Shown piece after piece: positions 1-64,000 of a DNA stretch of 64,000 nt. Numbering within the stretch: position 1 is the first letter of the stretch; each line of letters begins with the position of its first letter. The position numbers and the translations under genes are program-made. The notes under the pieces are model-generated. The model worked only from the letters and a program-made list of their open reading frames with translations, made no database searches and was not told the DNA's origin. The DNA comes from Anaerobaca lacustris (lineage in GTDB: Bacteria > Planctomycetota > Phycisphaerae > Sedimentisphaerales > Anaerobacaceae), in NCBI RefSeq assembly GCF_030012215.1, contig NZ_JASCXX010000001.1:310001-374000 (forward strand). The letters run 5' to 3'.

Positions 1-1
1 C

Positions 2-940
2 GCTCGCTACCTCCAGGCCCTGAAGCAGGCGGACCAGGGGCAGTGGGACATCGAGGCGCTGCACATGGGCATCGGCACGGAGGACGTGCCGATCTTTCGC
101 GGCATGTACGACTATGCAGTGCTCGCGGCGGGCGCCACGCTTGTCGGCGCCGAACTGATCCTTTCGGGCGAGGTTGACGTCGCGTTCAATCCGTCGGGGG
201 GGTATCACCATGCGTTCCCCGAGAAAGCGGCGGGTTTCTGCTACATCAATGACAACGCCATCACCTGTTCGGTCTTAGCCGAGGCGGGCAAGCGGGTCCT
301 CTTTCTGGACATCGACGTGCACTGCGGAGACGGCGTCGCCTACGCCTTCCATGACCGTTCGGATGTCATGACGATCTCTCTCCACGAGAATCCCAGGATG
401 CTCTTTCCCGGGACGGGATTCGAAGACGAAATCGGCGAGGGTAAGGGTCGGGGCTATTGCGTCAATCTCCCGCTGCCTGTGGGGACGTACGATCGTGCCT
501 ACCTGTATGCGTTCGAGTCCGTCGTGATGCCGCTGATCGGCGCCTTCGATCCCGATGTGATCGTTTTCGAACTCGGGGCCGATGCGTTGGCCGGTGACCC
601 GCTCGCCCATCTTCATCTGACCAACAACACCTACGCGGAAATCATCAAACGCCTGCTGAGCTTCGACAAGCCGATCCTCGCCACCGGAGGGGGTGGCTAC
701 AGCGTCGAAAACACTATCCGCGCCTGGGCCCTGGCTTGGACGGTCTTCACCGGTGACGACGATGACTTTGGCCTCGGCGCCCTGATGGGCGGCGTGATGA
801 TGGAGAGCACCGACTGGCAGGGGGGGTTCCGGGACAGGCAACTGGTCGTCACGGACGAACAAAGACGGGCCGTTATCCCGGCACTGGATGCTTCCATCGA
901 TCTGATCAAGGCCAAGGTCTTCCCCATTCACGGCCTCTGA
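2..940 (+). CDS. acuC: AcuC-like histone deacetylase family protein (5' truncated by window edge)
   Basis: Zinc-dependent deacetylase of the class I/II histone deacetylase (arginase-like) fold. The frame is open to the window edge: in-frame codons from base 2 continue the family pattern, so the ATG at 65 is internal. Visible signatures are the FNPSGGYHHA segment with the paired catalytic histidines, the DIDVHCGDG zinc-ligand motif, and a late GGGGYS loop. In Bacillus, AcuC removes acetyl groups from acetyl-CoA synthetase and so reactivates it. Here an acs gene lies 1.5 kb away on the other strand, which supports a role in control of acetate activation, although that is inference. The gene ends in a bidirectional hairpin shared with the convergent transporter gene. 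Deacetylation of polyamines or other small substrates is an alternative for this fold. Confidence 0.85.
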   Translation, partial: ARYLQALKQADQGQWDIEALHMGIGTEDVPIFRGMYDYAVLAAGATLVGAELILSGEVDVAFNPSGGYHHAFPEKAAGFCYINDNAITCSVLAEAGKRVLFLDIDVHCGDGVAYAFHDRSDVMTISLHENPRMLFPGTGFEDEIGEGKGRGYCVNLPLPVGTYDRAYLYAFESVVMPLIGAFDPDVIVFELGADALAGDPLAHLHLTNNTYAEIIKRLLSFDKPILATGGGGYSVENTIRAWALAWTVFTGDDDDFGLGALMGGVMMESTDWQGGFRDRQLVVTDEQRRAVIPALDASIDLIKAKVFPIHGL

Positions 941-957
941 TCGGCCTGTCCAACGAA

Positions 958-984
958 AAAGACCCGGGACGAGCCCGGGTCTTT
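958..984. terminator. Bidirectional rho-independent terminator
   Basis: A perfect 11-bp inverted repeat (AAAGACCCGGG at 958-968 and its complement at 974-984) encloses a 5-base loop. It lies between the stop of the acuC-like gene and the stop of the convergent MFS gene. The A-run on one side and T-run on the other suit termination from either direction. Confidence 0.85.
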
Positions 985-1006
985 CAATGACTGCCAGTAT
1001 GGAAGG

Positions 1007-2353
1007 CTATGCCTTCCTGAAGGTTCCGTCGAGTTCGCCCTTGATCTCCGCCTTGACGGCCGGTTCGGAGACGGCGATGGGCTTGAGTGTCGCTGCGACG
1101 GCTGCGGCCGCCAGGCAGGCGATGCCGGCGGGAATGAAAGCCCACATCCAGGCCTGTGCGTTGCCCATCAAACCGCCCAGCCGCGGACCGACCAGGCCGC
1201 CGACGCCGTAGGCCATAAAGACCCACGGATAGTTCTCGCCTACGCTCTTGTTGCCGAACAGGTCGGCCGTCGCCGCCGGGAACAATGCGAAATTGCCGCC
1301 GAAGTTGAAGCCAATGACCGCGGCGCCGAGGTAAAGGCCGATCTCGTTGCCTCCGATGAAGTAGAACAGGATCATCATGACACCCTGGAGGGCGTTCATC
1401 AGCACGATCGAGTTTCTTCTGCCAAGTCGGTCCGACGCCGCGCCCCAGATGATTCGGCCCAGTCCATTGAGCAGGGCATAGAACAGGCCCATCGCCGTGC
1501 CGGCGATGATTGTGGCCTGGGTCGGTTCGACGCCCGCCTTGCCGAGCGCCTCCTCCCCGAACAGCCCGATGATACCGATGACCATCAGCCCGGCACCGGC
1601 GCCGAACGTGAAGTTGGCGAACAGGATCCAGAACTGCCGAGTCTTGGCCATCTGGCGTGGCCTCAGGTTGACTCCGCCTTCACTGCCCTTGCCCGTGGTC
1701 GGCGGCGTCCAGCCCTGCGGCAACCAGCCGGCCGGCGGGTTGACCATAACGAGTGAGCCGAGACCGACCAGGACGGCGAAGAGCACCCCGTAGAGCTTGA
1801 ACACGTCGCTGACGTCCCAGCCGGCGCCATAGAGGCCGGCCCAGCCGGGTGTCAGGTCGATGGGCCCGAATTTGAACCCCTGGGTCAGCTTCACCCAGAT
1901 CAGCGCGCCGAATCCAAACCCCGCCACGGCGAGCCCCATGATCAGGCCCTTCTTGTCGGGAAACCACTTCGCCAGCGCGGCGATCGGGCAGACATACGCC
2001 AGGCCGATCCCCGCGCCGCCCAAGACCCCGACGCCGAGAAGGACACCCCAGAAACTGGTGCCGGCGAATCCCGCAATCAGATAGCCGATGCCGAGTATGA
2101 AGCCGCCGGTCAGGGCGACAATGCGCGGGCCGGCCTTTGCCTGCCACTTACCGGCGATGAGCGCCATGATCACGGCGAAGGATACCAGCCCCACCGAGAA
2201 CGGCCATTGCGTCTTGTCGGGGGAGAAGTTGAACGGCTCTGCAGTGAGCTTGCTCGTGAACGCCGACCACGCATAGATGGCGCCCAGACACAGTTGAATC
2301 AGGATTCCGCCCACCACGACCAGCCAGCGATTCACGACCTTTCCTTCAGGCAT
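1007..2353 (-). CDS. MFS transporter, oxalate/formate antiporter (OxlT-like) family
   Basis: Predicted 448-residue inner-membrane carrier with about 12 hydrophobic helices. The N-terminus (NRWLVVVGG followed by a GAIYAWS segment) is the usual opening of the OxlT-like branch of the major facilitator superfamily. The ATG at 2353 is chosen because AGGAGAG lies just upstream. The longer open frame to 2461 would begin inside acs and lacks a ribosome site. It follows acs by 73 bases in the same direction, so the pair may be co-transcribed and the carrier may move acetate or another small carboxylate. The substrate cannot be read from the sequence. The gap to acs holds a perfect 26-bp palindrome. 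Confidence 0.8.
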   Translation of the reverse strand: MPEGKVVNRWLVVVGGILIQLCLGAIYAWSAFTSKLTAEPFNFSPDKTQWPFSVGLVSFAVIMALIAGKWQAKAGPRIVALTGGFILGIGYLIAGFAGTSFWGVLLGVGVLGGAGIGLAYVCPIAALAKWFPDKKGLIMGLAVAGFGFGALIWVKLTQGFKFGPIDLTPGWAGLYGAGWDVSDVFKLYGVLFAVLVGLGSLVMVNPPAGWLPQGWTPPTTGKGSEGGVNLRPRQMAKTRQFWILFANFTFGAGAGLMVIGIIGLFGEEALGKAGVEPTQATIIAGTAMGLFYALLNGLGRIIWGAASDRLGRRNSIVLMNALQGVMMILFYFIGGNEIGLYLGAAVIGFNFGGNFALFPAATADLFGNKSVGENYPWVFMAYGVGGLVGPRLGGLMGNAQAWMWAFIPAGIACLAAAAVAATLKPIAVSEPAVKAEIKGELDGTFRKA

Positions 2354-2378
2354 GCTCTCTCCTTGTGTGGAAAAGGGC

Positions 2379-2404
2379 CGGGTGCGCACCCGGGTGCGCA
2401 CCCG
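2379..2404. repeat. 26-bp perfect palindrome between acs and MFS gene
   Basis: Two head-to-tail copies of the self-complementary 12-mer GGGTGCGCACCC flanked by C and G give a 26-bp sequence that equals its own reverse complement. It sits 25 bases upstream of the MFS start codon. It could be a strong mRNA hairpin separating expression of acs from the transporter, or a tandem operator for a dimeric regulator. It has no following T-run, so it is not a standard terminator. Confidence 0.75.
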
Positions 2405-2426
2405 ACTCATTTGCTGCGTGACGAGA

Positions 2427-4406
2427 TTACTTTCCTCGACCTTTGACCAGGACCTCCACAACGTGTGGATCGGCCAAGGTCGTGATGTCGCCGAGATTGT
2501 CGGTGTTGTTCTCGGCGATCTTGCGGAGGATGCGACGCATGATCTTGCCGGAACGGGTCTTCGGCAGGGCCGGTGCGAACTGGATCATTTCCGGCGCTGC
2601 GATCGGGCCGATCTCCTTGCGCACGTGCATGACCAGTTCCTTCTTGAGGTCGTCGCTTTCCTGGACACCCTCGTTGAGGGTCACGAAGGCATACAAGGCC
2701 TGTCCCTTGATCTCGTGCGGCATCGGCGTCACGGCGGCCTCGGCCACCTTCGGATGGCTGACCAGGGCGCTCTCGACCTCGGCGGTGCCGATGCGGTGAC
2801 CGGAGACGTTGACGACGTCGTCGATTCGGCCCATCAGCCAGTAGTCGCCGTCCTGATCGACGCGACAGCCATCGCCGGTGAAATACTGATCGGCAAACAT
2901 GGTGAAGTACGTGTCGATGAACCGATCGTGGTCGCCCCACATGGTCCGCATGATGCCGGGCCAGGGCTTGCGAATGCAGAGCTTGCCGCCCTCGTTGGGG
3001 CCGCACTCGCTGGCGTCGTCGCGCAGGATGACCGGATCGACGCCGAAGAACGGTTTGGTCGCGCTGCCCGGCTTGAGCGTGACGGCGCCCGGCAGCGGCG
3101 TGATCAGGATGCCGCCGGTTTCGGTCTGCCACCAAGTGTCCACGATGGGGCACTTCTTGTGGCCGATGTGCTCGTAATACCACATCCAGGCCTCGGGGTT
3201 GATCGGCTCGCCGACCGTGCCCAGGATCCGCAGGGTGTCCAGCTTGTATTTGGCGGGCCACTCCTCGCCCAGGCGCATCAGCGCGCGAATCGCCGTGGGT
3301 GCCGTGTAGAACACCGTGACCCCGAACTTGTCGCACACCTGCCAGAAACGGCCTGCATCCGGATAGGTCGGAACGCCCTCGAACATCAGGGTGGTGGCCC
3401 CATTGGCCAGCGGGCCATAGACGATGTAACTGTGTCCGGTCACCCAGCCGATGTCGGCGGTACACCAGTAGATGTCATCCTCGTGCACGTCGAAGATCGT
3501 CTTGTGGCTCAAGGCGACGTGCAGCAGGTAGCCGGCGGTTGTGTGGACCACGCCCTTGGGCTTGCCGGTGGAGCCGGAGGTGTAGAGGATGAACAGCGGG
3601 TCCTCTGCGTTCATCTTCTCGGCCTCGCATTGCTCGGCGGCTCCGGCCATTTCGTCATGATACCACACGTCGCGTCCCGGCTCCATGTGGCAGGGATCGT
3701 CCGTCTCCTTCGTCACGATGACGCACTCGATCGACGGGGTCTTCTTCAGGGCTTCGTCGGCGATGTTCTTCAGCGGGATATGCTTGCCGGCACGCAGCGA
3801 TACGTTGGACGTAACCAGCATTCGGCACTCGGAGTCGTTGATGCGTCCTTCCAGTGCGTCGGCGCTGAAGCCGCCGAAGATGATCGAGTGGATCGCACCG
3901 ATGCGCGTGCACGCAAGCATCACAATCGGAAGCTCCGGGACCATGGGCATGTAAATCGCCACGCGGTCGCCCCTCTTGACTCCTTTGGACTTCAGGACGT
4001 TGGCGAACTTGCAGACCTCTTTGTGTAGCTCCTCATAGGTGAATTTCCTGACGGCCGAATCGACCTCGCCTTGCCAGAGGAGGGCCGTCTTCTTGGCGGT
4101 CGGTGTACCCAGATGGCGATCGAGGCAGTTGTAGGAGACGTTCAGTTGTCCGTCGGCGAACCATGTGTGCTCGATCTTGCGCGCCTTGGTGTCCCATGTG
4201 TATTCGAGGCTCTGGGTCGGCTCCTTGAACCAGGACAGCGATCTGGCCTGTTCCAGCCAGAACCCATCCGGGTCCTTGACCGACTTCTCCCACATCTGTT
4301 TGTACTGGGCCTCCGAGGAGATGTAGGCCTTCTTCCTGATCTCTTCGGGCGGAGGAAACGTTCGACTCTCGGTCATCAGAGAGTTGATGGCTTGCTCTTG
4401 CGTCAT
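2427..4406 (-). CDS. acs: Acetyl-CoA synthetase
   Basis: AMP-forming acetate:CoA ligase, 659 residues, the normal family length. It activates acetate to acetyl-adenylate and then acetyl-CoA in the cytoplasm. Visible motifs are the nucleotide-binding loop [10 protein letters not shown] near residue 270, the [10 protein letters not shown] adenylate motif, the hinge/GRIDD region with NVSGHRIGT, and the C-terminal [11 protein letters not shown] segment whose lysine is the regulatory acetylation site in characterised Acs enzymes. GAAGGAGA stands 6-7 bases before the ATG. A strong promoter lies about 130 bases upstream. The nearby AcuC-like deacetylase would be the natural partner for reversal of lysine acetylation. 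Confidence 0.97.
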
Positions 4407-4535
4407 TGCGGTCTCCTTCTACGTGATGAACAATTCGTCTTGACGGTTTCGCATTTTGCTCGTCGTCAGCAGCCTCACACAGGGCCGATTTCGGCCATTT
4501 CTGAGGCACCGGTACGGGCAGAATGTAAAACAAAA

Positions 4536-4565
4536 TTTATAATACGTCCGATGGGCAGATGTCAA
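4536..4565 (-). promoter_or_regulatory. Sigma-70-type promoter of acs
   Basis: On the minus strand TTGACA (4565-4560) and TATAAA (4541-4536) are separated by 18 bases, close to consensus in a GC-rich background. The predicted leader is about 120 bases. Upstream (4566-4894) I see no gene. A short hairpin (CCGGGTG at 4594-4600 with its complement at 4613-4619) is the only structure noticed there. Confidence 0.7.
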
Positions 4566-4894
4566 AAAGAAAATTTGAAACTTGCACGGGTCACCGGGTG
4601 CCTGGGGTCCCACACCCGGATCGCGGCGGGTCAGGTGATGGATCCCCAGGTGGTCCTCCCGGTCGTCGGCTCGACTCCCTCGCATCCAAGGCCCTTTGAG
4701 ATCCCCGTGTGGTTGACTACAAGAACTCTCCATCGGTCCGCAGCGGAATGGGTAGCCCTCTTCAACGGCGAATGATCGGTGCGCCTGTGGGGGCAGCATC
4801 GCTGCCCGGGTACGGCTGGAAGGGAGGGCATTATCGGGCATGTGTTGGGCCGGGTTTGTGGGGGGCATGTGCGTGCGGCCGCTTCCGGGGCGAA

Positions 4895-4923
4895 TTGACA
4901 TTCCATGCGGGCAAAAGGACTTA
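4895..4923 (+). promoter_or_regulatory. Possible promoter of the exopolysaccharide/exosortase block
   Basis: TTGACA at 4895-4900 is followed after 17 bases by GACTTA at 4918-4923, 33 bases before the preferred start codon. The -35 hexamer is perfect but the -10 is poor, so an activator or alternative sigma factor may be needed. Confidence 0.4.
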
Positions 4924-4956
4924 AGCGCGCCCGTGCAGCAACCGATAAAGCCAAGG

Positions 4957-6819
4957 ATGTGCTACGTACGACTCGCTATCTACGATTTCGCCCGCAGAGC
5001 AGGCCTGTGGCTGACGGTCGCTGCGCTGACCGCGGCGGTTGCCGGGTGCAGCAACAAGCTGCTGGACCCGGCGCAGATCGGACGATTCCGTCCGACGCCG
5101 GCGGTCAATGTGATCCTCGATTCGCTCGGTGTGGCCGAGGAGACGCCGGTGGCGTGGGCGGCCGCCGACGAGCCGCGGCCGCAGGACATCGTCGCCGTCC
5201 AGGGCGACTACACGCTGCGAACGGGCGACCTCGTGCGCATCTCGATTTTCGAGCTCTACCAGGAAGGGGCGACGATGGTCAACGACTACGTCGTCTCGGA
5301 GACCGGCAAGATCTCGATCCCCGAGGTCGGCGTGATGCAGGCGGCGGGTCTGACGGAGACGCAGTTGGAGCAGGAGATCCGGCAGGTCCTCTCGCCCAGC
5401 GTTCTGAAGGAGCCGTCGGTAACGGTGACGCTGATGAACTCGCAGCAGCGGACGTTCTCGATCCTGGGCAACGGCGTGCCGCAGCCGGGTCGGTACGGCA
5501 TCCCTCGCTACGACTTTCGACTGACCGACGCGCTGGCGACGGCCGGCGGGCCGATGCAGTTCAACGTCAGCCACATCTACGTCGCGCGGGCCCATGATCC
5601 GGCAGCGGCGCCACCGATGGCGCGGCCGGAAATCGATGAACTCGAACTGGTCGAGCCTCGGTCGCTGCAGGACGTGTCTTTGCCCGCTCCGGCCGTTCGG
5701 CCGCCCGCGCCTTCGCTGACGGTGCCCCAGGGAGAGATTCCGGTCCCTTCCGAACCGGCCGAGAAATTCGAGCTCGAACGGGAGATGCTCGACCTGATCA
5801 AGCCGTCATCCGGCTCGACATGGCCCGCGCCCGGCAGGCCGGTGTCGCAACGGCCCGCTCCATCGGCGCAGGAGAGCATTTCGGCGTCGGTAGTGCCGCC
5901 GGGCTACCGACTGTTGGCGCCCGAGAAACCTGTAGCGGCGAAAGATCCCGCCGCCAGTGATGTCCTGATCGCGCCGACCGAGTTTGGGGACGCACGTGGC
6001 GAGACCGATCGATCCACACCGCCGCGGCCGGAGCCTGCCGGCAGGGTGGAGTGGGTCTTCCGAAATGGTCAATGGGTCCCGGTCCCGGTCGAGCCGGGTT
6101 ACCAGGCGCAGCCCGCGACGCCCGCTCCGCCGGCCCCGGACCGCCGGTCGCAGGAGGCGCCCGTTGAAGAGGAACACGCCGGCCCGATCGAATGGGTTCA
6201 GGAAAACGGACAGTGGATTCCGGTCGAGAAGGGCAAGCCCCGGCCGGCGACTCCTGTGGCCGTCGAGCCGCGACCGGAGGCCCGGCCGCCGAAGGTCGAA
6301 CCGCTGCCGATGGACGCCGAGTGGCAGGAGGCGGTGCAAACGCGTCTGATGAAGGTCCCGGCCGACAAGCTGCTGGCGGGTGACCCACGCTACAATGTCG
6401 TCATCAAGCCGGGCGACACGATCTACGTGCCGGTCGATCTGATCGGCGAGTTCTGCATCATGGGCAATGTCAATCGCGCCGGGTTCATCGGTCTCACGGG
6501 CCGGCCGATGACGTTGAAGATGGCCATCGCGGCCGCCGGGGGGCTTGGACCGCTGGCGTATCCGAAGACCTGCGAGGTCGTACGCCGACTCGGTGGTGAC
6601 AGAGAGCAGATCGTCATGGTCGATCTGGACAAGATCGCCAGCGGTGAGCAGCCCGACTTCTTCATCAAGCCGAACGACCTGATCAACGTGGGGACGCATC
6701 CCACTTCACGGTGGCGGGCGGCGTTGCGAAACGCCTTCCGCGCGGCCTACGGCTTTGCGTTTGTGTACGATCGCAACTTCGTCTATGCGGACGACTACTA
6801 CGGCACCTCGTTGTTCTGA
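4957..6819 (+). CDS. Polysaccharide export lipoprotein with Poly_export/SLBB domains
   Basis: Predicted 620-residue outer-membrane lipoprotein of the Wza-type polysaccharide export family. The start at 4957 gives a twin-Arg-basic N-region, a hydrophobic stretch and an AVAGC lipobox; an in-frame start at 4840 would bury this signal. The first export domain runs about residues 85-210 (GDLVRISIFE; GVPQPGRYGIPR). Then comes a roughly 250-residue Pro/Ala-rich linker containing two copies of an EWV-x-x-NGQW-x-PV motif (about residues 364 and 411). The second SLBB part (GDTIYVPVDLIGEF) and a C-terminal amphipathic region follow. It heads a block with an exosortase, an EpsI-like protein and a Wzc-like protein, which fits export of a surface polysaccharide. 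The long repeat-bearing insertion is unusual for Wza proteins. Confidence 0.85.
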   Translation: MCYVRLAIYDFARRAGLWLTVAALTAAVAGCSNKLLDPAQIGRFRPTPAVNVILDSLGVAEETPVAWAAADEPRPQDIVAVQGDYTLRTGDLVRISIFELYQEGATMVNDYVVSETGKISIPEVGVMQAAGLTETQLEQEIRQVLSPSVLKEPSVTVTLMNSQQRTFSILGNGVPQPGRYGIPRYDFRLTDALATAGGPMQFNVSHIYVARAHDPAAAPPMARPEIDELELVEPRSLQDVSLPAPAVRPPAPSLTVPQGEIPVPSEPAEKFELEREMLDLIKPSSGSTWPAPGRPVSQRPAPSAQESISASVVPPGYRLLAPEKPVAAKDPAASDVLIAPTEFGDARGETDRSTPPRPEPAGRVEWVFRNGQWVPVPVEPGYQAQPATPAPPAPDRRSQEAPVEEEHAGPIEWVQENGQWIPVEKGKPRPATPVAVEPRPEARPPKVEPLPMDAEWQEAVQTRLMKVPADKLLAGDPRYNVVIKPGDTIYVPVDLIGEFCIMGNVNRAGFIGLTGRPMTLKMAIAAAGGLGPLAYPKTCEVVRRLGGDREQIVMVDLDKIASGEQPDFFIKPNDLINVGTHPTSRWRAALRNAFRAAYGFAFVYDRNFVYADDYYGTSLF

Positions 6820-6837
6820 TGGAATGGTTCGATCACC

Positions 6838-7875
6838 GTGGTCCAGATATCTTGCTCGGTTCCAGAGACGCATCCTTCGAGTCCCGCTCGAAGAAGCTGG
6901 GGCGGACTCGCGCGGTGCAGTTACGTCAAGGTCGCGGTCGTGGCCGGGCTGCTTGGCGTGCTGTTCCGCAACGAGATCGAGCAGATCGTCCGTCTGTGGA
7001 TGACTGACGCGAACTGGTCGCACGGTTTTCTCATTCCGCTGTTCAGCCTGTACTTCATCCATCAGCGGCGGGACGGGATTCTGGCCCTGCAATACGTACG
7101 CGACCCGCTGGCCGAGATGCTGGCCGGGCGTCGTCCCGGGCGTCTGGGGCCGGGCCAGACGCGTTCGTGCTATCTGGGGCTGGTCCTGCTGCTTGGTACG
7201 CTGATCTTCTATGTGTTCAATCTGGTCAGTCCTTCGGGCTATGCGTACTTTCGTCCGCTGTCGGTAATCCTGGCCATCGGTTCGGTGGTGCTGTTTCTCG
7301 GCGGCCGGCGGCTGCTCGCGCAGACGTGGCTGCCGATTGCCTTCCTGGTCTTCGCGGTGCCGCTGCCGCGTCGGTACTACGTGGGTCTGACGATCCCGAT
7401 GCGGCGGATCGCCGCAGCGGTGGCGACCGCGTTGCTGAACCTGGTCGATGGTCTCGAAGCCGGCTCCAGCGGCGTGGTGATCGACATCGTCTACAAGGGA
7501 CAGCGCCTGGAGCCGGCGCTCGACGTGGCCGAGGCGTGCAGTGGGATGCGCCTGCTGATGGCGTTCGTGGCGCTCGGTGTGGCGATGGCCTATCTTCACG
7601 AGCGGCCGCTGTGGCATCGCATCGTCCTGCTGGCCGCAACGATTCCCATCGCGATCTTCTGTAACATCGTGCGCGTGACGGCGACGGGGTTCATTTACGT
7701 GCTGGCCGATCCGAAATATACACAGGGAATGTACCACGATGCACTGGGCCTGGCGATGCTGCCGCTGGCCTTCGCGCTGTATGGCTTTCTGGCGTGGTTC
7801 ATGTCGAGCTTGTTCGTCGATGAGGACCGCCTCGATCAAGGCGACATGATCGTTCGCAGGTGTTCGACCCAATGA
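6838..7875 (+). CDS. xrt: Exosortase (archaeosortase/exosortase family membrane protease-transpeptidase)
   Basis: Polytopic membrane enzyme that cleaves C-terminal sorting signals (PEP-CTERM type) during protein export. The family triad is visible: Cys in EACSGMR (about residue 234), Arg in NIVRVTA (about 279) and His in MYHDA (about 300). An upstream NWSHGF element matches the conserved SHG region. The start is uncertain; GTG at 6838 lies 18 bases after the SLBB gene stop, and a later GTG just before the first membrane helix is possible. Its stop overlaps the next start (ATGA), implying translational coupling with the EpsI-like protein. No protein in this window carries an obvious PEP-CTERM tail, so its substrates must be encoded elsewhere. 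Confidence 0.88.
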   Translation: MVQISCSVPETHPSSPARRSWGGLARCSYVKVAVVAGLLGVLFRNEIEQIVRLWMTDANWSHGFLIPLFSLYFIHQRRDGILALQYVRDPLAEMLAGRRPGRLGPGQTRSCYLGLVLLLGTLIFYVFNLVSPSGYAYFRPLSVILAIGSVVLFLGGRRLLAQTWLPIAFLVFAVPLPRRYYVGLTIPMRRIAAAVATALLNLVDGLEAGSSGVVIDIVYKGQRLEPALDVAEACSGMRLLMAFVALGVAMAYLHERPLWHRIVLLAATIPIAIFCNIVRVTATGFIYVLADPKYTQGMYHDALGLAMLPLAFALYGFLAWFMSSLFVDEDRLDQGDMIVRRCSTQ

Positions 7876-8627
7876 GCGACCGCACCGAAATACGAAGTGG
7901 GTATCTTCAACCGGCGTTTCTGATCTGCGTCGGCGTGCTGGCGGCCGCCTGCGCCGGCATGTCGGTCGCCCGACAGCGGCTCGGGTTGTATCTGAAGAAA
8001 GAACCGTTGCCGCTGAAGCAGCCGCTCGATCGACTGGACGAGGCGGCGTTGGCGCCGTACGAGGTCGTTGCGAAGCTGACGATTCGGAACGAGGAGATTC
8101 TGCGGTCGCTGGGTACCGAGGACTACATTCAGTGGGTGCTGGAAGATCCCTCCGAGCCCGCGGAGAGCCCCGTCCGGCGATGTCTGCTGTTCGTCACCTA
8201 CTACCGATTGCCCGACCGAGTGCCGCACGTGCCGGAGGAATGTTACACGGGCGGCGGGTATCGACGGCTGTACGGCGAGGCCGTGACGTTACGCATCGGT
8301 CCGGACGGTGCGCGGCGCGAGGTTCCCGGCCGCTACCTGGTGTTCGAGGGCTCTCCGGGCGTCTTTTCTTCGGGGGCGCCGAGATTCCCGGTGCTGTACC
8401 TGTTTCGCGTCAGTGCCGAATACGCGGGCAGTCGCGATGCGGCCCGGATCGCCCTGAATCGAAACATTTTCAGCAGGCACGCGTACTTCTGTAAGGTCGA
8501 GCTGGTATTCAACCAGGCCCTCACGGCCCCGACTCAAGCAGCGACGGTTGCGGCGGGGGAGAGACTTCTTTCGGTGGTGCTGCCGGCCCTGGAGCGCGAT
8601 CATTGGCCGGACGACGTGAGGCGCTGA
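7872..8627 (+). CDS. Exosortase-associated EpsI-family protein
   Basis: 251-residue protein with one N-terminal membrane anchor (hydrophobic stretch around residues 13-30) and an exported domain. The central HVPEECYTGGGY segment after a TYYR strand resembles the EpsI (DUF3485) domain found fused to, or encoded next to, exosortases. It starts at ATG 7872, overlapping the exosortase stop by 4 bases. The EpsI domain's biochemical role is not established; in methanol-utilising proteobacteria EpsI is required for methanolan export. Compared with classical EpsI the N-terminal half is divergent, so I call it EpsI-like. Confidence 0.7.
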   Translation: MSDRTEIRSGYLQPAFLICVGVLAAACAGMSVARQRLGLYLKKEPLPLKQPLDRLDEAALAPYEVVAKLTIRNEEILRSLGTEDYIQWVLEDPSEPAESPVRRCLLFVTYYRLPDRVPHVPEECYTGGGYRRLYGEAVTLRIGPDGARREVPGRYLVFEGSPGVFSSGAPRFPVLYLFRVSAEYAGSRDAARIALNRNIFSRHAYFCKVELVFNQALTAPTQAATVAAGERLLSVVLPALERDHWPDDVRR

Positions 8628-8696
8628 ACGGCCGGGGTCGGCTCGATGGTCGAGAAGATTGCCTATAGCCGGCGTAGATTGGAAAGGTGAAGATCG

Positions 8697-11600
8697 ATGG
8701 CGAGAAGGCGTCTGAACAAGAAGGTCGCCCTGATGGGCTCGACGGTCTTCTTGATCCTGGCCATGCTGGCGGTAGTGGTTATTCTGCGGCTGACCCGCGA
8801 CCCGGCCCATTTCGTGGCTGACGGCGACGCGGCGTGGGCGGCCCATGACTATGAGACCGCACGTCGAAACTACGCGGAGGCGTTGAATCGGACGAGGGAC
8901 ACGGACGAGAAGATCGATCTCTACTTCAAGCTCGCCGATGTCTACCGGGCCGCTGACGACTGGCGCCGCGTGTTGGCCTGCTGGGAGCAGATCATCACGT
9001 CGGACCCGCAAAACGTCCGCGCACGGCTGGCCCGTCTGAAGTACGTCTACATCATGGCCGACAGTCTCAGCGGGATCGGACAGAGCGTTGGCGCCTACTG
9101 GGAAGATGCCGCTTCACAGGCGGCGGACCTGCTGCGGGTCGCCCGTGAGGCCGGACTGTTGGAGGCCCAGAAGGTCCATTGGGAGCTGTCGTTCGACGAG
9201 GCCGAGCCGGCCGCGTGGGACGGCCGGATCCAGCTCATCGGTCCGTATCTGCACTTCGTCCAGGGGCGGGCGGCGATGGAACTGACCTCTCTGGGGGCCG
9301 GCACCGACCCGGACCGGCTGCTGGCGCAGGCCCAGGAGCACCTGCAAGAGGCCGGGCGGCTCGATCCCGGGAACGCCGAGATCCATCGATATCTCACAGC
9401 GGCTTTCCGGGAAGAGGCCCGTGTGGCCGAATCTCGCGGCCATTTCGATCGACGGGATGAGGCCCTCCGGCGCACCGACGAGGTCCTGTCGCAGGCCATT
9501 GCGGCCAGCGGTGCCGATCCCGGTCCGCAGATCAGCCGTCTGGACGGCCGACTGGCCGAGGCCAAGACAAGCTCTCTTGCCCAGGCGAGGGACAAGATGA
9601 GGGTGCTGGAGGGTGAATACCAGGCCCTCGCCGAGACGTTCGATTCCAGTGCGGAGGCATTCGCCGCCATTGCCGAGTTCTATTCTCTGTATTCCGCTTA
9701 TCTGCACACCGATGCGGCCGCCGAGAAGCTCGACCGGGCCATCGAGGCGGTCGACAGGGGACGGGTCTTGGACCCGACGAGCGTTCGGACGGCGCGTTTG
9801 GCGGCCGGACTGTACTACCGTCGGTTCACGCTCTACGGCGACGAGCCGTCGCTGCACACGGCCATCGCCCTGACCGAAGCGGCGCTGGACCTGCCCGCCG
9901 CCCGGGATATGCCCGGACCGATGCAGTATGCCGCTCAGATGGTCCGGTTCTCGCTGTGTGCTTTGCTGGGCAGGTTCTATCTTGAGCAGACGCTGCTGTC
10001 GGACGGCGCGGCGCCTCCGGACGCGGCGACGCTGGCCAAGGCGGAGAAGGTGGTCCACGAGATCGAGCAGATCCAGGGCAGCGGCGAGAACGCCCAGGTG
10101 GTCAAATGGAAGGGGATGCTCGCACTGGCCAGGGGACAGAAGGGCCAGGCTGTCCGAGACCTCCATGCGGCCTACGAGCAGGTCCGAGCGGCCGCCGGCG
10201 CCGCAGACGCCTTCCTCTCCTACACGCTGGCGCGGCTCTTCGAAGACACCTCGGAGGTCGGCGCCGTCATCGAGTTTCTCGGGTCAGCTCTGAACTCGGG
10301 CATCGTGAACACCCGTCCGGAGGCCGTGCTGGACTACGGCGATGCGCTGCTGCGGGTGCGATCTTACGACGTCGCGCTCAGCGCCGTCAACAGCTTCGAC
10401 GAGCGATTCGGGGCCACCGTTCGGAGTCGGCGACTTCGCGTGCGTGCGCTGTTGGCCAAGGGGCACATTACCGAGGCTGGCGAGGCCATCGAGAAATTGG
10501 AGTCGGACGATCCCGAAACACTGAAGCTGCACCTGGTCCTTGCGGACGCCAAGGCCTCGCAGTTGGAGGATGCGATTCAACGAAACACGTCTTCATCCGG
10601 CCCGCCTGCTGAGTCGATGCCTCCGGGCGGAAGCGACGGAACCGACGGTGCGGCTCGGGCCATGCAGGCCGACCTGCGTGCGTGCCGCCGGCGTCAGGCG
10701 GATCTCATGCAGCGTTTGTTGCGAGCCGATCCGACCGGCGTCGACGGCAGGAACCTTGAGACGCTGTGTCAGATGCTGATCGCGCAGGATGACGCGGCGT
10801 TGGCGAGGACACTCGTCGAGACCTTTCTCCAGCAGTCTCCTCAGGACGTTGGGGCGTTGTTTTGCCGGGGGCTCCTGTCGCAGCCCGATCCGTCGGCCTG
10901 TTCGTTGTCACGTCGCCGGGAGCTTCGCCTCGAGGCGATTGGCCGCCTGAGCGATCCCGTAGTCCGGGCCGCCGAACTTGGTCTGTTTCACGAGAATGAG
11001 GGAACCCTCGACGAGGCCGTGGCGCAGTGGCAGCAGGTCCTCGAGGCGACGGCATCGGCGACCGCTCCGAGCGGACCGGCCTATCTGCGCCCCGGGCCGC
11101 CGAGCCTGCGGTATCGCGCGGTCGGGCACCTCTTCGACATCGCGCGACAGCGAGAAGACTGGCCTGGGGCCGAGAAGGCGGCCGCTGTGGCGCGGGCGGA
11201 CGACCTCGACGACTGCGAGGGGCATCTCTTCGCCGGGCGACTGGCGTTCGCCAAGGGCCGATACACCGAGTCGCTGAACCACCTCGATGAATGCCTTAGG
11301 CGGCGGCCCGTCTTCTCCTATGGGTACATGTTTCGCAGCAACGTTCAGGCTGCCCTTGGCAACGAGCATGCGTGCCTTGCCGATGCGCGGAAGGCGTCGA
11401 GCCTGAATCCCGCCGATCCACTGGTGGCCAGGACGCTGGCCAATGCCGTGCTCGTGCGGAATCGGGGCCTGGGTGATCGCCTGACGACCGACCAGCGGAA
11501 CGAGGCGCTGATGGCCCTGGAGCGTGCCGTCCAGTTGAACCCGAGAGACACGGAGGTGCTGCTGGTCTATGCCGGTCTTCTCGACGACAGCGATCCTGTC

Positions 11601-13664
11601 AAAGCCTTGGGCATTCGACAGACGATTCAGATCACCGCCCCGGGTCTTGAGAATGCGGTGAAGCTCGGGCGGCTGGCGACGGATATTGCGGTCAAGGAGG
11701 CCGATCCGGCCCGGAAATCCGCGTTCGTCTCGATTGCCGAGACGGCCTTCGAGCAGGCCCGACGAATCGACCCGACCGATGAGTTCATGCTCCAGAGCTA
11801 CGCCGAGCATTACCGCGTCACCGGCCAGACCGACAGGGCGGCGCAACTGCTGCTCGATTCCGGGGACGCCCGCCTGCTGTGGCGTCACTATCATCAAACC
11901 GGTCGCTACGAGCAGGCCGGCACGCTCCTGCGACAGCTCTACGACGACCCCATTGGCAGGGACGATGCGCTCAAAGGGCTGGTCCTTGTCGCCGAGGCGA
12001 CGGGCGACAGAGACGCTGTGAAGAAGTACTCCGAGGAGTTGCTGAGCCGACAGGACAATGCCGCCAATCGCCTGGCCCAGATCCGCGCCTTCCTCGATCT
12101 GGGCCTGATCCACGAGGCGGAGCACAAGCTGCAGAGCTTCAAGGAGAAGCATCCCGGGGAGCCTCGCCTTCTTCTGGTGGAGGCGTTCCTTGCCAAGCGA
12201 CAGGGGCGATTGGAGCGGGCCCTGGAGTTGGTGAACCGGCACCTCGAAACGAACCAGCAGGACGCCATAGGCTGGCGTCTTCGCGGGGAGATTGCCCGGC
12301 TGATGGGCAACCACGATCGGGCGATCGGCGATTTTCACAAGAGCCGTCTGCTCCACGATGCCCCTGACACGACCGTGGCTCTGGCCAATGCGTATCTCTG
12401 GGCCGGCAGGCACGAGGAGGCGGTCAGCGAACTACGTGCCGTTCTGAAGACGGCGAATCCGCCGGCCGTCGCCCGGACGCTCCTGGAAAGGACCTATCGC
12501 AGGCTCGAACGCGTCGATGCGCTCCAACGCTTTTACGCCGAGACGCTGGCGGAGTTGCCCGACAGCGTCGCCTGGCTCATGCGCGCAGGGGCCTTCGCCA
12601 TCGACCGACGCAACTACGAAGAAGCGCTCGATCTGTACGGGCGGGCCTATCGCCTCCTGCAGGCTCAGGCTTCCGATTCCCATCAGAGCGAGGTTCTGTT
12701 GTCGGGGGCCCTGGACGGGTACCTGCATTCGCTGGTTCTCAGCGCCGGAGATCCTGCGGATGGAAGCGGGTCATGGCGTTCGGAACGGCTGGAGCGGCTC
12801 TTCCGGGAGGCCGACAAGTACACCGGCACCGACCATGCGGCGGTGGCGTTCTATCGGATGGCCGAGGCCAGGAAGAAGCTCGGCGACATTGATGAGGCGC
12901 GCCGTCTGTCTCACCAGGCCGTCGAGAGGGCCTGGGGCGACGACCGGCTGGCCGTGGAGATCCTGCGTCGCGTTCGTCTTCTCGTGGGTGACGACGACGT
13001 AGCGCGGTATTGTCGGGACCGGCTGGCGACCGCCCCGGATTCCCTGGCCGCCAACGTCACGATGTTCCATCTGGCGCGCGTCCAGGGCGATTATGACGGT
13101 GCTGTCGATTATGCCGACAAGTGTATTGCTCTGAGCGGCTCGGACTCGAAACGTGTCACCGAATACATGCTCAAGAAAGCCGATCTGCTGACGGCGGCTC
13201 ACAAGGAAACGTCCGATTCGCGATATCTTCGCGGGGCCATCGGGGTCTACGAAAGTCTGGCGGAGAAAATGCCGACAAACAGCAATGTGCTGAACAATCT
13301 GGCATACATGCTCGCCAAGAACGACGAGCGACTCGACGAGGCCCGACGGCACGTCGAACGCGCGTTGAGCGCAGAGCCGGACCATGCGGCGTATCTGGAT
13401 ACGTACGCCCTCGTCCTGCACAAGCAGGGCGACGCCGCCGCAGCGGTCCAGGCGATCACTGCCGCGATTCAGCAGTACGAAATGGGCGGGACCGCCTCGG
13501 CGGCGGCCTACGAGCACCTGGGTATGATCAGGGAGGCTCTGGGCGACAGGAAGAGCGCCCTGGCCGCCTATCGTCAGGCGCTGGCGCTGACGGACGGTGA
13601 GCCGTCCGACGCGTCCGTTCGGCGGATCGGTTCAGCCGTTGAGCGATTGCAGGCCGGCCCGTGA
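8697..13664 (+). CDS. Giant membrane-anchored tetratricopeptide-repeat protein (1655 aa)
   Basis: One N-terminal membrane helix (about residues 11-32) after an Arg/Lys-rich start is followed by about 1600 residues of helical repeats. TPR signatures recur throughout, such as A..Y..AL and DP.....L patterns, and the final repeats near residue 1500-1640 are the clearest. No catalytic motif was seen. AAAGGTGA precedes the ATG. It lies between the EpsI-like protein and the Wzc-like protein in the same direction, so it probably acts as an extracytoplasmic scaffold for the polysaccharide/exosortase machinery. It would be analogous to the TPR protein PrsT of proteobacterial PEP-CTERM loci, though about twice as large. 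The assignment of role is inferred from context. Confidence 0.85.
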   Translation: MARRRLNKKVALMGSTVFLILAMLAVVVILRLTRDPAHFVADGDAAWAAHDYETARRNYAEALNRTRDTDEKIDLYFKLADVYRAADDWRRVLACWEQIITSDPQNVRARLARLKYVYIMADSLSGIGQSVGAYWEDAASQAADLLRVAREAGLLEAQKVHWELSFDEAEPAAWDGRIQLIGPYLHFVQGRAAMELTSLGAGTDPDRLLAQAQEHLQEAGRLDPGNAEIHRYLTAAFREEARVAESRGHFDRRDEALRRTDEVLSQAIAASGADPGPQISRLDGRLAEAKTSSLAQARDKMRVLEGEYQALAETFDSSAEAFAAIAEFYSLYSAYLHTDAAAEKLDRAIEAVDRGRVLDPTSVRTARLAAGLYYRRFTLYGDEPSLHTAIALTEAALDLPAARDMPGPMQYAAQMVRFSLCALLGRFYLEQTLLSDGAAPPDAATLAKAEKVVHEIEQIQGSGENAQVVKWKGMLALARGQKGQAVRDLHAAYEQVRAAAGAADAFLSYTLARLFEDTSEVGAVIEFLGSALNSGIVNTRPEAVLDYGDALLRVRSYDVALSAVNSFDERFGATVRSRRLRVRALLAKGHITEAGEAIEKLESDDPETLKLHLVLADAKASQLEDAIQRNTSSSGPPAESMPPGGSDGTDGAARAMQADLRACRRRQADLMQRLLRADPTGVDGRNLETLCQMLIAQDDAALARTLVETFLQQSPQDVGALFCRGLLSQPDPSACSLSRRRELRLEAIGRLSDPVVRAAELGLFHENEGTLDEAVAQWQQVLEATASATAPSGPAYLRPGPPSLRYRAVGHLFDIARQREDWPGAEKAAAVARADDLDDCEGHLFAGRLAFAKGRYTESLNHLDECLRRRPVFSYGYMFRSNVQAALGNEHACLADARKASSLNPADPLVARTLANAVLVRNRGLGDRLTTDQRNEALMALERAVQLNPRDTEVLLVYAGLLDDSDPVKALGIRQTIQITAPGLENAVKLGRLATDIAVKEADPARKSAFVSIAETAFEQARRIDPTDEFMLQSYAEHYRVTGQTDRAAQLLLDSGDARLLWRHYHQTGRYEQAGTLLRQLYDDPIGRDDALKGLVLVAEATGDRDAVKKYSEELLSRQDNAANRLAQIRAFLDLGLIHEAEHKLQSFKEKHPGEPRLLLVEAFLAKRQGRLERALELVNRHLETNQQDAIGWRLRGEIARLMGNHDRAIGDFHKSRLLHDAPDTTVALANAYLWAGRHEEAVSELRAVLKTANPPAVARTLLERTYRRLERVDALQRFYAETLAELPDSVAWLMRAGAFAIDRRNYEEALDLYGRAYRLLQAQASDSHQSEVLLSGALDGYLHSLVLSAGDPADGSGSWRSERLERLFREADKYTGTDHAAVAFYRMAEARKKLGDIDEARRLSHQAVERAWGDDRLAVEILRRVRLLVGDDDVARYCRDRLATAPDSLAANVTMFHLARVQGDYDGAVDYADKCIALSGSDSKRVTEYMLKKADLLTAAHKETSDSRYLRGAIGVYESLAEKMPTNSNVLNNLAYMLAKNDERLDEARRHVERALSAEPDHAAYLDTYALVLHKQGDAAAAVQAITAAIQQYEMGGTASAAAYEHLGMIREALGDRKSALAAYRQALALTDGEPSDASVRRIGSAVERLQAGP

Positions 13665-13731
13665 CGGACGTTCGAGGCGATGCGTTCGCGCGGATCGGGT
13701 CCGCGGGAATGGGCTTCGGGGAGTGCTATCG

Positions 13732-15981
13732 ATGAAGAGAAATCCGATCCCGATGGATGTCGGCAGAGGCGCCGGACGCGGCGGACCGGGACCCGGCTCT
13801 GCGCGCATCGGGACCGCCGCAAGGGCCCTGACGCCCAAAGAAATCTTCGGGATGCTGCGCCGGCACATCTGGCTGGTCCTGTTCATGACGACGCTCGGCG
13901 GTGCGGTGGGCGGCGGGGGATGGGTCCTGGTGCGCCGCTACGCGCCGCTCTACAAGGCTGAGGCGATCCTCAAGGTGCTGCCGCCCGTCGATACGGACCC
14001 GATGGAGATCGTCGCCATGCAGGTGCAGCAGGACCTTCAGTATGGCCATCGCGTCTCGCTGTCCAATCTGATGAAGCGGCAGGACAGCCTTCAGGCACTG
14101 CTCAGAAGCGACAAGGTCCGTCAGACACACTGGTTCGATCAGAAGGTCCGTGGCGATGTGCGCCGCGCGGTGGCCTATCTGGACGACAACCTCAACGCCT
14201 TCCCCCATCGCGAGGCCGAGCACATCATCGTCTCGATGACCTGTGGCAGTCCCAAGGAGGCGGCGCTGATCGTCAACGAGATGGCTCGTCTGTTCGTCAG
14301 CCAGCATGGGGACACGCAGCGGCAGGACGTCAATCAGAAACTGATCGAGCTGACCGGCCGCCGCAGTATCGTCGAGAGGGAGATCGCCGACGGCGAGCGG
14401 GCCATGCAGCGCGTCCGTGAGGAAACCGGTCTGACCGATCTGGAACGACCGGCGGGCCGTTACTTCCAGCACACCATTACGCTGCAACTGAACGACCTCG
14501 AACTCCAGGAGCACCAACTGTCGTTGGCGATCCGGCAGCTTCGGGCGGACATCGAGAACCTCCGGACCCTGGCCGAGGGGCCCATCAGCGACCAGGTCGA
14601 GTATGCGATCCAGCGCGACCCGGTGATGATCTCGCTGGCCCAGCAGTTGGCGCTGCTGGAAGGGCAACTGTCGGGCCGGCGCACGAAGTTCGGCGACAGC
14701 CACAGAGTGGTGCGACAGACCCAGGAGCTGATCGACGAGATTCAGCAGAAGCGCAACCAACGACGCATGGAGATTGCCGAACAGACGCGCCGCGCCAACC
14801 TCTACAACGCCAGGGACACGCTCCGCGTCCTGGAACAGAGGCAGATCGAACTGCAGCACCTGCGGGACCAGGCGCTCGAGAAGCAAAAGGCGCTGGATGA
14901 TGCGCGGGCGCGCTACGAACAGTACACCAAGGCTCGGGACGAACGCGTCGAGATGCTCAATCAGATCAAGACGCAGATCGAGAAGTTGCGGATCATGCTG
15001 GACGATCCGGCGACGCCCAAAGTCCAGGTCGCCGGCTGGGCCCCCGAGCCGCTGGAGATGGTCCTCAGTCGGCACGTGCTGCTCTGGGGTCCGGGCGGAA
15101 CGATGCTCGGCCTGATGCTCGGCCTGGGGCTGACGTTCCTGATCGAGATGCTCAACGACCTGGTGCGGACCCCGAGCGACGTGAGGCGATTCCTTCGCCT
15201 GCCGCTGCTGGGCGTGATCCCGGAGGCGAACGAGGACCGCGCGGTTGACGACGTCGATTTGTGTCACGTTGTGCGCGACGCGCCGTATTCGCTGTTGGGC
15301 GAGTGCTACCGTCGCTGTCGAACGAACCTGGACCTTTCGGGCGAAACGGGCCTGAAGACCCTGCTGGTCGGCAGCGGCGCTCCGGGTGACGGCAAGACGT
15401 CGGTGGCCTGCAACCTGGCGGCGGCCTTCGCGGCCAAGTACGAGAAGGTCTTGTTGATCGACGCCAACCTGCGCCAGCCGAGCCTGCATCTGGCCTTTCC
15501 GAGGACGGGTTCGACCGAGACCGGCGAAACGCGCCGGCAGGGGTTGACGAGCGTTCTGACCGGGCAGTGCGACTACCAGGCGGCGATTCGGCCCAGCGGC
15601 ATCGCCGGGCTGGACCTGATCTATGCGGGCCCGCCCACGGCCAGCCCGGCCGAGGTGCTCGCCAGCCACCGGATGAAGGACCTGATCGAAACCGTGGCCC
15701 GGCACTACGACCGCGTGATCGTCGACAGCCCGCCCGTGCTGCTGGTCAGTGACGTCAAGGTCCTGGCCCGGGTGGCGGATGCAACGCTTCTGGTCTTCAA
15801 CGCCGCGACGACCACGCGTGGAGCGGCCCAGAGGACGCTCTTCGAATTGCAGGAGGTCGGCGCCAACGTCGTCGGCTGCGTGCTGTTCGGCGCCGAGGCC
15901 ATGAAGGGCGGCTACTTCCGCCAGCAGTTCCGAGCCTATCGCAAGTATCTCAAGCCCCAGTTGGCGGCCAATTCTGCATGA
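13732..15981 (+). CDS. Wzc-like polysaccharide chain-length regulator / bacterial tyrosine kinase
   Basis: 749-residue inner-membrane protein combining a Wzz chain-length domain with a cytoplasmic BY-kinase ATPase. The first membrane helix is at about 44-66 and the second at about 448-472, with a long coiled coil between them (about 170-430). The ATPase has Walker A GSGAPGDGKTS (about 547), the Walker A' strand LLIDANLRQP (about 574) and Walker B VIVDSPPV (about 664). The start at 13732 is preferred because GGGGAG precedes it; a frame open to 13597 overlaps the TPR gene. The C-tail has only a few tyrosines (FRAYRKYLK) rather than the Tyr-rich cluster of Wzc, so autophosphorylation capacity is uncertain. 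Confidence 0.88.
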   Translation: MKRNPIPMDVGRGAGRGGPGPGSARIGTAARALTPKEIFGMLRRHIWLVLFMTTLGGAVGGGGWVLVRRYAPLYKAEAILKVLPPVDTDPMEIVAMQVQQDLQYGHRVSLSNLMKRQDSLQALLRSDKVRQTHWFDQKVRGDVRRAVAYLDDNLNAFPHREAEHIIVSMTCGSPKEAALIVNEMARLFVSQHGDTQRQDVNQKLIELTGRRSIVEREIADGERAMQRVREETGLTDLERPAGRYFQHTITLQLNDLELQEHQLSLAIRQLRADIENLRTLAEGPISDQVEYAIQRDPVMISLAQQLALLEGQLSGRRTKFGDSHRVVRQTQELIDEIQQKRNQRRMEIAEQTRRANLYNARDTLRVLEQRQIELQHLRDQALEKQKALDDARARYEQYTKARDERVEMLNQIKTQIEKLRIMLDDPATPKVQVAGWAPEPLEMVLSRHVLLWGPGGTMLGLMLGLGLTFLIEMLNDLVRTPSDVRRFLRLPLLGVIPEANEDRAVDDVDLCHVVRDAPYSLLGECYRRCRTNLDLSGETGLKTLLVGSGAPGDGKTSVACNLAAAFAAKYEKVLLIDANLRQPSLHLAFPRTGSTETGETRRQGLTSVLTGQCDYQAAIRPSGIAGLDLIYAGPPTASPAEVLASHRMKDLIETVARHYDRVIVDSPPVLLVSDVKVLARVADATLLVFNAATTTRGAAQRTLFELQEVGANVVGCVLFGAEAMKGGYFRQQFRAYRKYLKPQLAANSA

Positions 15982-16082
15982 CGGGGCCAATGAAGACAAG
16001 CAGAAGGATTCTCATTCTGCCGAATAGGTCATAGAATGGGACGCCCTTTGGTAGTTCGGTGTTTTTGAAAAGGATGGCATCT

Positions 16083-17021
16083 ATGGAGAAGTTCCTGGTA
16101 ACGGGCGGAGCCGGCTTCATCGGCTCGAACATCTGTCGGCGACTCGTCGCCGAGGGCTGCTTCGTTCGCGTGGTGGACAACCTGCTGACGGGCAAGCGAA
16201 GCAATCTCGATGGTGTGATCGACAAGATCGATTTCGTCGAAGGCGATATGGGCGATGAGGCCGTCGCGCGGGACGTTGTCCGGGACGTCGATGTCGTTCT
16301 GCACGAAGGGGCGCTGCCGAGCGTGCCGCGCAGCGTCGACGAGCCCGAGCTGACACACAAGCACTGTGTCGATGCGACGTTCACGCTGCTGATGGCGGCG
16401 CGGGATGCGGGCGTCAAGCGGTTCGTCTATGCCGCCAGTTCATCGGCCTATGGCGATACGCCCACGCTGCCCAAGGTCGAGACGATGGCGACCAGCCCGC
16501 TCTCGCCTTATGCGGTCGGCAAGCTCGTAGGCGAATATTACTGTTCGGTCTTCGCCAAGGTTTTTGGCCTCGAGACGATCTCGCTTCGCTACTTCAATGT
16601 GTTCGGCCCCTACCAGGACCCGACGAGCCAGTACGCCGCCGCGATTCCCGCGTTTGTCACGAGCATCCTCAGAGACGAGCCGCCCACGATCTATGGCGAT
16701 GGCGAGCAGAGCCGTGATTTCACCTACATCGACAACGTCGTCCAGGCCAATCTCTGCGCCGCCCGCGCCGAGAAGACCAACGGCGAAGTCGTCAACGTCG
16801 CCTGCGCCGAGAAGATCACCGTCAACGAGATCATCGCCATGATCAACGAGATGGTGGGTAAGAACGTGGTGCCCATCTACGCGCCCGCCCGCCTCGGCGA
16901 CGTCAAGCACTCGCTGGCCGACATCACCGCCGCCCGCGAGCTGATCGGCTTCGAGCCCGTCGTCCTGTTCCGCGAGGGCCTGCAGAAAGCCATCGCCTGG
17001 TACCGCGACAATCTGATGTAG
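16083..17021 (+). CDS. NAD-dependent epimerase/dehydratase (UDP-GlcNAc/UDP-glucose 4-epimerase type)
   Basis: 312-residue extended short-chain dehydrogenase. The NAD-binding loop GGAGFIGS is at residues 8-15, the catalytic serines in YAASSSAYG, and the Y-x3-K pair in SPYAVGK at about Y143/K147. The pattern NVFGPYQDP and the GDGEQSRDF loop place it with WbpP/Gne-like 4-epimerases, which supply nucleotide sugars for surface polysaccharides. ATG 16083 follows AAAAGG by 9 bases; earlier in-frame GTG/ATG codons sit on top of that ribosome site. It closes the polysaccharide block. The precise sugar cannot be told from sequence alone. Confidence 0.85.
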   Translation: MEKFLVTGGAGFIGSNICRRLVAEGCFVRVVDNLLTGKRSNLDGVIDKIDFVEGDMGDEAVARDVVRDVDVVLHEGALPSVPRSVDEPELTHKHCVDATFTLLMAARDAGVKRFVYAASSSAYGDTPTLPKVETMATSPLSPYAVGKLVGEYYCSVFAKVFGLETISLRYFNVFGPYQDPTSQYAAAIPAFVTSILRDEPPTIYGDGEQSRDFTYIDNVVQANLCAARAEKTNGEVVNVACAEKITVNEIIAMINEMVGKNVVPIYAPARLGDVKHSLADITAARELIGFEPVVLFREGLQKAIAWYRDNLM

Positions 17022-17190
17022 TGGCTCGTCACGCCACCGCCTCCGGAGGGGCCGGACCCACGCACGAATCCAGGCCCTGCACACCCTGCGGGGTCCCGCC
17101 CCCGAACCGGGTCTGCATCGGCAGAGACAGATCGCAGCCGGCCGAGTGATCCTCGGCACCTGCACACGCCTACCTCGCCCCAACAGACTG

Positions 17191-17405
17191 GGGTGCACTG
17201 TGTGTTTGTAGGGAGCGCAAGTGATCGGCCTTTTTGTCATGTCGAGCGTAGCGTAGCGTAGTCGAGACATCTGGCCGCGAATGAAACAGCCTTTTCGTCC
17301 TCGGGCAGATTTCTCCGTTGCAGCCTGCCTGCGGCAGACCTCCAGTCGAAATGACAAGTGCGGCGGTTGGCTAACAGAATCTACCTACAAACGTGCAGTG
17401 CACCC
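17191..17405. repeat. Nested inverted-repeat element (MITE/REP-like), 215 bp
   Basis: The outer 22-bp arms at 17191-17212 and 17384-17405 match in 19 of 22 positions. Inside them a second pair of arms begins TTGTCATGTCGA (17234-17245) and ends with its near complement (17346-17357, 11 of 12). The interior 'GTCGAG...GAGACATCTGG' resembles palindromic intergenic repeats common in some bacterial genomes. There is no ORF of note. The surrounding stretch 17022-17487 holds no gene I can support. Confidence 0.6.
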
Positions 17406-17487
17406 AACAGCCGGAAATCGTGGAAAACGACGTTGACGTATCCGACGCATCGTGCTATTCTCCTGGTCGTGTCCAGGGGAGAATTCG

Positions 17488-17649
17488 ATGTTGAGAGTGC
17501 GACAGACAGATGGCCGGGCCGCCCCGGCTGTTCCACGAGCAATCCAACAGACCCCCTCTGCCTCCGGCCCGAAGCGGCTCGACCAAGTGCGCCAGGCCTT
17601 GCGCAGCCGCCACTATAGCCGACGGACGGAGCGGACTTACGGGCACTGG
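17488..17649 (+). pseudogene. Remnant of an integron-type tyrosine recombinase (N-terminal fragment)
   Basis: Residues encoded at 17572-17649 (KRLDQVRQALRSRHYSRRTE, then R-T-Y-G-H-W) match the N-terminal SAM-like DNA-binding region of IntI integrases, whose typical pattern is LDQ-R---R--HYS-RTE-AYV-W. Homology stops at the tryptophan and runs into a palindromic repeat; the catalytic domain with its R-H-R-Y residues is absent. It is therefore a broken gene. It points toward the cassettes in the same direction, the orientation reported for the 'inverted' integrases of planctomycete and spirochaete integrons. The match was made by eye. Confidence 0.65.
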
Positions 17650-17663
17650 GGCAAACCGGGCGG

Positions 17664-17746
17664 CGTGTGCCCCGTTCGACTTTGCACACCGAATGTGAAC
17701 AACGTTGGGTGGGCCGGTACGGAATCGGTGTGCGGTGCACACCCTA
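17664..17746. repeat. Palindromic repeat element, copy A
   Basis: Contains CGTGTGC...TGCACACCGAA on the left and TACGGAATCGGTGTGC with GCACACCCTA on the right, the two ends being roughly complementary. The same right half recurs at 19329-19357. A GTTGGGT heptamer at 17704-17710 would fit the GTTRRRY core of an integron site but lies inside this repeat, so it is not called separately. Confidence 0.5.
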
Positions 17747-17852
17747 CGATACTTCTTATACAGAAAGGGACAGCCTGTGTTTCCCGTCTCATAAGACTGT
17801 ATAGTCATTGTTGGGGCACAAGAAAATGATGATAAGCGAACAGGAGCGCACG

Positions 17853-19199
17853 ATGGATGAAATGAGTTCGGTAGATCAGATAGACGAGCCTATCGACGAC
17901 AATGCTCTCGACTCCCTTGATGAAGGCGAGTTGAATGCATCTTCAGATCAGAAGATAACCCTCGACAAGGCGGATCGAAGCCTTTCCGAACTCCATCGTT
18001 GGCACAAGTCGGGTCGAATCATAATTGATCCCGAGTGGCAACGGAACTATGTGTGGGACAAGACTCGTGCCGCCAAACTGATTGAGTCCTTTCTTCTGGA
18101 TATTCCAGTTCCGGTCATCTATCTCGCCAAGACAGAAGAAGGGAAGTACGAAGTTATTGACGGCTTGCAGCGGTTGACCTCTGTATTCGACTACTTCGAC
18201 AATCACTATCAACTGTCTCGGCTGGATATATTGTCGGACTTGAACGGCAAACGCTTCAAGGAGCTTCCGGAAAAGTCCCAGCACAAGCTGGAAGATTGCG
18301 TTCTTCGATCTTTCGAGCTTTCCAGTTCAGCCAGTCCGGACATCCATTTCATCGTGTTTGAGCGCCTGAATACTGGCGGGGTCAAGCTCAATGACATGGA
18401 AATCAGAAACTGTCTCTATCGTGGCTCTCTCAATGACCTCATTAAGGAACTGGCAGCAAATGACAATTTCAGAAATTGTTTGCGACAAAGCAACTCTGAG
18501 AAGCGGATGCAGGATCGCGCCCTTGTGCTCCGGTTCTTGGCCTTCTACGAGAGAACACACCACAAGTGCCAAGCTGGGTTGAAGAAATTCCTTAACGAGT
18601 TCCTGGACACGTATAAGAATGCAGGCCCAGACAAGATAGATGAATACAGGAAGGTATTCGAAAAATCGATGAAGGCTTGTCTCACTGTGTTCGGCGAACA
18701 AGGTTTCCGCCTGAAGAGCGAGATCACGAAACCCAACTCAAAGAGTTCTGGAGAATGGGCATCCCGCCCCAATGCCGCTATCTTCCAGGTCTTATCGACC
18801 TCATTTGCGAATCATGACTTAGGGCAAGTCACAAGGTCTGCCGATGCCGTCTACGAAGAGTACCTCGATCTCATTCATAAGGACACGCAGTGGGTTGATC
18901 GCGTCAGGCGAGCAACCGGCGAATCTACACGTTTGAGTTACACCTTCGATATATGGTACAGCCGTTTGTCGGCAGTCCTCGACTCCAACGCCGTCCCAAA
19001 TGACGGCAAGCGTGTATTCACACAACAACTGAAGCGCGAAATGTTCGAATCGAATCCTACATGCGCACTCTGTAGACAGAAGATTCGCTTGATTGACGAT
19101 GCTGCCCTTGACCACACAGACCAATACTGGCGAGGCGGGCAGACGATTCCAGAAAATGCTCAGATTGTGCATCGTCTATGTAATCTTCAAAAAGGATAG
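17853..19199 (+). CDS. DUF262 domain protein with C-terminal HNH-like nuclease motif (GmrSD-related)
   Basis: 448-residue protein. The N-terminal DUF262/ParB-like fold carries PEWQRNYVW (about residue 60) and VIDGLQRL (about 102), the DGQQR-type NTP-binding/hydrolysis motif. The C-terminus has CALC at 404-407, DH at 420-421 and a final HRLCNLQKG, an HNH/zinc-finger nuclease signature. This pairing is that of the GmrSD type IV restriction family and related anti-phage nucleases, so a defence role is likely but unproven. ATG 17853 is preferred because AGGAG stands 6 bases upstream; ATG 17826 is in frame. Its base composition is clearly lower in GC than the neighbours. The stop codon is followed at once by an attC-like site, so I read it as an integron cassette gene. 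Confidence 0.8.
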   Translation: MDEMSSVDQIDEPIDDNALDSLDEGELNASSDQKITLDKADRSLSELHRWHKSGRIIIDPEWQRNYVWDKTRAAKLIESFLLDIPVPVIYLAKTEEGKYEVIDGLQRLTSVFDYFDNHYQLSRLDILSDLNGKRFKELPEKSQHKLEDCVLRSFELSSSASPDIHFIVFERLNTGGVKLNDMEIRNCLYRGSLNDLIKELAANDNFRNCLRQSNSEKRMQDRALVLRFLAFYERTHHKCQAGLKKFLNEFLDTYKNAGPDKIDEYRKVFEKSMKACLTVFGEQGFRLKSEITKPNSKSSGEWASRPNAAIFQVLSTSFANHDLGQVTRSADAVYEEYLDLIHKDTQWVDRVRRATGESTRLSYTFDIWYSRLSAVLDSNAVPNDGKRVFTQQLKREMFESNPTCALCRQKIRLIDDAALDHTDQYWRGGQTIPENAQIVHRLCNLQKG

Positions 19200-19202
19200 A
19201 GA

Positions 19203-19263
19203 GCCCCAACCAGAGAAATGCAGCGTACGCGGAATACCGCGCCGCTGACTTGCGACGTTAAGC
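19203..19263 (+). repeat. attC: attC-like integron recombination site 1
   Basis: About 60 bp, beginning 4 bases after the DUF262 gene stop. It has GCCCCAAC at the left as a loose R'' box. An imperfect stem follows (CAGCGTACGCGG, loop AATA, CCGCGCCGCTG), and the right end is CGACGTTAAGC, where GTTAAGC fits the GTTRRRY core. Size, stem and position directly behind a gene match the 59-base-element class of integron sites. Confidence 0.65.
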
Positions 19264-19298
19264 GCCTGCACATCCAACCATGAAACCAAGAGCTGGGT

Positions 19299-19357
19299 AG
19301 GGTGTGCTACGCACACCGAACTGAACGGATACGGAATCGGTGTGCAGGGCACACCCT
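19299..19357. repeat. Palindromic repeat element, copy B
   Basis: Left arm AGGGTGTGC-TAC-GCACACCGA (19299-19319) is the near-perfect reverse complement of right arm TCGGTGTGC-AGG-GCACACCCT (19337-19357). Each arm is itself palindromic, so a cruciform with two side hairpins is possible. It is related to copy A at 17664-17746. Confidence 0.65.
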
Positions 19358-19576
19358 GCAAGACCATGTCCTGCGTGGCGGACCATTGAACGTGCCATTG
19401 GTTCAAAGCGACAAATGCCATCCAATCCATTTCGTGCCGGGGGCGGTGCGCGGCCGAAAGGGCTGTGCGGGTCGTTGTCGGCAGGGCGAGAGGGCTGTCG
19501 CTGCGGCCTTTGCGGGTAAACGCTTGTGTCGTAGGGGTTTACATGCGTCGAGCGAGGTCCGCCTCGTCGGCGGGAA

Positions 19577-19799
19577 AGCCTGCAATGCGACGACGTAAGC
19601 TTACAGCGCCATGATGTAAGCCTGCAACGCGATGATGTAAGCCTACAGTGTCGCGATGTAAGCTTGCACTACGGCGATGGAAGCCTGCATCGAGGCAATG
19701 CAAGCCTGCAACGTGACGATGTAGGCCTGCAATGCGACGGGGCAAGCTTTCAGTGGCGCGATGTAAGGCTGCAATGCCTCGCTGCAAGCCTGGCAGGGT
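19577..19799. repeat. 21-bp degenerate tandem repeat, at least 10 units
   Basis: Ten consecutive 21-base units starting at 19577, 19598, 19619 and so on to 19766, plus a partial eleventh. The consensus is close to AAGCCTGCAAYGCGACGATG plus T. The unit length is seven codons, so frames on both strands stay open as heptapeptide repeats: LHR-type on the minus strand and SLQ-type on the plus strand. I do not call either as a gene. The area 19264-19947 has no other supported gene; a GGTGGGG/CCCCACC hairpin lies at 19835-19852. Confidence 0.85.
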
Positions 19800-19947
19800 C
19801 GGGTCTACCCACCGCCATCCGTCGAAGCGGAATCGGTGGGGTGAACCCCACCGTGCAGCTTCTGCCGCAGCTTCGCGGCCCATAGGTGTTAGGAAAGAAC
19901 CATATGACCATTGCTGGATTTCAAGATTCATTATTGGAGCAAATTCT

Positions 19948-20433
19948 ATGACGGACCTAAGAAAGAAAGATATAGCTACATCATTAACAGCTTTTCTATT
20001 TCTCGTTGTAGGCGTGTCGGGCATATTGATGTTCTTTCATGTTCTTGATGAATATACACAAACCGTCCATGAGGTACTTGGGTTAGCTTTTGTATTGGCT
20101 TCAGTGTTTCATATATATGTGAACTGGAAACCAATGAAGAGATATTTTACAAAAACACGGTTTTTAATATCGGGAATAGTCGTACTTGTTATGTCACTCA
20201 TCCTGGTATTTCTTGGCAAGGATCACAAAGACACAGAAGATGTCATTATTGATTCACTTCTGAAGTCCCCTATCTCAAATTCGTTCGTTGTATTGAACGA
20301 GGACTATGAAAAGACAAAGACGAAACTTGAGAAGACCGGCATAGTTATCGACGGTTCGACTACAATAGAAGAAATAGGCGAGAATAATGGGATATCGTCA
20401 CAAAGAATAGTGGAAGCCATCATGCGAAGATGA
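19948..20433 (+). CDS. DUF4405-like small membrane protein
   Basis: 161 residues with two or three N-terminal membrane helices (about residues 11-30, 42-60 and 75-95) and a soluble tail of about 65 residues. The segment FHIYVNWKPMKRYF between helices is the typical DUF4405 signature, a family of membrane proteins distantly like cytochrome b-type helices; function unknown. The tail ends in a small helix-turn-helix-like element (TIEEIGENNGISS). GGAG precedes the ATG by 8 bases. AT-rich codon use marks it as foreign to the surrounding chromosome. An attC-like site starts 12 bases after its stop, so it looks like an integron cassette gene. An upstream frame to 19732 runs into the tandem repeats and is not used. 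Confidence 0.7.
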   Translation: MTDLRKKDIATSLTAFLFLVVGVSGILMFFHVLDEYTQTVHEVLGLAFVLASVFHIYVNWKPMKRYFTKTRFLISGIVVLVMSLILVFLGKDHKDTEDVIIDSLLKSPISNSFVVLNEDYEKTKTKLEKTGIVIDGSTTIEEIGENNGISSQRIVEAIMRR

Positions 20434-20445
20434 CAACTGCAATTT

Positions 20446-20500
20446 GCCAGACAAATTCAGCCGACGCAAAAAGCGGCGCGGCTGATTAGCAACGTTCGGC
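20446..20500 (+). repeat. attC: attC-like integron recombination site 2
   Basis: About 55 bp: GCCAGAC, a short spacer, the stem AGCCGACGC-AAAAA-GCGGCGCGGCT, then CAACGTTCGGC. The central AGCCGACGC...GCGGCGCGGCT stretch closely recalls the attC of aadA-type cassettes. The right core GTTCGGC departs from GTTRRRY at one base. The next gene starts 16 bases later, as expected for a following cassette. Confidence 0.7.
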
Positions 20501-20515
20501 AGAAGAGAATGACGC

Positions 20516-21079
20516 ATGAAAGACGATCCGTTGGTGTTTGAGAATCGAGCGGCATTCAAGAAGTGGCTCGTCAAGAACCATCAGAATAGCTCCGGCGTCT
20601 GGCTGGTCTTCGGAAAAGACGGCAAATTGAAGACACTTTCAGCCAATGAAGCCCTGGAAGAAGCGTTGTGTTTTGGCTGGATCGACGGCCTGCTTCAAAG
20701 CCTCGGGGCCGAGACATATCGTAAGAGGTTCACGCCCCGAAGAAAGGGCAGTGTCTGGTCTGAGCGTAACCGGAAACTGGCTCAGAAGTTGATTGAAGAG
20801 GGCGCCATGACGGCGGCGGGCCACGCTGCGATTGCCCGAGCCCAGGAGGGTGGCACATGGGATCGGCCCAAGCCGGCGCCCATTTCGGAGGCGCAAGTTG
20901 AAATCCTGACCGAGGCATTGTCTGCAACCGGCAACGCCCTGACGAATTTCCAGAAGATGTCCCCTTCTGTCAGAAGAACCTACACGGGGTTTTATCTGGC
21001 AGCCAAGAATGAAGACACCCGAAAGAAGCGGCTTGAGCGAATCATCGAGCGGCTCAAGGAAAACAAGAAGCCGATGTGA
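20516..21079 (+). CDS. YdeI/OmpD-associated family protein
   Basis: 187-residue soluble protein. The opening (FENRAAFKKWL, then SGVWLVFGK), the EEALCFGWIDG motif and RFTPRRKGSVWSERN are hallmarks of the YdeI family, sometimes called bacteriocin-protection proteins. The C-terminal half (NFQKMSPSVRRTY, then RKKRLERIIERL) is also typical. Biochemical function is not established. It begins 16 bases after attC-like site 2 and may be the last integron cassette; I see no convincing attC after its stop. Confidence 0.85.
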   Translation: MKDDPLVFENRAAFKKWLVKNHQNSSGVWLVFGKDGKLKTLSANEALEEALCFGWIDGLLQSLGAETYRKRFTPRRKGSVWSERNRKLAQKLIEEGAMTAAGHAAIARAQEGGTWDRPKPAPISEAQVEILTEALSATGNALTNFQKMSPSVRRTYTGFYLAAKNEDTRKKRLERIIERLKENKKPM

Positions 21080-21188
21080 GGGCTCTCAGACCGCTGCGGA
21101 CCACCGCACCTCATGTTCAGCCGCGACCGCAACCAGTCAGCATGCGTCCGGCGGGTATCGGCCGGATTGGGGCAAGGCAGCGGCGCGA

Positions 21189-21590
21189 CTACTGGAGTTG
21201 CGTTCGGAGGGCGTCGGCCTGTTCGAGCAGTTGCTCTCGGGTGAGGTCCTGACGGGGGGATAGTTCGAAGGTCCATTCGTATTCGTCGACGATTCGGCCG
21301 GGGTAGAGCACGCCTGTGAAGAAATCGAATGGAAAGCGGTCGTGCAGAGGGGCCTTCAGCTCGCGATGCGTCTCGAGCGTCTCGAAGCCTTCCTTGCCGG
21401 CGCGGACCCAGTAATCCCCGTACCAGTTGAATGACACGGTCACCGGCGAGACGCCGATCTGCTCGTCGTTGAGCGTTACCATCGCGCCCTGAGGCTCGGT
21501 GTTGATCGTCAATTTTCGTTCCACGCAGCCGCAGCACAGCACAACCGCCACAGCGGCAACGAGGAACAGCGATACGGAACGCACGTGCAT
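21189..21590 (-). CDS. PEGA-domain lipoprotein
   Basis: 133 residues. A signal peptide with a Cys-rich end (VLCCGC, lipobox-like) is followed by a PEGA domain: LTINTEPQGAMVTLND, then GVSPVTVSF and GKEGFETLE. PEGA domains are small extracytoplasmic folds found on cell-surface proteins. AAGGGAT lies before ATG 21590; a start further upstream in the same frame would spoil the signal peptide. The tail (about residues 110-133) is charged and helical. It lies 110 bases downstream of the AAA ATPase gene on the same strand. Role unknown. Confidence 0.75.
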   Translation of the reverse strand: MHVRSVSLFLVAAVAVVLCCGCVERKLTINTEPQGAMVTLNDEQIGVSPVTVSFNWYGDYWVRAGKEGFETLETHRELKAPLHDRFPFDFFTGVLYPGRIVDEYEWTFELSPRQDLTREQLLEQADALRTQLQ

Positions 21591-21700
21591 ACCCACAATC
21601 CCTTCAGCCAATTTCGATCCTTCTTGCCCGCCCATTATAGGCATAATGCGCCCGTTGAAAAGCGGAAAACGCCACATGCCCACGTCATGGAGGCGACGTG

Positions 21701-23188
21701 TCAATCGGCGGGGACGCAGCGACCCTGGCCCCATTGGCGCAGGGCGCGGACCTTTTCGGCCATTGTGACCGAAAGGGGGGGCGAGACCTTCACGGCGGCA
21801 ATCAGACGCTCGGTATCGAGGTCGGCCTTGTCCGCATAGGCGGTGTGCAGCGCCGAGGTGACCGCCTGCTCGATCTCGGCGCCGCTGTAGCCTTCCGACG
21901 CCTCGCCCAGCGCCGCCAGATCGAATTTCTCGGGATCGCGTCCGCGCTTTCGCAGGTGGATCGCGAAGATCTGCTGGCGCACGGCCGCGGCGGGCAGATC
22001 GACGAAGAAGATTTCGTCGAAGCGGCCCTTGCGCAGCAGCTCCGGCGGCAGGGCCTCGATGTCGTTGGCGGTGGCGACGGTGAAGACGGGGGCTTCGTGC
22101 TCCTGGAGCCAGGTCAAGAGCGTGCCGAACATGCGCTGGGAGAGGCCGCCGTCGGCGCTGCGGCTGGCGGCTGAGGCGAAGGCCTTCTCGATCTCGTCGA
22201 TCCACAGGATCACCGGCGCCATCATCTCGGTCTGCTTTAGCGCGTTTCGCAGGTTGTGTTCGGATTCGCCGATGAAGCTGGCGTACAGCGTGCCAGGGTC
22301 CAGCCTTAGCAGGGGCTGATGCCACGCCGTGGCGATGGCCTTGGCGCACAGGCTCTTGCCGGCGCCCTGGACGCCCAGCATGAGCACGCCCTTGGGCGGG
22401 ACCAGGCCGAAGGCCCTGGCCTCCGTGCTGAAAACGTCCAGCCGCTGGTTCAGCCACGTCTTGAGGCGGTTCATCCCGCCGATCTCGCTCAGGTCGAGCG
22501 GCGTCTGGATGTACTCGAGCAGCCCTCCCTGCTGGACCATGCGCCGCTTGTTGGCGATAACGACGTTGATGTCATCGTCGCTGAACCGCTGGTCGGCGGC
22601 CACGGCATCGCTGATGATCCGCATCGCCTGGCGGCGCGTCAGCCCGCGCAGGTTCCGGACGATCGTGTCGAGGCCCTTCTGGGTGATGCCGATCTCGATG
22701 GGCTTCTTGCGCCGCAGACGCTGGAGCGTGCCGCGAATGATCTGGAGCAACTCCTTCTCATCGGGAAACGAGATTTCGAACGGTCGCGTGTAGGCCTTGA
22801 TGGCATCGGGCAGCCTGTCCGTGTGGTCGATCATCACGAGGGTCAGGCCGGTGCGGTCGAGGCTGTCGATCATCTCGCGAAGGATCCGCAGGGCCTTGCC
22901 GCCCTTGAGGTGCTCGGCCAGATCGAGCGTGACGCAGAGCGAGCCCGGCCGGGCCTGCGATAGATTGGTCAGCCCGGCGGTGGGGCCGTCCGTGTTGGCG
23001 ATGGCGGGCCCGCCGTCGATCAGGCCGTCGCGCACCCCCTCGGCGATCGACCAAACCCACATGTCGCGCCGGAGCTTCTCGGCGCTCTTTCGCACGATCT
23101 CCAGGGCGCAGTGTTCCTCATGCGTCACGATGGAGAGGCAGCCGTCGCCCCCCTCGATGAGTTGTTCGAGCCGTTCGCAGTCGTTCAT
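21701..23188 (-). CDS. Ycf46-like AAA+ ATPase
   Basis: 495 residues. The N-terminal half (about 1-240) resembles the degenerate ATPase part of Ycf46 proteins and contains VMIDH and FPDEKELLQIIR segments. The C-terminal half is a canonical AAA+ module: Walker A GVQGAGKS (about 273), Walker B LWIDEIEKAF (about 325), sensor region VATANDIEALPPELLRKGRFDE, and the helical lid GYSGAEIEQAV. Start ATG 23188 has AAAGGG before it; the longer frame to 23353 enters the pheT promoter. Ycf46 relatives are linked to stress and photosynthesis in cyanobacteria, but no general function is agreed. It is divergent from pheT. Confidence 0.85.
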   Translation of the reverse strand: MNDCERLEQLIEGGDGCLSIVTHEEHCALEIVRKSAEKLRRDMWVWSIAEGVRDGLIDGGPAIANTDGPTAGLTNLSQARPGSLCVTLDLAEHLKGGKALRILREMIDSLDRTGLTLVMIDHTDRLPDAIKAYTRPFEISFPDEKELLQIIRGTLQRLRRKKPIEIGITQKGLDTIVRNLRGLTRRQAMRIISDAVAADQRFSDDDINVVIANKRRMVQQGGLLEYIQTPLDLSEIGGMNRLKTWLNQRLDVFSTEARAFGLVPPKGVLMLGVQGAGKSLCAKAIATAWHQPLLRLDPGTLYASFIGESEHNLRNALKQTEMMAPVILWIDEIEKAFASAASRSADGGLSQRMFGTLLTWLQEHEAPVFTVATANDIEALPPELLRKGRFDEIFFVDLPAAAVRQQIFAIHLRKRGRDPEKFDLAALGEASEGYSGAEIEQAVTSALHTAYADKADLDTERLIAAVKVSPPLSVTMAEKVRALRQWGQGRCVPAD

Positions 23189-23301
23189 GGGCCCTTTCCG
23201 GTCTCTGTGTCGCGTCTGTCGGGGCCGTCCGCCGCTCCCCGTCGCCCGACAGAGTATCGCAAACCGGCCGGACGGGCAAGTCCCGTCTGCCTTTGCCGCG
23301 G

Positions 23302-23330
23302 TTGACAGTTGCCCTGAGTCTGGATACTCT
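23302..23330 (+). promoter_or_regulatory. Promoter of pheT
   Basis: TTGACA (23302-23307) and TACTCT (23325-23330) are 17 bases apart, placing transcription about 30 bases before the pheT start. The AAA ATPase gene is divergent, so the 178-base gap may also hold its promoter; I do not see a convincing one. Confidence 0.55.
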
Positions 23331-23366
23331 ATGGCCCCATCAAGAACACTCATAAGGACCGATTGG

Positions 23367-25382
23367 ATGAAGATTTCGCTGAACTGGCTGAACGACTACA
23401 TCGAGACGGGGCTCGCCCCCGAGCGGATTGCGGCGATCCTGAGCGATCTGGGCTTTCCCTGCGAAGGGATCGAGCGGCTCGACGACGATACCGTGCTGGA
23501 CGTCGAGGTGACCAGCAACCGGGGCGACTGCCTCAGTCATATCGGGGTCGCGCGGGAACTGGCGGCGGCGACCGGCAAGGAGCTGAGGCTGCCGCAGGTC
23601 GAGCTGGACGAGGTGGACAAGGACGCCTCGGAGTTCGTTCAGGTCGAGATCGCCGAGCCGGACCTCTGCGGCCGATACACCGCGCGGGTGATCGAGGGCG
23701 TCAAGGTCGGCCCTTCGCCCGACTGGATGGTCAGGCGGCTCGAAGCTGTCGGCATGCGCAGCGTCAACAACGTCGTCGATGCGACGAACTACGCGATGAT
23801 GGAAACGGGGCAGCCCCCGCATGCGTTCGATTACAGCACGATCGAAGAAGGCAGGATCATCGTACGCCGGGCCGTCGCGGGCGAGCGCATCGTCAGCATC
23901 GACGGTTCCCAGTGCGAGTTGGGCGATCAGATGCTGGTGATTGCCGACGCGAAGCGACCGGTCGCCGTCGCCGGAGTGATGGGCGGGCTGGAGACCGAAG
24001 TGAGTGATACGACCACCACGATTCTGTTGGAAGAAGCGCACTTCGATCCGGTGTGCGTGCGGACGACCAGCCGGCGTCTGGCGCTGCCGTCGGAGGCGGC
24101 GTTCCGCTTCGAGCGAATTGTGGATATCGAGAAGGTTGACTGGGCGTCGCGACGGACGGCTCAGTTGATCGTCCAGGTCGCCGGCGGTCGCGTGGCCAGA
24201 GGCGTGGTGGACGCCTACCCGAGACGGCCGGAGCCTCGCGAGGTGACGATGCGGCTCTCGCGCCTGGGCAAGCTGCTGGGCATCGAGATCTCTTCCGAGA
24301 CGGTCGTGAACATTCTGTCGGCTTTGTGCTTTGCGCCGCGTCTGTCGGACGATGTGGTGACCTGCTCGGTCCCCACGTGGCGTAGTGACATCGTGCGGGA
24401 GGTGGACCTGATCGAGGAAGTCGCCCGCGTTCACGGCTACGACAAGGTCCCCACGCGCCGGCGCATCCGGATCGAGGCGGTGCCCGCTGACGCGCACCAG
24501 AAGATGGCCCAGTCGATCGGCGGGTTCCTCAACGGATGCGGTTTCTACGAGACCGTCACTGTGACGTTCATCGATCGGGCGATTGCGGACCTCTTCGCCG
24601 GCAGCGATGCGACGGCGAATCTCGGCGTCAAGGACGTCTCTCGCCGGAGCGCCAATCTGCTGCGGCAGACGCTGCTGGGCTCGCTGCTGGAAGTCCTCAA
24701 GACGAACGTCAACGCGCGAAATCTGCCGTGCCGCGTCTATGAGATTGCCGATACGTTCCGGCCCACGCAGGACCGCAGCGCACTGCCCGATGAGAAGACG
24801 AAGGTGGCCCTGATATGCAGCGGCGATTTCCGCGAGCTGCGCGGCGCCGTGGAGGGGCTGATCCGTCACATCGACCGCCGGGCAGCGGTCGATTTCGTTC
24901 CGGTGGACGTGTCCTGGGCTGAGGTGGGCGCCGAGGTCACGGTGAACGGCCGCGCGATCGGGGTCGCGGCCGTTTTTTCAGAGTCCGTACGGAACAGGCT
25001 CGATTTCAAAGACCTCGCCCCGTGCGGCGCCGAGTTGGACTTCGCCGAGTTGATGGCGTTGACAGGCGCGCCGATCTCCATCCGTCCGGTTCCGCGTTTC
25101 CCGGCCGTCGAGCGCGACCTGTCGATCCTGGTGGCCGAGGAGACCCCTTGGCGGGCCATCGCCCAGGCGGTCGCCGCCAGCGCCTCAGCCGAGTTGGAGG
25201 ACGTCCGGTTCGTGGACATCTATCGCGGCAAGGGGATTGCCCCCGACAAGAAGAGCGTGACGCTCTCGTTACGCTTCCGCGATGAAGACGGGACGTTGAC
25301 GCACGAAGTCGTCGATGGATATCAGGCGGCGATTGTCCAGCGCCTGGGTGAGGCGGTAGGGGCCGAACTGAGAACCATGTGA
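23367..25382 (+). CDS. pheT: Phenylalanine--tRNA ligase beta subunit, short form
   Basis: 671 residues. The beta subunit pairs with PheS to charge tRNA-Phe. The N-terminus MKISLNWLNDYIETGL is typical, but the roughly 110-residue EMAP-II-like tRNA-binding domain that normally follows is absent: the chain goes straight from FPCEGIER to EVTSNRGDCLSHIG (about residues 30-60). The B3/B4 editing region, the B5 domain (about 280-370) and the catalytic-like core are present. The C-terminal FDX-ACB anticodon-binding domain is present too (RFPAVERDLSILV, about 575-671). AGGA precedes the ATG. pheS is not adjacent. The frame is open further upstream to 22797, but that part is antisense to the AAA gene. 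Confidence 0.93.
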   Translation: MKISLNWLNDYIETGLAPERIAAILSDLGFPCEGIERLDDDTVLDVEVTSNRGDCLSHIGVARELAAATGKELRLPQVELDEVDKDASEFVQVEIAEPDLCGRYTARVIEGVKVGPSPDWMVRRLEAVGMRSVNNVVDATNYAMMETGQPPHAFDYSTIEEGRIIVRRAVAGERIVSIDGSQCELGDQMLVIADAKRPVAVAGVMGGLETEVSDTTTTILLEEAHFDPVCVRTTSRRLALPSEAAFRFERIVDIEKVDWASRRTAQLIVQVAGGRVARGVVDAYPRRPEPREVTMRLSRLGKLLGIEISSETVVNILSALCFAPRLSDDVVTCSVPTWRSDIVREVDLIEEVARVHGYDKVPTRRRIRIEAVPADAHQKMAQSIGGFLNGCGFYETVTVTFIDRAIADLFAGSDATANLGVKDVSRRSANLLRQTLLGSLLEVLKTNVNARNLPCRVYEIADTFRPTQDRSALPDEKTKVALICSGDFRELRGAVEGLIRHIDRRAAVDFVPVDVSWAEVGAEVTVNGRAIGVAAVFSESVRNRLDFKDLAPCGAELDFAELMALTGAPISIRPVPRFPAVERDLSILVAEETPWRAIAQAVAASASAELEDVRFVDIYRGKGIAPDKKSVTLSLRFRDEDGTLTHEVVDGYQAAIVQRLGEAVGAELRTM

Positions 25383-25520
25383 GCCTGCGTGTGGACTTCT
25401 TGAAGAAGTCGTGTGGGGCGACGTCTTTTTTTCACGTCGCGGGCGAGATTTGCCGATAAACACCATACGTGTGTGTTGTCGAATGCGTCCTGAGGCCTTG
25501 ATGGATTCGGGGCTATTTCC

Positions 25521-25549
25521 TTGACGACGTCGAACGCATATGGTATAAG
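25521..25549 (+). promoter_or_regulatory. Strong promoter of the 6S-like RNA
   Basis: TTGACG (25521-25526), a 17-base spacer and TATAAG (25544-25549) form a near-consensus sigma-70 promoter. No ribosome site or ORF follows; a structured RNA and a terminator do. Confidence 0.75.
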
Positions 25550-25553
25550 AGAA

Positions 25554-25784
25554 TTGCGGGCTGACCCCTGCGGTGTCCGTTGAGAATGCGTGCAGTTGAA
25601 AGAACCGATACCCGTTCTGAGGGAAATCAGGTCTCGCCGGGTCGGACATGCCTACTCGATAGGACGTTCGAACGCGAGCAACGATTGCCCACCTTGCAGT
25701 AATGGGTTCTCTTCAAAAGCCATTCTTACGGCACAGGTGGAGGTGAGCTGGCAATAGATAAAAGGCCTGTCTGTGCAGGCCTTT
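25554..25784 (+). ncRNA. ssrS: Probable 6S RNA
   Basis: Non-coding transcript bounded by a strong promoter and a terminator. Both ends pair in a long irregular closing helix: UUGC at 25554-25557 with GCAA at 25751-25754, then GGCU/AGCU, ACC/GGU and GUGUC/GGCAC. This leads into a bubble with unpaired strands at about 25579-25600 and 25711-25729, beyond which AGAACC (25601-25606) pairs with GGTTCT (25705-25710). Closing stem, central bubble mimicking an open promoter, and a long distal arm are the 6S plan, and CCCCTGCGGTGTCCG resembles the 5' consensus region. 6S RNA sequesters housekeeping RNA polymerase in stationary phase. The folding was done by hand; another structured RNA is possible. Confidence 0.6.
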
Positions 25785-25788
25785 TTTT
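25761..25788 (+). terminator. Rho-independent terminator of the 6S-like RNA
   Basis: AAAGGCCTG (25761-25769), a 6-base loop, CAGGCCTTT (25776-25784) and a run of seven T. A textbook intrinsic terminator. The following 25789-25973 has no further gene and no clear promoter for glgP. Confidence 0.9.
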
Positions 25789-25973
25789 ATTTGCTTCGCT
25801 TTCAGCGCCTGGGCGTTCGAGGTTGTCGGACGTTCGAGCGACGAAAGGCCACAACGACCTGGGGGTTTTGGAGTTAAGCCGGCGGATGGATTTGCCGATG
25901 AGAGGGTGACGACCTGCTTGGCCCCTGTGGGGCGCCTTCGTCTCAGGATGTCTTGACTTTGTGAGGAGTAGAA

Positions 25974-28574
25974 ATGCCGAGTGTCCGCAACTTCACCGTT
26001 CTGCCAGCATTGCCGGATTCCCTGCAAGACCTGGATTATGTCGCCAGGAACGTGTTCTGGGCGTGGAATCCTCAGGTCATTGAATTGTTCCGACGGATCG
26101 ACCCGACCCTGTGGGTTTCGTGCGGCCACAACCCTGTCAAATTGCTGGGCAGCGTTTCGCAGACGCGCTTGCAGGCACTGGCTCGGAACGACAGTTTCCT
26201 GAACGAGCTGAAGCAGGCAGCGGACGCACTACGGGCGTACCTGCAATCCTCCACATGGTACGAAAAGGCCTGCCCACAGACGAGCAAGCCGGTCATTGCA
26301 TATTTCAGTGCCGAATTCGGCCTCCATGAATGCCTTCCCATCTACTCCGGCGGCCTGGGAATTCTCGCGGGCGACCACCTCAAGAGCGCCTCTGATCTCG
26401 GGATCCCGCTGGTCGGCGTCGGGCTGATGTACCAGAAGGGCTACTTCCGCCAGCACCTGAACATCGACGGCTGGCAGCAGGAGTCCTACGTGGAGAACGA
26501 TGCGTTCAACATGCCGATCGAACTGGTCCGCAAGGAGAGCGGCCGGCCTCTGACGGTCAGCGTCGAATACCCCGGCCGCAGCGTTCAGGCGCAGATCTGG
26601 TGCGTCAGCGTCGGCCGGATCAAGCTGTATCTTCTCGACAGCAACATCGCGCCCAATTCGTCGGTCGATCGCATGATTACCAGCAACCTTTACGGCGGCG
26701 ACCGCGAGCTGCGTATCCGCCAGGAGATTCTGCTGGGCATCGGCGGCCTCAAGGCGCTGCTGGCGATGGGGATCGAGCCGACGGTCTGCCACATGAATGA
26801 AGGGCATGCCGCCTTCATGGCGCTCGAGCGGATTCGCCAACTGCGCAGCGCCAAGAACATGACGTTCGACGAGGCGGTGGAGGCCACGCGGTCGGGCAAC
26901 GTCTTCACGGTCCACACGCTGGTCAAGGCCGGACTCGATGAGTTCGGCGTGGAGCTGATGGACAAGTACTTCGGGGGCTACTTCCCACACCTGGGAATCA
27001 ATCGCCGGCAGTTCCTGGCTCTGGGTCGGATGCTTCCCGACGACGACAGCGAGCCGTTCAAGATGCCGGTGCTGGCGATCCGGCTGAGCGGCTACGTCAA
27101 CGGCGTCAGCAAACTGCACGGGCAGATCTCGCGCGAGATGTGGGGCTCGCTTTGGCCCGGCATCCCGGCAAAGGAAGTCCCGATCATCTCGATCACCAAC
27201 GGCATCCACCTCAAGACGTGGCTGTCGGAGGAGATTGGCGGTCTGTACCAGCGTTATCTGGGCCCCTCGTGGTCCGAAAGCGTTTTCGACAAGTCGGTGT
27301 GGAACCAGACGGACCAGATCCCCGATGAGGAGTTGTGGAGCGCGCATCAGCGGTGCAAGGACCGCCTGATCGTGTTCGCCCGCAAGCGGTTGATGGCCCA
27401 GATGCAGCGTCGTGGCCGCTGTCACGGTGAATTGCGGCAGGCCGAGGAGGTCCTCGATCCGAAGGCCCTGACGATCGGGTTTGCCCGGCGCTTCGCCTCC
27501 TACAAGCGAGGCGACCTGCTTCTGAAGGATGCCAAGCGTCTGGCCCGACTGCTGAACGATCCGGACCGCCCGGTCCAGTTCATCTTCGCCGGCAAGGCCC
27601 ACCCCAAGGACACCGGCGGCAAGGAGATCATTCGCCACATCATCCATTTCGCTTCGGAGGAGGCCGTGCGACGCCGCATCGTCTTCCTGGAAGACTATGA
27701 CATGGACGTGGCGCGATTCCTCGTCCGTGGCGTCGATGTCTGGCTGAACAACCCGCGTCGGCCGATGGAGGCCAGCGGTACCAGCGGGATGAAGGCGGCG
27801 GTCAACGGCGTACTGAACATGAGCACGCTGGACGGCTGGTGGCCCGAAGGCTATATCCCCGAAGGCGGCTGGGTCATCGGCGACGGCCAGGACGACCCGA
27901 GCCAGGACTATCAGGACATGGTCGAGGCCCAGGCGATCTACAGCATTCTCGAGAACGAGGTGGTGCCGCTGTACTACACCCGTAGCGCCGACAACCTGCC
28001 CCGCGCCTGGATCGGAAAGATGAAGGCGACGATCAAATGGGTGGCGCCGCGTTTCAACACGCATCGCATGGTGGCCGAGTACATGCGCCGGTTCTACAAT
28101 CCGGCGGCGGCACGCTATCGCTACCTGGCGGCCGAGGCGATGACGCGGGCCAAGGCCTTCAGCCGCTGGAAATCGGAGATTCGCGAGGCCTGGTCGCAGT
28201 TCGCCGTCAGGGATGTGACGGTCCACGTCAACGACGGTCCGTCGGACGAGCAGTTGAACCCGCGTCAGCCGCAACTGAAGATCGGCACGGAACTCAACGT
28301 CCGCGCCCTGGTCAAGCTGGGCCACGTTCGCCCGGAGGACGTCTGCGTGGAGCTGTATTCGGGGCCGACGGATTCCTGGGGCAACATCCAGGAAGGCTCG
28401 CCGACACCGATGAGGCACGAACAGAGGGCCGGGGATGATGGCGAGCATTGGTTCACCGGCATGATGGCGTGTAAGGCGACCGGTCAGCACGGCGTCGCCG
28501 TCCGGGTGCTGCCCAACCATCCCGACCAGGTCAATCCCTACGATCTCGGCCTGATCCTCTGGGAGAAGGGATAG
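25974..28574 (+). CDS. glgP: Alpha-glucan phosphorylase (glycogen phosphorylase, GT35)
   Basis: 866 residues. It phosphorolyses alpha-1,4-glucans to glucose-1-phosphate using pyridoxal phosphate. It is the bacterial short branch with an N-terminal DUF3417 domain (about 12-115; VFWAWNPQVIELF). Core motifs are CHMNEGHAAF, SITNGIHLKTW, GFARRFASYKR and the PLP site EASGTSGMKA with the Schiff-base lysine near residue 607, followed by GWWPEGY. A C-terminal extension of about 130 residues follows the catalytic core. The ATG at 25974 has GGAG 6 bases upstream. It stands alone, with the PTS-like gene convergent to it. Confidence 0.95.
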   Translation: MPSVRNFTVLPALPDSLQDLDYVARNVFWAWNPQVIELFRRIDPTLWVSCGHNPVKLLGSVSQTRLQALARNDSFLNELKQAADALRAYLQSSTWYEKACPQTSKPVIAYFSAEFGLHECLPIYSGGLGILAGDHLKSASDLGIPLVGVGLMYQKGYFRQHLNIDGWQQESYVENDAFNMPIELVRKESGRPLTVSVEYPGRSVQAQIWCVSVGRIKLYLLDSNIAPNSSVDRMITSNLYGGDRELRIRQEILLGIGGLKALLAMGIEPTVCHMNEGHAAFMALERIRQLRSAKNMTFDEAVEATRSGNVFTVHTLVKAGLDEFGVELMDKYFGGYFPHLGINRRQFLALGRMLPDDDSEPFKMPVLAIRLSGYVNGVSKLHGQISREMWGSLWPGIPAKEVPIISITNGIHLKTWLSEEIGGLYQRYLGPSWSESVFDKSVWNQTDQIPDEELWSAHQRCKDRLIVFARKRLMAQMQRRGRCHGELRQAEEVLDPKALTIGFARRFASYKRGDLLLKDAKRLARLLNDPDRPVQFIFAGKAHPKDTGGKEIIRHIIHFASEEAVRRRIVFLEDYDMDVARFLVRGVDVWLNNPRRPMEASGTSGMKAAVNGVLNMSTLDGWWPEGYIPEGGWVIGDGQDDPSQDYQDMVEAQAIYSILENEVVPLYYTRSADNLPRAWIGKMKATIKWVAPRFNTHRMVAEYMRRFYNPAAARYRYLAAEAMTRAKAFSRWKSEIREAWSQFAVRDVTVHVNDGPSDEQLNPRQPQLKIGTELNVRALVKLGHVRPEDVCVELYSGPTDSWGNIQEGSPTPMRHEQRAGDDGEHWFTGMMACKATGQHGVAVRVLPNHPDQVNPYDLGLILWEKG

Positions 28575-28652
28575 GAGACCTGCGAAGGACGATCTTGGAT
28601 TTGCGGTCGGCCCCGGCGCTTCGCGCGTCAGGAGTTGGCAAATCGCGAATCC

Positions 28653-29111
28653 TTACTCGTTCTCCCGTTCGCTCAGCAGCTTGTAGGCGGCCTCGGCCGA
28701 GGGGGCCTGCTCCAGTTCGCTCTTGAAGGCCGCGTCGAGCATCAGCCGGCTGATCCGTGCCAGAGCCTGGATATGGGGGCCGGTCTGATCGAGCGGGCTG
28801 ATCAGCAGCATGACGATTGAGACGGGCTTGCCGTCCACACTCTGAAACTCGATCGGCTGTCGGCAAACGCCCAGTGCCATGACCAGGTCCTTCACGACGT
28901 TGCACTTGCCGTGCGGGATGGCGATCCCCGACCCGATTCCTGTGCTGCGGGTCTTCTCACGGGTAAACACCGCCTCCAGGGCGACGTTCTTGTTCAGAAG
29001 CAGCCCGTTCTCATTCAGAACATCCACCAACTCGCTGATCACGGCCTCTTTGTTCGTGCCCTTCAGCGGCACCCTGACGGAATTCGGTTGCAGTATCTGT
29101 GTCAGAATCAT
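28653..29111 (-). CDS. PTS EIIA (fructose/nitrogen type, PtsN-like) domain protein
   Basis: 152-residue single-domain EIIA. The phosphorylatable His lies in GIAIPHGKC (about residue 67), with the family pattern IGSGIAIPH before it and VMLLISP later. Such proteins accept phosphate from HPr/NPr and either feed a sugar permease or act as regulators. No EIIB/EIIC genes are adjacent, so a regulatory role is more likely. The start is uncertain: ATG 29111 gives the standard PtsN N-terminus, but an in-frame TTG at 29144 has AGGA 4 bases before it and would add 11 residues. Confidence 0.85.
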   Translation of the reverse strand: MILTQILQPNSVRVPLKGTNKEAVISELVDVLNENGLLLNKNVALEAVFTREKTRSTGIGSGIAIPHGKCNVVKDLVMALGVCRQPIEFQSVDGKPVSIVMLLISPLDQTGPHIQALARISRLMLDAAFKSELEQAPSAEAAYKLLSERENE

Positions 29112-29168
29112 GGCAAACGCGACCAAAGAAGGAAGAATTGGCAATTTGTCCTGGTCAACAAGCGTGGC

Positions 29169-29197
29169 ACTATAGCACGGCCCCCCGATCCTGCCAA
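29169..29197 (-). promoter_or_regulatory. Promoter of the PtsN-like gene
   Basis: On the minus strand TTGGCA (29197-29192), a 17-base spacer and TATAGT (29174-29169). The predicted start of transcription is near 29162, about 50 bases before the ATG or 18 before the alternative TTG. Confidence 0.65.
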
Positions 29198-29294
29198 GTG
29201 CTTTTGCGAGTCGCCGGCAGTATTTCTGGGGCCCGTCCGCGACGCAAACGCCACGGGAGAAGCCGATCGCGATCGGTCGTTCCGCACTTTGGCC

Positions 29295-29322
29295 TTTACA
29301 GGGCCGTCCGGACTGGTAAAAT
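29295..29322 (+). promoter_or_regulatory. Promoter of citramalate synthase gene
   Basis: TTTACA (29295-29300) and TAAAAT (29317-29322) are separated by 16 bases, about 75 bases before the start codon. Confidence 0.5.
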
Positions 29323-29397
29323 CACCCGTTCACACAAAATGGACAGAATCACTGCATGGGCCCCGCACAGAGCCCGTGACGATAGCTGGGAGTAGCA

Positions 29398-30960
29398 ATG
29401 ACGAAGATCGCGATCTATGACACGACACTGCGGGATGGGATGCAGGCCGAAGGCGTCAGTTTCTCGCTGGCGGACAAACTGGCCATCGCCAGGTGCCTCG
29501 ACGGCCTTGGAATCGACTACATCGAGGGTGGCTACGCCGCATCGAACCCGAAGGAGATGCAGTTCTTTCACGAGGTGGCGAGACTCGGCCTGGAGTGTTC
29601 CAGGGTGGCGGCCTTCGGCAGCACGCGACGGGCCGACTGCACCGTTGACGACGATGTCTCGCTCAACTCGATTCTGGCCACCAAGGCGTCCGTTGCCACG
29701 ATCGTGGGCAAAACCTGGGACCTCCACGTGACCCTGGTGCTGGGCTGTTCGCTCGAGGAAAACCTGACGATCTGCGCCGAGTCGGTTCGCTATCTCAAAC
29801 AGAAGGGTCTTGAGGTCGTCTTCGATGCGGAGCACTTCTTCGACGGCTACCGGGCCAATCCCGAGTACGCGATGAAGGTGCTGGCGGCGGCCGCGGAAGC
29901 CGGTGCCGACGCCCTGGTGCTCTGCGACACCAATGGGGGCTCTCTGCCGCACACGATTCACGAGGTCTCGCAGCAGGTCTGTGAGGCGTTTGGCTCGGTC
30001 GTCGTGGGGATTCACACGCACAACGACACGGATTGCGCCACCGCCAACGCCCTTGCCGCCATCCAGGCGGGCGCCCGGCACGTCCAGGGAACGATCAACG
30101 GTCTGGGCGAACGCTGCGGCAACGCCAGTCTTTGCTCGGTGGTCCCGAACCTGGCGTTCAAGATGGGCCTGGAGCCTCTGAGCCCCGAGAAGATCAAGCT
30201 GCTGACGGAGGCGTCGCGCTTCGTGTTCGAGATCGCCAACCTGCCCCCCGTGATGAGCCTGCCGTATGTGGGCGACAGCGCCTTTGCCCACAAGGCCGGG
30301 CTGCACGTCGATGCCCTGCGAAAGAGCAAGCAGACGTACGAGCACATCGATCCGCAGCTCGTGGGCAACGAGCGGCGCTTCCTGATCTCCGAGTTGAGCG
30401 GCAAGTCGAACATCCTGGCCGAGATGGAGAAGGCCAAGATCGCTCAGGACAAGGTGCTGGCCCGCAAGATTCTCGCCCGCGTTCAGGACCTGGAGAACGA
30501 AGGCTATCAGTTCGAGGCGGCCAACGCCAGCTTCGATCTGCTGGTTCGCAAGATCATGGAGACGTTCAAGCCGTCGTTCGAGCTGATCAAATACCACGTC
30601 AATGTGGAGAAGCGCAACAGCGGCGATCTCGTCACCGAGGCGACGGTCAAGCTGAAGGTCGGCGACGAGATCGAGCACGTGGTCGGCGAAGGCGACGGCC
30701 CGGTCAACGCGCTGGACGCCGCGTTGCGCAAGTCGCTCGAACGGTTCTATCCCGCACTGAAAGAGGTGCAACTGTTCGATTACAAGGTCCGCGTGGTCAA
30801 CGCCAAGGAGGGTACCGCGGCGCGGGTGCGTGTCGTGATCGAGTCGCGCGACAGACAATCGATCTGGGGGACGGTCGGCGTTTCGGAGAACGTGATCGAG
30901 GCAAGCTGGCTGGCGCTGGTGGACAGCGTCGAGTACAAGCTGCAACGGCTGGCCGGGTGA
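29398..30960 (+). CDS. cimA: (R)-citramalate synthase
   Basis: 520 residues, the length of the GSU1798-type citramalate synthases. It condenses pyruvate and acetyl-CoA as the first step of the threonine-independent isoleucine route. The HMGL-like barrel opens with YDTTLRDGMQAEG (about 7-19). Metal and substrate elements include EGGYAASNPKE, DAEHFFDGY, LCDTNGG and HTHNDTDCA. The LeuA-type allosteric dimerisation domain occupies about 400-520. YIEGGY and HFFDGY are typical of this branch rather than of isopropylmalate or homocitrate synthase. GGGAG is 5 bases before the ATG. It is monocistronic; a strong hairpin follows. Confidence 0.92.
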   Translation: MTKIAIYDTTLRDGMQAEGVSFSLADKLAIARCLDGLGIDYIEGGYAASNPKEMQFFHEVARLGLECSRVAAFGSTRRADCTVDDDVSLNSILATKASVATIVGKTWDLHVTLVLGCSLEENLTICAESVRYLKQKGLEVVFDAEHFFDGYRANPEYAMKVLAAAAEAGADALVLCDTNGGSLPHTIHEVSQQVCEAFGSVVVGIHTHNDTDCATANALAAIQAGARHVQGTINGLGERCGNASLCSVVPNLAFKMGLEPLSPEKIKLLTEASRFVFEIANLPPVMSLPYVGDSAFAHKAGLHVDALRKSKQTYEHIDPQLVGNERRFLISELSGKSNILAEMEKAKIAQDKVLARKILARVQDLENEGYQFEAANASFDLLVRKIMETFKPSFELIKYHVNVEKRNSGDLVTEATVKLKVGDEIEHVVGEGDGPVNALDAALRKSLERFYPALKEVQLFDYKVRVVNAKEGTAARVRVVIESRDRQSIWGTVGVSENVIEASWLALVDSVEYKLQRLAG

Positions 30961-30985
30961 AGTCGGCCGCCATCATGAGAAGCAA

Positions 30986-31020
30986 TCCCGTGCCGGTTCC
31001 ATTCGATGACCGGCACGGGA
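30986..31020. terminator. Intergenic hairpin between convergent genes
   Basis: A perfect 12-bp stem (TCCCGTGCCGGT at 30986-30997 with its complement at 31009-31020) with an 11-base loop lies between the cimA stop and the stop of the convergent B12-fold gene. T-runs are weak, but the position suggests a bidirectional terminator. Confidence 0.65.
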
Positions 31021-31040
31021 ATCCTGGCGTGGCCGGTGTT

Positions 31041-31769
31041 CTATGCGGTTGCGCCGGCGACCTCCTGTTCGGCGTTCTGCGGCCTGCGTTTGCGGCGGTT
31101 GACCGTTCTCCGTTCAGGATCGGCCACTTGGGACTCGTCGGCCGCCACCTGTAGTGCTTCGGCGGCTGTCGCGGCGAACCCGTCGGCGCCGATCTCTTCC
31201 CACAGACCTTCGGCTCGATTGAACAACCCGCCCGAGACCACAATCCGCAGGTCGGGCCACGCATTGACACTCCGGATTCTGTCGATCAGTCGGCGCACAT
31301 CGGGGGCCTGTTTCGGTGCGGTGCCGTAGATAAACAGAATGTCCGGGGCATACTCGTTGATGAAGGCGAAGACGTCATCGTTCGTCAGTCCGCCGCCGAG
31401 GAAGCGGACCTCCCATCCGTCGCTCTCGAACAGATCGGCGATGATCTGTGCGCCGAGTTCCTGCAATTCTTCGCGGGCGCAGCAGACGGCTACCTTCTTG
31501 TGTCGGGCGGGCCGGCGGGGCAGCTTGTTCTGCAGTTGGTCCACGATGGTCCTGTTGATCCGCGTCGCCAGATGCTCCTGGACCGAGGTGATCCTGTCGG
31601 CTCGGGAAAGCCGCTCGATCTCGGCCATGACGGGCCAGATCAGATGCAGGTACACGGAATTGGCCGGGATCCCGCTCTGCATGGTTTCCTCCACGACACA
31701 GCGGCAGGCCCCTCGGTCGCCGCGAAGCAGGGGGGCCAGATACCTGGCGAGAATATCTTCCTTAACCAT
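31041..31769 (-). CDS. Cobalamin-binding-fold protein lacking the axial histidine
   Basis: 242 residues. A helical cap (about 1-85) precedes a Rossmann-like B12-binding domain (about 91-205: KKVAVCCARE, FLGGGLTNDD, VVSGGLF), as in CarH/LitR-type light regulators and methionine-synthase-like corrinoid proteins. The usual E/D-x-H-x-x-G cobalt-ligand motif appears as EELQELG at about 100-106, with Gln103 where His is expected, so any cobalamin would be bound base-on or not at all. A basic tail (RRTVNRRKRRPQ) ends the protein. No DNA-binding domain is present. AAGGAGAG precedes the ATG. Function is unknown; a sensory or scaffold role is possible. Confidence 0.75.
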   Translation of the reverse strand: MVKEDILARYLAPLLRGDRGACRCVVEETMQSGIPANSVYLHLIWPVMAEIERLSRADRITSVQEHLATRINRTIVDQLQNKLPRRPARHKKVAVCCAREELQELGAQIIADLFESDGWEVRFLGGGLTNDDVFAFINEYAPDILFIYGTAPKQAPDVRRLIDRIRSVNAWPDLRIVVSGGLFNRAEGLWEEIGADGFAATAAEALQVAADESQVADPERRTVNRRKRRPQNAEQEVAGATA

Positions 31770-31803
31770 TGTTCTCTCCTTCAGGTCTGTCGAACGACGA
31801 ATT

Positions 31804-31819
31804 GTTAATCTGGGTTAAT
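31804..31819. promoter_or_regulatory. Direct repeat upstream of the B12-fold gene
   Basis: Two GTTAAT hexamers at 31804-31809 and 31814-31819 are exactly 10 bases apart, on the same face of the helix, 35-50 bases upstream of the start codon of the minus-strand gene. This may be an operator. The rest of 31820-32353 contains no gene I can support; a 57-codon minus-strand frame (32111-32283) lacks recognisable features. Confidence 0.3.
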
Positions 31820-32353
31820 TGTTTCATGTGGGGTAATATCGACAGGGCCTTGAAAAAAACTTGAGTGAAAATAGGCAGGGTCGGAGTTATGGGGATTTTC
31901 TTTTCTCGCCGCACAGGTTTCGGAAGGAAGCGGGCGTGCGAGCGTGGTCGGTCGCGTCTGTCGTGCGTCCTATAACGACAGGGGATTTCAGGGGTGATAC
32001 GGATTATGGTGCAGGGAATGCCTGAGATGGGGACGCAGCCGAGACCGCAGGCGTGGACAAATCGGGATTGGCCGAGCCGTGGGCGAGGGACGAAGAGAAG
32101 AGCCTATCGGCGCCATTCGGGCTTACGAACCATCAGGGGCGGCATCTGTTGCGGCGGCCGCTGGCGATTTCCCATCCGGATACAACTGCGCCCGCTCGGA
32201 TACCAGCGGAGGACAAACAGCTTGGTCTTCAGTAAGAACCCGTCTTTTCGCAGCTTGCTGAACATATCTCTCAGGGCATCCATGACAAATCATTACGCAC
32301 CATCACCCTCCACCTATCGGTCAATCGGTGGAGCGACTTTCGCTCAAAAAAGG

Positions 32354-32382
32354 AAAGAGCGGCCCGCCAAAGGCTGCTCTTT
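32354..32382 (-). terminator. Rho-independent terminator of hisF
   Basis: AAAGAGCGGCC (32354-32364) pairs with GGCTGCTCTTT (32372-32382) with one G-U, and a T-rich tract (CCTTTTTTG) follows on the minus strand. It lies about 36 bases past the hisF stop. Confidence 0.8.
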
Positions 32383-32417
32383 TGAGGTCGGATCGACGGG
32401 GGGCGATCAGCCATTGG

Positions 32418-33182
<765 letters not shown>

Positions 33183-33461
33183 GCGCGTTCTCCATTTACT
33201 CTGCCGATTCCGGCCACTGCGATCGGTGACTCTGTACGAGGGCAGTATAACGAGGACGGGCGGGAAGGTCGAGGCGCGATTCATCCGGCCGCGGTGACAT
33301 CCCCGGTTCGGACGATCTTTCGGTCTCGTGCGAACCGGGCGGCGACGGCGTCTGTAGATAGTGCGCTCGGTTGCCGGGAAATCGGTTGACAGGGCGAGCA
33401 TCGGGGTGCCGTAATAGGGCACTGGAGAATCGACGCCACAACACATGGAAAGGACCGAATC

Positions 33462-33647
33462 ATGGCCGACGCCGAAATGCCGCATGCCGGACACGACAAG
33501 CACCTGTGCTACCTCAACAACCTGGGGTTCCAGATCAGCAATCCGAAAGAGTACAAGGACCTCGTCCGGGACGGGCAGTACATGTGCAAGGTCTGTGGTC
33601 GCGTCGCGGCCCACGAGAAAAACCTCTGCAAGCCGGTGAAGTTGTAG
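33462..33647 (+). CDS. Small Cys-rich protein, 61 aa
   Basis: Short protein with good coding signs: AAGGA 8 bases before the ATG and codon use like its neighbours. It has His and Cys near the N-terminus ([12 protein letters not shown]) and a compact [17 protein letters not shown] zinc-ribbon-like segment at residues 42-58, ending PVKL. No membrane segment or signal. I do not recognise a named family; metal binding by three Cys plus His is plausible. It sits alone, 38 bases before the BNR gene and possibly co-transcribed with it. Confidence 0.65.
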
Positions 33648-33685
33648 GGATCGGGCCGCACTTCAGACCATAGGCAGGGCGGAGA

Positions 33686-35032
33686 ATGACCGGAACGAAG
33701 ACGAAGTTAGGCTGTCTCGTCCTCGGGGTGATGATTCTGGCGGGCAGGGCGGCATCAAGTGCCCCGGGCCCGGACGTCGTGCGTTGTCTGGATGTGGGGC
33801 CGGTATGGTCGGGGCACTTCGTAGGGTTCTGCCTGCTGACCTCGCCGGAGGGGCAGTACGTTGCCTTCTACGACTCGGACCGTCAGATGACCGTGGCCCG
33901 GCGAGACCTGGGTGCCGACGTGTGGGGCTTCCAGAAGCTCCCGTCCAGACTGGGATGGGACAGCCACAACTACGTCACGATGGCCCTCGATGAGACGGGC
34001 TGCTTGCACGTCAGCGGCAACATGCACGGACATCCGCTGGTCTACTTCCGGGCGGACGAGCCAGGTGATATTCGAAGCCTCCGCGCGGTGCCGGCGATGG
34101 TGGGCCACCTGGAGCGCCGGTGCACGTACCCGAAGTTCTTCGATGGGTCGGAAGGAGAGTTGATCTTCACGTATCGGGACGGCTCCAGCGGCAGCGGAAA
34201 CCAGATCTACAACACGTATGACGCACGGACGCTGACGTGGCGTCGGCTGCTCGACACGCCCCTGCTGGACGGCAGGGGGCTGATGAACGCGTACCCGGTC
34301 GGTCCGGACCGAGGACCGGACGGCCGGTATCACCTGTGCTGGATCTGGCGTGACACGCCGGATTGCCGCACGAATCACGACGTTTCCTATGCCCGCAGTC
34401 GCGACCTGGTGAACTGGGAGACCGCGGCAGGGCAGCCCGTCAGACTGCCGATGACGATCCAGACGCCGGGGCTGGTGGTCGATCCCGTGCCGGCTGGCGG
34501 CGGCGCGATCAATGGGAACACCCGGATCGGGTTTGACTCGCAGAACCGTCCCATCGTGACCTATCACAAATTCGACGATGAAGGCTTCACCCAGGTCTAC
34601 AACGCAAGATATGAGGACGACGGCTGGCGGGTCTACCAGGCGACCGACTGGGACTATCGCTGGTACTTTCAGGGCGGCGGCACGATTCACTTCGAGATTC
34701 GCGTCTCACCCGTCAGGACGCATTCGGACGGATCGCTGACCCAGGGATACCACCACGACAGATACGGGTCGGGCACATGGAGATTGCGGGAGACGGACCT
34801 CAAACCGGTCGGCCAGATCCAGGAGCGGCGGCAGTGGCCGGTGTCACTTGTCCAGCCCGAATCGGATTTGCCGGGCATGCAGGTGAACTGGCGAGGCGAC
34901 AGCGGGACGAGCGGCCGGCCGGGCGTCCGGTATGCCCTTCGCTGGGAGACGCTCGGCGTCCATCGCGACCGGCCGAGGGACACGGTGCCGCCGCCGAGCA
35001 TCCTGAAGCTCTATGAGCTGCGAGAGCCATAG
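33686..35032 (+). CDS. Secreted BNR-4 repeat protein, possible polysaccharide lyase
   Basis: 448 residues with an N-terminal signal peptide (about 1-26) and a beta-propeller of the BNR_4 type. Characteristic motifs are GWDSHNYVTMALDETG, VSGNMHGHPLVYF, TYRDGSSGSGN and NGNTRIGFDSQNRPIV. This fold includes ulvan and related uronic-acid lyases (PL24/PL25) in which His and Tyr residues in such loops are catalytic; the GNMH and RDGSSGSG loops fit that group. Assignment to a particular substrate is inference. GGAG stands very close to the ATG. It would degrade algal or plant acidic polysaccharides outside the cell. Confidence 0.75.
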   Translation: MTGTKTKLGCLVLGVMILAGRAASSAPGPDVVRCLDVGPVWSGHFVGFCLLTSPEGQYVAFYDSDRQMTVARRDLGADVWGFQKLPSRLGWDSHNYVTMALDETGCLHVSGNMHGHPLVYFRADEPGDIRSLRAVPAMVGHLERRCTYPKFFDGSEGELIFTYRDGSSGSGNQIYNTYDARTLTWRRLLDTPLLDGRGLMNAYPVGPDRGPDGRYHLCWIWRDTPDCRTNHDVSYARSRDLVNWETAAGQPVRLPMTIQTPGLVVDPVPAGGGAINGNTRIGFDSQNRPIVTYHKFDDEGFTQVYNARYEDDGWRVYQATDWDYRWYFQGGGTIHFEIRVSPVRTHSDGSLTQGYHHDRYGSGTWRLRETDLKPVGQIQERRQWPVSLVQPESDLPGMQVNWRGDSGTSGRPGVRYALRWETLGVHRDRPRDTVPPPSILKLYELREP

Positions 35033-35092
35033 GCCGGCACCGGCGGGCGTGTGCTCGTTCGTCCCACCGGCGTTCGAGAAAGGAGCATCGAG

Positions 35093-35851
35093 ATGGTGAA
35101 GCTGGTCCTGGTCCGACACGGACAGAGCACGTGGAATCTGGAGAATCGATTCACCGGCTGGACCGACGTGGACCTGTCGGAGCAGGGTATTCGCGAGGCC
35201 CATGAGGCGGCGGCGGTCCTGGCTCGGGACGGGTACACCTTCGATCTGGCCTTCACATCGGTCTTGAAGCGGGCCATCCGAACGCTGTGGATTCTGCTGG
35301 ACGACATGGACCTGATGTGGATTCCGGTCGTTCGCTCGTGGCGTCTGAACGAGCGGCATTACGGTGCCCTGCAGGGACTGAACAAGAAAGAGACGGCGGA
35401 CAGATACGGCCTGGACCAGGTGCAGATTTGGCGCCGCAGCTACGACACGCCGCCGGGCGCGCTGTCGGCCGACGACAGCCGCCATCCCTCTCACGACCGG
35501 CGCTACGCGGACGTGCCGAGGGACCTGCTGCCGGCGACGGAGTCGCTCAAAACGACATTGGAGCGCGTGCTGCCGTATTGGCACGAAACGATCGTCCCGG
35601 AGCTGGAGAAGAAAAGGCGCGTCCTGATCTGTGCGCATGGCAACAGTCTGCGGGCACTGGTCAAGTATCTCGACGGTGTGTCGGACGAGGCGATCACGGA
35701 ACTGAACATCCCGACCGGCATCCCCTTGGTCTACGAACTGGACGACGATCTCAGGGCCATGGCGCATTACTACCTGGGTGACGAGGAAGCGATTCGGGCG
35801 GCTACGGCGTCGGTGGCGTCTCAGTTGACGGCAGGCCCGCCGGCGGGATAA
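35093..35851 (+). CDS. gpmA: 2,3-bisphosphoglycerate-dependent phosphoglycerate mutase
   Basis: 252 residues. It interconverts 3- and 2-phosphoglycerate in glycolysis. The phosphohistidine motif [17 protein letters not shown] is at residues 7-23 and the partner His in [32 protein letters not shown] matches the family exactly. GAAAGGAG stands 7 bases before ATG 35093; an ORF start at 35051 lacks a ribosome site. The segment [15 protein letters not shown] is typical of full-length dPGM, so it is not a generic histidine phosphatase. Confidence 0.95.
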
Positions 35852-35906
35852 GGACCCGCCGACGACATCCTGTGCGATGGGGGGGCGATGGGCTCATTCA
35901 CCCGAG

Positions 35907-36674
35907 TCAGGGTGTCGATAGGCCATCCGTCGCCCGTTGCGGGAAGCCGCTGAGCATGAACTGCAGATCGTTCCCCTCGTCCTTGGGCACCGGACAGAGG
36001 AATTGCTGCTCGCGTGACATCTCGATGGTGCTGTTGTCCACCCAGCGATGGACTTCGGCGTGTCCGTCGGCATAGGCCAGGGAACTGCGCGCCCGGCTGT
36101 GCCAGATGGCCAGGGGATCGACCCATATCTTGTTCTGTGGGTCCAGAACCCACGAGCCCTTGTTCCAGCCGCGAGGGTCCGCCTCTTCGACAAAGATGTA
36201 CTTCGTCGCCGGCTGGAGGATCTGAGAGTACTTCTCGACGGGAACGTAGGTGTTCTGCCAGAGCTCGCCGTTGGCGCCGCCGGCGATGGAATAGCTTCGA
36301 AATGCGACCTGTCCGGGCACGAGCTTGCGGTGATCGGCCGGACAGCGATAGACGTCCACCTCGTTGCCCACGTAACGAAACAGTGCACCCTGACGGATGC
36401 CTTCCTTCTTGCACTCGATCAGCGTACCGACGCCGGTCGGGCCCTGGACCCAATCGTGGGCGGTCTGACCCACGTGGCCGCCGACCAGCCGGTCATCGTT
36501 GTCGTCCTTGTAGAGCAGCCAGGCAAAGGAGAGCGTCTTGAGATTTTGGACGCAGACGGCCGCTTGGGCTTGATTTCGAACGCGAACCAGGGCGGGCAGG
36601 GACAACGCCAGCAGGACGGAGATGATCGCGACAACGACCAGCAATTCTATGAGCGTTAGCCCTCTCCTTCTCAT
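35907..36674 (-). CDS. Prepilin-like protein with H-X9-DG-type C-terminal motif
   Basis: 255 residues. The N-terminus [21 protein letters not shown] is a type IV/II pseudopilin signal with the Glu at +5 and a single hydrophobic helix. The globular part (KTLSFAWLLYKDDN, YRCPADH) ends in WHSRARSSLAYADGHAEVHRW, the 'H...ADGH' processing-associated motif that occurs in large paralogous families in planctomycetes. There is no adjacent secretion or pilus gene. GAGAGG lies 7 bases before the ATG, and a good promoter is upstream. Function is unknown; it may be a minor pseudopilin assembled by a type II-like system elsewhere. Confidence 0.82.
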   Translation of the reverse strand: MRRRGLTLIELLVVVAIISVLLALSLPALVRVRNQAQAAVCVQNLKTLSFAWLLYKDDNDDRLVGGHVGQTAHDWVQGPTGVGTLIECKKEGIRQGALFRYVGNEVDVYRCPADHRKLVPGQVAFRSYSIAGGANGELWQNTYVPVEKYSQILQPATKYIFVEEADPRGWNKGSWVLDPQNKIWVDPLAIWHSRARSSLAYADGHAEVHRWVDNSTIEMSREQQFLCPVPKDEGNDLQFMLSGFPQRATDGLSTP

Positions 36675-36739
36675 CCGTAGCCTCTCTGGCGCAACTGGAG
36701 CAGCGGGACATCACATCATAGATACCACACACGCCTTTC

Positions 36740-36768
36740 ACTATACACCCCGGCCGCATGGCTGTCAA
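36740..36768 (-). promoter_or_regulatory. Promoter of the prepilin-like gene
   Basis: Minus-strand TTGACA (36768-36763), a 17-base spacer and TATAGT (36745-36740), about 65 bases before the start codon. Confidence 0.7.
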
Positions 36769-36848
36769 AGAGAAAGGCAAAAAAACCGCCCAAGATCCGT
36801 CGCAGGGGGGTGTCGGGCGTCCTGTGGCGGTCGGATGGGGGGGCAGAA

Positions 36849-38210
36849 TCAATTCCGCAGCGAGGAGATCGGCGACGGCATGCGTCCACGGCGCTGGACG
36901 AACCTGCACGTGGCGACCCCGGGCACCTTCATGACGGGGGCCGAACCGAGCAGGCCGCCAAAATGCAGGATCTCTCCAGCTTTCCTGCCGGGCGCGGGGA
37001 TGATCCGAACGCTTGTGGTCTTGTTGTTGGCGACCCCGATGGACAGTTCGTCGGCGATGATGGCCGAGATGATCTCCGGCGGCGTGTCGCCCGGGACGGC
37101 GAACATGTCCAGCCCGACCGAGCAGACGCTGGTGAGGGCTTCGAGCTTCTCCAGGCTCAGCGTCCCGTCCCGGACCGCGCGGATCATCCCTTCGTCTTCG
37201 CTGACGGGGATGAACGTGCCGCTGAGCCCGCCGACGTTGCCGGAGGCCATGGCGCCGCCTTTCTTGACGGCGTCGATCAACAGGGCCAGCGCCGCCGTCG
37301 AGCCGGGCGAGCCGATCTGGCCGACGCCCATCGCCTCGATGATCTCGGCCACGGAATCGCCGGTCGAGGTGGTCGGCGCCAGCGAGATATCGACGATGCC
37401 GAACGGAACGCCCATCAGGCCGGCCATCTCGCGGCCGATCAGTTCGCCGGCCCGGGTGATCTTGAAGACGGTCCGTTTGATCACCTCCGACAGTTGGGTC
37501 AGGTCGCAATCCGGGTTCCTCGCGACGACGTTGCGGACCACGCCGGGACCGGAGATGCCGATGTTCAGCGAGTAGTCGGGTTCGCCGATGCCGTGGTGGG
37601 CGCCGGCCATGAACGGGTTGTCCTCGGGGACGTTGGCGAAGACGGCGATCTTGGCGCAGCCGATCCCGTTTTCGGAGCGGCCGGCCAGGTCTTTGAGGAT
37701 GTGCCCCATCTTGGCGACGGCGTTCATATTGATGCCGGCGTGGGTTGAGGCGAGATTGAGGAACCCACAGACCCGCTGCGTTTTCGAGAGGGCCTCCGGG
37801 ATCGCATCAATCAGGTTCTCTTCCGCTGCCGTGGTGCCCTTCTGCACCATGGCGCCGAACCCACCCAGAAAGTCGATGCCGGCCTTCCGGGCCGCCGCAT
37901 CCAGGGCCCTGGCGAATCGCACCACCGTGGCCTTCGTCTTCGGCAGGGGCTCCAACAGCAGCGAGGCGGGGGTCACCGCGATCCGCCGGTTCGTGATGGG
38001 GATGCCGTACTTCTGGACGATCAGGTCGGCGCAGCGGTTGAGCAGTTGCCCCTTCTCGACGATCCGCTCGCGGACGCGCTGCGTCAGCGGTGCGATGTCC
38101 CGGTCCATGCAATCCTTGAGATTGATTCCCAACGTGACCGTGCGGATATCGAAGTGATGGTCCAGGGTCATTTGGACGGTTTCGTAGACTTCTTCGACGG
38201 AGATCCGCAT
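36849..38210 (-). CDS. PFL (UPF0210/DUF711) family protein
   Basis: 453 residues. Pyruvate-formate-lyase-like UPF0210 protein; N-terminus EVYETVQMTLDHHFDIRTVTLGINL, then FLGGFGAMVQKGTT, LASTHAGINMNAV and GIVDISLAPT are typical. No glycyl-radical loop is seen, as in the rest of the family. Its activity is unknown. It follows an ACT-domain gene by 2 bases, the conserved pairing in bacteria and archaea, so ACT probably senses a small ligand for it. It is last in the surE-ACT-PFL operon. Confidence 0.92.
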   Translation of the reverse strand: MRISVEEVYETVQMTLDHHFDIRTVTLGINLKDCMDRDIAPLTQRVRERIVEKGQLLNRCADLIVQKYGIPITNRRIAVTPASLLLEPLPKTKATVVRFARALDAAARKAGIDFLGGFGAMVQKGTTAAEENLIDAIPEALSKTQRVCGFLNLASTHAGINMNAVAKMGHILKDLAGRSENGIGCAKIAVFANVPEDNPFMAGAHHGIGEPDYSLNIGISGPGVVRNVVARNPDCDLTQLSEVIKRTVFKITRAGELIGREMAGLMGVPFGIVDISLAPTTSTGDSVAEIIEAMGVGQIGSPGSTAALALLIDAVKKGGAMASGNVGGLSGTFIPVSEDEGMIRAVRDGTLSLEKLEALTSVCSVGLDMFAVPGDTPPEIISAIIADELSIGVANNKTTSVRIIPAPGRKAGEILHFGGLLGSAPVMKVPGVATCRFVQRRGRMPSPISSLRN

Positions 38211-38212
38211 CG

Positions 38213-38503
38213 CTACACCCTGTGCATGGCCTTGAAGATGTTCTCATCCTGGATCGTGATCTTCAGGGCCATTTCCCTGCCGACCCTGTCCAGATGCGCC
38301 TTGATCTTGTCCATGCCGATCGCGGCCTCGGCGATATCGACGGCCATCGTCATCACGAACGTGTCTTCGAGGATCTTCTGGTTGATGTCGACGATGTTGA
38401 TACCGGCCCGGGCCATCACCGTGGCCAGCCTGGCGACGATGCCGACCTTGTCGACGCCGGTGACGGTGACGATGCAGATTTGCGATGCCTTCTCCTGCGT
38501 CAT
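38213..38503 (-). CDS. ACT domain protein (UPF0237)
   Basis: 96 residues forming a single ACT domain: CIVTVTGVDKVGIVARLATVMA, then NIVDINQKIL. ACT domains bind amino acids or other small molecules. Partner of the PFL-family protein, from which it is separated by two bases, and it overlaps the end of surE by 4 bases, implying translational coupling of all three. Confidence 0.9.
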   Translation of the reverse strand: MTQEKASQICIVTVTGVDKVGIVARLATVMARAGINIVDINQKILEDTFVMTMAVDIAEAAIGMDKIKAHLDRVGREMALKITIQDENIFKAMHRV

Positions 38504-39276
38504 AGCGTTCCTCTCGATCTGTGGCGGGCGTCGTTGCTGAACTGCGACTTCATCGGTTCGATCTTCGCGTGGTCGGTCATGTCGGGTCGCAGCGGGGTCA
38601 CCGTGATGAATCCCTCGGCCAGGGCCGTCGTATCGACGGGCAACAGCTCCCGTCGGTGTCCTCCTCCGGCCAACTGGAAGAGCGTCCTGGCCTCGTCGTC
38701 GCCCTGGGGGATGTAGTATTCGTGGAAACCGCTCGTGGCCTGTGCGACCACGCGAATCCCCTTAGGGTCACCACGCGACAGGAGGGGAACATTGACGTTG
38801 ATCACATCCCGCGCTTTCAGCGGTCCGAGTCTCTCCAGCACGTCGATGCAGTGCTCGGCGGCCCCGTCGAAATCCATCTCCTTCTCGGCGGCCAGGCTCA
38901 TCGCTACCGAGGGAATGCCCAGGAACGCCGCTTCCATCGCGGCCGCGACGGTGCCGGAGTAGTAGACGTTGATGCCGACATTGGCCCCGTTGTTGATTCC
39001 GGCTACGACCAGGTCGATCGGGTCCTTATGAAGTTGTATCACAGCCAGCTTCACGCAGTCGGCCGGCGAGCCGTAGACGGCGAAGCCGGAGAACAGGCCG
39101 CCGATGTCCGCCTTCGCGCAGGCGAGAGGCTCGAAGAACGTCACCGCGTGACTGGCCCCGGACTGGCTGTCCGCGGGTGCCACCACCAGGACCTCGCCGA
39201 GATGGATGAGCTGTTTGTAGATCGCCGCCAGACCCGGGGCGAAGATCCCATCGTCGTTTGTCAGCAAGATGCGCAT
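38500..39276 (-). CDS. surE: 5'/3'-nucleotidase SurE
   Basis: 258 residues. Metal-dependent nucleoside monophosphate phosphatase. The DD pair at 8-9 (LLTNDDG), the SQSGASHAVT loop, GSPADCVK and AGINNGANVGINVYYSGTVAAAMEA are diagnostic. The start codon has no visible ribosome site, unlike most neighbours, so translation may depend on a leaderless or very short transcript. First gene of the surE-ACT-PFL operon; divergent from the NAD(P)HX epimerase. Confidence 0.93.
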   Translation of the reverse strand: MRILLTNDDGIFAPGLAAIYKQLIHLGEVLVVAPADSQSGASHAVTFFEPLACAKADIGGLFSGFAVYGSPADCVKLAVIQLHKDPIDLVVAGINNGANVGINVYYSGTVAAAMEAAFLGIPSVAMSLAAEKEMDFDGAAEHCIDVLERLGPLKARDVINVNVPLLSRGDPKGIRVVAQATSGFHEYYIPQGDDEARTLFQLAGGGHRRELLPVDTTALAEGFITVTPLRPDMTDHAKIEPMKSQFSNDARHRSRGTL

Positions 39277-39466
39277 CAGTACAAGACCGAGAAATACCCA
39301 CGAAACCTATCCTGCGCCGAAACCGAACGTCGGCGCGGCCTACGCGCGTCGAATCAGAGCCCCGAGTCGCGCGGAGCGGGGCGCATTGTACCGATCCCGC
39401 CCGGGCCTGTCAATTTGCCCCGAGCCCACGCGGCGACGACGCGAGAGTCGTGCGGACGGTGCCGGC

Positions 39467-39496
39467 TTGACGATGGCGGTGCGACGCCGGTATAAA
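39467..39496 (+). promoter_or_regulatory. Promoter overlapping the start of the NAD(P)HX epimerase gene
   Basis: TTGACG (39467-39472), an 18-base spacer and TATAAA (39491-39496). Transcription should start close to 39503, exactly at the first ATG. So either the mRNA is leaderless from that ATG or translation begins 36 bases later at 39539. Confidence 0.65.
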
Positions 39497-39502
39497 CCGG
39501 GC

Positions 39503-40204
39503 ATGGACAACAATACAGCACGTCAAGAGCCTCGTGTGATGAGTCGCGATCAAGTGCGGTCGGTGGATCGTTGGGCAATCGAACAAATCGGCCTGCCGGG
39601 GATTGCGCTGATGGAGAACGCCGGACGCACTTGCGCCGAGTTCATCATGGACAGGCTCGGTCGCAAGGCGATGTGCCGCATCTGTATCTTCTGTGGGACG
39701 GGCAACAACGGCGGCGACGGGTACGTCATCGCACGCCACCTGCGCAACGCCGGCCATACGGTGCATGTGGTCCTTTGCGGTGATCGCGAGAAGGTCCGCG
39801 GCGACGCCCGGATCAACCTTGACGTTCTCGGCGCGCTGGGCGAGGACATCCGGCAACTGGACCCGGGCCGTGCGGATATGCCCGGCCTTGTGGCATCGCT
39901 GGCCCAGGGGGCGGACATGGTTGTTGACGCGCTGTTCGGGACGGGTCTGCAAGGGCCGCTGCGCGAGGACTACCGCATGCTTGTCGAGGCGATCAATGCG
40001 CTGGCTGCCCCGGTTCTGGCGGTGGATATCCCCTCCGGGCTCGACTGCGACACGGGTCGGCCCCTCGGTGCCGCGGTCCGGGCCGACTGGACGATGACTT
40101 TCGTGGCGGTCAAGAAGGGGTTCCTCGCGTGTTCGGACGCCGGGGAATACACCGGAGAGGTCCACGTGGCTTCCATCGGCATTGAGCCGAGGACAACCAC
40201 ATAG
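39503..40204 (+). CDS. nnrE: NAD(P)H-hydrate epimerase (YjeF N-terminal domain)
   Basis: 233 residues from the first ATG, or 221 from ATG 39539. It epimerises damaged R-NAD(P)HX so that the dehydratase can repair it. GLPGIALMENAGR, CGTGNNGGDGYVIAR, DALFGTGLQG and AVDIPSGLDCDTG cover the family core. The ADP/ATP-dependent dehydratase domain that is fused in many bacteria is missing, so NnrD must be separate. The start at 39539 (MSRDQVRSVDRWAIE) agrees best with the family's usual length, while the promoter position allows a leaderless start at 39503. Confidence 0.88.
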   Translation: MDNNTARQEPRVMSRDQVRSVDRWAIEQIGLPGIALMENAGRTCAEFIMDRLGRKAMCRICIFCGTGNNGGDGYVIARHLRNAGHTVHVVLCGDREKVRGDARINLDVLGALGEDIRQLDPGRADMPGLVASLAQGADMVVDALFGTGLQGPLREDYRMLVEAINALAAPVLAVDIPSGLDCDTGRPLGAAVRADWTMTFVAVKKGFLACSDAGEYTGEVHVASIGIEPRTTT

Positions 40205-40292
40205 AGCGAACGCTCTGCCACAACGACGGTCGGAGAAACCCGACCTTCGGGCCATGCCGCTACGCTACGGGGTACAGCGGATCGCCTTCCAA

Positions 40293-41765
40293 TCAGAATG
40301 CGCCGGGCTTGCCGATGTAGTTCTCGTAGCCGATGAGGTAGAGGAACCGGTCGAACGTGAACACCGGGATGTAGAACGCCTGGGCCTGTTGCCGGACCTG
40401 GTCGTAGTATTCCCGCCGCTGACGGGCCGCGTCATACTTGTCCCGCAACGTTGGGTCGCTTGCCAGGTCGTCGAAGCTCGGCTCGCGCGGGACTTGCGGT
40501 TCCGTGCCGAGAATGACGAAGTCAGTCTTGGCCGAGACGTCATCGGACGTGGCGCCACCCCATCGCTGAATCAGGTCTGCGATTCGGGTTCTCGCGTCGT
40601 AGGTCGGCTGTCCCTTGCCGGTCAGGTCGAAATCGCCGGCGATCACGAAGTGATTCTTCTTGCCCGCGTCCCAGATCAGGTTGGCGACGATGTCGTCGGT
40701 CGCAATCGGGTTCCTCCTCTCGGACGACAGGATTCTGGCGGTGGAGGTGGTCTTGCCGATGGCGAACACCTCGATCTGGGCCTTGGGCTTGCTGTCTCTG
40801 GGCACGCCGGACGCCTTGTCGTACACCGAGAACGTCAGGCCGCGATAGATGCGATCATCCGAGCCCAGGTTGATGTGGACGATGCCGCTCGCCTCATCCA
40901 CCAGGATGATCCTGCCGTCGGGCTTGTGGGCCGGGGCCTCCGGGTCGGGCGACGGCTGGATCTTGGCGACGTCCGTCAAGGCGCCGCTCAGTCGCTGCTG
41001 GGCGATCTCGAGCTCGGCCTGTGTCTTGATCAGGTCCTGATTCAACTGTCGCGACAGGGCCCGCTCCTCCTCCAACTGCCGGAGGATGTTGGCGGCACGC
41101 TGTTCGGAGCTCTGCTCGAGCAACGCACGCAGGTCATCGTAGTCGGCCTTGGTCTGCTGGACCTGAAGCTCGTATTCGCCGATCCTGGCGTTGAGATCGT
41201 CCGCCGTCTGCTGCCACAGTTCGGTTGCGTCGGTGAATTCCTGCTGGAGCTTCTGGAACTGCTGTGTCCTGGCGTCGAGCTGCTCGGAGGTCTGCCTGAC
41301 CTTTGCCACCAGATCGCTCGCCATGGACCTCCACGACACCCGGTTCGGATCGGCCAGATCGGGCTCGGCGGCGTTGGGGTCGGGGGCCCCGATGTTGATA
41401 TGCGGGCGCGCCTGCTCGACGAGAGACCGGAATGCGTTGGTGGCCTGTCCCACGTTCACTTCGGCGCTGGTGACCTGGATCGGGCGGCCCACGATCAGGG
41501 CGACGACCCGGTTGTAGTACTCGACCATGCTGCCGAGGTTGGTCTGGCCGGGAAGTCTCGTTCCAACGATGTCTCCGACGCGCCGCACTTCATCGGCCGA
41601 GGCCATCCTGCTCAACTCGCTCTGCGCCTCCTGGGTGGTGGTGCGCAGTTCTTCGGCCTTCACGTAGTAGATGACCGCAGCCGTCGTCGCGATGATGAAC
41701 AGCCCGACGAAGGTGATCAGCGTATAGAGCATGGCATTGCTTTGACGTCTCTTACCTGGCGGCAT
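40293..41765 (-). CDS. Membrane-anchored coiled-coil protein with FlgT-like and BRCT-like C-terminal parts
   Basis: 490 residues. One N-terminal membrane helix (about 12-35) suggests the rest is extracytoplasmic or at least membrane-tethered. A Gln/Glu-rich coiled coil follows (about 40-265). Next is a small beta domain (about 275-365; ILVDEASGIVHINLGSDD, then YRGLTFSVYDK) that resembles the C-terminal domain of flagellar FlgT. The end (about 370-485) reads like a BRCT domain: HFVIAGDFDL, IQRWGGATSDDVSAKTDFVILG, and a late Phe/Tyr-rich helix (PVFTFDRFLYLIGY). I do not recognise a named family. GAGGAG precedes the ATG. It is convergent with nnrE. Domain calls were made by eye and the topology is inferred. 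Confidence 0.7.
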   Translation of the reverse strand: MPPGKRRQSNAMLYTLITFVGLFIIATTAAVIYYVKAEELRTTTQEAQSELSRMASADEVRRVGDIVGTRLPGQTNLGSMVEYYNRVVALIVGRPIQVTSAEVNVGQATNAFRSLVEQARPHINIGAPDPNAAEPDLADPNRVSWRSMASDLVAKVRQTSEQLDARTQQFQKLQQEFTDATELWQQTADDLNARIGEYELQVQQTKADYDDLRALLEQSSEQRAANILRQLEEERALSRQLNQDLIKTQAELEIAQQRLSGALTDVAKIQPSPDPEAPAHKPDGRIILVDEASGIVHINLGSDDRIYRGLTFSVYDKASGVPRDSKPKAQIEVFAIGKTTSTARILSSERRNPIATDDIVANLIWDAGKKNHFVIAGDFDLTGKGQPTYDARTRIADLIQRWGGATSDDVSAKTDFVILGTEPQVPREPSFDDLASDPTLRDKYDAARQRREYYDQVRQQAQAFYIPVFTFDRFLYLIGYENYIGKPGAF

Positions 41766-41817
41766 AACAAGACTCCTCGGAACACGAAAAATCGCCCATA
41801 GGCACCAATTTCACCAT

Positions 41818-41846
41818 ATTATCGCCTTTGATCGCGCTGTAGTCAA
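41818..41846 (-). promoter_or_regulatory. Promoter of the coiled-coil/BRCT-like gene
   Basis: Minus-strand TTGACT (41846-41841), a 17-base spacer and GATAAT (41823-41818), about 50 bases before the start codon. Confidence 0.65.
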
Positions 41847-41899
41847 GAAAAAAGAACTCCGCGGGACCGGGCAATGTTGACGGTTGCGAGAGGGCGTTA

Positions 41900-42580
41900 C
41901 TATCGGACCAAAAGACTCGGCAAATCCTCGATCCGGCCGGTTTCCAGGGTTGCCCTGGCGTCCGGCTGGTCGCTCGATTCACGATGAAGTCGCCGTGGAC
42001 GCAGGACCCGGATGGTCAGCATGCCCAGCCGGTTGGGGGCGATGAAATCCTTCTCTTCGTTATCACCGACATAGGCCATTCGGTCCGGCGCGGTCGCCAG
42101 GATTTGGGCCAGCCTTTCGAAGCCCGCCGGCGAGGGCTTCCAGAAGGCCCGCCCCAAATCCTCGGTGTAGACGATCGCCTCGAGGCGGGGCTCGATGCCG
42201 AGGGCCTGAACCTTCAGCCGCTGAGCCGGCAGGAACCCATCGGTCAGCAGGGCGAGCGTATACCGGTCCGTGAGGGCGTCGAGCGTGCGGCGACTGTCGG
42301 ACGGCAACGCGATGTCGGGTCGGTGATTTCGATAGACCTCGACGAGCTGGGTGATCCGATGCTCGTCGTAGGCGATGCCGAGTTCGTCCAGGGCCGCGTT
42401 GAACGTGCGCATCCGATTGCCGGCCAGGAAGTGCCTCCAGAGGCACGCGAAAGCGTCGTCGGCGCAGGGGCACGTCGAGAAGGTGACGATGAACCGCGCC
42501 ACGGCCGCCAGCCCGCTGCGGCAGTAGTCGATCTCGTCATAGAGCGTATCGTCCAGATCGAAGACGACAGTGGTGATCAT
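41900..42580 (-). CDS. HAD-superfamily hydrolase
   Basis: 226 residues. Haloacid dehalogenase-like phosphatase: motif I VVFDLDDTLYDE (Asp8, Asp10), motif II LLTDG, motif III lysine in FWKPSPAGFE, and motif IV YVGDNEEKDF. The helical cap is type C1. AAAGGG precedes ATG 42580; the longer frame to 42694 is rejected. The substrate cannot be predicted; nucleotide or sugar-phosphate phosphatase is likely. Confidence 0.88.
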   Translation of the reverse strand: MITTVVFDLDDTLYDEIDYCRSGLAAVARFIVTFSTCPCADDAFACLWRHFLAGNRMRTFNAALDELGIAYDEHRITQLVEVYRNHRPDIALPSDSRRTLDALTDRYTLALLTDGFLPAQRLKVQALGIEPRLEAIVYTEDLGRAFWKPSPAGFERLAQILATAPDRMAYVGDNEEKDFIAPNRLGMLTIRVLRPRRLHRESSDQPDARATLETGRIEDLPSLLVR

Positions 42581-42622
42581 CCCGAATCCCTTTTCGTGAC
42601 GTGAAGAAGCGGCCCAGGGACG

Positions 42623-42651
42623 TATACAACCGCCGAGGCGGCCGATATAAT
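42623..42651 (+). promoter_or_regulatory. Promoter of the UbiA-family gene
   Basis: TATACA (42623-42628), a 17-base spacer and a perfect TATAAT (42646-42651), about 95 bases before the start codon. Divergent HAD gene on the other side. Confidence 0.5.
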
Positions 42652-42752
42652 CTACCTCGCCAAGCCAAGGTTGTCGATCAAAACACGGTGTCACATGGCA
42701 GCGGGGACCTCAGAGGATGCGGGAGTGTTCCGTTGTCGCGGAAAGGTCGTCG

Positions 42753-43682
42753 ATGGAGTTGTTGCGGCTGTTACGTCCCGTTCATTGGATCAAGAATCTG
42801 TTTGTCTTCGCGGCCCTGGTCTTCAGCCGGCAGCTCCTGGGGCCGCTGGACGAGACGCTCCTGGACGTGGCGAAGGTCGTCGGGGCCTTCTGGTGCTTCT
42901 CTCTGGCCGCTTCGGCGATGTACGTTCTGAACGACATCGTGGACCGCCGGGCCGACAGCATTCACCCCGAACGTCGCAATCGCCCTCTCGCGGCCGGCCG
43001 GGTGACGGTCGCCGGTGCGCTGATGGTGGCAGCCGGCTGTGCCGTGTTGTCGCTGGCGGGCGCCCTGGCCCTGTCGCGGGCGCTGGCGGTGATCGTCCTG
43101 GAGTACATGGGCCTGACGATTCTCTACTCGGTGGCGCTGAAGCGCGTGATGATCGTCGATTGCATCGTCATCGCCGTCGGCTTCGTTCTCCGCGCGGTGG
43201 CGGGGGCCGTGGTGATCGGGGTGTCGATCTCGCCCTGGCTGGTGATCTGCACCTTCGCGCTGTGCCTGTTCCTGGCGTTCAGCAAGCGGCGCGGGGAGAT
43301 CGCCCAGCTCCAGGAAAACAGCGAGGCCTTTCGCAAGACCCTGGGCGAGTACACCCCCGAGCTTCTGGCTCACATGCTCGACGTGACCAGCGTGCTGGCG
43401 GTGACGTGTTTCCTGCTGTATGCGATGGACTACCGCACGAAAGAGCTGTTCGGAACGAACAACCTCGTTTACACGACCCCTCTGGTGCTGTATTGTATCT
43501 TTCGGTTCAGTGCCCTGACCCAGAAGGGGGTGTACTCCGATCCGGTGCGTTTGATCCTTCACGATCGACCATTCCAGCTTGGGATGTTGCTCTGGGTGCT
43601 GCTGTGCATTGGGATCGTCTACGGGATCGGGATCGGTCAGCGACTCGGGACGTTGGGCTTTGGGTGGGTGTTCCTCGTGTAG
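42753..43682 (+). CDS. UbiA-family prenyltransferase, decaprenyl-phosphate phosphoribosyltransferase-like
   Basis: 309-residue polytopic membrane enzyme with about eight or nine helices. The N-terminus LLRPVHWIKNLFVFAALVFS and the first Asp motif NDIVDRRADSIHPERRNRPLAAG (about 60-80) match the branch of UbiA that makes decaprenylphosphoryl-phosphoribose (Rv3806c type) more than the 4-hydroxybenzoate branch. A second motif is LKRVMIVDC. Product could be an arabinose/ribose donor for cell-envelope polymers. AAAGG stands 7 bases before the ATG. It precedes a pseudouridine synthase gene by 32 bases. Confidence 0.82.
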   Translation: MELLRLLRPVHWIKNLFVFAALVFSRQLLGPLDETLLDVAKVVGAFWCFSLAASAMYVLNDIVDRRADSIHPERRNRPLAAGRVTVAGALMVAAGCAVLSLAGALALSRALAVIVLEYMGLTILYSVALKRVMIVDCIVIAVGFVLRAVAGAVVIGVSISPWLVICTFALCLFLAFSKRRGEIAQLQENSEAFRKTLGEYTPELLAHMLDVTSVLAVTCFLLYAMDYRTKELFGTNNLVYTTPLVLYCIFRFSALTQKGVYSDPVRLILHDRPFQLGMLLWVLLCIGIVYGIGIGQRLGTLGFGWVFLV

Positions 43683-43714
43683 ATCAAGGGCGATGGGCTT
43701 GTGGGTGACGGACG

Positions 43715-44467
43715 ATGGCAAGAGAACGACTGCAAAAGGTGATGGCTTCGGCCGGCGTGGCCTCTCGCAGAGAGTGCGAGGAGTTGATTCTGGCCGGCGT
43801 GGTGCGGGTCAACGGCCGGCAGGTCGATTCGCTGCCGGCGTTCGCCGATCCCGATACGGACGCGATTTCCGTCGACGGACGACGTCTCAAGCCGCCTCAG
43901 CGCGTGTACTTCGCGCTGAACAAACCCAAAGGCGTGATCTGTACGAACCGCGACCCCCAGGGGCGCAAGGTCGCAGTCGATCTGGTCCAATGTTCCCAAC
44001 GGATCTTCTGTATCGGCCGTCTGGATGCCGACACCACGGGGCTGATCGTCCTGACCAACGACGCGGAGTTGACCAACCGCCTGACCCATCCACGGTACAA
44101 GGTGCCCAAGACCTACATTGCGACGATCAAGGGGCGGCTTGATGCCGATGCTGTGCAACGTCTCAAGCGGGGCATCTGGCTCGCTGAGGGTAAGACGGGA
44201 AAGGCGGCGGTCAAGGTGCTCAAGGCCGGCCACAAGGAGTCGGCGGTCGAGATCACTATCAGCCAGGGGCTCAACCGGCAGGTCCGCCGGATGCTGGCGA
44301 ACGTCGGGGTCCCGGTCAAGAGCCTTAAGCGGACTCGCATCGGCAAGCTCAAGCTCGGCCCCCTCCCTTCAGGTCAATACCGGCCCCTGTCCAAGGCGGA
44401 AATCGCATCATTGAAGCGAGAATCGGCCGCAACGACCAAGGCGTCCAATCGAGCATCGCGGGCATAG
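43715..44467 (+). CDS. rluB: RsuA/RluB-family pseudouridine synthase
   Basis: 250 residues. An N-terminal S4 RNA-binding domain (about 1-55; ERLQKVMASAGVASRRECE) precedes the catalytic domain with GRLDADTTGLIVLTND (Asp near 104), and QGLNRQVRRMLANVG. RsuA-family enzymes modify uridine in 16S (516) or 23S rRNA (2605). I favour RluB-like on general pattern, but RsuA versus RluB cannot be settled by eye. A basic C-tail of about 20 residues is common in these proteins. Confidence 0.88.
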   Translation: MARERLQKVMASAGVASRRECEELILAGVVRVNGRQVDSLPAFADPDTDAISVDGRRLKPPQRVYFALNKPKGVICTNRDPQGRKVAVDLVQCSQRIFCIGRLDADTTGLIVLTNDAELTNRLTHPRYKVPKTYIATIKGRLDADAVQRLKRGIWLAEGKTGKAAVKVLKAGHKESAVEITISQGLNRQVRRMLANVGVPVKSLKRTRIGKLKLGPLPSGQYRPLSKAEIASLKRESAATTKASNRASRA

Positions 44468-44688
44468 ACGAGTTTGCCGGGCGGCCCGATCGCGGACCCG
44501 AGTTTTCGCGTCTCATAATGGCTGATTCTGCGCCCTGACGGAGCGGTGGAGGGCAGGGCTCGTTTCGTCTCCTTGGAGGTTTCCTCTATTCTGCCAGTTG
44601 CGTACGACCGATTTATCCGGTCGTTCTCGCCCCCTTGTGGACCGCCCCGGACGCGAGAAGGGAAATTCTCCCCCCATAGATGAAGTCA

Positions 44689-44717
44689 TTGCATGGGACG
44701 GACGTTATTGATAATAT
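44689..44717 (+). promoter_or_regulatory. Promoter of the chorismatase/Rid-like gene
   Basis: TTGCAT (44689-44694), a 17-base spacer and TAATAT (44712-44717), about 40 bases before the start codon. The gap 44468-44688 has no gene; it includes a small CGACCG/CGGTCG hairpin. Confidence 0.45.
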
Positions 44718-44758
44718 GGATAATTTCATTTGATGCGATCCAGTCTGGATAAGGAGTT

Positions 44759-45871
44759 ATGGCGTTGACGTGCATCCGGAAACATGTGGTGGCAGGGGTC
44801 GATGTCATTACTCTCGACCGCGGCCCGATCCTCGAACATTTCGTCACGCTGACTCCTGAGAAAGGGGAGGCTCCCGACTCGTTGTTTCGCAGGGTCTCAG
44901 AGGCGGTGCACGCGTTGGGCGGCCAGGTGATCTCGGCCGAAGTGTTGGGAATGTCGGCCCAGGACCGAAGGTACATGCCCGGCCTGACCCGCGCGATCGA
45001 CGGAACCCACCAGCCGATCGGCTGGGTGGAGAATACCCGCGCCGAGAATCTCTGCGGGGTCTACGTCTGGATCGCCTGCGGAATGCCCATCACACATGTC
45101 GTATCGGATGGTCGGGTCGTCGGCAGCCTCTTCGAAGACGGCTGTGCGCGATATTGCCGTCTTACCGGCTTGCTGCCCGGCGACACGTCGCAGGGCAGAC
45201 CCGAACAGGCGGGCGCCATTCTGCGCGAGATGGACACTCTGCTGATCGGTCAGGGCCTGGCCTTCTCCGATGTCTTTCGCACATGGTTCTACAACCACGA
45301 TATCCTCGCCTGGTATGGGGAGTTCAACCACGTTCGCACGCGGTTTTTCGAGCAGAAGAAGGTCTTCGACGGGCTGGTTCCGGCCAGCACGGGGATTGGT
45401 GGGGGCAATGCCGTCGATGCGGCCCTGGTCGCCGGGCTGCTGGCCCTGAGAGCCAAGGGACCGGGTGTGGAGGTCTACACCGTGCCGTCGCCGTTGCAGT
45501 CGTCGGCGCGGGACTATGGCAGTTCGTTCAGCCGGGCCGTCGAGGTCGCGATGCCCGACCACAAGCGACTCTACGTATCGGGGACCGCCAGCATCGACAG
45601 GGAAGGACGCACGGTCTTCCTCGACGACACTCAGGCCCAGGTCAGGCTGACGATGGAGGTGGTGCAGGCCATTCTCCAGTCCAGAGGTATGGATTGGGCG
45701 GACGTGACCCGGTCGCTGGCCTACTTCAAACGGGCCGAAGACGCCCCTCTTCTGGGTACCTACTGCCGCGACAACGCCTTGGCTCCGTTTCCCGCCATCG
45801 TCGCCGAAAACGACGTCTGCCGCGACGACCTGCTGTTCGAGATCGAGGTCGATGCCGTGCAGGCCAGATAG
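44759..45871 (+). CDS. Rid/YjgF-fold protein resembling chorismatases
   Basis: 370 residues in two related halves. The C-terminal half contains RLYVSGTASIDREG and QVRLTMEVVQAIL, a strong match to the Rid-like repeat and to the FkbO/Hyg5/XanB2 chorismatase family. FRTWFYNHDILAWYGEFN and ASTGIGG fit the same family. Chorismatases split chorismate to hydroxybenzoate or dihydroxycyclohexadiene carboxylate plus pyruvate. Whether the active-site residues are all retained was not checked, so a chorismate substrate is inferred. AAGGAG is only 2 bases before the ATG. A stand-alone gene. Confidence 0.65.
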   Translation: MALTCIRKHVVAGVDVITLDRGPILEHFVTLTPEKGEAPDSLFRRVSEAVHALGGQVISAEVLGMSAQDRRYMPGLTRAIDGTHQPIGWVENTRAENLCGVYVWIACGMPITHVVSDGRVVGSLFEDGCARYCRLTGLLPGDTSQGRPEQAGAILREMDTLLIGQGLAFSDVFRTWFYNHDILAWYGEFNHVRTRFFEQKKVFDGLVPASTGIGGGNAVDAALVAGLLALRAKGPGVEVYTVPSPLQSSARDYGSSFSRAVEVAMPDHKRLYVSGTASIDREGRTVFLDDTQAQVRLTMEVVQAILQSRGMDWADVTRSLAYFKRAEDAPLLGTYCRDNALAPFPAIVAENDVCRDDLLFEIEVDAVQAR

Positions 45872-45930
45872 GTCGTGCGTTCTCGCCCCACGCCAACCGC
45901 AGAATTTCTGTCTTCTCTTGCAGGTAAGTC

Positions 45931-45958
45931 TTGCAATGGCCCAGTGATTCGCTAAAAT
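45931..45958 (+). promoter_or_regulatory. Promoter of rpmB
   Basis: TTGCAA (45931-45936), a 16-base spacer and TAAAAT (45953-45958), about 75 bases before rpmB. Confidence 0.5.
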
Positions 45959-46037
45959 ACCGGTTTCTCCGTCCGTCGATGGGCGGGCGCGACGAACGCG
46001 ATCGATTGCAGCAAACGGTGATGCAGGAGCAGGTTAT

Positions 46038-46304
46038 ATGTCGAGAGTATGTCATTTTACGGGCAAGCGAACGATCTCGGGAAAGAGCATTTCCCGTCGC
46101 GGTAAGGCCAAGCGGCTTGGCGGTGTCGGTAAGAAGGTCACGGGCGTCACCAAGCGCAAGTTCAAGCCGAACATTCAGAAGGTTCGCGCCGTCGTCGACG
46201 GCAAGGTCTGCCGTGTCCGCGTTTCCGCCAAGGCCATTCGCATGGGGCTGATCGTCAAACCGGTCAAGCGGAATTATCAACCCGCGGAGAAAGCGGCGAG
46301 CTGA
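46038..46304 (+). CDS. rpmB: 50S ribosomal protein L28
   Basis: 88 residues, Lys/Arg rich. SRVCHFTGKRTISGKSISRRGKAKR and RVRVSAKAIRMGL are the family core. It lacks the four-Cys zinc version seen in some L28; only Cys5 and one internal Cys are present. AGGAG precedes the ATG by 8 bases and a clear terminator follows. Confidence 0.95.
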   Translation: MSRVCHFTGKRTISGKSISRRGKAKRLGGVGKKVTGVTKRKFKPNIQKVRAVVDGKVCRVRVSAKAIRMGLIVKPVKRNYQPAEKAAS

Positions 46305-46333
46305 GCGAGACCTTCCTTTGCAGTCGAGAAGCC

Positions 46334-46365
46334 AAAGCGGGGCAAGGTCTGCCTCGCTTTTTTTG
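46334..46365 (+). terminator. Rho-independent terminator of rpmB
   Basis: AAAGCGGGGC (46334-46343), a 7-base loop, GCCTCGCTTT (46351-46360) with one G-U pair, then a run of T to 46364. It directly precedes gatC. Confidence 0.9.
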
Positions 46366-46382
46366 TTTGGATGGAATTGCCG

Positions 46383-46691
46383 ATGTCGCAGAGAATCGAC
46401 GCCGAACAGGTCCGCAAGGTGGCTAAGCTGGCCCGGCTCCAACTGACCGACAGCGAGATCGAGGAGTTCACCGGCCAGTTGGGGGCGATCCTCGGGTACG
46501 TCGAGAAGATGAACGAGCTGGATACGGACGGCGTCGAGCCGCTGGCCCACTGCCTGCCGATCGGCAACATCTTTCGCGACGACGAAATCAAGCCATCGCT
46601 GGGTACGGAACGGATTCTGGCCAGCGCGCCCGAGCGGGATGGGCCGTTTTTCAAGGTGCCCAAGATTCTCGATGACAATTCGGTGGCATAG
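46383..46691 (+). CDS. gatC: Asp-tRNA(Asn)/Glu-tRNA(Gln) amidotransferase subunit C
   Basis: 102 residues. Small stabilising subunit of the GatCAB transamidosome. RIDAEQVRKVAKLARLQLTDSE, then LGAILGYVEKMNELDTDGVEPLAH are diagnostic. ATG 46383 gives the normal N-terminus; ATG 46371 would add four residues. It is unusual that an esterase gene separates it from gatA. Confidence 0.92.
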   Translation: MSQRIDAEQVRKVAKLARLQLTDSEIEEFTGQLGAILGYVEKMNELDTDGVEPLAHCLPIGNIFRDDEIKPSLGTERILASAPERDGPFFKVPKILDDNSVA

Positions 46692-46748
46692 AGCGCCGCC
46701 GTGCGAATACCGGCAATGGCAAGGTCGCTGTGTTGGGAGGTGCCGAGC

Positions 46749-48167
46749 ATGAGAGACGTCAGGCGGATAGGACTGTTGCTTGCGGTGTTGTGGATCGCTG
46801 GGATTTGGGGAGACGATGCCGTCATGGGAGCCGGTCAGACCGAACAGAAACTCACGAAACACATTTCCAAGGCGGTGGAGTGCAACTACCTGCTCTCCCT
46901 GCCCGCCGGCTATGGCGAGAAGGACCAGCGCTGGCCGCTTTTGATGTTCCTGCACGGCGCCGGCGAGCGGGGCGACAACCTGGAACTGGTCAAGGTGCAC
47001 GGACCGGCCAAGCGGATCGAGCAGGGCAAGGACTATCCGTTCATCGTCGTTTCTCCGCAATGTCCGGCTGGACAGTGGTGGACGGAAAAGACCGATACGC
47101 TCCTGGCGCTGCTCGATGAGATCGAATCGAAGTATGCGGTGGACCCCGAGCGGGTCTATCTGACAGGGCTTAGCATGGGCGGCTTCGGCACGTGGACGCT
47201 GGCCTGCCGACACCCCGAACGGTTCGCGGCGATTGCGCCGATCTGCGGCGGGGGCGAGTGGTATCTGGCCGACCGGCTCAGGAACGTCCCGGTCTGGGCC
47301 TTTCACGGCGCCAAGGATTCGGTGGTACCCCTGGATCTGTCGGAGAAGATGGTCCAGGCGGTTCAGCGGGCCGGCGGCACCGCGAAGCTGACCGTATACC
47401 CCGAGGCAAATCACGATTCCTGGACCGTCACCTACGACAATCCGGAACTGTACGAGTGGTTGTTGAGCCATCGGGCCAGGCGTCCGACGCCAACGCCGGC
47501 CTCTGGGCAGCGGCCGATGAAGTTGAACAAGCAGGTCGCCGTTGAGATCGACTACCTGCTGCATCTGCCCGAAGGATATGGCGATGGTTTGCAGAAGTGG
47601 CCTTTGATGCTGTTTCTCCACGGCGCCGGCGAGCGCGGCAGCGATCTCGACAAGGTCAAGGTGCACGGCCCGCCCAAGCTGGTCGCGCAGGGCAAGTCGC
47701 TGCCGTTCATCATCGCCAGCCCGCAGTGTCCCACCGGCCGGTCGTGGTCCGATCCCGCCCAGATCCAGGTGCTGATCGCGTTGCTCGACGACCTCGTCGA
47801 GAAGTACCAGGTCGATGAATCGCGAGTGTATCTGACGGGTCTGAGCATGGGCGGCTACGGGACGTGGGCCCTGGCGTCGAGCCGGGCGGAGCGGTTTGCG
47901 GCCATCGTGCCGATCTGCGGCGGCGGCCAGCCCCGCATGGCCCGGCAACTGCGGGATGTGCCCATCTGGGTCTTCCACGGCGCGAAAGACAACGTGGTCC
48001 CGCTGGCCCAGTCCGAACAGATGGTCGAGGCCGTCAAGGCGGCCGGCGGCAACGTGCAGTTCACCGTCTATCCGGAAGCGCAGCACGATTCGTGGACGGC
48101 GACGTATGACAACCCGAAGCTCTACGAATGGCTGCTGAGCCATCGCAAAGGCCCCGAGCGGAAGTAA
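46749..48167 (+). CDS. Secreted tandem-duplicated alpha/beta-hydrolase (esterase) protein
   Basis: 472 residues: signal peptide (about 1-28) and two homologous esterase domains (about 40-245 and 257-470), clearly more than half identical. Each has an oxyanion/entry motif MFLHGAGERG or LFLHGAGERG, SPQCP, the nucleophile LTGLSMGG (Ser near 142 and 365), the Asp in FHGAKD, and the His in PEA-x-HDSW. This is the phospholipase/carboxylesterase or CE1-like group seen in planctomycete polysaccharide degradation. Both triads look intact. GGGAGG precedes ATG 46749. It lies between gatC and gatA with no obvious functional link. Confidence 0.85.
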   Translation: MRDVRRIGLLLAVLWIAGIWGDDAVMGAGQTEQKLTKHISKAVECNYLLSLPAGYGEKDQRWPLLMFLHGAGERGDNLELVKVHGPAKRIEQGKDYPFIVVSPQCPAGQWWTEKTDTLLALLDEIESKYAVDPERVYLTGLSMGGFGTWTLACRHPERFAAIAPICGGGEWYLADRLRNVPVWAFHGAKDSVVPLDLSEKMVQAVQRAGGTAKLTVYPEANHDSWTVTYDNPELYEWLLSHRARRPTPTPASGQRPMKLNKQVAVEIDYLLHLPEGYGDGLQKWPLMLFLHGAGERGSDLDKVKVHGPPKLVAQGKSLPFIIASPQCPTGRSWSDPAQIQVLIALLDDLVEKYQVDESRVYLTGLSMGGYGTWALASSRAERFAAIVPICGGGQPRMARQLRDVPIWVFHGAKDNVVPLAQSEQMVEAVKAAGGNVQFTVYPEAQHDSWTATYDNPKLYEWLLSHRKGPERK

Positions 48168-48175
48168 TCCCGAAC

Positions 48176-49648
48176 ATGACGTTGACAGACCTGACAGCCA
48201 TCGAGCTTCGAGAGGCCATCGCCACCCGGCGGATCAGCAGTGCCGAAGCCGTCGCCGAGACGTTCGCACAGATCGACCGGCTGGAACCGACGGTCGGCGC
48301 CTTCCTAAGCCTGTTCCGCGATGAAGCGACGGCCCGCGCCAGGGACGTGGATTGCCGAATCGCGGCCGGCGAGCCGGTCGGCCCTCTGGCGGGCGTCCCC
48401 ATCGCGGTCAAAGACGTCCTGTGTACCACGTTTGGCGCGACCACCTGCGGTTCGCGCATGCTCGAGCGTTTCCATTCTCCTTACGATGCCACGGCAATCC
48501 GCAAGCTGCTCGACGCCGGCGCCGTGATCGTCGGCAAAACGAACATGGACGAGTTTGCGATGGGCTCCAGCACGGAGAACTCCGCCCTTGGCAGGACGGT
48601 CAATCCGTGGGCCCCGGACCGCGTTCCCGGCGGCAGCAGCGGGGGCTCGGCGGCGGCGGTGGCGGCCCGGCTGTGCCCGGTGGCGCTCGGTTCCGATACG
48701 GGCGGGTCCATTCGCCAGCCGGCCAGCTTCTGCGGCGTGGTGGGCCTCAAGCCCACGTACGGGCGCGTCTCGCGTTACGGCCTGGTCGCCTACGGTTCCA
48801 GTCTGGATCAGATCGGCCCGTTCGGGCGGACGGTGGCGGATGTGGCGCTTCTGATGAGTGTGATCGCCGGACACGACCCGGCCGACAGCACCAGTGTCGA
48901 TGAGAACGTCGCACCAGTTCGCGATTACCTTGACGGCCTCGACACGCCCGTCGAGGGGCTGCGGGTCGGCGTCGCGCCCGCCTTCAACGCGGGGGCCGAG
49001 GCATCGGTCCGCGCGGCTCTCGATGCGGCTCTCGACGTCTATCGCGGCGCGGGAGCGCAAATCGTTGAGATCGACATGCCGCACCTCGATTATGCCATCG
49101 CCGCTTACTATGTGATCGCCACGGCCGAGGCGTCCAGCAATCTGTCCCGCTACGACGGCGTCCACTACGGCTACCGCACCCCTGACCCGGCCGACTACGT
49201 CGAGGTCTACACGAAGTCTCGCGAGGAGGCCTTCGGGCAGGAGGTCAAACGCCGCATCATGCTTGGGACCTATGCCCTCTCAAGTGGGTACTACGACGCC
49301 TACTACCTCAAGGCCTTGAAGGTCCGCAACCTCATTCGCGGCGATTTCGTCCAAGCATTCCAGAAGTGTGACGCGATCGTCATGCCCGTGGCACCGACGA
49401 CCGCGTTCAAGATCGGCGAGAAGGTGGACGATCCGCTGAAGATGTACTTGGGCGACATCTACACGATCTCGGCCAATCTGGCCGGCATCCCCGGTATCAG
49501 CGTGCCGTGCGGCCTCGACGAGAACAGCCTGCCCATCGGCCTGCAAGTGCTCACACCCGCCTTCAGCGAAGCGAAGCTGCTGCGGATCGCGCGCATGCAC
49601 GAAGCGGCCACCGACTGGCATACGAAGAAACCGGCGATGGTCCAATGA
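48176..49648 (+). CDS. gatA: Asp-tRNA(Asn)/Glu-tRNA(Gln) amidotransferase subunit A
   Basis: 490 residues. Amidase-signature glutaminase of GatCAB. The catalytic Lys is at about 79 (VAVKDV) with the cis-Ser/Ser pair in GSSGGSAAAVAA and DTGGSIRQPASFCG. It supplies ammonia to gatB. ATG 48176 follows the esterase stop by 8 bases; it overlaps gatB by 4 bases (ATGA). Confidence 0.96.
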   Translation: MTLTDLTAIELREAIATRRISSAEAVAETFAQIDRLEPTVGAFLSLFRDEATARARDVDCRIAAGEPVGPLAGVPIAVKDVLCTTFGATTCGSRMLERFHSPYDATAIRKLLDAGAVIVGKTNMDEFAMGSSTENSALGRTVNPWAPDRVPGGSSGGSAAAVAARLCPVALGSDTGGSIRQPASFCGVVGLKPTYGRVSRYGLVAYGSSLDQIGPFGRTVADVALLMSVIAGHDPADSTSVDENVAPVRDYLDGLDTPVEGLRVGVAPAFNAGAEASVRAALDAALDVYRGAGAQIVEIDMPHLDYAIAAYYVIATAEASSNLSRYDGVHYGYRTPDPADYVEVYTKSREEAFGQEVKRRIMLGTYALSSGYYDAYYLKALKVRNLIRGDFVQAFQKCDAIVMPVAPTTAFKIGEKVDDPLKMYLGDIYTISANLAGIPGISVPCGLDENSLPIGLQVLTPAFSEAKLLRIARMHEAATDWHTKKPAMVQ

Positions 49649-51120
49649 GTGGAGCCATGAGTGACATATCGTACGAGGTGATCGTCGGCCTGGAGATTCA
49701 CGTCCAGCTCTGCACGAAGACCAAGATGTTCTGCTCGTGCGAGCTGAGCTTCGGCGAAGAGGCCAATGCCCGCGTCTGCCCGGTCTGCCTGGGGATGCCG
49801 GGGTCGCTGCCCGTGATGAACGGCCAGGCGGTCGAATATGCGATGCTGGCGGCGATGGCGCTGAACTGCGAGGTCGCGCCGTTCACCAAGTGGGATCGCA
49901 AGAGCTACTACTATCCCGACCTGCCGAAGAACTACCAGATCAGCCAGTACGATCTGCCCATCGGCAGCCATGGCTATATCGAGATCCTGCCGGAGGATGG
50001 GCAGACCAGGCGAATCCGCATCCTGCGGGCCCATCTGGAAGAGGATGCCGGCAAGAACCTTCACACCGCCGGCAACTTCTCGCAGGTCGATCTGAACCGG
50101 GCGGGGACGCCGCTGCTGGAGATCGTCACCGAGCCCGACATGAACAGCCCGTCGCAGGTCCGCGCCCTGGCGGTGGAGTTGCAGCGGATCATGCGTTATC
50201 TGGGTGTCTCCGAAGGCGATATGCAAAAGGGGCACATGCGATTCGAGCCCAACATCAATCTCGCCATCACGCGACCGGACGGGCAGTTCCGAACGCCCAT
50301 CGTCGAGGTCAAGAACCTCAACAGCTTCCGCGCTCTGGAACGCAGCGTCGCGTATGAGGTGCAGCGGCAACTCGACCAGTTTCTGGAGACCGGCGTGACC
50401 CTGCAAATGGGCAACAAGTCCACGCGGGGCTGGAACGACCAGGACGAGGTCACCGTGCTCCAGCGCGAGAAGGAAGAGGCTCACGACTATCGATACTTCC
50501 CCGATCCCGACCTTGTGCCTGTGACGACTACGCCGCAGCGGTTGGACGAGATTCGATCGCGCCTGTGCGAACTGCCGCTGAGAAGGCAGGTGCGATACGT
50601 CGCCCAGTATGGCCTCAGCGACTACGACGCCGGCGTCCTGACGGCCGAGCGTGCCACCGCGGACTTTTTCGAGCAGACGCTGGCGGCCGGAGGCGAGCCC
50701 AAACGAGTCTGCAACCTGCTGACCCAGGTCGGCCTGAAGCTGGCCAAAGACCGAGGAGGCGACCTGGCGGCGCTGGGCCTCGATCCGGCTGCGGTGGCCC
50801 ATCTGGCGAAGATGGTGGACGACGGAACGGTCAGCGCCACTGCCGCCAATACGATTCTCGAATCCATGGTTGCGACAGGCAAGGCGCCAGCCGCACTGGC
50901 CGAGGAGCTGAACCTGATCCAGACCAGCGACGCCGGCGAGCTGGAGGGCATCGTCGATCAGGTATTGGCCGAGAACGTTCAGGCGGTCCAGGACGTAGTA
51001 ACGGAAAGTAAGAAGAGCAAGAAGGCCAGGGGCTTTCTGCTCGGCCAGGTCATCCAGAAGACGAAAGGGCAGGCGAATCCGAAGGTGGTTTCGGAAATTC
51101 TCGAACGCAAGCTCAAGTGA
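49645..51120 (+). CDS. gatB: Asp-tRNA(Asn)/Glu-tRNA(Gln) amidotransferase subunit B
   Basis: 491 residues. Transamidase subunit that activates Glu-tRNA(Gln) or Asp-tRNA(Asn). YEVIVGLEIHVQL, CPVCLGMPGSLPVMN and SYYYPDLPKNYQISQYD are hallmark motifs; the zinc-site Cys pairs (FCSC and CPVC) are kept. The C-terminal YqeY-like tail (about 350-491) binds tRNA. Start ATG 49645 overlaps the gatA stop; ATG 49657 is an alternative. Confidence 0.96.
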   Translation: MSGAMSDISYEVIVGLEIHVQLCTKTKMFCSCELSFGEEANARVCPVCLGMPGSLPVMNGQAVEYAMLAAMALNCEVAPFTKWDRKSYYYPDLPKNYQISQYDLPIGSHGYIEILPEDGQTRRIRILRAHLEEDAGKNLHTAGNFSQVDLNRAGTPLLEIVTEPDMNSPSQVRALAVELQRIMRYLGVSEGDMQKGHMRFEPNINLAITRPDGQFRTPIVEVKNLNSFRALERSVAYEVQRQLDQFLETGVTLQMGNKSTRGWNDQDEVTVLQREKEEAHDYRYFPDPDLVPVTTTPQRLDEIRSRLCELPLRRQVRYVAQYGLSDYDAGVLTAERATADFFEQTLAAGGEPKRVCNLLTQVGLKLAKDRGGDLAALGLDPAAVAHLAKMVDDGTVSATAANTILESMVATGKAPAALAEELNLIQTSDAGELEGIVDQVLAENVQAVQDVVTESKKSKKARGFLLGQVIQKTKGQANPKVVSEILERKLK

Positions 51121-51138
51121 TCCAACGGAGGGACGTTT

Positions 51139-51483
51139 ATGAAGCTGGCAAATAGCAACGATATCCCCAAGAAACCCGTCGAGGTTGAGGGCGCCAAGGG
51201 TGTCCAGATGCGGCTGCTGATCGGCAAGCCCGACGACGCGCCGACCTTCGCCATGCGAATGTTCGAGGTCCAGCCCGGCGGCCAAACCCCGCTGCACACG
51301 CACCCGCACGAGCACGAGGTCTTTGTTGTCGCCGGTCACGGCGTGGTGGTCTGCAACGGCAAGACGTCGCCCATCGGCACCGAAGACGTCATTCTCATGC
51401 CCGGCGGGGCCGAACACTGCTTCAAAAATACGAGCGACGTTCCTCTGCGCTTCCTCTGCCTGGTCCCGATCGCCGCCTCATGA
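51139..51483 (+). CDS. Cupin-domain protein
   Basis: 114-residue single cupin. Metal-binding motif 1 is PLHTHPHEHEVFVV (about 52-65) and motif 2 MPGGAEHCFKN (about 95-105). GGAGG precedes the ATG by 7 bases. It follows gatB by 18 bases and may share its transcript. Small metal-dependent cupins act on diverse substrates; none can be named here. Confidence 0.85.
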   Translation: MKLANSNDIPKKPVEVEGAKGVQMRLLIGKPDDAPTFAMRMFEVQPGGQTPLHTHPHEHEVFVVAGHGVVVCNGKTSPIGTEDVILMPGGAEHCFKNTSDVPLRFLCLVPIAAS

Positions 51484-51670
51484 CGACCTCCTCGGTTCTG
51501 ACGACCCGTCTCTGATCGCGATAGAAATATCGCCCAAATTCGCATTCGGAAGTGTTAGAATAGGGCTATTCTGGTAGCATGAAGCGTGTCGCGTGCAGAA
51601 GCTTCGCCCGCCAGGGCGGCGTAACGATGTGGACAGCGCAGGATCGAGGGAAAGGAGGTCGCGAGGTCTT

Positions 51671-52456
51671 ATGGTTACGATGGGCAGACGAGCAGCGGGA
51701 AGCAGGGCGTTTACTCTAATTGAGCTTCTGGTGGTGGTCGCGGTCATCGCGGTGCTGATGGCGATCCTGATGCCGGCTCTCTCGCGGGCGCGCGAGCAGG
51801 GCAAGCGGGCCGTGTGCCTGAGCAACGTCAAGCAGTTCGGCCTGGCTTGGGTGATGTATGCCGACGACAACGATCAGAAGATCGTCAACGCCTGCACGGT
51901 CGAGAACACCGAGGGCCACAACGACCAGGAAGAGCCTTGCTGGCTCTATTTTCACGACGGCTGGACCGATGTGGAGCGGCGCATCCAGGGCATTCAGGAC
52001 GGGGCCATGTGGCCCTACGTCGGCCAGCTCAAGATCTACAAGTGTCCCACCGGCATTCGCGGCGAGGTCAATACATACGCGATCGTTGACTGCATGAACG
52101 GGGCGATGTCGAGCATTCCGAACGTGCCGGCCAATGTCTATATCAAGAACCGCTCGCAGATCAAACGGCCGGGCGAACGCATGGTCTATGTCGACGAGGG
52201 CAGGACCAGCACGCAGAGCTGGACGATCTTCTACGACCGCGCCTCCTGGTGGGATTCGCCGCCCACGCGCCACGGCGAGGGCACCAACTTCAGCTTCGCC
52301 GACGGCCATGCCGAGTATTGGAAGTGGCAGGACCCGCGCACGGCCAAACTCGCCCGGCGCGAAGGCGATTACGGCTCTCTGATTGCGCTGCCCGACAATC
52401 CCGACATCCAGCGCGTCCAGCGCGCCGCCTGGGGTCGGCTCGGCTATGAGCCATAG
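51671..52456 (+). CDS. Prepilin-like protein with H-X9-DG motif
   Basis: 261 residues. The pseudopilin N-terminus ([19 protein letters not shown]) is followed by a globular domain with [12 protein letters not shown] and IYKCPTG, ending [20 protein letters not shown], the exact H-X9-DG spacing. It is a paralogue of the protein encoded at 35907-36674 in general design, but no pilus or secretion gene is adjacent. Start ATG 51671 follows AGGAGG by about 13 bases, so ATG 51680 may be used. The gap before the next gene (52457-52706) has no gene. Confidence 0.82.
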
Positions 52457-52706
52457 TCGTCAGCAAGTCCGGTGCAGACCAAGCGATTGGGTCGGGAACT
52501 CCGGGGCGTTTCGCGAGTGGACGCCGGGCGTTGACGGGTTCGGGCGGCCGGGGTATGGTATCTGCCGAGTTTCGATATGCAGACCATGAACGGGCGGCCA
52601 TGCGACCAGGAACGAACGCTGACGTTGTCATCATCGGGGGCTTGATGTCCATCGGGCTTGGCTCGATCTGTCGGGGCTCGGCGAAGATCGACCGGGGGGC
52701 CGCGCG

Positions 52707-53762
52707 ATGAAGCCGGACAGGGCAAAGCCGATGACGCAGACCCCGCAGAAGGTGAAGTTCTCGTTTCAGAAGATCATGACCGGGTCCGATCTGTCCCGCC
52801 GGCGGCTGCCGTTCATGGCCATCGAGAGCCCAAGACGCGGCCCTGTCGTCTGGCTGGCCGGCTGCATCCACGGAGACGAGGTTACGGGCATCGTGACGAT
52901 CCAGGAGGTCTTCAAGGCAGTCAGGAGGCGAAAGCTGCTCAAAGGCGCCCTCTACGCCTTCCCGCTGATGAACCCGATCGGTTTCGAATCGGCGTCGCGC
53001 AACATCACGATGAGCCGCGAGGACCTCAACCGCTCGTTTCCGGGCGACCGCAGCGGATCGCTGGCCGAGCGGATCGCCGAGAAGGTGTTCACGACGATCA
53101 AGCAGACCCATCCGAGCCTGGTTCTGGACCTGCACAACGACTGGATGAAGTCGATCCCGTACGCGCTGCTCGACATGCCTCCCGGCGCCGGGCACGAGCC
53201 GGCCTACGAAACCGCCAGGGCCATCGCGAGCCGCTCGGGCTTCCCCGTCGTCCACGAGACCGAAGCGTCCGCCACGAGCTTCTCGTACAGCCTGCTACAG
53301 CATGGCATCCCGGCCCTGACGTTTGAGTTGGGCGAGTCATACGTCGTCAACGAGACCAATGTCGATTACGGCGTTCGCTCGATCCTCGGCATCCTGTCGC
53401 ACCTGGGGATGATGGACTCGACGGCCGAGCCGTTTGCGATCGATATGCCCGAATCGGCCCGCGGCCGCATGCTGAAGTTCTGCGACAAGCCGGTCAGCTC
53501 GACCAGTGGGATCATTCGCTTCATCGCCCGGCCCGGCGACCTCGTTCGCAAAGGCCAGCCGGTGGCCCGGATCTTCAACACGTTCGGCAAGCTCCAGGAC
53601 ACGATTCTGGCCCTGGATGATGGGATCGTCCTGGGCCATTCCGATTCGTCGGTGGCTTTCCCCGGCGCGCCGATCATGGCGTTCGGCATGATCGGCGCGC
53701 GCCAGAGCGATGAGGCGCCCCCGTCGCCGGCGGACCGGTCCCAGGAGAAGGGCAATGCCTGA
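52707..53762 (+). CDS. Succinylglutamate desuccinylase/aspartoacylase-family (M14) protein
   Basis: 351 residues. Zinc-dependent deacylase: the HGDE ligand motif is at about 55-58, SREDLNRSFPG and VLDLHND follow, and the catalytic Glu is in ALTFELGES. A C-terminal barrel-like part (about 245-330; IIRFIARPGDLVRKGQPVARIF) resembles a biotinyl/lipoyl fold, as in this subfamily. It may hydrolyse an N-acyl amino acid or an amide; the substrate is not evident. Its stop overlaps the start of the CGGC gene, indicating an operon that runs on to priA. Confidence 0.85.
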   Translation: MKPDRAKPMTQTPQKVKFSFQKIMTGSDLSRRRLPFMAIESPRRGPVVWLAGCIHGDEVTGIVTIQEVFKAVRRRKLLKGALYAFPLMNPIGFESASRNITMSREDLNRSFPGDRSGSLAERIAEKVFTTIKQTHPSLVLDLHNDWMKSIPYALLDMPPGAGHEPAYETARAIASRSGFPVVHETEASATSFSYSLLQHGIPALTFELGESYVVNETNVDYGVRSILGILSHLGMMDSTAEPFAIDMPESARGRMLKFCDKPVSSTSGIIRFIARPGDLVRKGQPVARIFNTFGKLQDTILALDDGIVLGHSDSSVAFPGAPIMAFGMIGARQSDEAPPSPADRSQEKGNA

Positions 53763-54186
53763 TTCAATCGACCTGACGCAGAAGCAGTACATCGTCCTTG
53801 TGCAGTGTCACATCGTCAAGGAGCGCTGCCCCGGCTACCTCTGTGAGAAGGCCTTTCACGAGCGGACCGGCGGCTTCTCACAATATCCGAAAGACAAAGC
53901 GTATCGAATGCTCTCGATGACCTGCGGTGGCTGCTGCGGTCGCGCCGTGCATCGAAAGCTCACGCAGTTCCTGCGGACGATCGCCAAGAAGGAAGGCATC
54001 ACCAAAGAGCAGATCGTCGTGCAGTTGTCCTCGTGCATCACCAACGACAACTACCACGCGCCGCCGTGCCCGCACCTCGACTACATCAGGACCGTGATCG
54101 CACGGATCGGCCTCGACGTGCGGGATGCCAGCGTCGTCAGTGCCACCTCCGAAAAGCGCAGACGCGAGGGGCGATACCATTCGTGA
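53755..54186 (+). CDS. CGGC-domain protein
   Basis: 143 residues. Cys-rich protein with VLVQCHIVKERCPGYLC, FSQYPKDKAYRMLSM and the eponymous CGGCCGRAV, then a late CPHLDYI. The CGGC domain is thought to bind metal or act in redox chemistry, but its role is unknown. AGGAG lies ahead of ATG 53755, which is inside the end of the M14-type gene. priA begins 10 bases after its stop. Confidence 0.82.
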   Translation: MPDSIDLTQKQYIVLVQCHIVKERCPGYLCEKAFHERTGGFSQYPKDKAYRMLSMTCGGCCGRAVHRKLTQFLRTIAKKEGITKEQIVVQLSSCITNDNYHAPPCPHLDYIRTVIARIGLDVRDASVVSATSEKRRREGRYHS

Positions 54187-54196
54187 GGCGAGCGCC

Positions 54197-56557
54197 GTGA
54201 CGAGAAAGCACATGACGCCCAGCCTGTTTGCCTCGCAGGAGCCGCCGGAGCCGGCGGGTACGCACGTCATCCGCGTGGCCCTGGCCTCGGCGGCCGACAC
54301 GGAGTTCGACTACCTCGTGCCCGATGCGCTCTGGCCCGTCGAGGTGGGCCGACGCGTCGAGGTGCCGTTCGGCCGGGGCAACAAGCCCGAGGTCGGCTTC
54401 TGTGTCGAGTCCGACGTGGCGACCGAGAAGGCCTTCCATGGCGCCGGCGGGAAGGCCCGTCTCAAGCGGGTGGCCCGCGTGCTCGACGACGAGCCGCTGC
54501 TCGGGCCCGATCTGATGGAGCTGGCCCGATGGATCGGCGAGTACTACGTCTGTCCGCTGGGCCAGGTGCTGGCGGCGATGGTGCCCGGCGCGGTCAAGCG
54601 AGCCGCGGGCGTCAGGAAGCAGCGGTGCGTGTACCTGACCGCATCGCCCGAAGAGGTTGCCGCCGAGCTTCGCAGCGCCAAACAGAAACAGATCGTCAAC
54701 TTTCTGAGCGAGCGGGAGGCGGTGACAGTCGATGCGGCGGTCGAGGTGGACGAACTGGTGGAGGCGGTCGATTGCCGCCCGCCTGTGGTCAAGCGCCTGG
54801 CCGAGAAGGGCATCGTCAAGCTCGCCGTGAGAAAGGTGCTCCGCGCGTTGCCCGTGGTGCCCGAATCGATGGCCAATCCCGAGCGCGAGGTCGTGCTGAA
54901 CGCTGACCAGCAGCACGGGCTCGAACGGATCGTGCAGCAGATCGAATCCGCCCGCTTCGGCGTCACGCTGCTGCACGGCGTCACCGACAGCGGCAAGACC
55001 GAACTGTATATCCGCGCGATCGAAGTGGTAGTCGCCAAGGGCAAAGCGGCTATTGTGCTGCTGCCGGAGATCGCGCTGACGGCCCAGACCGTTCAGCGGT
55101 TCAATGCGCGGTTCGCGCGGATCGCGGTGATGCACTCGGGTCTGACCGCCGGCCAGCGCAACGTGCAATGGCAGAAGGTCCGCGCCGGCGAAACCGACGT
55201 GGTGATCGGGGCCCGCTCGGCAATCTTCGCGCCGCTGCCGAACCTCGGGATCGTCGTCGTCGACGAGGAGCACGAACCGAGCTACAAGCAGGACACGGTC
55301 CCTCGCTATCACGGGCGGGACGTGGCGATCAAGCGAGCGCAACTGGCGGGGGCCCACTGCATTCTCGGCAGCGCCACGCCGTCGCTGGAGAGCCTCCACA
55401 ACAGCCGGACCAAATCCAGCTTCACGCTGGTCCGACTCCCCAAACGCGTGATGGATCTGCCGATGCCCGAGATGAAGCTCGTGGACATGCGGGCGCGGGA
55501 GGCCGTCGCTGACCGGCTGGACCTGCTGAGCCGGCCGCTGGTGCAGCACCTGACCGAGACGCTGGCCAGAAAGGAACAGGCGATCCTGCTGTTGAACCGG
55601 CGGGGCTACAGCAATTTCGTCTTCTGCCCGTCCTGCAAGCACACGCTGCAATGCCGCAACTGCGACGCGGCGCTGACCTTCCACAAAACGCCACGCACGA
55701 CCGCGCCGATGAAGACCGTCACGGGCCGGCACATGGACTTCGGCTACGCGATCTGCCACCACTGCCTGGCCAAGACGCTGGTCCCGCGCAACTGTCCTCT
55801 GTGCGGCAAGGCGATGACGATGATCGGCCTGGGCTCGCAGCGGCTCGAAGAGGAGCTGGCGGCCAGGTTCCCGGAGGCCCGCGTTCGCCGGGTCGATAGC
55901 GACTCGATGGCCAGCCGCGACTACTACCGCCTGCTCAAGGAGTTCGGCCAGGGCCGCATCGACATTCTCGCGGGCACCCAGATCCTCGCCAAGGGCCTGC
56001 ACTTCCCGAACGTCACGCTCGTCGGCGTTGTCAGCGCGGACACCTGTCTGTATTTACCGGACTTTCGCTCCAACGAGCGGACGTTCCAGTTGATCTCGCA
56101 GGTGGCCGGACGCGCCGGACGATCGGAGAAGCACGGCACCGTCTTCGTGCAGACCTACTTCCCCGACCAGCCGACGATCCAGTTTGCCCTCAAGCAGGAT
56201 TTCGAGGGCTTCGTGCGCGAGGAAATGAAGCATCGCGAGACCTGCACGCTGCCTCCGCTGTGGCGGCTGGCGACGGTCGTGATGCGCGACGAGACGTACG
56301 ATCGCCTGGAGGCGGCCGCCAACAAGATGCGTCTGCGAATCGACGATGCCGTCGCCCGGCACGGCTTGCAGGTGAAGGTTCGCGGGCCGATGCCCGCCGT
56401 CATCAGCCGGATTCAGCGGTTCCACCGCCTCCAGATCGTGGTCCAGGCGCCCACCCCGGCGATCATGGGTAAGTTGTTCGCCGACCTGCGGACGGCGCCG
56501 CCAATTCGGCCGGCGGTGAAAATTGCTGTTGACATCGACCCGGTGAACTTGTTATAG
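54197..56557 (+). CDS. priA: Primosomal protein N' (replication restart helicase PriA)
   Basis: 786 residues. 3'-5' helicase that reloads the replisome at stalled forks. The N-terminal DNA-binding part (VALASAADTEFDYLVP) precedes the helicase with Walker A GVTDSGKTE (Lys about 267), DEEH (about 356), and the zinc-binding region between about 477 and 540 with paired Cys (CPSC, CRNC, CHHC, CPLC). Motif V-VI region AGTQILAKGLHFPNVT and QVAGRAGRS is clear. GTG 54197 is preceded by GAGG; ATG 54212 is a close alternative. Confidence 0.95.
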   Translation: MTRKHMTPSLFASQEPPEPAGTHVIRVALASAADTEFDYLVPDALWPVEVGRRVEVPFGRGNKPEVGFCVESDVATEKAFHGAGGKARLKRVARVLDDEPLLGPDLMELARWIGEYYVCPLGQVLAAMVPGAVKRAAGVRKQRCVYLTASPEEVAAELRSAKQKQIVNFLSEREAVTVDAAVEVDELVEAVDCRPPVVKRLAEKGIVKLAVRKVLRALPVVPESMANPEREVVLNADQQHGLERIVQQIESARFGVTLLHGVTDSGKTELYIRAIEVVVAKGKAAIVLLPEIALTAQTVQRFNARFARIAVMHSGLTAGQRNVQWQKVRAGETDVVIGARSAIFAPLPNLGIVVVDEEHEPSYKQDTVPRYHGRDVAIKRAQLAGAHCILGSATPSLESLHNSRTKSSFTLVRLPKRVMDLPMPEMKLVDMRAREAVADRLDLLSRPLVQHLTETLARKEQAILLLNRRGYSNFVFCPSCKHTLQCRNCDAALTFHKTPRTTAPMKTVTGRHMDFGYAICHHCLAKTLVPRNCPLCGKAMTMIGLGSQRLEEELAARFPEARVRRVDSDSMASRDYYRLLKEFGQGRIDILAGTQILAKGLHFPNVTLVGVVSADTCLYLPDFRSNERTFQLISQVAGRAGRSEKHGTVFVQTYFPDQPTIQFALKQDFEGFVREEMKHRETCTLPPLWRLATVVMRDETYDRLEAAANKMRLRIDDAVARHGLQVKVRGPMPAVISRIQRFHRLQIVVQAPTPAIMGKLFADLRTAPPIRPAVKIAVDIDPVNLL

Positions 56558-56558
56558 C

Positions 56559-56587
56559 TTGCAGTCCTTCGCGACGCGTGGTATACT
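56559..56587 (+). promoter_or_regulatory. Promoter of tRNA-Pro
   Basis: TTGCAG (56559-56564), a 17-base spacer and TATACT (56582-56587), about 15 bases before the tRNA 5' end. Confidence 0.65.
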
Positions 56588-56602
56588 ACACGTTTCGACG
56601 AC

Positions 56603-56677
<75 letters not shown>

Positions 56678-56811
56678 TTCACCCTCGTGTTTGGTCTGTT
56701 CCCCCATTGTTTGTCGGAGTCATGGGTCTGTTGCGCGGATCGGGGGATTGGACCTATAAGACGGATACGACCTATGGTTGTTGCGACCCTTGCCTGGCAG
56801 TCTTATGGAAC

Positions 56812-56840
56812 TTGCTTTGGGTCTGCGGCGACGGTATAGT
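56812..56840 (+). promoter_or_regulatory. Promoter of the Mla-type operon
   Basis: TTGCTT (56812-56817), a 17-base spacer and TATAGT (56835-56840), about 80 bases before the first gene. Confidence 0.55.
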
Positions 56841-56920
56841 TGGGCATGCTGCAGCGGCCCGTTGGCCAATAGGCGGTTCGGCCGGCTTGGCGCGTCGGGG
56901 CATGGATGGGAAGAAAAGCG

Positions 56921-58069
56921 ATGGCAAGGAGAGCCGTGGCACGTTCTGATACCGCCAGTCTGGACTGGGAACCACTCGAAGCGGGCGCGTTGCGCCTGGC
57001 CTTCAGGGGGACGCTGAACGCCGGCAGCGCCGAGCGGCTGTGGCCGGAGGTCATGCGAAAGGTCGCCGAATCGAGGCCGTCTGCCGTTGAGATTGACGCC
57101 CAGGGCGTGGAGGGCCTCGACGCGGCGGGAATGGCCCTGCTTTTCGGAGTCAAGGCCGCCCAGGAAGGCCGAGATGGGGACTTTCGCATCCGGGGGCTGC
57201 GGGATGACCTTGGTGATTTGATGGAGCTGTTCGATCCGGGCCCGCCGGTGGCGCCTGAGCGCGGCCCCGGCCTGCTGGTCCGGTCGGTCAATCGTCTCGG
57301 TCAGGCTGCCCACGAATTCGTCACGGGCTTCCATTCCCAGGTCGGTTTTCTGGGAGAGATCTTCGTTCGGCTGCTGGGCGTTCTGGTTCGTCCGAGTCGT
57401 CTGCGTTGGGCCGACACCTTCCTGATCGCCGAGAAGGCCGGGGCCAATGCCGTCGGGATTGTCGGCTTGATGGGCTTTCTGATCGGACTGATCCTGGCTT
57501 TTCAGTCGGCGGTGGCCATGCAGAAATTCGGCGCCGAAATCTACGTGGCCGATCTCGTGGTCATCTCGCTGTTCCGCGAGCTGGGCCCGCTGATCACGGC
57601 GTTCATCCTGGCCAGCCGGAGCGGGTCGGCATTTGCGGCCGAGCTGGGGACGATGAAGGTCAATGAGGAGGTGGACGCCCTCATTACGATGGGCGTGGAC
57701 CCCGTGCGTTTCCTGGCCCTGCCCCGGATCGTCGCCGCCGTCGCTGTGATGCCGCTGCTGACCTTGTTCAATATGTTGTCTGGTCTGATCGGTTGCGGGT
57801 TGGTGATGCGCTCGTTCGGTTTTCCCGTCGCGACCTACGTCAACGCGATTCAGCAGGCCGCAACCTTGGGCGATCTGTTCGGCGGCTTGGTCAAGACCTT
57901 CGTCTTCGGCGCGCTGATCGCCGGCATCGGATGTCTGCGCGGCTTGCAGACCGGCAACAGTCCCAGCGCCGTCGGCGATTCGGCGACCCGCGCCGTCGTC
58001 AGCGGGATCGTGGGCATCGTCCTGGCCGACGGGGTCTTCGCCGTGGTGTATTACTACCTGGGGATATAG
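56921..58069 (+). CDS. mlaE: MlaE-family lipid ABC transporter permease with N-terminal STAS domain
   Basis: 382 residues. The N-terminal STAS-like domain (about 10-105; VEIDAQGVEGLDAAGMALL) corresponds to MlaB and is fused to the permease. The MlaE permease follows (about 145-380) with the conserved FRELGPLITAFILASRSGSAFAAELGTMKVNEEVDAL segment in the middle. It moves phospholipid between membranes together with the three genes downstream. ATG 56921 has GGGAAG upstream; ATG 56906 is in frame. Confidence 0.92.
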   Translation: MARRAVARSDTASLDWEPLEAGALRLAFRGTLNAGSAERLWPEVMRKVAESRPSAVEIDAQGVEGLDAAGMALLFGVKAAQEGRDGDFRIRGLRDDLGDLMELFDPGPPVAPERGPGLLVRSVNRLGQAAHEFVTGFHSQVGFLGEIFVRLLGVLVRPSRLRWADTFLIAEKAGANAVGIVGLMGFLIGLILAFQSAVAMQKFGAEIYVADLVVISLFRELGPLITAFILASRSGSAFAAELGTMKVNEEVDALITMGVDPVRFLALPRIVAAVAVMPLLTLFNMLSGLIGCGLVMRSFGFPVATYVNAIQQAATLGDLFGGLVKTFVFGALIAGIGCLRGLQTGNSPSAVGDSATRAVVSGIVGIVLADGVFAVVYYYLGI

Positions 58070-58075
58070 CGGACC

Positions 58076-58888
58076 ATGGGCCTCGACTCACGACCGATCA
58101 TTGAAGTCAGCGATCTGACCGTGGGCTATGACCACCACGTGATTCTCCGGGACGTGGTGTTCGAGGTGCGCGCCGGCGAGGTCTTCTGCATCCTGGGCGG
58201 CTCCGGCTGCGGCAAGAGCACGCTGCTCAAGCACATGATCGGTCTGCGCTCGCCGATGACCGGACGCATCCTGATCGACGGGACTGACATCGTCACCGCT
58301 GAAGGGCGGGAGCGCCGCGCCCTGCTGGGCCAGATCGGGGTGGCCTATCAGAACGGCGCGCTGTTCGGCTCCATGAGCCTGAGCGAGAACATCTGCCTGG
58401 TCCTCGAAGAGTTTACCCGCCTGCCACGAGCGGCGATGGAGACCGTCGCCCGCATGAAGATGAAAGCCGTGGGTCTGGAAGGAGCCGGCCACCTCATGCC
58501 CTCGGAACTCAGCGGCGGTATGAGAAAACGGGCGGCCATCGCCCGCGCTCTGACCCTCGACCCGAAGATCGTCTTTCTGGATGAGCCCTCAGCCGGGTTG
58601 GACCCGATCACCGCGGCACAGCTCGACGAACTCATTCTCGATCTGTCGCGGACGCTGAAGATTACGTTCGTTATCGTGACACATGAGTTGCCCAGCATCT
58701 TTGCAGTGGCCGACCGGGTGATCGTACTCGACAAGGAGCGCCAGACGATCATCGCCCGCGGTCGGCCCAAAGACCTTCGCGACCGCAGCGACGATCCGTG
58801 GGTCCGTCAGTTTTTCAGTCGTCGGACCTCACCAGCGGCGACCAAGGTCGAAGGCCAGGAGAGTGCACGTTCGTCAACGGGGACATAG
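58076..58888 (+). CDS. mlaF: MlaF-family lipid ABC transporter ATP-binding protein
   Basis: 270 residues. ABC ATPase with Walker A GGSGCGKSTL (about 41-50), signature SGGMRKRAAIA, Walker B KIVFLDEPSAGLDP and the switch His in THEL. Pairs with the permease 6 bases upstream to drive phospholipid transport. Confidence 0.94.
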   Translation: MGLDSRPIIEVSDLTVGYDHHVILRDVVFEVRAGEVFCILGGSGCGKSTLLKHMIGLRSPMTGRILIDGTDIVTAEGRERRALLGQIGVAYQNGALFGSMSLSENICLVLEEFTRLPRAAMETVARMKMKAVGLEGAGHLMPSELSGGMRKRAAIARALTLDPKIVFLDEPSAGLDPITAAQLDELILDLSRTLKITFVIVTHELPSIFAVADRVIVLDKERQTIIARGRPKDLRDRSDDPWVRQFFSRRTSPAATKVEGQESARSSTGT

Positions 58889-58903
58889 GGACGGATTGAT
58901 TCG

Positions 58904-59989
58904 ATGGGAAGAAAACCGAGCTACTTCAAGATCGGCGTCTTTGTGATTGTCGCCACCGCCATGTTGCTGGTGGCTGTGGTTGTCTTCGGCTCCGGGCTGT
59001 TCGCCCCCGGCAGGCTGAGGTTCGAGACCTACTTCAACGAGTCGATCACCGGTTTAGCCGTCGGATCGCCGGTCGAGTTTCGCGGCGTTCGCATCGGCCA
59101 GGTCCAGAGCATCACCTTTGCTGGCAGTGCCTACGATATCCCGCGCGAGGATGGGAGACTGTCCGCGTTCGAACCCATCGTTCGCGTCGTATTCTTCGTG
59201 CCGCGCGAGACGATGCCCGATTTCGCCGTCGAACGCACAGATGCGGTGCTCGAGCAGATGATCGCACGCGGCTTGCGGGTCCGCATCAACTCGAACATTC
59301 TTACCGGGCAGGCCTATCTCGAAGCGAACTATCTCGACCCGAGGCGTTTCCCCGTGCTGCAGGTCCCGTGGACGCCGCAGTATACGTACATTCCATCGGC
59401 GCCGAGCGAGCTGATGACCTTGAAAGACTCGCTTGACAAGATCTTCACACGCTTGCAGGAGATCGACTTTGAGGGGCTCGTCGACTCATTCCGTCAGACG
59501 CTCGCGGCCTTCGAGAAGGCGGCCTCCGATGCCGATCTGGCGCGAGTCAGCGAGGAGGCCACCGGCCTGTTGGCTGAGGCGAGGCAAAAGGTCGCTGCGC
59601 TCGATACGGCGGGCATCAGCGATGCGGTGCATCGCCTGCTGGCCTCGCTGGATCAGACCGTCGCCGACGCCAACGTTCCCGAACTGAGCGGCGAGGCGAA
59701 GCGTCTGATCGCGGAGGTTCGCGGCACGAACGACCACCTTCATCGCCTGCTGGCAGCGCCGGAAGGGATGGCCGGCGGGACCAACCTGCCGGAGGTGGTC
59801 GCCCGGCTCAACCGGGTCATGTTGAGCATCGACCGGCTCATCGCGACCGAGAGACCGGAAATCGAGGTTATCATCGGCAATTTCCGCGAGATCTCCGACA
59901 ACTTGCGGGACCTGTCCGAAAGTCTCAGGGCCCGTCCCTCGGAACTGCTCTTCAGCCAACCCCCACGTCAATCGGAGGCATACAAATGA
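58904..59989 (+). CDS. mlaD: MlaD-family MCE-domain substrate-binding protein
   Basis: 361 residues. One N-terminal membrane helix (about 8-30) anchors an MCE domain (about 37-120; YFNESITGLAVGSPVEFRGV). The remainder is a long predicted helix region of about 200 residues, longer than in E. coli MlaD and more like PqiB/YebT or mammalian-cell-entry proteins. It forms the periplasmic lipid conduit. Confidence 0.92.
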   Translation: MGRKPSYFKIGVFVIVATAMLLVAVVVFGSGLFAPGRLRFETYFNESITGLAVGSPVEFRGVRIGQVQSITFAGSAYDIPREDGRLSAFEPIVRVVFFVPRETMPDFAVERTDAVLEQMIARGLRVRINSNILTGQAYLEANYLDPRRFPVLQVPWTPQYTYIPSAPSELMTLKDSLDKIFTRLQEIDFEGLVDSFRQTLAAFEKAASDADLARVSEEATGLLAEARQKVAALDTAGISDAVHRLLASLDQTVADANVPELSGEAKRLIAEVRGTNDHLHRLLAAPEGMAGGTNLPEVVARLNRVMLSIDRLIATERPEIEVIIGNFREISDNLRDLSESLRARPSELLFSQPPRQSEAYK

Positions 59990-60606
59990 TGCGACAATGG
60001 ACACGGATCGTCCTGGCGCTGGCCCCGGCGGTGTGTTCGCTCGCTCTGGCGGGCTGCGCGGGATCGCCATCGATCCACAGCCGTTTCTACATGCTCCAAG
60101 CGCAGCGACATGTGGTCCCGACTGTGGCTCAGGGCAAGGGGATCCTCGTGGTGTGCCGGTTCACCATCGATGCGGCATATGCCGGCAGGGGGCTGGTCTA
60201 CCGTCTCGACGAGCATCGCTACGAATCGGATGCTTACAACGAGTTTCTGATCTCTCCGACGGTGATGATTACGGAGAAGACGCGGGACTGGCTGGCGGAG
60301 TCCGGCCTGTTTGCCCAGGTCGTTGGAACAGGCAGCGGCGTCGAGGCTACGCATCGGATCGAGGCCAACATCACTGCTCTCCATGGCGACTTTCGTGACA
60401 AGAACGCGCCAAAGGCCGTGGTCGAGGTGCGGTTCTTCCTGCTGCGCACAGAGAGTGGAATCGATCCGGAGGTCGTCTTAGGCAAGCCGTATCGGGCGGC
60501 TTGTGACGTCAAGACGGCCGACCCGGAGGGCCTGGTCGCCGGCTTTGACGACTGCCTTCAGACGATCCTGACGGAGCTGGAAAACGACCTGGCCGGCGCC
60601 GTGTGA
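59986..60606 (+). CDS. ABC-type transport auxiliary lipoprotein (PqiC-like)
   Basis: 206 residues. Signal peptide ending in LALAGC, a clear lipobox, then SPSIHSRFYMLQ. The body resembles the ABC_trans_aux family found with MCE transporters (PqiC/YmbA); QVVGTGSGVEATHRIEANI is a typical stretch. Start overlaps the mlaD stop by 4 bases (ATGA), so the operon ends here. It presumably links the transporter to the outer membrane. Confidence 0.82.
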   Translation: MMRQWTRIVLALAPAVCSLALAGCAGSPSIHSRFYMLQAQRHVVPTVAQGKGILVVCRFTIDAAYAGRGLVYRLDEHRYESDAYNEFLISPTVMITEKTRDWLAESGLFAQVVGTGSGVEATHRIEANITALHGDFRDKNAPKAVVEVRFFLLRTESGIDPEVVLGKPYRAACDVKTADPEGLVAGFDDCLQTILTELENDLAGAV

Positions 60607-60683
60607 ATCGAAGGCGTACCGTCTTGCAGGCACCGCGCGAAGGTCGTTGAGCCATCCGCCGAGGACCAGGGCCCCGACGGGCG

Positions 60684-60711
60684 TTGCACGGTGGGGGCGG
60701 GTCAGTATACT
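60684..60711 (+). promoter_or_regulatory. Promoter of the SNF2-type helicase gene
   Basis: TTGCAC (60684-60689), a 16-base spacer and TATACT (60706-60711), about 50 bases before the start codon. Confidence 0.5.
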
Positions 60712-60768
60712 TGACACGATCATCGTTCAGGAAGACATCGCAGGGTTTCTCAGGGAGGTGTGAATTCG

Positions 60769-63204
60769 ATGGCCGGGGCACAGGTATCGGGGATGATTCG
60801 GAAGGGGGCAGGACGCAAGTCAAAGAAGGCGGCTTCGCGGTCTCGGAAGGCGACGAAGGTCTCGCGGACGCGCAAGCCGGAGGAGATGTCGCTGGAGCAA
60901 TGGCAGGTGGCGCTGCGCCGGCAGTTCGCCGAGAAGCAGGACCTGCGGGTCACGAACGTTGGCAGCGAGCCGATCTTCTCGGAATTCCAGGTGGTCAACC
61001 CGCAGACGGGTGGCCAGTATCGCGTTGCCATTCGCGGCCAGGGGCTTGGGGACAACTACTGTTCGTGCCCGGACTTTGCGGTCAATACGTTGGGCACCTG
61101 CAAGCACATCGAGTTCGTGCTCGGCGCCCTGCGCCGCAAGCGCGGCAGTCGCAAAGCATTCACCGAGGGGTTCCATCCGGCCTATTCGGAAGTGTACCTT
61201 CGGTACGGAGCGCAGCGTGCGGTCGTCTTCAAGCCGGGAACCGAATGTCCGGCCGAGTTGCTTCGGCTGGCCAGGGGCTATTTCGATCCCGCCGGCGTGT
61301 TGCGAGCCGAGGCCTACATGCGCTTTGACACGTTCCTGAACCGAGCGGACGAGATTCAACACGACCTGCGGCGCTACGATGATGCGCTCGACTTCATCGC
61401 CGAGGTCCGCGACCGCACGCACCTGGCCGGGCGGATCGACAAGATGTTCCCCGCCGGCGTCCGAAGCAAAGCGTTCGATTCTCTTCTGAAGGTTTCGCTG
61501 TATCCGTATCAACGGGAAGGGGTGCTGTTCGCCGCGCGGACGGGCCGCAGCCTGATCGCCGACGACATGGGGCTCGGCAAGACCATCCAGGCTATCGGCG
61601 CCTGCGAGGTGCTGGCCCGCACGGCGGGTGTCGAGCGCGTGCTGGTGGTCTGTCCCACGTCGCTGAAGTACCAGTGGAAACGGGAGATCGAGACGTTCTG
61701 CGGTCGTCCGGCGGTTGTGGTCGAAGGGTTGTTGGCTGCGCGGGCGGCCCTGTACGCGGCGGACGGCTTCTTCAAGATCGTCAACTACGATGTCGTCCAT
61801 CGTGACGTCGAGGCGATTCGCCGGTGGGAGCCGGATGTGATCGTGCTCGACGAGGCGCAGCGTATCAAGAACTGGAACACCCGCCGGGCCAAGAGCATCA
61901 AGAGGCTCGATTCGAAGTACGCTGTCGTTCTGACGGGCACGCCTCTGGAAAACCGCCTGGAGGAGCTTCACTCCATCGTCGAGTTCGTTGATCGATTCCG
62001 TCTGGGACCCATGTTCCGCTTCCTGGCCGAGCATCAGCAGGCCGACGACAACGGCAGAGTCATCGGCTACCGGAACCTCGACAAGATCGGGCGGACCCTC
62101 GAACCGCTGCTGATTCGACGGACGAAGAGGCAAGTCTTGAAGCAACTGCCCGAGCGGCTGGACAAGAACTACTTCGTGCCGATGACCGCCGAGCAGATGG
62201 CCCACCACGAGGAGAACCGGGAAACCGTAGCGAAGATCGTTGCCAAATGGCGGCGGCTCGGATTCCTCCCGGAGGCCGATCAGCGCCGCCTGATGATCGC
62301 ACTGCAGAACATGCGGATGAGCTGCAACAGCACGTATCTGCTCGACCGGGAGACGGACTATGGCGTCAAGGCCGATGAGATGGTCGCCGTCCTCCAGGAG
62401 ACCTTCGAGCGCCCGAACGACAAGGCCGTGGTTTTCAGCCAGTGGTTGGGCACCCACGAGATCCTCCTGGACCGTCTCCAGTCCGCCAAGCTGGGTTACG
62501 TGTTGTTCCACGGGCGGATCGCATCGAAGGACCGCAGGACGCTGATTCAGCAGTTCCGCGAGGACCCGGACTGCCGCATCTTCCTCTCGACCGACGCCGG
62601 CGGGGTGGGTCTGAATCTGCAGAACGCGGCCACCGTGGTCAACATGGACCTGCCGTGGAACCCGGCGGTGCTCGAACAGCGGGTCGGCCGGGTCCATCGG
62701 CTTGGCCAGCACCGGCCGGTGCGCGTGGTCAACTTCGTTTCGCAGGGGACGATCGAAGAGGGGATGCTGTCGGTGCTCTCGTTCAAGCAGTCGATGTTTG
62801 CGGGGGTGCTGGACGGCGGAACGCCGGAAGTGGCCCTCGGCGGCACGCGGCTCAAGCGATTCATGGATTCCGTCGATCAGGTGACGGGGAACATCCCGGC
62901 GGCCATGCCGCACCACGAGGAGCCCGCTCCGATGGCGGATGGCGGTGAACCGGATGGATCGCCCGACGCCCAGACCCCGGCGGAGCCGCAGTGGGAAGAC
63001 TTGCTCTCTGCGGGATTGTCGTTCCTGAACAAGCTCGGAACGGCCCTGTCCGTCGAACAGAAGACGCCGGTGGAACTCGGCCCCGGACTGCGGATCGAGA
63101 CCGACAAGGCAAGCGGCCAACGGCATCTGACACTGCCCGTGCCGCCGAAGAAGGTGCTCAGCGACCTTGCCGGCCTTCTGGCCCGGTTGGCCGAGAAACT
63201 CTGA
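60769..63204 (+). CDS. SWIM zinc-finger SNF2-family helicase
   Basis: 811 residues. A Lys/Arg-rich N-terminus precedes a SWIM zinc finger (CSCPDF near 98, then CKHIEF). The SNF2 ATPase follows: LIADDMGLGKTIQA (about 265-275), VVCPTSLKYQWKRE, VLDEAQRIKNW (about 360), LTGTPLENR. The C-terminal helicase lobe has FSTDAGGVGLNLQ-type sequence (FLSTDAGGVGLNLQNA) and QRVGRVHRLGQ. SWIM plus SNF2 occurs in bacterial remodellers of unknown DNA or RNA substrate. GGGAGG precedes ATG 60769; GTG 60760 sits too close to it. Confidence 0.9.
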   Translation: MAGAQVSGMIRKGAGRKSKKAASRSRKATKVSRTRKPEEMSLEQWQVALRRQFAEKQDLRVTNVGSEPIFSEFQVVNPQTGGQYRVAIRGQGLGDNYCSCPDFAVNTLGTCKHIEFVLGALRRKRGSRKAFTEGFHPAYSEVYLRYGAQRAVVFKPGTECPAELLRLARGYFDPAGVLRAEAYMRFDTFLNRADEIQHDLRRYDDALDFIAEVRDRTHLAGRIDKMFPAGVRSKAFDSLLKVSLYPYQREGVLFAARTGRSLIADDMGLGKTIQAIGACEVLARTAGVERVLVVCPTSLKYQWKREIETFCGRPAVVVEGLLAARAALYAADGFFKIVNYDVVHRDVEAIRRWEPDVIVLDEAQRIKNWNTRRAKSIKRLDSKYAVVLTGTPLENRLEELHSIVEFVDRFRLGPMFRFLAEHQQADDNGRVIGYRNLDKIGRTLEPLLIRRTKRQVLKQLPERLDKNYFVPMTAEQMAHHEENRETVAKIVAKWRRLGFLPEADQRRLMIALQNMRMSCNSTYLLDRETDYGVKADEMVAVLQETFERPNDKAVVFSQWLGTHEILLDRLQSAKLGYVLFHGRIASKDRRTLIQQFREDPDCRIFLSTDAGGVGLNLQNAATVVNMDLPWNPAVLEQRVGRVHRLGQHRPVRVVNFVSQGTIEEGMLSVLSFKQSMFAGVLDGGTPEVALGGTRLKRFMDSVDQVTGNIPAAMPHHEEPAPMADGGEPDGSPDAQTPAEPQWEDLLSAGLSFLNKLGTALSVEQKTPVELGPGLRIETDKASGQRHLTLPVPPKKVLSDLAGLLARLAEKL

Positions 63205-63247
63205 GAGCGATCACCATTTCATCCGCGCGGAGTCGTAACGTGCCGGC

Positions 63248-63610
63248 CTATTTCAGGCGGGGGGCGGGCAGGCGTTTGAGTCGCTGGCTGCGCGGATCGA
63301 CCTCGATGCCCACCGATTCGAGCGCCGTTACGCCCAGGATCGGTTCGGCGTCGTCGGCGGCGAAGATTACCGTGGTCCAGACCGTCTCGCCCATGAACTC
63401 CACTTGGGCGCCGGCGATGTCCAACTTGACCTCGGAACCGTCGGCCAGTTCGTAGGTTCGTTTCGAACGCGGTTTGAGGCCGATGGCTTGCAGATGCTTG
63501 GCGGGCACCAAGCAATCGACTGCCCCGGTGTCTACGAGGAACAGGCCGTCCCAGGCCTTCTCCGGCTGGGCCGGATTGCGAACCGTTACCGTCACATGCG
63601 TTACACCCAT
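63248..63610 (-). CDS. Retropepsin-like aspartic protease (clan AA)
   Basis: 120 residues. Single-lobe aspartic protease of the bacterial retropepsin-like group: catalytic FLVDTGAVDCLVP (Asp about 27), a flap region RTYELADGSEV, and the ending ILGVTALESVGIEVDP. Active as a dimer in the family. It is encoded without obvious partner genes. ATG 63610 fits the family start; GTG 63619 is a possible longer start. Confidence 0.82.
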   Translation of the reverse strand: MGVTHVTVTVRNPAQPEKAWDGLFLVDTGAVDCLVPAKHLQAIGLKPRSKRTYELADGSEVKLDIAGAQVEFMGETVWTTVIFAADDAEPILGVTALESVGIEVDPRSQRLKRLPAPRLK

Positions 63611-63804
63611 AAGCGCCACCTCGTCCTTTCATTTCTCCATCTCTGCACCAGATGCCATCCAGTATACCACAGAACTCCTCTTTCGTGTGGCTGTTTCCGC
63701 GCGGCGGTACAATTCTGGCAGGAAATGCGGTTTTCTGCGCCCATTCTCGGTGGGAGGATACGTCTTTGGGATGAAGACCGATTGAACGTCCTGATACAGG
63801 TTCT

Positions 63805-64000
63805 TTGGAATACAGCGAATTGACGCAAGAGACGCCTGACAACGTGTTGGTCGAGAGGGCCAGGGCAGGGGACGGAGACAGCTTCACGGAGCTGTGTTGG
63901 CGGTATTACCCTGCGATGGTGGCGATTGCGCAGGCGATTGTGGGCGACCGGCACTTGGCGGAGGACGCCGCGCAGCAGGCGCTGGCCAAGGCGGCGCTGA
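63805..64000 (+). CDS. RNA polymerase ECF sigma factor (3' end beyond window)
   Basis: The frame opened by a stop near 63770 continues to the window end and reads LVERARAGDGDSFTELCWRYY, then AIVGDRHLAEDAAQQALAKA, a sigma-70 region 2 of the ECF type. The start is uncertain (TTG 63805, TTG 63820 or GTG 63844). Only about 50-65 residues are visible. Confidence 0.7.
   Translation, partial: MEYSELTQETPDNVLVERARAGDGDSFTELCWRYYPAMVAIAQAIVGDRHLAEDAAQQALAKAAL

Follow-up and report, generated by a model that had tools for sequence, protein, structure and literature searches.

In the window, by which we mean the whole 64,000-nucleotide stretch of Anaerobaca lacustris DNA analysed here, positions 40293..41765 of the minus strand hold a gene for a membrane-anchored protein of 490 aa, with a Shine-Dalgarno-like GAGGAG (41773..41778, minus strand) read directly 7 nt 5' of the ATG. 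Relatives of the protein are numerous, and against five same-genus homologues the dN/dS of the open reading frame (ORF) is 0.136-0.285; the frame is therefore a real gene under purifying selection. From the N- to the C-terminus, the AlphaFold model comprises a membrane helix (about residues 12-36), helices up to residue 269, a FlgT_C-like β-domain (residues 282-365) and a BRCT domain (residues 370-482). Upstream, a gene for a HAD hydrolase shares the strand; past the other end come YjeF_N and SurE. Plasmids gave no match. A plus-strand ORF of 539 aa (40182-41801) runs antisense over the whole gene and was rejected as coding, being an open antisense frame: it has no Pfam match over cut-off (best SUKH-4, E 0.047, 14.2 vs 25.5 bits), the frame is open in four of five same-genus relatives with two stops in L005, and a cluster consisting largely of antisense ORFs occurs at 37 of the 69 loci compared, all 69 of which have the minus-strand protein.

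The chain begins with a basic tail, MPPGKRRQSNA, followed by a single membrane helix at about residues 13-35 (41661..41729, minus strand), which is identified by hydropathy and spanned in the AlphaFold model by a helix at residues 12-54. Family-wide statements rest on an alignment of the window protein with 88 relatives of its class (89 sequences), in which the C-terminal part was aligned separately for the BRCT columns. A further hydrophobic window besides the N-terminal one is found in none of the 89 class members and in 2 of the 22 other-class proteins, where second windows are partly due to uncertain start sites. Behind the membrane helix rises a helical stalk (residues 37-269; 40959..41657, minus strand). 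The coiled coil of the original prediction stands here as one long predicted helix, residues 145-269, but not as a heptad pattern, for the 3.5-residue periodicity of the window protein is not significant (914 of 2000 shuffles reach it); among the 89 members, 39 reach p<0.05. This 125-residue helix alone, if fully extended, would measure about 19 nm, near the usual width of the periplasm. The distance from the membrane to D283 varies little within the class (median 238, IQR 231-242, range 195-374 in 89 members) and is more variable outside it, 16 of 22 proteins falling within 206-229 (range 175-269) and L157 giving an additional value of 156 from a second match. It exceeds 360 only in L020, L021 and L038, each of which carries a DUF3887 (E 1.2e-21 to 1.7e-18) inserted near the stalk start (L020:742-2562:+, L021:1501-3315:-, L038:760-2577:+).

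The β-domain (residues 282-365; 40671..40922, minus strand) was thought from the outset to be FlgT-like and to lie behind a membrane helix, and both points are borne out, the helix being the one N-terminal hydrophobic segment. In VIA comparisons, the domain has the FlgT_C (PF16538) fold, with Z 9.4 to FlgT of the LPHT ring (8z5n_0, rmsd 2.3 over 79 residues) and Z 8.6 to 3w1e; the first unrelated row is an F1-ATPase at Z 8.1, with which 3w1e is about tied, so that FlgT 8z5n_0 alone stands more than one unit above it. Pfam FlgT_C is sub-threshold in the window protein (15.0 bits vs a cut-off of 27, E 0.035), and it matches 31 of the 89 members at E<=0.1 (best 7.5e-5); these matches favour FlgT over the F1-ATPase barrels. 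The β-domain also has a weak PDB profile match to TsaP (3jc8, E 0.0057). Four frames of 305-342 aa (L212, L218, L221 and L224), judged by translation and profile match, combine a membrane helix, a coil and a FlgT_C-like domain without a BRCT and represent a second planctomycete protein type. L211 has a FlgT_C-like match close to the C-terminal end of a longer protein, which by eye resembles CsgG.

Residues 370-482 (40320..40658, minus strand) are a genuine BRCT domain, beyond chance at the family level, as had been proposed from the first look at the sequence. When the BRCT columns of the family (89 rows) were aligned by hhalign to 30 BRCTs of LigA type found within the phylum, the match reached 98.5% (E 2e-15, 69 columns), whereas 10 column-shuffled BRCT alignments reached at most 1.25%. 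The LigA-type set consisted of the strongest Pfam BRCT matches of the phylum, in frames of 675-1046 aa, their type being judged from the look of the sequence. A lack of BRCT similarity in profile or structure searches had been named as the finding that would count against the domain; profiles do find it, and the closest PDB profile matches of this part of the family are the BRCTs of LigA (1l7b, E 8.9e-7) and RFC1 (2ebu, E 2.3e-5). Pfam BRCT (PF00533) matches 59 of the 89 members at E <= 0.1 (best 1e-5), and of six other-class orthologues scanned together, five pass the cut-off of 21.3 bits (E 1.8e-18, 9.4e-12, 2.8e-8, 2e-7 and 1e-6; 67.0 bits in L154, 45.4 in L155, 34.3 in L159, 31.6 in L151 and 29.3 in L156), the sixth, L147, having no BRCT match; L158 scores 21.1 bits, marginally under the cut-off, and four class members in the same scan score 15.5-19.5 bits, also under it. 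In the AlphaFold model, the region has a pLDDT of about 97 and the β-α-β-β-α-β-α order canonical for BRCTs, with strands at residues 372-376, 405-407, 416-419 and 468-470 and helices at 391-401, 431-463 (in two pieces) and 471-478.

A chance or convergent α/β resemblance is extremely improbable. It would fit the sub-threshold score of the window protein alone (15.4 bits vs 21.3, E 0.023) and the lack of a BRCT chain among the 50 matches listed in either VIA structure comparison, but it is contradicted by the family-level hhalign match with its shuffle control, by orthologues far over the Pfam cut-off and by a confident model whose strands and helices follow the canonical BRCT order. The VIA and Foldseek lists are filled by the β-domain (FlgT, then F1-ATPase barrels) and thus speak neither for nor against the BRCT; the matches listed by Foldseek for the whole model include 9a6z_B, which is a chain of an integrative model of RPOB-DNLJ (E 1.1e-3, prob 1.00, rmsd 2.8, 108 columns), the aligned range of our model not being shown in the output.

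Several further BRCTs came to light alongside the family. L154 (L154:1877-3277:+; Pfam, 1.8e-18) has two BRCT-like domains, as does L206 by reading of its translation, and L090:6325-7443:- carries a long acidic low-complexity insertion within its BRCT. A strong match of 39.5 bits (G030:C70:9926-10135) sits in a frame of 310 aa, at a distance of 2.6 kb from that genome's LigA-type BRCT. Matches over cut-off in frames of 394-444 aa (G139:C72:1030-1248, G080:C37:2003-2206 and G138:C16:141226-141366), which are apart from the membrane-anchored orthologue, are possible paralogues.

The family BRCT departs from the LigA type in its first loop, in its phosphate site and in its charge. The β1-α1 loop of the window protein (residues 379-390, FDLTGKGQPTYD; 40596..40631, minus strand) is itself without a DxDxDG motif. 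Among the 89 aligned class sequences, 55 have a DxDxDG-like loop of the calcium type at this place, 53 of them by the strict form Dx[DN]xDG, and the loop recurs in 5 of 22 other-class proteins and in none of the 30 LigA-type BRCTs. The phosphate site of LigA- and RFC1-type BRCTs we take to be an S/T before the loop glycine together with a GSK-type lysine. An S/T ahead of the invariant G377 is present in 8 of the 89 members versus 30 of 30 LigA-type BRCTs, and the position aligned to the GSK lysine (V457, by our reading of the hhalign alignment) is K/R in none of the 89, so that the two residues expected of a BRCT that binds phosphate or DNA ends as in LigA and RFC1 are not found together. Net charge is negative in the window protein (-4) and in the family at large (median -6, mean -7.6, range -63 to 3), the extreme values being due to acidic insertions, and slightly positive in the LigA-type set (median +1, mean 0.7, n=30). 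With the residues of the phosphate site gone and an acidic domain, DNA-end reading in the manner of LigA or RFC is unlikely for this family.

The charges flanking the membrane helix suggest which way the protein faces. At least one K/R is present in the N-tail of 83 of the 89 class members, and D/E are lacking in 83 (sets not necessarily identical); in other classes, all 22 N-tails have K/R and only 11 are free of D/E. The net charge is higher before than after the helix in 77 of 89 class members, which favours a cytoplasmic N-terminus; the two sides do not differ in 9, and 3 show the reverse. Among proteins of other classes, the corresponding figures are 14, 3 and 5 of 22. Counts of K/R alone do not discriminate (1.89 in the 12 aa before the helix, 2.37 in the 15 aa after it). 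A low cysteine content (0.22%) was considered as a sign of export and rejected, since LigA-type BRCT, at 0.0%, is equally low and cysteine is therefore no help for topology. Known Dx[DN]xDG motifs, according to a paper on their contexts, are strongly biased to periplasmic, surface or secreted proteins (PMC3123361). Taken together, the charge pattern around the helix, the kinship with FlgT and the DxDxDG loops seen in relatives favour a periplasmic C-terminus, and an N-in/C-out arrangement is predicted to be very probable. The original prediction had left two orientations standing, an outside-facing BRCT as a novel use of the domain and an inside-facing BRCT as a DNA tether. The first is the one favoured by N-tail charge, the single helix, the loops of relatives and the periplasmic kin of the β-domain, its topology being a matter of prediction.

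The second orientation, in which the N-terminus would point outwards and a cytoplasmic BRCT would bind chromosomal DNA or a repair enzyme and pin it to the membrane, is quite improbable. RFC1 BRCT is a DNA-end binder, and the nearest PDB profile matches of the family being the BRCTs of LigA and RFC1 is what one would expect of such a tether, as is a divergent polA near the gene at no fewer than 8 of 40 class loci (L078, L083, L084, L086, L087, L106, L108 and L114) and at least 4 of 18 loci of other classes. Most bacteria, moreover, seem to have one or two BRCT proteins, DNA ligase and a subunit of pol III, on which bacterial BRCTs are otherwise mostly found, as stated in a review of BRCT proteins (PMC10386641). 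Against this, the basic N-tail predicts N-in, the phosphate-site S/T is missing in 81 of 89 members, just 3 of 89 have a positively charged BRCT, the DxDxDG loops of relatives point away from the cytoplasm, and the genome retains a separate, strong LigA-type BRCT. The loss of the LigA phosphate-site residues and the acidity of the domain thus turn the evidence away from a tether.

The gene is widely held, a distribution that the original prediction had not seen. Counting the A. lacustris genome itself, relatives occur in 40 of the 41 genomes sampled from the order and in 148 of the 150 sampled from the class, which makes the gene near-universal in the class, mostly with one match per genome and sometimes with two (G019 has two full-length copies). 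In a sample of the phylum, 217 of 246 genomes are firm, or 220 if unclear ones are included, after LigA cross-hits were taken out. The raw profile search gave 239 of 246, an overcount arising from a profile that includes the BRCT and hence also matches LigA, and for the same reason the figure of 134 of 134 obtained for complete genomes is inflated. Of the 239 genomes, the 36 with the weakest matches were re-searched: 14 had a protein matching both domains, 3 were unclear (G256, G344 and G365) and 19 had nothing beyond LigA-type or other FlgT_C-like proteins. The remaining 203 were accepted without re-search at E 1.6e-9 or better, versus 6.8e-8 for the best LigA-type cross-hit. The gene was found in none of the sampled genomes of two families, f67 (10 of 10) and f95 (4 of 4), with the proviso that a very divergent orthologue could escape the search. 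An HZS_alpha domain match is present in 12 of these 14 genomes; because the A. lacustris genome itself has four, the label anammox-like is only a suggestion for the two families. The four are clustered (G000:C47:3290-16607) in frames of 860-1363 aa. The A. lacustris genome holds one copy of the membrane-anchored gene and the one LigA-type BRCT just mentioned as retained, and the 24 related loci that carry names are all from planctomycete MAGs (labels Phycisphaerae, Phycisphaerales, Sedimentisphaerales and Planctomycetota/Planctomycetes).

The surroundings of the gene were compared by carrying neighbour names over from one Pfam-annotated representative per cluster, and the counts are minimal because they come from a simple ORF heuristic within 4.5 kb only. 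An LpxL-type acyltransferase lies nearby at 10 or more of 40 class loci; at the 18 loci of other classes, tatC is downstream in at least 8, coaE is present in at least 7 and rho in at least 4. In several lineages the gene is syntenic, flanked on one side by polA, coaE and rho and on the other by tatC, as would suit an old gene passed on by vertical descent; its proximity to polA could just as well be a sign of a role in DNA metabolism. Neighbour genes vary between orders and name no partner.

The β-domain and the neighbourhoods also bear on the idea that the protein belongs to a dedicated machine such as a pilus, a type II secretion system or another ring of the outer membrane, in which the FlgT_C-like head would be a ring-associated subunit in the way of FlgT and TsaP, an idea we regard as fairly unlikely. 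FlgT and TsaP are ring-associated proteins, and the recognisable relatives of the β-domain are these two, both belonging to rings by their PDB entry titles; adjacent tandem copies, two at each of 4 of the 18 other-class loci, would suit a hetero-oligomer. However, pilus, secretin and flagellar families are absent from the nine annotated representatives of recurrent neighbours, and occurrence in most genomes is unlike an optional appendage.

Altogether, we lean towards a model whereby the protein is an inner-membrane-anchored envelope scaffold or spacer with a rigid FlgT_C-BRCT docking head. It would cross the inner membrane once, leaving the N-terminus in the cytoplasm and almost all of the chain in the periplasm, and its helical stalk of near-constant length would keep the rigid FlgT_C-like and BRCT head off the membrane. 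The periplasmic BRCT would then serve as a protein-protein docking module rather than as a reader of DNA or phosphate. In many relatives, the calcium-type DxDxDG first loop may, if it binds calcium, stabilise or gate the head. The protein would in this way position an outer-membrane or wall-associated complex, for which it would be the scaffold or spacer. Extended to the phylum, the model becomes tentative: most Planctomycetota may carry a BRCT out of the cytoplasm, on a stalk of near-fixed length, in a periplasmic FlgT_C-BRCT head in which a calcium loop replaces the phosphate-binding loop, as a spacer or scaffold in the phylum's unusual envelope that is absent from anammox-type lineages with a different cell plan.

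The BRCT fold is known, normally as an intracellular module of DNA repair; its membrane-anchored, probably periplasmic use is new to the literature examined. Neither periplasm nor extracellular occurs as a word in the BRCT review (PMC10386641), BRCT as a word is absent from the paper on Dx[DN]xDG contexts (PMC3123361), and the openly licensed papers, as far as their accessible portions go, describe no bacterial BRCT protein that is planctomycete, periplasmic or of the membrane-coil type. The essential-gene paper on Planctopirus (PMC10632474) likewise has no mention of BRCT, and locus tags beside its polA, tried as a guess, gave nothing there. If the model is true, a BRCT outside the cytoplasm breaks the tie between the BRCT fold and DNA metabolism. 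The gene is also a widely held, uncharacterised gene of envelope type in a phylum with a poorly understood envelope and FtsZ-less division; a stalk protein of conserved length across most of the phylum offers a direct handle on planctomycete envelope organisation, and the absence from anammox-like families provides a testable contrast.

Comparison with known systems places the protein near several of them. With the LigA BRCT (PF00533) it shares the fold order, the GG turn, the T-D-F/Y-V-V-x-G strand and the A...I-P-V helix-strand. However, the family consists of membrane-anchored stalk proteins and not of ligases, and its BRCT lacks the T-G and GSK residues, has a long α2, is acidic and, in most aligned relatives of the window protein, has a first-loop insertion with DxDxDG. 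The strict motif in the BRCT loop of relatives resembles the EF-hand-like Dx[DN]xDG calcium loops known from many contexts, but the putative calcium site is found in relatives only. With the C-terminal domain of FlgT (PF16538) from the flagellar LPHT ring, the protein shares a fold; the rest of FlgT is not seen, the domain is joined here to a BRCT and a membrane stalk, the family stays under the 27-bit Pfam cut-off in all 16 genomes searched, and F1-ATPase barrels come close to it in score (8.1). TsaP, a LysM domain protein (3jc8), is matched weakly through the same β-domain, whereas the window protein has no LysM match in the Pfam scan, is anchored by a membrane helix and has an added BRCT.
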